This document shows positions 1 to 19,323 of a DNA stretch of 19,323 nucleotides, in pieces. The translations under genes were made by a program, and so were the position numbers. Location of the stretch: NCBI GenBank assembly GCA_031259795.1, contig JAIRLA010000266.1, positions 1-19,323 on the forward strand. The letters run 5' to 3'. The number at the start of each line of letters is the position of its first letter. Positions within the stretch are counted from its first letter, which is position 1. The stretch is from Azoarcus sp. (GTDB taxonomy: Bacteria; Pseudomonadota; Gammaproteobacteria; Burkholderiales; Rhodocyclaceae). The notes beneath the pieces are model-generated. The model saw only the letters and a program-made list of their open reading frames with translations. It had not been told where the DNA came from and did not search any database.

Positions 1-245
1 TTCGTATTCCAATCCCATTGATCGTGACAATGCAATCCCCGGAACAAGGGTTCATTGCCCGCGAACAGTTCCGCCAGCGTATCCAGGAACAGACTCTTGC
101 CGAAGCGGCGCGGGCGGGAGAGAAAGTAGGCCGTGCCCTCGTCGATCATGCGCAGGGCGAAGGCGGTCTTGTCGACATAGTAATAGTCCGCCTCGCGGAT
201 CTTGGCGAAGGTCTGGATACCGATGGGAAGTTTCTTGCGGGTCAT
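1..245 (-). CDS. AAA-ATPase-like domain protein (N-terminal 81 aa, cut by window edge)
   Basis: Reading the minus strand from ATG at 245 gives an open frame to the window edge. The N-terminus (MTRKKLPIGIQTFAKIREAD, then YYYVDKT) followed by FLSRPRRFGKSLFLDTL at residues 41-57 matches the start of the AAA-ATPase-like family (PF09820). RPRRFGKS at residues 44-51 is its Walker A-like loop. Complete members are usually 500-580 aa and often carry a C-terminal PD-(D/E)XK nuclease-like domain, which would lie outside this window. The family is often multicopy and patchily distributed; its cellular role is not established. No good Shine-Dalgarno precedes ATG 245. A TATACT-like -10 hexamer lies at 276-281 without a convincing -35. 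The family call is confident; function is unknown and the 3' part is not visible. Confidence 0.85.
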   Translation of the reverse strand, partial: MTRKKLPIGIQTFAKIREADYYYVDKTAFALRMIDEGTAYFLSRPRRFGKSLFLDTLAELFAGNEPLFRGLHCHDQWDWNT

Positions 246-569
246 GGCGGACAACTGGGACGAATCATGCACGGGAGTATACCGCTGGGACGCGCCGATT
301 ACATGTCACTATCCTGTCTCCGCCCGCTGCCCAATGCTGCCCATGGAAGAACTGGCCGGAACTGGACACACGGCCAGTCCCATGGTGTTCTCTCCTTGTA
401 TCGTTGCGGGAAGATGATTGCCGAATATGAACCTGAAAACCGCGGTTGGCAACAATTGCGGATTTCGGGATGAGCGCCTCGTGGAATACACGGCGCTACG
501 CGCCTCGCACAATGACGAGGCGGAAGGATTGGCGCGGGGGCGGGAGGCGGTTCGGATGTGAAGCGCTTT
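246..569. other. Intergenic region between two minus-strand genes
   Basis: About 320 bp without a convincing long gene. It holds one REP-like repeat copy (482-520) and a 24-codon minus-strand ORF (383 to 309) with an unusually good Shine-Dalgarno (AAGGAGA at 391-397, 7 nt before ATG). A short inverted repeat at 561-578 (AAGCGCT-tttc-AGCGCTT) overlaps the end of the ankyrin gene; it lacks a T-run in the direction of that gene and is not a convincing terminator. Confidence 0.5.
482..520 (-). repeat. REP-like dispersed repeat, copy 1 (diverged)
   Basis: Reverse complement begins CCTCGTCATTG and ends near TGTATTCCA. It matches the CGTCATTGCGAGGAGCG...GGCAATCC element found near 8.5 kb and 19 kb of this window, with a few substitutions and a 2-nt insertion (GTGCGAGG instead of GCGAGG). 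Confidence 0.65.
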
Positions 570-1235
570 TCAGCGCTTTTGCCGCTCTCGTTCGGCGCGG
601 GCGTTTTCGATCAGGGCGGCGATTTCGGTGTTGCCATTGGCGCGCGCCCATTGCCCGGCGTCCTTATTCTGGTCGTTGCGGCGATCGAGCGCGATGGGGG
701 TCTGCAACAGACGGCGCACCACGCCGGCGTGGCCGTTGCGCGCGGCGAGCATGAGCGCGTCGGATTGGTTGGGCGTCAGGGCGTTGACGTCCGCCCCCGC
801 GGCGAGCAGCCGTTCGAGGATGGCGAGCCGGCCTTCAAAGGCGGCATAGTGCAGCGCCGTCCACCCGTCGTTATCGACTTTCGCGCCTTTGGCGAGCAGC
901 AGGTCGACCAGCTTGTCGTTGCCTTGCAAGGCCGCCAGCATCAAGGCCGAGTCGCCGTTGCGGTTGCGGTAGTCCAGCCGTGGCTGGCGGCGCAGCAGGA
1001 TATCGGCGATATCGGCCTGGCCTTCGCGGGCGGCGAGCATGAGCAGGGTATTGCCGGACGCATCCACGGTATTGGGATCGAGGCCGCCGTCGAGGAGTTT
1101 GGTGAGCGCCCGGGCGTTGCCGTTGCGGGCGGCGGCGACCGCCTCGTCATGGTCTCCGGCGGCGGCGGGCGCGGGCGCGGCGAGCGCGGCGGCGCAGAGG
1201 AAGGCGGCAAGCGCGGCGCGGGCCTTGCCCGCCAT
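570..1235 (-). CDS. Secreted ankyrin-repeat protein
   Basis: A 221-aa protein starting MAGKARAALAAFLCAAALA, a typical signal peptide (n-region KAR, hydrophobic core, AxA cleavage near residue 26), so it probably acts in the periplasm. The mature part is almost entirely ankyrin repeats, about five units: SGNTLLMLAAREGQADIADI, NGDSALMLAALQGNDKLVDL, DGWTALHYAAFEGRLAILER, a unit around SDALMLAARNGHAGVVRRLL, and a degenerate last one, ending in a charged RAERERQKR tail. The open frame extends upstream to 1352, but that part overlaps tatD, is Arg-rich, and would bury the signal peptide, so ATG 1235 is chosen. It lies 16 nt after the tatD stop and is last in the mltG-tatD operon. Ankyrin proteins mediate protein-protein contacts; the partner is unknown. 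Confidence 0.85.
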   Translation of the reverse strand: MAGKARAALAAFLCAAALAAPAPAAAGDHDEAVAAARNGNARALTKLLDGGLDPNTVDASGNTLLMLAAREGQADIADILLRRQPRLDYRNRNGDSALMLAALQGNDKLVDLLLAKGAKVDNDGWTALHYAAFEGRLAILERLLAAGADVNALTPNQSDALMLAARNGHAGVVRRLLQTPIALDRRNDQNKDAGQWARANGNTEIAALIENARAERERQKR

Positions 1236-1251
1236 GGAATGACGAGAGGTT

Positions 1252-2034
1252 TCAGGCGGGATGGACATGATGGGCATGGCGGAATAGACGAAAGAAGTTT
1301 TCGGTCGTCGCCTGCGCGACGGTCTCCGGCGAGATGCCGCGCAAGGCGGCAATCGCCTCGGCGACGTGCGCTACCCACGCCGGCTCGTTGATTTTGCCAC
1401 GATGCGGCACGGGGGCGAGATAAGGTGAATCGGTTTCGATCAACAGGCGGTCGAGCGGCGTCCAGGCGGCGATTTCCTTGAGCGCCGCGGCATTCCTGAA
1501 GGTGACGATACCGGAGAAGGAGATATGGAATCCGAGCGCCAGCGCGGCCTCGGCCACTTCGCGCGATTCGGTGAAGCAGTGCATGACGCCGCCGCACGCG
1601 CCGGCATCTTCTTCCCGCAGGATGCGCATCGTGTCGGCGGCGGCCTCGCGCGTGTGGACGATGAGCGGCTTGCCGCAGGCTTTCGCCGCGCGGATGTGGG
1701 TGCGGAAACGTTCGCGCTGCCAGGCGGGCGCGTCCTTGTGCCAATGGTAGTCGAGGCCGGTTTCGCCGATCGCCACGACCTTGGGATCGTCGGCGAGCGC
1801 GCACAGCCTCGCAACGTCGGGCTCCTCGCAGCCGGTGTTGTCCGGATGCACGCCGACCGAGGCCCAGAAGCCGGGGTGGCGCCCCACGAAGGCGCGCAGG
1901 CGCGGAAAGTCTTCCAGCCGGACGCCGACGCAGATCGCGTGCTCGACGCCGGCGGCCTCCATCGCGGCCAACACTTCGGCCTCGCGCGCGGCCAGTTCCG
2001 GAAAATCGGCGTGGCAATGGGAGTCGACGAGCAT
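1252..2034 (-). CDS. tatD: TatD family metal-dependent hydrolase/DNase
   Basis: A 260-aa TIM-barrel amidohydrolase-superfamily protein of normal TatD length. Visible metal ligands: H6 and H8 in DSHCH near the N-terminus, E91 in IGETGLDYHW, H127 in VHTRE, H152 in MHCFT, and D202 in LLIETDSPYLAP. TatD proteins are cytoplasmic divalent-metal nucleases (3'-5' exonuclease/DNA repair); despite the name they are not part of the Tat translocase. The paralogues TatD, YcfH and YjjV cannot be separated from sequence alone. The position after holB-pilZ matches the ycfH-type gene of other proteobacteria. It begins 13 nt after the pilZ stop. The family call is very confident; substrate is inferred. Confidence 0.95.
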   Translation of the reverse strand: MLVDSHCHADFPELAAREAEVLAAMEAAGVEHAICVGVRLEDFPRLRAFVGRHPGFWASVGVHPDNTGCEEPDVARLCALADDPKVVAIGETGLDYHWHKDAPAWQRERFRTHIRAAKACGKPLIVHTREAAADTMRILREEDAGACGGVMHCFTESREVAEAALALGFHISFSGIVTFRNAAALKEIAAWTPLDRLLIETDSPYLAPVPHRGKINEPAWVAHVAEAIAALRGISPETVAQATTENFFRLFRHAHHVHPA

Positions 2035-2047
2035 CAGGGAACGCGCG

Positions 2048-2413
2048 TCAAAGTGTGTGCGTGGGGCGGTTGGAGCCGAGATGGCCCGCGAGGATTTGCT
2101 CGATCTTGGTGCGCAGCATCTTGCCCGTCTCGTCGGCGGCGAACTCCACCCCCACGCCCTGCGCCTTGTTGCGCTGCGCGCCGGCGGGCGTGATCCAGAC
2201 CACCTTGCCCGCGACCGGGTATTTGGCCGGATCGTCCATCAATTGCATCATCAGGAACACTTCATCGCCGAGCGTATAGTGTTTGATCGTGGGCAGGAAA
2301 ATGCCGCCATTGATCAGGTACGGCATATAGGCGGCATAAAGCGCGGATTTTGAATTGATGTTCAGCGACAGCACGCTCGGGCGCGTCGGACGGGGTTGCG
2401 GCGTCTCGCTCAA
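2048..2413 (-). CDS. pilZ: PilZ-domain type IV pilus assembly protein (TTG start)
   Basis: A 121-aa single-domain protein with the signature of the founding PilZ of type IV pilus biogenesis (LYAAYMPYLINGGIFLPT, then YTLGDEVFLMMQLMDDP and GKVVWITPAGAQ). It lacks the RxxxR and (D/N)xSxxG motifs with which other PilZ domains bind cyclic di-GMP, as expected for this subtype, which acts with PilF/PilB and FimX-type partners in pilus assembly. The start is TTG at 2413. Its last two bases and the next base form the holB TGA stop (TTGA overlap), and a strong AAGGAGG sits 6 nt upstream at 2420-2426. No ATG or GTG lies nearby; the first internal Met is residue 30, which would remove half the domain. 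It sits between holB and tatD as in other pilus-bearing proteobacteria. Confidence 0.92.
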   Translation of the reverse strand: MSETPQPRPTRPSVLSLNINSKSALYAAYMPYLINGGIFLPTIKHYTLGDEVFLMMQLMDDPAKYPVAGKVVWITPAGAQRNKAQGVGVEFAADETGKMLRTKIEQILAGHLGSNRPTHTL

Positions 2414-3489
2414 GACCGGCCTCCTTTTATCATGCGCGCGTAGCGCATCAACATATCCTCCAGGAACAGGCGCAAGTTGAGCGGATGCGCCGCCACCCTG
2501 CGAATGCTGAGGAACTCATTGTAGCAGTTACTGGCCGCAGCCACGCTCATACGGGCGGAGAGCGCCGCGAGGCGTTCGGCCTGCGCCGGGAAATAGCGTA
2601 CCCGCCCTCCCAACCGCAGCGCGGCGAGATCGCTCACCCAGCGCTGCATCCAGTCGACCAGCATCACCAGACCAAAACCGGCGGCGAGCGCGGCCTTGTC
2701 TTTCTTGAGCCAGGCTTCCCACTGCCCGGCGAGCCGCAACGGGTCGATTCCGTCCGTCCCCAGATCGCTCGTGAAACGCGCGAACAGCGCTTGCGCGCCC
2801 CGCTCCGCCAGACGCCGCGCCGCCAGCGGCATGCCGCCGCACAGCGCCAGCAGGCCGGCGGAGACGCGCCCCCCGTTTTCTTCCCCGCCGATCTCTTCCC
2901 GCCAGCGCCGCAGGAGATCGGCATCGGGGCGCGGCACGTTCCATTGCTGGCAACGGCTGCGGATCGTCGGCAACAGCTTGCGCGGCGCGGACGACACCAG
3001 CAGGAAAATACAGCCCTCCGGCGGCTCTTCGAGCAGCTTCAGGAGCGCATTGGCGGTAAAAGGATTCATGGCCTCGGCCGGATCGACGATCACCGCGCGC
3101 CGTCCGCCGCGATGCGCGGTCACCATCAAGGCATCCTGCACCGCGCGCACCTGGTCGATGACGATCTGCGTGGATTTCGCCTTGCCCTCGCCCTCTCCGG
3201 CCTCGCCCTCCGCGGGGGTTTCGTCCCCGGCGCCAGACCGCTCCGCTTCACTTTCCGGCGTCAACCGGCGCAAGTCGGGATGGTTCCCCCCCAGCCGCCA
3301 CAGGCAGGAAGAGCAATGCCCGCACGCCTGCCCGTCGGGCGCGGGCGCTTCGCAGAGCAGCCGCGCCGCCAGCGCCTCGGCCAGATCGCGCTTGCCGAGA
3401 CCGGGCATGCCGGTCATGAGGAGCGCATGCGGCAAGCGTTCGCCGAGCGCGAGCAATTGCAACCACAAAGGTTCGAGCCAGACATGCAT
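2410..3489 (-). CDS. holB: DNA polymerase III delta prime subunit
   Basis: A 359-aa clamp-loader subunit that, with delta and tau/gamma, loads the beta sliding clamp on primed DNA. Features in order: Walker A-like GMPGLGKR at 27-34; a four-cysteine zinc module (C46, C56, C59, C62); VIVDPAEAMNP in the Walker B region around 133-143; LLKLLEEPPEG at 149-159; and the SRC motif at 178-180 used to present the arginine finger. The C-terminal third is the helical collar domain. Unusual is an acidic, low-complexity insert (about residues 77-106, rich in E, G and A) between the zinc module and the rest of the AAA+ fold. The start is ATG 3489, which overlaps the tmk TGA by one base (TGATG), indicating translational coupling; an upstream extension would lie inside tmk in another frame. 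Confidence 0.93.
   Translation of the reverse strand: MHVWLEPLWLQLLALGERLPHALLMTGMPGLGKRDLAEALAARLLCEAPAPDGQACGHCSSCLWRLGGNHPDLRRLTPESEAERSGAGDETPAEGEAGEGEGKAKSTQIVIDQVRAVQDALMVTAHRGGRRAVIVDPAEAMNPFTANALLKLLEEPPEGCIFLLVSSAPRKLLPTIRSRCQQWNVPRPDADLLRRWREEIGGEENGGRVSAGLLALCGGMPLAARRLAERGAQALFARFTSDLGTDGIDPLRLAGQWEAWLKKDKAALAAGFGLVMLVDWMQRWVSDLAALRLGGRVRYFPAQAERLAALSARMSVAAASNCYNEFLSIRRVAAHPLNLRLFLEDMLMRYARMIKGGRS
2414..2426 (-). promoter_or_regulatory. Strong ribosome binding site fixing the pilZ TTG start
   Basis: On the minus strand AAGGAGG (2426 to 2420) is followed by a 6-nt spacer (CCGGTC) and TTG at 2413. It lies inside the 3' end of holB, so pilZ is translated across the overlap. It is the best Shine-Dalgarno match in the operon and decides an otherwise doubtful start codon. 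Confidence 0.8.
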
Positions 3490-4112
3490 CACGCCCAGGC
3501 CCTCCCGTCGAGCGCGTCGACGATTTCGGCGGCGATGACGCCCGCGTCCCGCGTGGCGTCGATGATCCGGAAACGCTCCGGCTCGCGCCGCGCCCGCGCC
3601 AGATAGGCGGCCCGCACGCGCTCGAAGAAATCGCGGCGCTCGCGCTCGAAACGATCGGGGACGCCTCCCGCCGCCGCCATCCGCGCCGCCGCCAGCGCCG
3701 GGGGCAAGTCGAAGAGCAGCGTGAGGTCGGGGGAGAGATTCGGATGCACCCACGCTTCGAGCGCGTCGCAGCGCGCCGCCTCCAAACCATGGCCGCCCAC
3801 CTGATACGCATGGGTCGCATCGGAGAAACGGTCGCACACCACCCACACGCCGGCGGCCAGCGCCGGTTCGATCACCGCCGCGATATGCTCGCGGCGGGCG
3901 GCGAACATCAGCATCGCCTCGGTATCGACATGCATCTCCATGCCGAGCAGCAGATCGCGCACCTTTTCGCCGACTCCGGTACCGCCCGGCTCGCGGGTCA
4001 GCAGCGCCTCGATACCGCGCGCGCGCAACGTCCCGGCGAGCGCGGCGATCTGCGTGCTCTTGCCCGCCCCGTCGATGCCCTCGAAAGTAATGAACCGCCC
4101 GCGCGCACTCAT
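3489..4112 (-). CDS. tmk: Thymidylate kinase
   Basis: A 207-aa kinase that phosphorylates dTMP to dTDP in the cytoplasm, required for dTTP synthesis. P-loop [11 protein letters not shown] at residues 10-20; REPGGT, which contacts the nucleotide; DRFSDAT, the DR(F/Y) signature; and an Arg-rich LID region around [11 protein letters not shown], as in E. coli-type enzymes. Length is normal for Tmk (about 205-213 aa). ATG 4112 is chosen because [12 protein letters not shown] starts where family members start. An in-frame GTG at 4127 and a TTG at 4148 overlapping the mltG stop would add 5 or 12 residues and cannot be excluded; none has a clear Shine-Dalgarno. The stop overlaps the holB start by one base. 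Confidence 0.95.
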
Positions 4113-4144
4113 CGCATTCGCATCCACGGAACCCGCGCGCCGGA

Positions 4145-5155
4145 TCAATTGTTCACCACGGCCCGGCGGCGCTGATAACGCGCCACGGCCTGGTTATGCT
4201 CTTCGAGCGTGCGCGAAAACACACTGCTGCCGTCGCCGCGCGAGACAAAATAAAACTCGCGGCTATCCTCGGGATGCAGCACCGCGCGCAGCGACTCCCG
4301 TCCCGGCATGGCGATCGGCGTCGGCGGCAAACCCGCGCGCGTATAAGTATTCCACGGCGTATCGGCTTCCAGATCGCGGCGGCGCAGATTGCCATCGAAA
4401 TTCTCGCCCAGACCGTAAATCACCGTGGGATCGGTCTGCAAGCGCATCCCGGCGCGCAGGCGATTGACGAACACGGCGGCGATACGGGCGCGATCCTCGG
4501 AACGGCCAGTTTCCTTCTCCACGATCGAAGCCAGGATCAACGCCTCGTAAGGCGATTTCAGCGGCAGGCCGGCAGCGCGCCCCTCCCACTCACCGATGAG
4601 CCGCGTCTGCATGGCCCTGTGCGCGCGCGTGAGCAATGCGAGCGCGCCCGAATGTTTATCGAACGTATAAGTATCGGGAAAGAACAAGCCTTCCGCATGC
4701 TTCTCCCGCGCGCCGACGCGGGCAAGAATCTCGGCCTCGGAAAGATTCACGGTATCGGCCCGCAGATCGGGATGCTTTTCCACCGCCGCGCGCACCTGGC
4801 GGAACGTCCATCCCTCCAGCAACAAAATCTCGCCCCGCGACACCTCGCCCGCGCCAAGCTTGAGGATCAACTGCCAAGGCGTGATCCCGGCGCGCACCTC
4901 ATAACTGCCCGCCTTGATCTCCCGCGCCCGTCCCGAAAAACGCGCCAGCCACGCAAGCAGCCGTGGATGAACCTCGACCCCGGCGGCGGCGATGGCATTG
5001 GCCGCCTGCCGCATCCCCGCCCCTTTCGGCACAATGAACCCGGCCACCGCCTGCTTCATCGCCAACGGACGATGGGCATACCACCACCCCCCGCCCGCCA
5101 GCGCTCCCGCGACCAAAAGAACGAGCAATATCGAGCAAAAAATGATTTTTTTCAT
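4145..5155 (-). CDS. mltG: Endolytic murein transglycosylase MltG (YceG)
   Basis: A 336-aa inner-membrane protein. Residues 1-26 ([20 protein letters not shown] and following) form the single membrane anchor; the rest is periplasmic. A LysM-like subdomain ([20 protein letters not shown] onward) precedes the YceG catalytic domain, with [29 protein letters not shown] (the catalytic glutamate lies in this motif, E214 by alignment to E. coli), and [20 protein letters not shown] near the end. It cleaves nascent glycan strands internally and is thought to set glycan strand termination. It is the first gene of the operon running to tatD; in enterobacteria pabC precedes it, while here a divergent ygfZ does. 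The Shine-Dalgarno is weak. Confidence 0.95.
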
Positions 5156-5434
5156 CGGGCGCGCGAAAGAAAGCGGGGGATAAAAAGGGGAGGACAGAAC
5201 AGCAAGAGGCTGCCGCGCAACGCGCCATATAATACTTCACCCTCCCGGCTCCCCCGCCAAAAAGCAATTATTGACCGGCAGGCATTCACGCCCGCCCCCC
5301 GAAAACGCCTCTGGAAAAATTCTCCTCCCCGCCCCTCCGGGGCCGCCGCCGGCCAAACCACCGGCTTCCAGGCGGGCGGCGCAGCCACGCGCCGATTCTT
5401 CCAGGCGGAACATCAAACCGGAATCAGCCCGACA
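5156..5434. other. Divergent promoter region between mltG and ygfZ
   Basis: About 280 bp separating two outward-facing genes, so promoters for both should lie here. It contains the only AT-rich patch nearby, with a TATAAT hexamer at 5228-5233 on the plus strand and TATTAT-like sequence on the minus strand, but neither has a recognisable -35 at 16-18 nt. The ygfZ frame stays open through this stretch only as a shadow. No RNA gene or operator was recognised. Confidence 0.4.
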
Positions 5435-6511
5435 ATGAATGACTGGATCGACCACCTCATCCGCAATGGCGCCGACATCGCCGCCGACGCCTCCCGCGCG
5501 GCCTTCGGCGGCCCATATGCCGACCCCGGCGCCCTCGCCCGCGGCGCGGCGGCCATCCCGCTGCTCCACCTCGGCCTCATCCACGCCACGGGCGGCGAAG
5601 CCGCATCCTTCCTGCACAACCTGCTCTCCAACGACATCAACAAACTCGCCGCCGACGCCGCGCAATGGACGAGCTTCAACAACGCGCAAGGCCGCATGCT
5701 GGCAAACTTCCTGCTCTGGCGCGACAGCGACAGCGTCGACGACCGCTACAACCTCGTCCTTGCCGCCAACCTCGTCCCGGCCCTGCTCAAGAAACTATCG
5801 CTCTACATCCTGCGCGCCAAAGTCAAACTCACCATCCCCGCCCCGGAACGAGCGCTCATCGGCCTGGCCGGCCCGGCGGCGGGCGATTGCCTGACGCGCG
5901 CAGTCCTCCCCGCCCCCGCCGTCGACATGCGGCACACCGCCGCCGCGGGCGTGCGCGTCATCCGCATCAACACCGGCCTCTACATCCTCGAGCTCGCCGC
6001 GACCGCCGCGCCGGCCACATTCACGGCCCTGCGCGCCGCCGGAGCGGCGGCGGGCGGCGCCGCAAGCTGGGAACTCGCCGCCATCCGCGCCGGCCTGCCG
6101 CTCGTGACCGCCGCCACACAAGAAGCCTTCGTCGCCCAGATGCTCAACTACGAAATCATCGGCGGCATCAGCTTCACCAAAGGCTGCTATCCCGGACAAG
6201 AAATCATCGCCCGCACCCAACACCTCGGCAAACCCAAGCGGCGCACCTACCGCCTCGCCCTTTCCGCCCTGCCCGCCACCGGCGCGCCGCCCGGCACGGC
6301 GCTCTACGCGCCCGCATCCGGCGAACAACCCGTGGGCATCATCGTCAACGCCGCCCCCCTGCCCGAAGGCGGCGAAGCGCTGGCGGTCATCCAGATAGAG
6401 CGCGCCAGCGACGAACTCCATATCGGCGCCCCCGGCGGGCCATGCGCGCGCGTACTCGAACTGCCTTACGAAATCAGGCATCAGGGGTCAGGGGGCGGGG
6501 ATCGGATTTAA
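5435..6511 (+). CDS. ygfZ: YgfZ/GcvT-family folate-binding protein (tRNA modification/Fe-S cluster maintenance)
   Basis: A 358-aa protein with the YgfZ signature KGCYPGQEIIART; K249 and C251 are the invariant Lys and Cys. The GcvT-like fold is seen in FLHNLLSNDI and FNNAQGRMLANFLLW near the N-terminus. YgfZ binds tetrahydrofolate and supports a subset of Fe-S enzymes, including the tRNA thiomethylation enzyme MiaB. The open frame starts at 4196, but the first 1.2 kb is antisense to mltG. ATG 5435 gives MNDWIDHL, the normal start for the family, about 10-30 aa longer than typical. The C-terminal tail after ELPYEIRH (QGSGGGDRI) lies in sequence resembling the dispersed repeats at 18.8 kb and is probably repeat-derived. 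Confidence 0.93.
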   Translation: MNDWIDHLIRNGADIAADASRAAFGGPYADPGALARGAAAIPLLHLGLIHATGGEAASFLHNLLSNDINKLAADAAQWTSFNNAQGRMLANFLLWRDSDSVDDRYNLVLAANLVPALLKKLSLYILRAKVKLTIPAPERALIGLAGPAAGDCLTRAVLPAPAVDMRHTAAAGVRVIRINTGLYILELAATAAPATFTALRAAGAAAGGAASWELAAIRAGLPLVTAATQEAFVAQMLNYEIIGGISFTKGCYPGQEIIARTQHLGKPKRRTYRLALSALPATGAPPGTALYAPASGEQPVGIIVNAAPLPEGGEALAVIQIERASDELHIGAPGGPCARVLELPYEIRHQGSGGGDRI

Positions 6512-6512
6512 T

Positions 6513-6533
6513 TGGCGGCGCGCAGCGCCGCTG
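6513..6533. repeat. Short GC palindrome of the dispersed repeat family
   Basis: GGCGGCGCGCAGCGCCGCTG is the reverse complement, with small changes, of CAGCGGCGCTGCGCGCC at 8570 and 18832, and of the related segments near 19090 and 19166. It follows the ygfZ stop by 2 nt. As a hairpin it could protect or terminate the ygfZ transcript, but no T-run follows. Confidence 0.55.
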
Positions 6534-6673
6534 GAAAAAGAATGAAATGAAACGTGCGGAGGCAACAGCAACTTCGCTGCCCAAAGCCACCATTCCCCCG
6601 GAAAGCCCGCTCGTCCCGCCACAGGCCGCGACAGCACGGGAATTTGCGGATGTCAACCGCCGCCGCGAATACG

Positions 6674-6695
6674 ATTACACTGTTATCAGTGTAAT
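6674..6695. promoter_or_regulatory. Perfect 9-bp inverted repeat, possible operator
   Basis: ATTACACTG-ttat-CAGTGTAAT: both arms match exactly, dyad centre at 6684/6685. It is AT-rich against a GC-rich background and lies 99 bp before the DUF4124 start. No T-run follows, so it is not a terminator. The size and symmetry suit a site for a dimeric regulator; which one cannot be said. Confidence 0.45.
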
Positions 6696-6794
6696 TCCCG
6701 GCGGATATACCGGCGAAGAGATCAACCTTGTCTTGTGGATCGCGCCCCGGTTGCGCAAGGGGCCAGGACATGACGCAACAACGGAGTCGAAGAC

Positions 6795-7280
6795 ATGAAA
6801 ATCGCAATCGCGTTATTGGCGCTGGCGGCGACCGCCGCCCAAGCGGAAATCTACAAATGCCCGGGAAAGGACGGCGCGCCGGTCTTTACCGGCACGCCCT
6901 GCTCGAAGAACGCGCGCCCGCTGGACGTGCGCCCGGCTTCGGGCCACGGCGGACATGCGTCCGCGCCCGTGGCCGGGCAGGCGGCGCCATCCGGCAGCCT
7001 GGCGGTGCGCGCCGAGACCGCCGTGCAGCGCCGCAGGCTGGATAACGAGATACACAAGAAAGAGGTCGAGCGCGATCTGCTGATCGATGAAATGAACGGG
7101 AAGCTCGAAGCCCTGCGGCGGAAGAAGGCGCTGGCGATGAACAACCTGGCCGGGGCGACGTGGGAGCAGAGCATCAGCGACGAGATGGTGGCGGTGTCGA
7201 CGAGCTACGAGCCGCAGATCAACCTGGTGCGCGATGAACTCGCCCGGCTGCGCGCACAGCGGGACCGGATGCACGACTGA
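6795..7280 (+). CDS. DUF4124 domain-containing secreted protein
   Basis: A 161-aa protein with a clear signal peptide (MKIAIALLALAATAAQA, cleavage before EIYKC), so it is probably periplasmic. The mature N-terminus EIYKCPGKDGAPVFTGTPC is the DUF4124 pattern (aromatic-K-x-x-G with G-x-P-C), a small beta domain common in beta- and gammaproteobacteria with no assigned function. After a Gly/Pro/Ala linker, residues from about 80 to the end are charged and helical (RRRLDNEIHKKEVERDLLID and DELARLRAQRDRMHD), predicting coiled coil. A GGAG at 6785-6788 lies 6 nt before ATG 6795. The gene stands alone on the plus strand, converging on the unknown gene that ends at 7335. Confidence 0.85.
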   Translation: MKIAIALLALAATAAQAEIYKCPGKDGAPVFTGTPCSKNARPLDVRPASGHGGHASAPVAGQAAPSGSLAVRAETAVQRRRLDNEIHKKEVERDLLIDEMNGKLEALRRKKALAMNNLAGATWEQSISDEMVAVSTSYEPQINLVRDELARLRAQRDRMHD

Positions 7281-7334
7281 CTGTTTCCGGAGCCGCCGCG
7301 TTCCGTCTATCTGCGGTATCTCGCCCCTTGCCGT

Positions 7335-8048
7335 TTACGGGATCACCGCATGAAACAGCGGCCCCCAAGGCCCCGGCTCGCCCTTGGCGTTCTCGAAGCG
7401 GACGCTGAAATACGCCGTCTTGCCGCTGTCGGTCTGGTCGAAGTCGAAGAGTTCGAGGTGGCGGCGGGTGAAGCGGGAGTGGGGGAGTTCCTTGCCGGTG
7501 GCGGGGATCTTCAGGAGTTCGCGCTTTTCGCCGGTGGCCGCTTCGACGCTGGCGCCGCCCGGGGGGTAGATACCGTAATAGATACGGTACCCATAGTCAC
7601 TGTCGTGCGGGTCGACGGGGGAGTTGGGTTCGCGGTGCAGGTGCAGTTCGAGTTGGTGCGCGGCGGGGTAGCTGACTTCGGCTTCGGCCTGCGCGACGGG
7701 CGGGGGAACGGGGGTGGGTTTGGTGTCTTTCGGTTTGAGGCCGAGGGAGACGATGTCGGTTTCGGTCAGCGGCGGCAGCAGGAAGTAGTGCGCTTTGAGG
7801 AAGCGCATTTTGTCGACCATGGCCTTGAAGGCGACGCTGCATTGCTGGGCGCTGAGGGTGCTGCGCGCGGGGGGCTGGTTGGCGGCCAGGGCGGTCTCGG
7901 CGGCGGTTGTAAGCGTTTTTAACGCTGTCATTTCCGCCGCGGGGATGTTCCAGGCGGTGGCCTTGGCGGTGGTGATGATGGTTTGCCAGAGTTTCGAGAA
8001 GTTGATCTGCTCCTCGCGCTTGTGGGGGAGCCAGTCTTTTGTGGTCAT
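7335..8048 (-). CDS. Conserved protein of unknown function (237 aa)
   Basis: It begins MTTKDWLPHKREEQINFSKL. The N-terminal half is helical (residues 10-90, ending MRFLKAHYFLLPPLTETDIV); a Pro-rich hinge follows (KPKDTKPTPVPPPVAQAE, 106-122); the C-terminal half looks like an Ig/Fn3-type beta domain (SDYGYRIYYGIYPPGGA at 150-166 and GKTAYFSVRFENAKGEPGPW at 209-228). There is no signal peptide or membrane segment. I recall similar DWLP-starting hypothetical proteins in unrelated bacteria (spirochaetes among them), which suggests horizontal spread, but no function is known to me. Start ATG 8048 is supported by CAGGAGA at 8054-8060. The frame continues upstream in phase to a GTG at 8312 through the tandem repeat, so a longer form is possible. 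A near-consensus promoter lies at 8403-8431. Confidence 0.8.
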   Translation of the reverse strand: MTTKDWLPHKREEQINFSKLWQTIITTAKATAWNIPAAEMTALKTLTTAAETALAANQPPARSTLSAQQCSVAFKAMVDKMRFLKAHYFLLPPLTETDIVSLGLKPKDTKPTPVPPPVAQAEAEVSYPAAHQLELHLHREPNSPVDPHDSDYGYRIYYGIYPPGGASVEAATGEKRELLKIPATGKELPHSRFTRRHLELFDFDQTDSGKTAYFSVRFENAKGEPGPWGPLFHAVIP

Positions 8049-8064
8049 GGGCGTCTCCTGAGGG

Positions 8065-8274
8065 TGCTCGGTTGTATGAATGCGTTGCTCGGTTGTATGA
8101 ATGCGTTGCTCGGTTGTATGAATGCGCTGCTCGGTTGTATGAATGCGCTGCTCGGTTGTATGAATGCGCTGCCCGGTTGTATGAATGCGCTGCCCGGTTG
8201 TATGAATGCGTTGCCCGGTTGTATGAATGCGCTGCCCGGTTGTATGAATGCGCTGCCCGGTTGTATGAATGCGC
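8065..8274. repeat. Ten-copy 21-bp tandem repeat in the leader of the unknown gene
   Basis: Ten head-to-tail 21-bp units without spacers. Each has the core GGTTGTATGAATGCG, preceded by TGCTC in units 1-5 (8065-8169) and TGCCC in units 6-10 (8170-8274), and ending in T (units 1, 2, 7) or C. A degenerate eleventh unit follows at 8275-8295. No indels occur. Because 21 is a multiple of three, each open frame gives a heptapeptide: on the minus strand RIHTTEQ/RIHTTGQ, AFIQPSN/AFIQPGS or HSYNRAT; on the plus strand GCMNALL/GCMNALP or LYECAAR. Only one plus frame is closed. The array lies between the promoter at 8403-8431 and the start of the 237-aa gene, so it is transcribed as leader. Confidence 0.97.
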
Positions 8275-8297
8275 GCCTCGTTTGCACAAACGCGCGC
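8271..8297. other. Hairpin abutting the promoter-proximal end of the 21-bp array
   Basis: GCGCG (8271-8275) pairs with CGCGC (8293-8297), and CGTTT (8279-8283) with AAACG (8288-8292) around a four-base loop, with a three-base bulge. It covers the degenerate eleventh unit and would fold in the leader RNA immediately 5' of the repeats. No T-run, so not a terminator. Confidence 0.45.
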
Positions 8298-8402
8298 CGC
8301 CCCCGCCCGCACGCGGGGCGCTCTACCATGAATCGTGCCGCGATGGTGTTCTTTTTCATCGTGAATGTCGTGCGGAAGTCACAGGGCGGTGGATTTGCGG
8401 TG

Positions 8403-8431
8403 ATAGTATATGCACGGCATGGGGATGTCAA
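8403..8431 (-). promoter_or_regulatory. Near-consensus sigma70 promoter for the 237-aa gene
   Basis: On the minus strand TTGACA (8431 to 8426), a 17-nt spacer, then TACTAT (8408 to 8403). This is a perfect -35 and a 5/6 -10 at ideal spacing. Transcription would start near 8396 and give a leader of about 350 nt through the 21-bp array to ATG 8048. It is the best promoter match seen in the window. Confidence 0.75.
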
Positions 8432-8483
8432 CATGTTATGGATAGCGGAAGCGCGGGTGTCGTTTTCATGCTTTTTTTATTAC

Positions 8484-8514
8484 GGCGTCGCCGCGCTCCT
8501 CGCAATGACGAGGG
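8484..8514 (-). repeat. REP-like dispersed repeat, copy 2
   Basis: GGCGTCGCCGCGCTCCTCGC followed by AATGACGAGG: the inverted form of CCTCGTCATTGCGAGGAGCG, lacking the GGCAATCC end. Confidence 0.75.
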
Positions 8515-8569
8515 GAGGGGACTGTCGCGGCGACGAGCGCCTTGCCGGAACTCCGTCCCTTTTTTTATT

Positions 8570-8651
8570 CAGCGGCGCTGCGCGCCGAATGGTTGAAAGC
8601 CCTCTCCCGGCCTTCGGCCACCCTCTCGCCCGCCAAGCGGGGGAGGGAAGG
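8570..8651 (+). repeat. Composite dispersed repeat, copy A
   Basis: CAGCGGCGCTGCGCGCCG, then a CCCTCTCCC block, a GGCC-TTCG-GGCC-type hairpin and GCCAAGCGGGGGAGGGAAGG. The same string of blocks recurs at 18831-18911 with about 85-90% identity by eye. The inner palindromes would fold as tetraloop hairpins. Confidence 0.85.
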
Positions 8652-8668
8652 AATTCATCGGAGGAATT

Positions 8669-8703
8669 CGTCATTGCGAAGAGCGCCGCGACGCGGTAAT
8701 CCA
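8669..8703 (+). repeat. REP-like dispersed repeat, copy 3
   Basis: CGTCATTGCGAAGAGCGCCG, then CGACGCGGTAATCCA: full-length copy in plus orientation, with TAATCC in place of the usual CAATCC. It immediately follows composite repeat copy A. Confidence 0.8.
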
Positions 8704-8723
8704 TGCGGCGGTTCAAGGCGGGC

Positions 8724-8930
8724 CTATTGGAATAGGTTCTTGGCCGGCATGGCAATTGATCGGCAATATGGATGGAAGTCTACTGGATAATAGCGCCGCA
8801 ACCACTTGCGCCCGGTCTTGCGGTCAATGCCGTACTGCCGGCACAGGGCGCTCAGGTTCGCCCCTTCCTGATCCGCAAATGATATAAGCCCTTGCTTCAG
8901 TATCATCACATCCCTCGCTTTCCAGGCCAT
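8724..8930 (-). pseudogene. Truncated IS481-type transposase, N-terminal fragment
   Basis: A 68-aa frame from ATG 8930 with a strong GGAGGAAGGG Shine-Dalgarno. MAWKARDVMILKQGLISFAD followed by LSALCRQYGIDRKTGRKWLRRY is the N-terminal helix-turn-helix of IS481-like transposases (compare the common MPWKE... SELCRRYGISRKTGYKW pattern). After LRRY, around residue 48, similarity ends and the frame runs into unrelated sequence (YPVDFHPYCRS). The integrase core with the DDE triad is absent, so this is a dead remnant. An in-frame extension upstream to 9098 is not family-like. The family call rests on motif memory; another HTH transposase family such as IS3 orfA is the main alternative. Confidence 0.65.
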
Positions 8931-8979
8931 TTTCCCTTCCTCCAGAAACACATGAAGGAAGGATGACGATTGGGCGGGA

Positions 8980-9027
8980 CGTGGCCGTGCACTTGGGGAC
9001 GATATCCCCGGGCGGTACACGGCCACG
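8980..9027. repeat. Long hairpin upstream of the transposase remnant
   Basis: CGTGGCCGTG (8980-8989) pairs exactly with CACGGCCACG (9018-9027), and an inner GGGGA (8995-8999) with TCCCC (9005-9009). It lies 50 nt before the transposase start and may contain the terminal inverted repeat of the IS (TGTACCGCCCGGGG read on the minus strand from 9018). No second copy was found here to prove an IS end. Confidence 0.5.
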
Positions 9028-9096
9028 ATGGGGTTCGAACGGAGCATTGTCTCCAGACTGCGTGGTTGACGAGCGTCGATCCAACAGGAGCTGTTC

Positions 9097-9528
9097 ATGA
9101 TTCCAGCTTTGCTGCGCGCTTACCGGGCCACGGCTTATTGCGTATTCTTGCCCGTGGGCGGGATCGTTCTGCGTTGCGGGCGAAGAGCGCCGCGGCTGGA
9201 TGGGTGGCTGAGGGCGGAAGGGTTGACGCGCTGGTGCGTGCTCACGGCCTGGAATCCGGCTTCGCGGCGGCTCGGCGCGGCGGAGAACCGCCGCCGCCAG
9301 GAGGCGCTGCGCCAGCGGTTGCGGGCGCGCGGCTATCGCTTGTTTTGCGGGGAAAACCACGCCGACGCACAGGACTGGCCTGTCGAGGAGACGCTTTTCG
9401 TCCCCGGACTCGACCGCGCCGCCGCCCGCGCACTGATGCGCGGGCACGGGCAGAACGCCTTCCTGTGGGGCGCGCGCGGCAAGCCCGCTCGCCTGTGCTG
9501 GCTCTCCGGCCTCAGATCTCGTCGCTGA
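9097..9528 (+). CDS. DUF3293 domain-containing protein
   Basis: A 143-aa protein covering the whole DUF3293 domain: LLRAYRATAYCVFLP, LDGWLRAEGLTRWCVLTAWN followed by PASRRLGAAENRRRQEALRQ, the GYRLFCGEN strand, WPVEETLFVPGLDRAAARAL, and GQNAFLWGARGKPARLCWL. These are the conserved blocks as I know them; the family is small, cytoplasmic and functionally uncharacterised. AGGAG at 9085-9089 precedes ATG 9097 by 7 nt. The last 17 bp overlap the 3' end of the convergent cyclase gene, which constrains both C-termini. The IS remnant lies just upstream on the other strand. Confidence 0.88.
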   Translation: MIPALLRAYRATAYCVFLPVGGIVLRCGRRAPRLDGWLRAEGLTRWCVLTAWNPASRRLGAAENRRRQEALRQRLRARGYRLFCGENHADAQDWPVEETLFVPGLDRAAARALMRGHGQNAFLWGARGKPARLCWLSGLRSRR

Positions 9529-10549
9529 TGATCTGGAAGCTGAAGGTCGTGGTGGTGAAGTCTCCGGGCGACGAGCCCAGCCCGATGACGCCCTGCCCAT
9601 GCAACACGCAATTGTCGCGCTTGAGGATCACCGGCTTGGCGTCGCGGCCGAATTTCACCCAGGTGCCGTTGCTGCTGAAGTCGGTCAGTGTGCATTGCCC
9701 GCCGATCCACTCGATGCGGGCGTGACGCCGCGATACGCGGCGATCGTCGATGACCAGGCCGCAACTCTCGGAGCGTCCGATGACGAGCGCGCCGTCCGTG
9801 GGCAGCAGTTGCAGATGGCGTCCGCTCAAATCGAGATCGGCCCGCTGCGTCACCGCCATGGTCACGCGCTCGTTGAGCAGATTGAGCGGCGTGGTGATCG
9901 TGGTCTCGGCCGTGCGCCGCCAATCGAAGCGCCATACCCTGAGCAGGCCGGTCTTGCCCTTGATGGCGATGCGGTCGATGCTCGTGCACAGCGCGCGCCT
10001 GCCTTCGGGCAGGCTTTCGTAGAGGGATTCGCCGAGGAGGATTTCGTTGGATTCGGCGCGGTCGCCCAGGCGGGAGGCGACGTTGACCGCGTCGCCGTAG
10101 CAATCGCCGTGCTGTTCGATGACCGAGCCGTATTCGATGCCGACCTTGAGTCCGAGCGGCGTGCGCATGCTGTCGATCTGTTCGAGGTTGAAATCGTAGA
10201 GCACGTCGCGGGTGCGGGAAGCCGAGTCGATGGCGTCCTGGCAGCCGTCGAACAGCACCAGCAGGCCATCGCCCAGATATTTGACGACCCGGCCCCCCGC
10301 CATGCTGAAGTGCCTGCCCAGCATCTGGGTGCAGCGGGTAACTACCTGCGTCGCCACGGTATTGCCTTGCAACTCGAAGAGCTTGGTGCTGCCGGTCAGA
10401 TCGGCGAATACCACAGCCTTGTCCGTCTGCTCTACCGGCTTGCTTTCCAGGCGCCCATCGTCGTCCGACACCATTTCCGTGAAATCTTCGTTTGGAAAAG
10501 ATGGAATCGTAGCACTCTTGTATCTATTTTTCTTCCCTAGCCTTATCAC
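9512..10549 (-). CDS. Class III adenylate cyclase with C-terminal FHA domain
   Basis: A 345-aa cytoplasmic protein. The cyclase homology domain occupies about residues 42-215. Metal aspartates are D50 (VFADLTGST) and D94 (VVKYLGDGLLVLF); K90 and D153 (GDAVNVASRL) are the adenine-specifying pair; N156 and R160 are the transition-state residues. All are present, so it should be active and make cAMP rather than cGMP. Residues 245-335 form an FHA domain with intact phosphothreonine-binding residues: GRSE at 258-261, SRRH at 273-276, SSNGTWV at 292-298. FHA domains bind phosphothreonine, so the cyclase may be tethered to or gated by a Ser/Thr-kinase substrate. Start GTG 10549 is supported by GGAG 7 nt upstream. 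It lies 15 nt after the flavoprotein gene, probably the same operon. Confidence 0.92.
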   Translation of the reverse strand: MIRLGKKNRYKSATIPSFPNEDFTEMVSDDDGRLESKPVEQTDKAVVFADLTGSTKLFELQGNTVATQVVTRCTQMLGRHFSMAGGRVVKYLGDGLLVLFDGCQDAIDSASRTRDVLYDFNLEQIDSMRTPLGLKVGIEYGSVIEQHGDCYGDAVNVASRLGDRAESNEILLGESLYESLPEGRRALCTSIDRIAIKGKTGLLRVWRFDWRRTAETTITTPLNLLNERVTMAVTQRADLDLSGRHLQLLPTDGALVIGRSESCGLVIDDRRVSRRHARIEWIGGQCTLTDFSSNGTWVKFGRDAKPVILKRDNCVLHGQGVIGLGSSPGDFTTTTFSFQIISDEI

Positions 10550-10564
10550 TGTATTTCTCCATAA

Positions 10565-11830
10565 TCAATATTCATCTTCTTTCACGATCGGCAAGCCGAT
10601 CTCGTCGCCCGTGCTGTGCAGGTAATCGCGGAACACATGCTCGGTATCCAGCAGCCGGTAGCCGCCGTCCGCTTCCCGCACGCTGGTTTCCTTGAGGCGC
10701 CATGTGTAGTGACCGCAAGTCCAGCAATCGAAATTGCGCATATGAGTGCACAAACAGGTTTTGTCCCATATCCTGATTTTCTGTCCTTTCGGAAGACGCG
10801 CCAATTCGCGCGCGTAGAGTTCGGCGTACTGGCAATGCCCCGCGCCGTCGAGCAGGTAGCCGAAAGCCTCGCAGTTCGGGCGTGCGCCGCTGCCGACGGC
10901 GGGGCACCCCTTCAGCATGCGCATCGGGTAGCCGGTGGGCGAGGTATTGTTGACTTCGATCTGATCCGCGCTCGCCCGGAAATAGGCTTGCTTTACGTCG
11001 TCGGGCAGGCCGCACTCGCGGGTGACGGTAAAGCGGGTGGCGACCTGCACCGCCGCCGCGCCTTGTTCGAGAAAGCGCACCGCGTCGCCGCCGGTGAAGA
11101 TGCCGCCGGCGGGAATCAGCGGAATGTCGAGATGTTCGGCATGCAGCCAGGCGCGGATTTCCGCCACGATGGCGGCAAGGTCATGCTCCGCCCAGTCCGC
11201 GCCGAAGCCGAGGTGCCCGCCGGCAAGCGGCCCCTCGATCACGATGTAGTCGGGCAAGCGCTCGTGACGCGCGTTCTTTTTCAGGAAAAGTTGCAGGGCG
11301 CGCAGCGACGAAACGATGATGCCGAGTTCGACGTCGTGGAAGCGCGGATGATCCTGGATCAGCGCGAACGAGCCCAGATGCAGCCCGGCGGCCAGGGTGA
11401 TGCCGTCGATGCCCGCATCCATCGCCGCGCGCAAGCGTACGCGCAGGGTTTCGCGCGGATTGTTCATGGTCAGCTTTTCCATGCAATTCACGAACACCAG
11501 GCCCGGCCCGCGCTTGGCCTCCATGGTCTTGCCGACATGGAGGCGGGTGGCTTCGGCGAGCAGGCCGAGGTCGAACTGCGCCACCGATTTGTCGAGGAGA
11601 TTGCCGACGTTGAATTTGTATTGCTTGAGCCGGTCCTTGACGTAGTGGGTGCCGTGGCGCCGGTCGGTGACGGTGTGCACCATCGCGTCCGAGATATGGC
11701 CGATACCGCCCAGGCGCGCCACTTCGACAGCCAGCGTGGAGGTCGAGATATCGACGCCCATGCCGCCCACCACGATCGGGATCAACTCATGCGAGCCGAG
11801 TCGCAGGCGGAAATCATCAACACACTTCAT
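10565..11830 (-). CDS. Nitronate monooxygenase-like flavoprotein with Cys-rich C-terminal extension
   Basis: A 421-aa FMN-dependent TIM-barrel protein of the 2-nitropropane dioxygenase/nitronate monooxygenase family. Seen: IVVGGMGVDISTSTLAVEVA near the N-terminus, IEGPLAGGHLGFG (AGGH at 203-206, carrying the catalytic-type His), IPAGGIFTGGDAVRFLEQGA at 239-258 and VQVATRF at 261-267 for phosphate/FMN binding. Typical members are about 320-360 aa. Here the last ~110 residues contain C309, C320, C333, the pair C359xC361 and C369xxC372, a pattern that could hold a metal or Fe-S cluster (inference). Substrate is unknown; the family also includes enoyl-ACP reductases and quinone reductases. ATG 11830 is preferred over TTG 11833, with AGGG just upstream. 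It is co-directional with and 15 nt from the cyclase-FHA gene. Confidence 0.88.
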   Translation of the reverse strand: MKCVDDFRLRLGSHELIPIVVGGMGVDISTSTLAVEVARLGGIGHISDAMVHTVTDRRHGTHYVKDRLKQYKFNVGNLLDKSVAQFDLGLLAEATRLHVGKTMEAKRGPGLVFVNCMEKLTMNNPRETLRVRLRAAMDAGIDGITLAAGLHLGSFALIQDHPRFHDVELGIIVSSLRALQLFLKKNARHERLPDYIVIEGPLAGGHLGFGADWAEHDLAAIVAEIRAWLHAEHLDIPLIPAGGIFTGGDAVRFLEQGAAAVQVATRFTVTRECGLPDDVKQAYFRASADQIEVNNTSPTGYPMRMLKGCPAVGSGARPNCEAFGYLLDGAGHCQYAELYARELARLPKGQKIRIWDKTCLCTHMRNFDCWTCGHYTWRLKETSVREADGGYRLLDTEHVFRDYLHSTGDEIGLPIVKEDEY

Positions 11831-11905
11831 CAACCCTGTCCGTTCTGATACGGGCCGCCATTATCGCTTACCCCGGGCATCGGCGCACCGCGCTCCTGAC
11901 GCTCA

Positions 11906-13750
11906 TTACTCAACGGTTACACTTTTGGCGAGGTTGCGCGGCTTGTCGACATCCGTGCCCCGCACCAGGGCCACATGATAGGCGAGCAATTGCAGCGGAA
12001 TGACATGCAACGCCGGCGACAGCATGCCGTAATGTTCGGGCAGGCGCAGGATGTGCACGTTTTCGGAGCCGCCGATCTCGCCGCCGGCATCGGCGAACAC
12101 ATACAGCTCGCCGCCGCGGGCGCGGACTTCCTGCAAGTTGGACTTGAGTTTTTCCAGCAACTCGTCGGCGGGCGACACCGCGATCACCGGCATGCGCTCG
12201 TCGACCAGCGCGAGCGGTCCATGCTTGAGTTCGCCCGCGGCATAAGCCTCGGCGTGGATGTAGGAGATTTCCTTGAGCTTGAGCGCGCCTTCCATGGCGA
12301 TCGGCCAATGCTGGCCGCGCCCGAGGAAAAGCGCGTGCTCCTTGCTGGCGAAACGCTGCGCCCAGCGCGCGATCTCGGGTTCGAGTTCAAGCACCTTGCG
12401 CACCGCGACCGGCAAATGGCGCAGCGCCTCCAGATGCTCGTTTTCCTCGGCGGCGGCCAGACGCCCGCCGCATTTGGCCAGCGCCAGGGTCAAGAGGGCG
12501 AAGGCCGCGAGCTGGGTCGTGAACGCCTTGGTCGAGGCCACCCCGATCTCGGGACCGGCGCGGGTAATGAAGCGCAACGCCGCCTCGCGCGCGATGGCCG
12601 ACTCCGGCACATTGCAGATCGCCAGCGTGCGCGTCATTCCCAGGGCGCGCGCGTACTTGAGCGCGGCCAGGGTATCCGCCGTCTCGCCGGACTGCGACAC
12701 CGCCACCACCAGCGTATCGGCGCTGGCGACCGGTTTGCGGTAGCGGTATTCGCTGGCGATCTCCACCGCGCAGGGCAGACCGGCCACCGCTTCCAGCCAG
12801 TAACGCGCCACCAGTCCGGCGTGGTAACTGGTGCCGCAGGCGAGAATCTGCACCCGCCGCGCCCCGGCGAACACTTCGCCCGCCCGGGCGCCGAAATGGT
12901 GCGCCGCCGCCGCGCCGCAACTGGCGGCCAGCCCGAGCGTGTCGGCGAGCGCTTGCGGCTGCTCGAAGATTTCCTTCTGCATGAAATGGCGGTACGCCCC
13001 CAGGGACACCGCATCGGCGACGAGGCTGGAAACATGTTCCGCGCGCGTCGCGCCGCCGCCGTCCACGCGCACGACGCGGTAGCCGTCGCGGCGCAGTTCG
13101 GCCAGATCGCCGTCTTCCAGATACACCACCTTGCGCGTCACCTGGAGGAGCGCCGCGGCGTCGGAGGCGGCATAGTTGCCATCGTCGCCGACGCCCAGCA
13201 GCAGGGGCGCGCCGCGCCGCGCCACCACCGCCCGCGAGGGATCGGAGGCCGAAATCACCCCGAGCGCGTAAGCGCCTTCCAGCCCGGCGACAGCCAGGCG
13301 CACGGCTTCGAGCAGATCGCCCGCGCCGCGCAGCTTGCTGTGGATCAGATGCGCGACGGCCTCGGTATCGGTATCGGAGACGAACACATAGCCCTGTGCC
13401 CGCAGAGCGGCCCTGAGCGCCTCGAAATTCTCGATGATGCCGTTATGGACCACGGCCACGCCTTCCGACACATGCGGATGGGCGTTGCGCTCCGAGGGCG
13501 CGCCATGGGTCGCCCAGCGCGTATGGGCGATGCCGAGCGAAGACGCGAGCCGACGCTCCTCGACCCGCGCCGCCAGCTCGGCGACGCGCCCGCAGGCGCG
13601 CAGGCGCGAAAGCTCGCCGCCCGCCTCGCCTGCCTCGTCCACGACGGCCAGCCCGGCGGAGTCGTAACCGCGATACTCCAGCCTGCGCAAGCCTTCGAGC
13701 AGGACGGGCACGACGTTATGGGTAGCGATGGCAGTGACGATGCCGCACAT
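11906..13750 (-). CDS. glmS: Glutamine--fructose-6-phosphate aminotransferase (isomerizing)
   Basis: A 614-aa enzyme, close to the 609 aa of E. coli GlmS. It converts fructose-6-phosphate and glutamine to glucosamine-6-phosphate, the first step of UDP-GlcNAc synthesis. The N-terminal class II glutaminase domain starts MCGIVTAIA with catalytic Cys2 exposed after Met removal, followed by YRGYDSAG and HTRWATHG. Two SIS sugar-isomerase domains follow: CGTSYHAG and [14 protein letters not shown] in the first, [19 protein letters not shown] in the second. The C-terminus is [12 protein letters not shown], the canonical end. A GGAG precedes ATG 13750 by about 7 nt. It follows glmU by 34 nt, the common glmUS operon. 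The 34-nt gap is too short for a glmS ribozyme or riboswitch. Confidence 0.98.
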
Positions 13751-13784
13751 GCGTATTCTCCATGAAATGACGGACGCAGCCGGG

Positions 13785-15146
13785 TCAGTTCTTCTTTTTT
13801 TCCGGCTTCGCCCAGCCCGCGTAGCTTTGCTGGCGGACGCGGGAGACCGTCAGTTGGCCGGGCGGCGCGTCGCGGGTGAGCGTCGTGCCCGCGCCCAGCG
13901 TAGCGCCCCGCCCAACCCGTACCGGCGCCACCAATTGCGTATCGGAGCCGATGAAAACATCGTCGCCGATCTCGGTGCGGTGCTTATCGACGCCATCGTA
14001 GTTGCAGGTAATGACGCCCGCGCCGATATTGACCCGCGCCCCGACATCGGCATCGCCCACATAGGCCAGATGATTGGCCTTGGACGCCTCGGCGATCCTG
14101 CTGTTCTTGATTTCGACGAAATTGCCCACATGCACGCCCTTGCCGAGCGCCGTTCCCGGACGGATGCGGGCATACGGGCCGATCACGCACGCCTCGCCCG
14201 CGACCGCGCCATCGAGATGCGAAAACGGCGCCACGCGCGACCCCGCGCCGATGCGGACATCGCGCAGCACGCAATGGGCGCCGACCTCGACGCCATCGCC
14301 CAGCTCGACCCGGCCCTCGAACACGCAATCGATGTCGATCTCGACATCGCGTCCGCAAACCAGCTCGCCGCGCACATCGAAGCGCGCCGGGTCGATCAGC
14401 GTCACCCCCTCATCCATGAGGCGGCGGGCGGCGGACGCCTGGTAGATCCGCTCGACGGCGGCCAGTTGCGCCTTGCTGTTGACCCCCAGCGTCTCGCTGA
14501 CGGCATCGGGCGCCACGGTGACGACCTCGACGCCCGCCGCGACCGCAAGGCCGACGATATCGGTGAGGTAATACTCGCCCTGCGCATTGTCATTGCCGAT
14601 GCGGGCCAGCCAGTCGCGCAGCCGGTCGACCGGCGCGGCGAGAATGCCGGTATTGATCTCGCGCACGCGGCGCTCCTCCGCGCTCGCGTCCTTCTCTTCG
14701 ACGATGCGCGCCACGCGGCCCGCGCCGTCGCGCAGGATGCGGCCATACCCCGCCGGATCGTCGAGTTCGACCGTCAGCAGCGCCAAGCGCTCCCGCCCCG
14801 CCGCTTCGGACAGACGCGCGAGCGTGCGCGCGCCGATCAGCGGCACGTCGCCATAGAGCACCAGCGCCTGCCCGCCCGCGGACAAATGCGGCAACGCCTG
14901 CCGCACCGCGTGCCCGGTGCCGAGCTGGGGACTTTGCTTGACCCAGACGAGGCCGGGCGCATCAAGCCGCGCCCGCACCGCCTCGCCGCCATGACCATGC
15001 ACGACACAAATCCGCCCGGCCCCGAGCGCGCGCGCGCTCGCCAGCACATGCGCGAGCAACGGCCTGCCCGCCAGCGGCTGCAAAACCTTGGGCAAAAGCG
15101 AGCGCATGCGCTTACCCTGCCCGGCGGCGAGAATCACGACTTCCAT
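13785..15146 (-). CDS. glmU: Bifunctional GlcNAc-1-P uridyltransferase / GlcN-1-P acetyltransferase
   Basis: A 453-aa enzyme (E. coli 456) acetylating glucosamine-1-phosphate and then uridylylating it to UDP-GlcNAc. The N-terminal nucleotidyltransferase has [17 protein letters not shown] at 7-22, LGTGHAV at 75-81, YGDVPLI with metal Asp100, and EINTGILA at 163-170. The C-terminal part is a left-handed beta-helix of hexapeptide repeats with the acetyltransferase His at H359 ([12 protein letters not shown]) followed by [13 protein letters not shown]. The frame extends upstream to 15275, but that part is Arg-rich and not family-like; [11 protein letters not shown] is the normal start. It is followed by glmS, with which it works directly in the hexosamine pathway. 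Shine-Dalgarno is weak (GGAA). Confidence 0.97.
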
Positions 15147-15246
15147 GAACGTTCCAAGGAAAAAGCCGCGCGATTCTAGCATGGGGCGAACACGCCGCCG
15201 CCTGCGGCCATCCACGGCGCGGGCGCGCCTGCGGGCGCGACGGACT

Positions 15247-15269
15247 TTGCCCGCCCGGCGCGCGGGCAA
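15247..15269. other. Inverted repeat between recJ and glmU
   Basis: TTGCCCGC (15247-15254) and GCGGGCAA (15262-15269) form an 8-bp perfect stem with a 7-nt loop, 25 nt after the recJ stop. No T-run follows on the minus strand, so it may be a weak or Rho-assisted terminator, or an mRNA-stabilising hairpin. Confidence 0.4.
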
Positions 15270-15293
15270 GGACAACGGGATCGCAAGTCCGTA

Positions 15294-16991
15294 TCAGGCG
15301 GCTTCGCAGTGCTCCAGCATCAGTTGCACGCTCGTCCGCCCCTGGTATTCGTGGATGTCCAGCCGGTAGGCGGCGTGGATGGCGTCCGGGACGCGTTCGG
15401 CGCAATTGAAGCGGATGGCCTCGAAGCGCGCGCCGCCGAGCGAGAGTTCGAGCTTGAGATGGCGATCCTTGAGGATGCGTTGGCGCTCGACGCGAAAAAC
15501 GTTGTCGAACAGCGGTTCGGGAAAGCCCTGCCCCCAGACCTCCTGATCGAGCAGGCGGACTGTTTCCAGCCTGATGTCGCTGGCGGCGAGCGCGCCGTCG
15601 GTGTCGATGCGCCGTTGCAGGTCGGCGGCATCGAGCAGACTGGCGGCGGCGGCCTCGAAGGCGGCGCGGAAATCCGCGAGCTTTTCTTCGCGGATGCTGA
15701 GACCGGCGGCCATGGCATGACCGCCGAAACTCAATATGAGATCGGGCGCGCGGCGGGTGATGTATTCGAGCGCGTCGCGCAGGTGCAGGCCGGGGATCGA
15801 GCGCCCCGAGCCTTTCAGTTCGCCTTCGCGCCCCCGGGCGAAGGCGATCGTCGGACGGTGCAGTTTTTCCTTGATGCGCCCGGCGACGAGACCGACCACG
15901 CCGGGATGCCAACCGGCCTCGAACAAAGTGACGCCAGCGCGCTCGCCGGGGTCGAGATTGCCAATGTATTGATCGGCGCTCTCCCGCATATCGCGTTCGA
16001 CCGTGCGCCGTTCGTCGTTCAGGCGATCGAGTTCGCGCGCGAGTTCGAGGGCGCGGGCGTCGTCGTCGGTGATGAGGCATTCGATGCCCAGACTCATGTC
16101 GGCGAGCCGTCCGGCGGCATTGAGCCGGGGGCCGAGGGTGAAACCGAGGTCGAAAGCGTTCGCCCGCGCGGCGTCGCGGCGCGCCACGGCGAACAGGGCG
16201 CGCAGACCGGGTTGCATGCGGCCGGCGCGGATGCGTTGCAATCCTTGCGTGACGAGGATGCGATTGTTGCGGTCGAGCCTGACCACATCGGCCACGGTGC
16301 CGAGGGCGACGAGGTCAAGCAGATCGGCGAGCCGGGGTTCGCCGCCAGCGGCAAAAGCGCCGCGTTCACGCAATTCGGCGCGCAGCGCCAGCATGACGTA
16401 GAACATGACGCCCACGCCGGCGAGCGCCTTGCTCGGAAAATCGCAGCCGGGCTGGTTGGGATCGACGATCACATCGGCGGCGGGCAGCGTCTCGCCGGGC
16501 AAGTGATGATCGGTGATGATCGTGGAGAGACCGAGGGCGCGCGCCGCGGCCACGCCCTCGATACTGGCGATGCCGTTATCCACGGTAATGAGCAGCTCGG
16601 GCGAGAGGCGCGCGGCGAGTTCCACCATTGGCGGGGTGAGACCGTAGCCGAGGGTGACGCGATCGGGCACCAGATAATGCACGTCGGCCCCGAAGGCGCG
16701 CAGCGCCCGCACCCCGAGCGCGCAAGCGGTGGCGCCGTCGCAATCGTAGTCGGCGACGATGACCATGCGCGCCCCCGCCTCGATGGCGTCGGCCAGCAGG
16801 CGGGCGGCCTCGTCCGCGCCGGTGAGCGCCGCGGGCGGCAACAGGGCCTTGAACGACAAGTCGAGTCCGGCGGCGTCAGGCACGCCGCGCGCGGCGAAAA
16901 GACGGGCGAGCAGGGGCGAAAGCCCCGCGGCGGTCAGCGCGGAGAGGGCGGGCGCGGGAATGTCGCGGGGACGGATGGTCGTCGTTGCCAT
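15294..16991 (-). CDS. recJ: Single-stranded-DNA-specific exonuclease RecJ
   Basis: A 565-aa DHH-family 5'-3' ssDNA exonuclease (E. coli 577) acting in recombination (RecF pathway), base excision and mismatch repair. The DHH domain shows VIVADYDCDGATA (motif I, 77-89), ITVDNG at 135-140, TDHHLPG at 160-166 and DPNQPGCDFPSKALAGVGV. The region GTVADVVRLDRNNR and FTLGPRLNAAGRL follows, then the DHHA1 domain with LSFGGHAMAAGLSI; a C-terminal OB-type domain ends EYQGRTSVQLMLEHCEAA. ATG 16991 (MATTTIRPRDIP) is chosen; the frame upstream to 17063 overlaps the preceding gene and has no family character. It starts 10 nt after the stop of the RpfE-like gene. No clear Shine-Dalgarno, suggesting coupling. 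Confidence 0.97.
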   Translation of the reverse strand: MATTTIRPRDIPAPALSALTAAGLSPLLARLFAARGVPDAAGLDLSFKALLPPAALTGADEAARLLADAIEAGARMVIVADYDCDGATACALGVRALRAFGADVHYLVPDRVTLGYGLTPPMVELAARLSPELLITVDNGIASIEGVAAARALGLSTIITDHHLPGETLPAADVIVDPNQPGCDFPSKALAGVGVMFYVMLALRAELRERGAFAAGGEPRLADLLDLVALGTVADVVRLDRNNRILVTQGLQRIRAGRMQPGLRALFAVARRDAARANAFDLGFTLGPRLNAAGRLADMSLGIECLITDDDARALELARELDRLNDERRTVERDMRESADQYIGNLDPGERAGVTLFEAGWHPGVVGLVAGRIKEKLHRPTIAFARGREGELKGSGRSIPGLHLRDALEYITRRAPDLILSFGGHAMAAGLSIREEKLADFRAAFEAAAASLLDAADLQRRIDTDGALAASDIRLETVRLLDQEVWGQGFPEPLFDNVFRVERQRILKDRHLKLELSLGGARFEAIRFNCAERVPDAIHAAYRLDIHEYQGRTSVQLMLEHCEAA

Positions 16992-17001
16992 GATTTTCGG
17001 A

Positions 17002-18093
17002 TTATCCGGATTCGACAATGGTGGAAGGAGGGGGCAAAGAAGCGAGGCGGGCGTGAATGTCATCCAGTGTCACGGGCCGCCGCCAGAAACGCCAGCGCGC
17101 CCCGCCATCGAGCGTGAGGGTGAAATCCGCGCGCTCGCCGGGGACGCGCAAGACAAGCGCGCGCAGGCCCCCGGCGTCGAAAGCGCGCATGAGCGGAGCG
17201 AACCAATCGTTTTCCATTGCCGCCAGCGTCTCCCGCCACACGGCGAGGTCGAGATGGCGGGCGGGCGGAGCGAGCGCGTCGAGCACGGTCAATGTGCCGG
17301 TGCGCAGCGCCGCGTCCACATCCGGCATCTCCGGCGCGACTCCAGCGGCGCGCGCCAGCCCGCGCGCCAAGGGATCGCGCGCCTGCACCGCCGGACAGGG
17401 CGCGCGCGCCGTCCGCGCGGATGCGGCGGGACCGCCGCCGCCGCCCCAGAACCACAGGCTGTTGACCGGGCGCCGTCCGCTGGCGGCGCGGGCCTGGTTG
17501 ACCGGATGATGGTGGAGCGTGATCTGGATGTCGCTCAGGACATGCCGCCAGCGCCGCGCCCCGGCCTCATCGCCCGCAGGCAGGAAATGCTGGATCGGGC
17601 GTCCCGCCACGTCATGCAGCGGAGAAAAGCGCGCCGCGGGCGGGCGGTCGAGGCGCAAATACCAGCGCGTCGGCGTGGCGGCCTGGAAATGACCGAGCGC
17701 GGCGTAATCATCATTGAGCGCGGCGCTCAAGGCGCGGGCTTCGTCCGCGTCGATTTCGCCGTCGGCAAAATCGCTCAACAGCAGATATTCGCGCGTGAGA
17801 CAAAGGTGCACCGGATCGGCGCAGAGCCAATGCGCTTCGGCGTTTTCGCCCTTGTCGCCACGCTCTTCGCCGCCGTCTTCGCCCAGACGGCGCAGGGCGG
17901 CCAAGGACGGCGCGATATTTTCCATCCCGAAAAGCCGCGCCAGCAGGTTTTCATAAGAAATGGGCGGGCCGATGCGCCGCCGTCCGCGCCCGAGCAGGCG
18001 GGAGAGCGCGGCGAGCGGCAGATCCCGCGCCGGATGGAGCGTTTGCGGCGCGGGCCAGACCAAGCCGGGGACGACGAGCGTCAACCGGCGCAT
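17002..18093 (-). CDS. RpfE-like / phosphoglycerate-mutase-related protein of unknown function
   Basis: A 363-aa protein starting MRRLTLVVPGLVWPAPQTLH. Distinctive blocks are FSPLHDVAGRPIQHFLPAGD, HVLSDIQITLHHHPVNQARA and VNSLWFWGGGGGP, followed by an Ala/Asp-rich region and a C-terminal GGARWRFWRRP. This looks like the protein found directly upstream of recJ in many beta- and gammaproteobacteria, named RpfE in Xanthomonas and sometimes annotated as a 2,3-bisphosphoglycerate-independent phosphoglycerate mutase-like protein. I see no complete alkaline-phosphatase-type metal site, so mutase activity should not be assumed. No signal peptide. ATG 18093 has GGAGAGG 2-8 nt upstream and overlaps the 3' end of the HAD gene by 13 nt. 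Family call by context and motif memory. Confidence 0.75.
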   Translation of the reverse strand: MRRLTLVVPGLVWPAPQTLHPARDLPLAALSRLLGRGRRRIGPPISYENLLARLFGMENIAPSLAALRRLGEDGGEERGDKGENAEAHWLCADPVHLCLTREYLLLSDFADGEIDADEARALSAALNDDYAALGHFQAATPTRWYLRLDRPPAARFSPLHDVAGRPIQHFLPAGDEAGARRWRHVLSDIQITLHHHPVNQARAASGRRPVNSLWFWGGGGGPAASARTARAPCPAVQARDPLARGLARAAGVAPEMPDVDAALRTGTLTVLDALAPPARHLDLAVWRETLAAMENDWFAPLMRAFDAGGLRALVLRVPGERADFTLTLDGGARWRFWRRPVTLDDIHARLASLPPPSTIVESG

Positions 18094-18749
18094 TGCCTCT
18101 CCAGCAGCATCCGCGCCAATGCGCGCGGCGTCGCGGCCTCGCGCCAACGCGCCGCCATTTCCGTCGCGCGCGGAATGCCATAACCCCAGGTCGCGGCGAT
18201 GAAAGGCAAACCGTTGGCTTCGGACGCTTCCCCGTCCTCGATGCGGTCGCCCACATAAACCGCCTGTGCCGCGTCGATGCCGTGGTCGGCGAGCAGGCGG
18301 CCAATCATCGCCGCCTTGCCGGGCAGGCGCGGCGTAAACAGATCGAGCGCATAGACCGCGGCGAAATGATCGTCCCAGCCGAGACGGCTGACGATCAGCC
18401 GTGTCGGATGGATGCGCTTGTTGGTGGCGATATAGAGCGTGCGCCCGGCCGCGCGCAAGACCGGCAGCATTTCCCCGATGCCGGGATAAGCGGCGGTTTC
18501 CAGCAACCCTTCCGAATCGTAGCCCTGCCTGAAAGCGGCGGCGAGCCGTTCGAGCAGCGCGGGATCATCGCTTCCGGTGAGCAAGCGCAACGTCTCATTG
18601 ATTGGCGGCCCGACGATATCCGCGCCGATGGCGCGCACCGGCTCGACACTGCAAGCGGCGAACGCCGCGCGGTAACTGGCGAGAATGGCGGCGGCGGAAT
18701 CGATCAGGGTGCCATCGAGATCGAAGACGATACTGGCAGGCGCGAACAT
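18081..18749 (-). CDS. HAD-superfamily hydrolase (phosphoglycolate phosphatase-like)
   Basis: A 222-aa cytoplasmic phosphatase of HAD subfamily IA. Motif I FDLDGTLIDS carries nucleophile D10 and acid/base D12; motif II Thr is T109 in YIATNK; motif III Lys is K145 in LPGK; motif IV GDRIEDGEAS gives D168 and D172 for Mg2+. The cap lies between motifs I and II (LASYRAAFAACSVEPVRAIG onward). Size and motif IV resemble Gph-type phosphatases, but substrates of this family cannot be read from sequence. ATG 18749 places motif I at the usual distance; an ATG at 18776 would add nine Cys/Arg-rich residues (MRPCLLCRR) and is possible. Neither has a clear Shine-Dalgarno. First gene of the minus-strand run toward recJ. 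Confidence 0.88.
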   Translation of the reverse strand: MFAPASIVFDLDGTLIDSAAAILASYRAAFAACSVEPVRAIGADIVGPPINETLRLLTGSDDPALLERLAAAFRQGYDSEGLLETAAYPGIGEMLPVLRAAGRTLYIATNKRIHPTRLIVSRLGWDDHFAAVYALDLFTPRLPGKAAMIGRLLADHGIDAAQAVYVGDRIEDGEASEANGLPFIAATWGYGIPRATEMAARWREAATPRALARMLLERQCAG

Positions 18750-18830
18750 GCGGCGGCAAAGGAGACAGGGGCGCATATTATCGCGGATTTTGGCGGAAGA
18801 TCAGGAGGCGGAGATCGGGGATCAGATCAA

Positions 18831-18911
18831 TCAGCGGCGCTGCGCGCCGGATGGAACGACGCCCTCTCCCGGCCTTCGGCCACCCTCCCCCGCCAAGCGG
18901 GGGAGGGAAGG
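18831..18911 (+). repeat. Composite dispersed repeat, copy B
   Basis: TCAGCGGCGCTGCGCGCCGG, a short variable spacer, then CCCTCTCCCGGCCTTCGGCC and CGCCAAGCGGGGGAGGGAAG: the same order of blocks and orientation as 8570-8651, 10 kb away. It is followed by TTCATCG in both places. Confidence 0.88.
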
Positions 18912-18958
18912 TTCATCGCAAGAACTCGCCCCCCTCATCATTGTGAAAGCCGCCCCCA

Positions 18959-18995
18959 CCTCGTCATTGCGAGGAGCGCCACGACGTGGCAATCC
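18959..18995 (+). repeat. REP-like dispersed repeat, copy 4
   Basis: CCTCGTCATTGCGAGGAGCG, then CCACGACGTGGCAATCC: full-length, plus orientation, closest to the apparent consensus. A partial copy (CCTCATCATTGTGAAAG) lies just before it at 18936. Confidence 0.88.
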
Positions 18996-19041
18996 TCCCG
19001 TTCTATCATCACAAGGCGCTGTCGCCGCGACAATCTTCCCT

Positions 19042-19110
19042 CCTCGTCATTGCGAGGGCCGCAGGCCCGTGGCAATCCAGTTCGTTCTATCCGGCGCGCA
19101 ACGCCGCTGA
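19042..19110 (+). repeat. 69-bp repeat arm 1 (REP-like copy 5 plus GC palindrome)
   Basis: CCTCGTCATTGCGAGGGCCG, CAGGCCCGTGGCAATCC, AGTTCGTT, then CGGCGCGCAACGCCGCTGA. It is the inverted counterpart of 19165-19233 (10 mismatches in 69 by eye). Within the arm GGGCC-gca-GGCCC pairs exactly, although the bases differ from the other arm, suggesting the small stem is kept. Confidence 0.9.
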
Positions 19111-19164
19111 CTGAAAAAAGACGGGAGAAAATGGAACGCCCATCTTTCCCGCCGCAGAGAAACA

Positions 19165-19233
19165 TCAGCGGCACTGCGCGCCGGTTGAAACGAACTGGAT
19201 TGCCACGTCGCTGCGCTCCTCGCAATGACGAGG
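19165..19233 (-). repeat. 69-bp repeat arm 2, inverted relative to arm 1
   Basis: TCAGCGGCACTGCGCGCCGG, a short link, AACTGGATTGCCACGTCG, then CTGCGCTCCTCGCAATGACG and AGG. The arms are separated by 54 bp of unrelated, more AT-rich sequence, so the whole 19042-19233 block could fold as one long cruciform or RNA hairpin. Confidence 0.9.
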
Positions 19234-19244
19234 TTGGGAAGGCT

Positions 19245-19284
19245 TTTGCAATGACGAGGGGGGGCGGTTCTCGCAATGACGAGT
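19245..19284 (-). repeat. Two partial REP-like copies
   Basis: TTGCAATGACGAGGG (19247-19260) and CTCGCAATGACGAG (19270-19283) are inverted half-elements following arm 2, carrying only the CGTCATTGCGAG end of the repeat. Confidence 0.7.
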
Positions 19285-19323
19285 TCTCCCGCTGGATTCC
19301 CCTCGCCCCCCGCAGGGGGGAGA

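Follow-up and report, generated by a model that had tools for sequence, protein, structure and literature searches.

The window, by which we mean the whole 19,323-nucleotide stretch of the Azoarcus sp. contig JAIRLA010000266.1 analyzed here, carries on its minus strand a gene for a 237-aa protein, an array of 21-bp repeats 5' of this gene and a promoter-like site upstream of the array (Table 1). TRF reports a single array with period 21, 10.0 copies, 97% matches and 0 indels, which agrees with the exact units given in the preliminary description, and the unit listing reproduces the two blocks named there, TGCTC-type in units 1-5 and TGCCC-type in units 6-10, with a last base that also varies between T and C. 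The near-consensus promoter placed before the array in the same description was recovered as well. In the 2-kb region of the window, three promoter-like sites were found vs 0.7 in shuffles. The lag-21 score of the array is 185.4, the 460 shuffles made of upstream regions of the family score at most 10.7, and a chance origin is excluded. The array is also not of the CRISPR type, since it has no spacers and its units are contiguous. The source genome comprises 2.4 Mb in 308 contigs and is 78% complete, and a DNA search of it returned no second copy of the 381-bp array region.

Table 1. Positions of features in the window and of the short repeats found upstream of other family genes
Feature	Position	Strand	Basis
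Ten spacerless 21-bp repeats; sense unit (A/G)CGCATTCATACAACCG(A/G)GCA	8065..8274	-	TRF
Degenerate outer unit(s) of the window array, one or two	8275..8321 (end approximate)	-	lag-21 segment, -273..-16 relative to ATG
Promoter-like site TTGACA-17 bp-TACTAT, upstream of array	8403..8431	-	10/12 consensus matches
Shine-Dalgarno-like AGGAG, 6 bp before ATG 8048	8055..8059	-	read from sequence
237-aa family gene (MTTKDWLP...)	7335..8048	-	homology searches, AlphaFold2 model
129-aa open frame through array, possible leader ORF; its TGA overlaps the gene's ATG (ATGA)	8045..8434	-	
Perfect 7-bp repeats, 9-16 copies (L082, L089, L138, L142, L160, L162, L165, L166, L262, L264, L267, L274)	~350-700 bp upstream		

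Just upstream of the promoter-like site lies a 124-aa ORF (8724-9098, minus strand) that looks by eye like an IS remnant and includes the helix-turn-helix-like stretch SALCRQYGIDRKTGRKWLRRY. A CTCGCAATGACGAGG-type repeat has copies at 8498-8514 and 19219-19283 of the window, and similar tandem versions (TCATTGCGAAAGCC) are present in the related loci L012, L028 and L031.

The protein family and its distribution

Proteins of the family to which the 237-aa product belongs consist of a helical N-terminal part and a beta-rich C-terminal part. In the AlphaFold2 model of the product (mean pLDDT 92.1, pTM 0.57), helices lie within residues 11-101 and mainly strands within residues 121-235, and by sequence pattern we take the C-terminal part to be FN3-like. 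The product has no match in Pfam, and comparison of the family protein with Pfam, NCBIfam, PHROGs, PADLOC and PDB sequences gave no convincing relative. Pattern scans of viral contigs with family alignments found no viral relatives, tblastn with the L193 product found no phage relatives and tblastn with the L021 product found no plasmid relatives; on the basis of these searches, a viral or plasmid origin of the family was rejected.

Six matches to the 237-aa protein, fragments included, are present in the genome of the window, and a protein search of 149 relatives gave seven that match, one of which (G109) is weak and outside the genus. With the family profile, 7 of 21 genomes of the genus matched (up to 15 matches each), and among 398 genomes drawn from the phylum the window's own genome was the only one to do so. 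A scan of genome contigs revealed 44 family loci labeled Azoarcus or Zoogloeaceae, Treponema, Spirochaetaceae or Spirochaetia, Planctomycetaceae and, in one case, Phycisphaerales; the isolate codes of these records resemble what is presumably a termite-gut MAG series. A 28-sequence profile matched 126 of 195 genomes in the family of one Treponema genome and 7 of 294 in the planctomycete phylum, as well as all 19 genomes reached via the scan loci (up to 32 matches each among the matches listed), the last rate being partly circular because these genomes were reached through family loci. The protein family exposed by these searches is mosaic and has no name, and in Treponema-labeled bacteria its listed matches number as many as about thirty in one genome.

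The N- and C-terminal halves of family proteins can be taken, from their sequences, to recombine. One beta-rich C-terminal half is found joined to two helical N-terminal types (L012, L015 and L019 vs L006, L030 and L008, L009). In three Treponema loci (L073, L077 and L081), the family domain stands in frame at the C-terminus of what is, by eye, a methyl-accepting chemotaxis protein, a fusion that suggests a cytoplasmic role. In addition, 27-bp tandem repeats, by eye of the GGxGxD (RTX-like) coding kind, adjoin family genes at L008, L011 and L016 in the genus of the window.

Period and position of the arrays

Upstream of the first homologues, TRF detected 21-bp arrays with unrelated units. The preliminary description had proposed looking for the window's unit before homologues; arrays are present there, but the sequence of their units is mostly different. 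To the 5' regions used for counting belong 60 that were picked by hand from the matches listed, by match start and upstream DNA, before their repeats were examined, and a further 20, from the Treponema family search, that were chosen in the same way, not every listed match being used. Fragments without an N-terminus, 5' regions below 150 bp (L021, L170 and L181), the duplicates L154 and L155 and arrays whose best lag is a 7-bp repeat were left out, and 4-, 7- and 8-bp repeats were masked in the count of 110 regions. For the coding and dyad tests described below, a lag-21 score cut-off of 25 gave 64 arrays, or 63 for tests that required three or more units; later tests used a cut-off of 16 with 4-, 7- and 8-bp repeats masked, which gave 91 arrays, or 89 without duplicates.

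A tandem array is present in 92 of the 110 family 5' regions and absent from 18. Within the range of 9-60, the best period was 21 in 53 regions and 42 in 39, and no other period occurred. Adjacent units (at most 8 differing sites) differ by 3112 substitutions over 741 comparisons, and 671 of 675 unit-to-unit spacings are exactly 21 bp, the exceptions being two of 20, one of 22 and one of 23 (arrays were defined at lag 21, with steps of 17-25 allowed); steps of 18 or 24 bp were not seen among the 675. Since 21 bp corresponds to two turns of B-DNA, the two-helical-turn unit proposed from the window proves to be a strikingly invariant trait. Among the 20 regions from the Treponema family search, 16 score at least 25 at lag 21 or 42 outside 7-bp repeats, by reading. 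The planctomycete homologues are remote (best non-G538 profile E-value 2.8e-12); a lag-21 score of at least 24 was obtained at 9 of 15 such loci, two of the 15 having at most 61 bp upstream, and four of these homologues (L276, L279, L280 and L284) have no 21-bp array.

The arrays favor one side of one kind of gene. Where enough flank was available, a 5' array was found in 20 of 29 genes and a 3' signal, a weak one, in 1 of 29. Among other genes in 626 kb of array-bearing genomes, only 3 of 400 are preceded by a 21-bp array in their 5' intergenic stretch, and one of these three arrays is weak; this control relied on coarse ORF-based gene calling, which can hide arrays inside long spurious ORFs, and covered the intergenic stretch up to 600 bp only, compared with the full 600 bp in the family count. 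In a congener without the family, no 21-bp array precedes any of 82 genes. The association is strong but not exclusive, because at least 10 further arrays occur away from family hits, some of them, by reading, between convergent genes.

Copy number, which the preliminary description had proposed to compare among related genomes, differs among orthologues: ten core units in the window, two degenerate units at L008, one at L011 and none at L014, a comparison between species rather than strains. The genomes are nearly all drafts, mostly MAGs, with many family genes at contig ends, and copy numbers of short-read arrays may be wrong, while the period should hold. The same description had named relatives that lack the array and are expressed normally as evidence against a role for it; the 18 family genes without an array supply the first half of this argument.

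A second layer of short perfect repeats is present 334-700 bp upstream in 16 of the 110 family 5' regions, 14 of them with 7-bp units in 7-16 copies, and the 626 kb background contains two loci with such repeats, one of which belongs to a family gene. In Treponema cases with the left flank available (L082, L165, L262 and L264), the 7-bp repeat lies, by eye, in a short ATGCTTTTGAAACC-like frame between two facing sigma-70-like promoters. Because this layer resembles a classical contingency tract, the family may be phase-variable.

Unit sequences and the 5' module

Most family genes carry their own unrelated repeat unit. Best-rotation identity among 2701 unit pairs, drawn from 66 arrays of the family, of which two are duplicates, and from 8 further arrays, centers on the null (mean 9.1 of 21, with 99.9% at 13). 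A match of at least 15 of 21, on either strand, is reached by 22 pairs, which include the two duplicates as well as orthologues and second sites within one genome. Even where the protein bodies are at least 70% identical (29 gene pairs), the unit match is at most 12, no better than chance, in 19. Units of the TTGTCTnnAGACAA type, together with MxQR(S/T)DW protein starts, occur in Azoarcus (L009), Zoogloeaceae (L190) and the Treponema family (L257).

The array and the first codons look like a single swappable 5' module, because genes with similar units share their first codons. First-five-residue identity is 0.71 at a unit match of at least 16 (n=22) vs 0.28 at a match of at most 12, a difference found in every band of body identity, and the body identity of the 22 high-unit-match pairs runs from 0.3 up (mean 0.58 vs 0.26). 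Over all pairs, the relation is slight: the partial Spearman coefficients of unit similarity are 0.053 with the first residues and 0.075 with the body, and the Mantel correlations, 0.108 and 0.074, are tiny as well. Second-site arrays whose unit is the same as that of their own genome's gene-linked array were found in G014:C78 (L217, 6303-6471) and in G006:C48 (L300), and a similar second-site pair is present in G539 (L183 and L209, 12991-13367). The copy at L300 ends just after ATG-DWLPS, and arrays as free mobile elements were rejected on the evidence of this one second site, which could be followed to its end and proved to be a truncated copy of the 5' module.

Autoregulation, in which the linked protein would bind its own unit, is not favored: 19 of the 29 similar-body pairs differ in their units, the 22 unit-sharing pairs share their first five residues with bodies from 0.3 up, and the N-terminal 110 residues are nearly neutral (mean charge +0.7, n=93). 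Two counterpoints are the above-average bodies of these 22 pairs and the all-pairs correlations, which give the first residues no advantage over the body.

Readings of the array

By computation, the array is a noncoding tract 5' of the gene, with an exact 21-bp period and self-complementarity on both strands. The arrays are more self-complementary than column-permuted arrays, to an equal degree on the two strands, which favors a role at the level of DNA over a fold in the sense RNA. The symmetry is best described as one dyad per unit with arms of 6-7 bp and a 2-bp center; a perfect 6-2-6 dyad, CGTTTGCACAAACG, lies at 8279-8292 inside the degenerate outer units of the window array. Significant dyads are confined to 25 of 63 arrays, and the window array is not among them (p=0.62). 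Their center falls between bases in 22 of the 25, a count helped by the scoring (6 pairs needed there, 7 otherwise), and within arrays, compensatory changes show no excess over chance (16 vs 12.5, sd 2.8). Predicted curvature, calculated with dinucleotide parameters, is 5.67 vs 4.49 in permuted arrays (p=0.016; 8/63 arrays); DNA curvature beyond the period's own contribution is weak and was set aside as an explanation.

The placement of the array between promoter and gene, claimed for the window, finds a parallel in the family, where the 200 bp before arrays contain 32 promoter-like sites in the sense and 22 in the antisense direction vs 10.5 expected; between array and ATG they are not enriched (11 vs 7.9 expected). 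Of 89 genes, 29 have a site within 250 bp upstream of the array, and in 55 both this stretch and the gap between array and ATG are free of such sites. This suggests that the array is often preceded by a promoter-like site, in which case it would be transcribed as a leader, and computation likewise suggests that the array and first codons are exchanged between protein bodies.

Three readings compete with a DNA-level role. A coding tract of heptapeptide repeats, translated either as part of the gene product or as a separate upstream peptide, is suggested by the seven codons in 21 bp and by the window itself, where the gene frame and four others are open through the array (five of six, as originally noted, when counted over 12 units, degenerate outer ones included) and the array-spanning frame ends in the ATGA overlap, which would permit translational coupling in this copy. 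In the family, codon-phase substitution bias at p<=0.05 occurs in 1 of 64 arrays (Fisher 0.985), open sense frames stand at 1.39 vs 1.27 expected (p=0.12), neither strand has an excess of open frames, stops are not depleted, the gene frame is open through the array in 10 of 64, and 18- and 24-bp steps are missing. The length-variable coding tract of the preliminary description is therefore discarded as a general reading, for lack of codon phase and stop avoidance, and we consider coding highly improbable; since the family as a whole shows no excess, the open frames of the window are most likely an accident of composition. A leader acting as RNA, in which a row of hairpins conserved in structure and not in sequence would control mRNA stability, elongation or translation, would account for the promoter-like sites upstream and for a sense MFE of -30.6 kcal/mol per 100 nt vs -23.1 in column-permuted versions of 86 arrays, and unrelated yet self-complementary units resemble covariation between paralogues. 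Against it, the antisense strand is equally structured (-30.3 vs -23.4 when permuted; sense vs antisense p=0.71), so that the sense-strand excess of structure expected of a structured leader RNA or riboswitch is lacking; G.U is no commoner than A.C in broken dyad pairs (95 vs 91, p=0.83), the 2-bp center allows an RNA loop of just 2 nt if the inner pair stays closed, hairpins in a row do not depend on an exact 21-nt pitch, and positions 7900-8600 of the window have no Rfam match at the gathering threshold. Sense-strand hairpins were rejected for want of a strand preference; the regulatory RNA leader put forward earlier thus loses its support, and we regard an RNA-level role as distinctly unlikely.

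A passive satellite is somewhat easier to defend, although still unlikely. Hairpin-mediated slippage and in-register recombination would add and remove its units, which would hitch-hike with duplicated and exchanged 5' modules without any role in expression. Self-complementarity on both strands is what slippage favors, and the higher-order periods of 42 and 63 bp, the variation in copy number and unit state among the orthologues listed above, the arrays away from family hits and the truncated second-site module are all in keeping with it. It leaves unexplained why the spacing stays exact despite so many substitutions, why one period is common to different unit sequences, and why arrays are associated with the 5' side of this family (92/110 vs 3/400).

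The reading that we prefer, tentatively and at somewhat less than even confidence, is a transcribed, noncoding and helically phased cis-regulatory 5' module of a multicopy family in which period and symmetry are conserved. Identical sites would be stacked along a single helical face, where a dimeric or polymerizing DNA-binding factor would recognize them as DNA; alternatively, RNA polymerase itself might be the reader, with the array as a phased obstacle. The array would set the output of the upstream promoter, with copy number as a tuning dial, and selection would keep the spacing and the dyad symmetry and leave the unit sequence free to turn over. A cluster of protein-binding sites, with a putative binding factor, is the best of the three possibilities raised in the preliminary description; the 19 of 29 similar-body pairs with unlike units are hard to reconcile with one conserved sequence-specific factor. 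More speculatively, and with less confidence than in the preceding reading, such geometric modules, defined by a two-turn pitch and dyads with no conserved sequence, might serve as exchangeable cassettes in Azoarcus, Treponema and Planctomycetes, some of them with the 7-bp layer, so that switching and tuning would be separated.

Plasmid iterons and par centromere repeats are direct repeats in helical register that lie upstream and have a sequence private to each replicon. The arrays described here would differ from them in that the linked protein, for which the sequence comparisons above gave no convincing relative, is not recognized as a replication or partition protein, and in that family matches reach about thirty per genome among those listed. 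In the promoters of hmw1A and hmw2A of Haemophilus influenzae, tandem heptamers similarly precede a gene, and more repeats generally mean less transcript (PMC2424069); as far as the abstract goes, that system comprises a 7-bp unit and two related genes, whereas the present one comprises 21-bp, mutually unrelated units and a many-member family. Copy number differing between relatives, as in hmwA, was found here at the species level (10, 2, 1 and 0). The minisatellite-MITE BrickBuilt of Porphyromonas gingivalis, for which promoter activity is reported, resembles our arrays in being spacerless, intergenic, of similar unit length and present in many copies per genome, but its abstract describes a 23-bp unit of one shared sequence with inverted-repeat ends (PMC4596501), whereas the arrays here have 21-bp, mostly unrelated units and are tied to one gene family: the 2701 unit pairs reveal no shared unit, and all 92 arrays have a period of 21 or 42. 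The TAACTGA repeats found in Beggiatoaceae, Cyanobacteria and Bacteroidetes, direct repeats for which horizontal transfer is suspected, share the upstream position near start codons and the spread over distant phyla; according to the abstract, they are a single heptamer before functionally unrelated genes (PMC4679880), whereas our arrays combine a fixed period with a varying sequence and a preference for one family. An invariant 7-bp unit is likewise absent from the arrays kept, in which lag-7 identity is 0.13-0.40; three regions that reach 1.0 contain distinct 7-bp repeats and were excluded.

As their abstracts describe them, hmwA, BrickBuilt and TAACTGA all lack the combination seen here of a constant period, a freely varying sequence and attachment to a single gene family, and searches of an open-access library brought up no earlier report of such arrays; the novelty rests on the observed pattern and this literature search, not on a proven mechanism. 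Bacterial repeat arrays are usually identified from a common sequence or attributed to slippage at the individual locus. The 92 arrays have one length to the base and almost no common sequence, and they lie on one side of one family in three phyla, a pattern that known slippage hardly accounts for and that would indicate a regulatory code based on DNA geometry. They also form a natural series in unit sequence, copy number and presence or absence, on which the setting of expression by repeats can be tested. We also observed an array of about 32 copies of a 22-bp unit before an unrelated Treponema gene, in the intergenic region at L197 (8288-9006).
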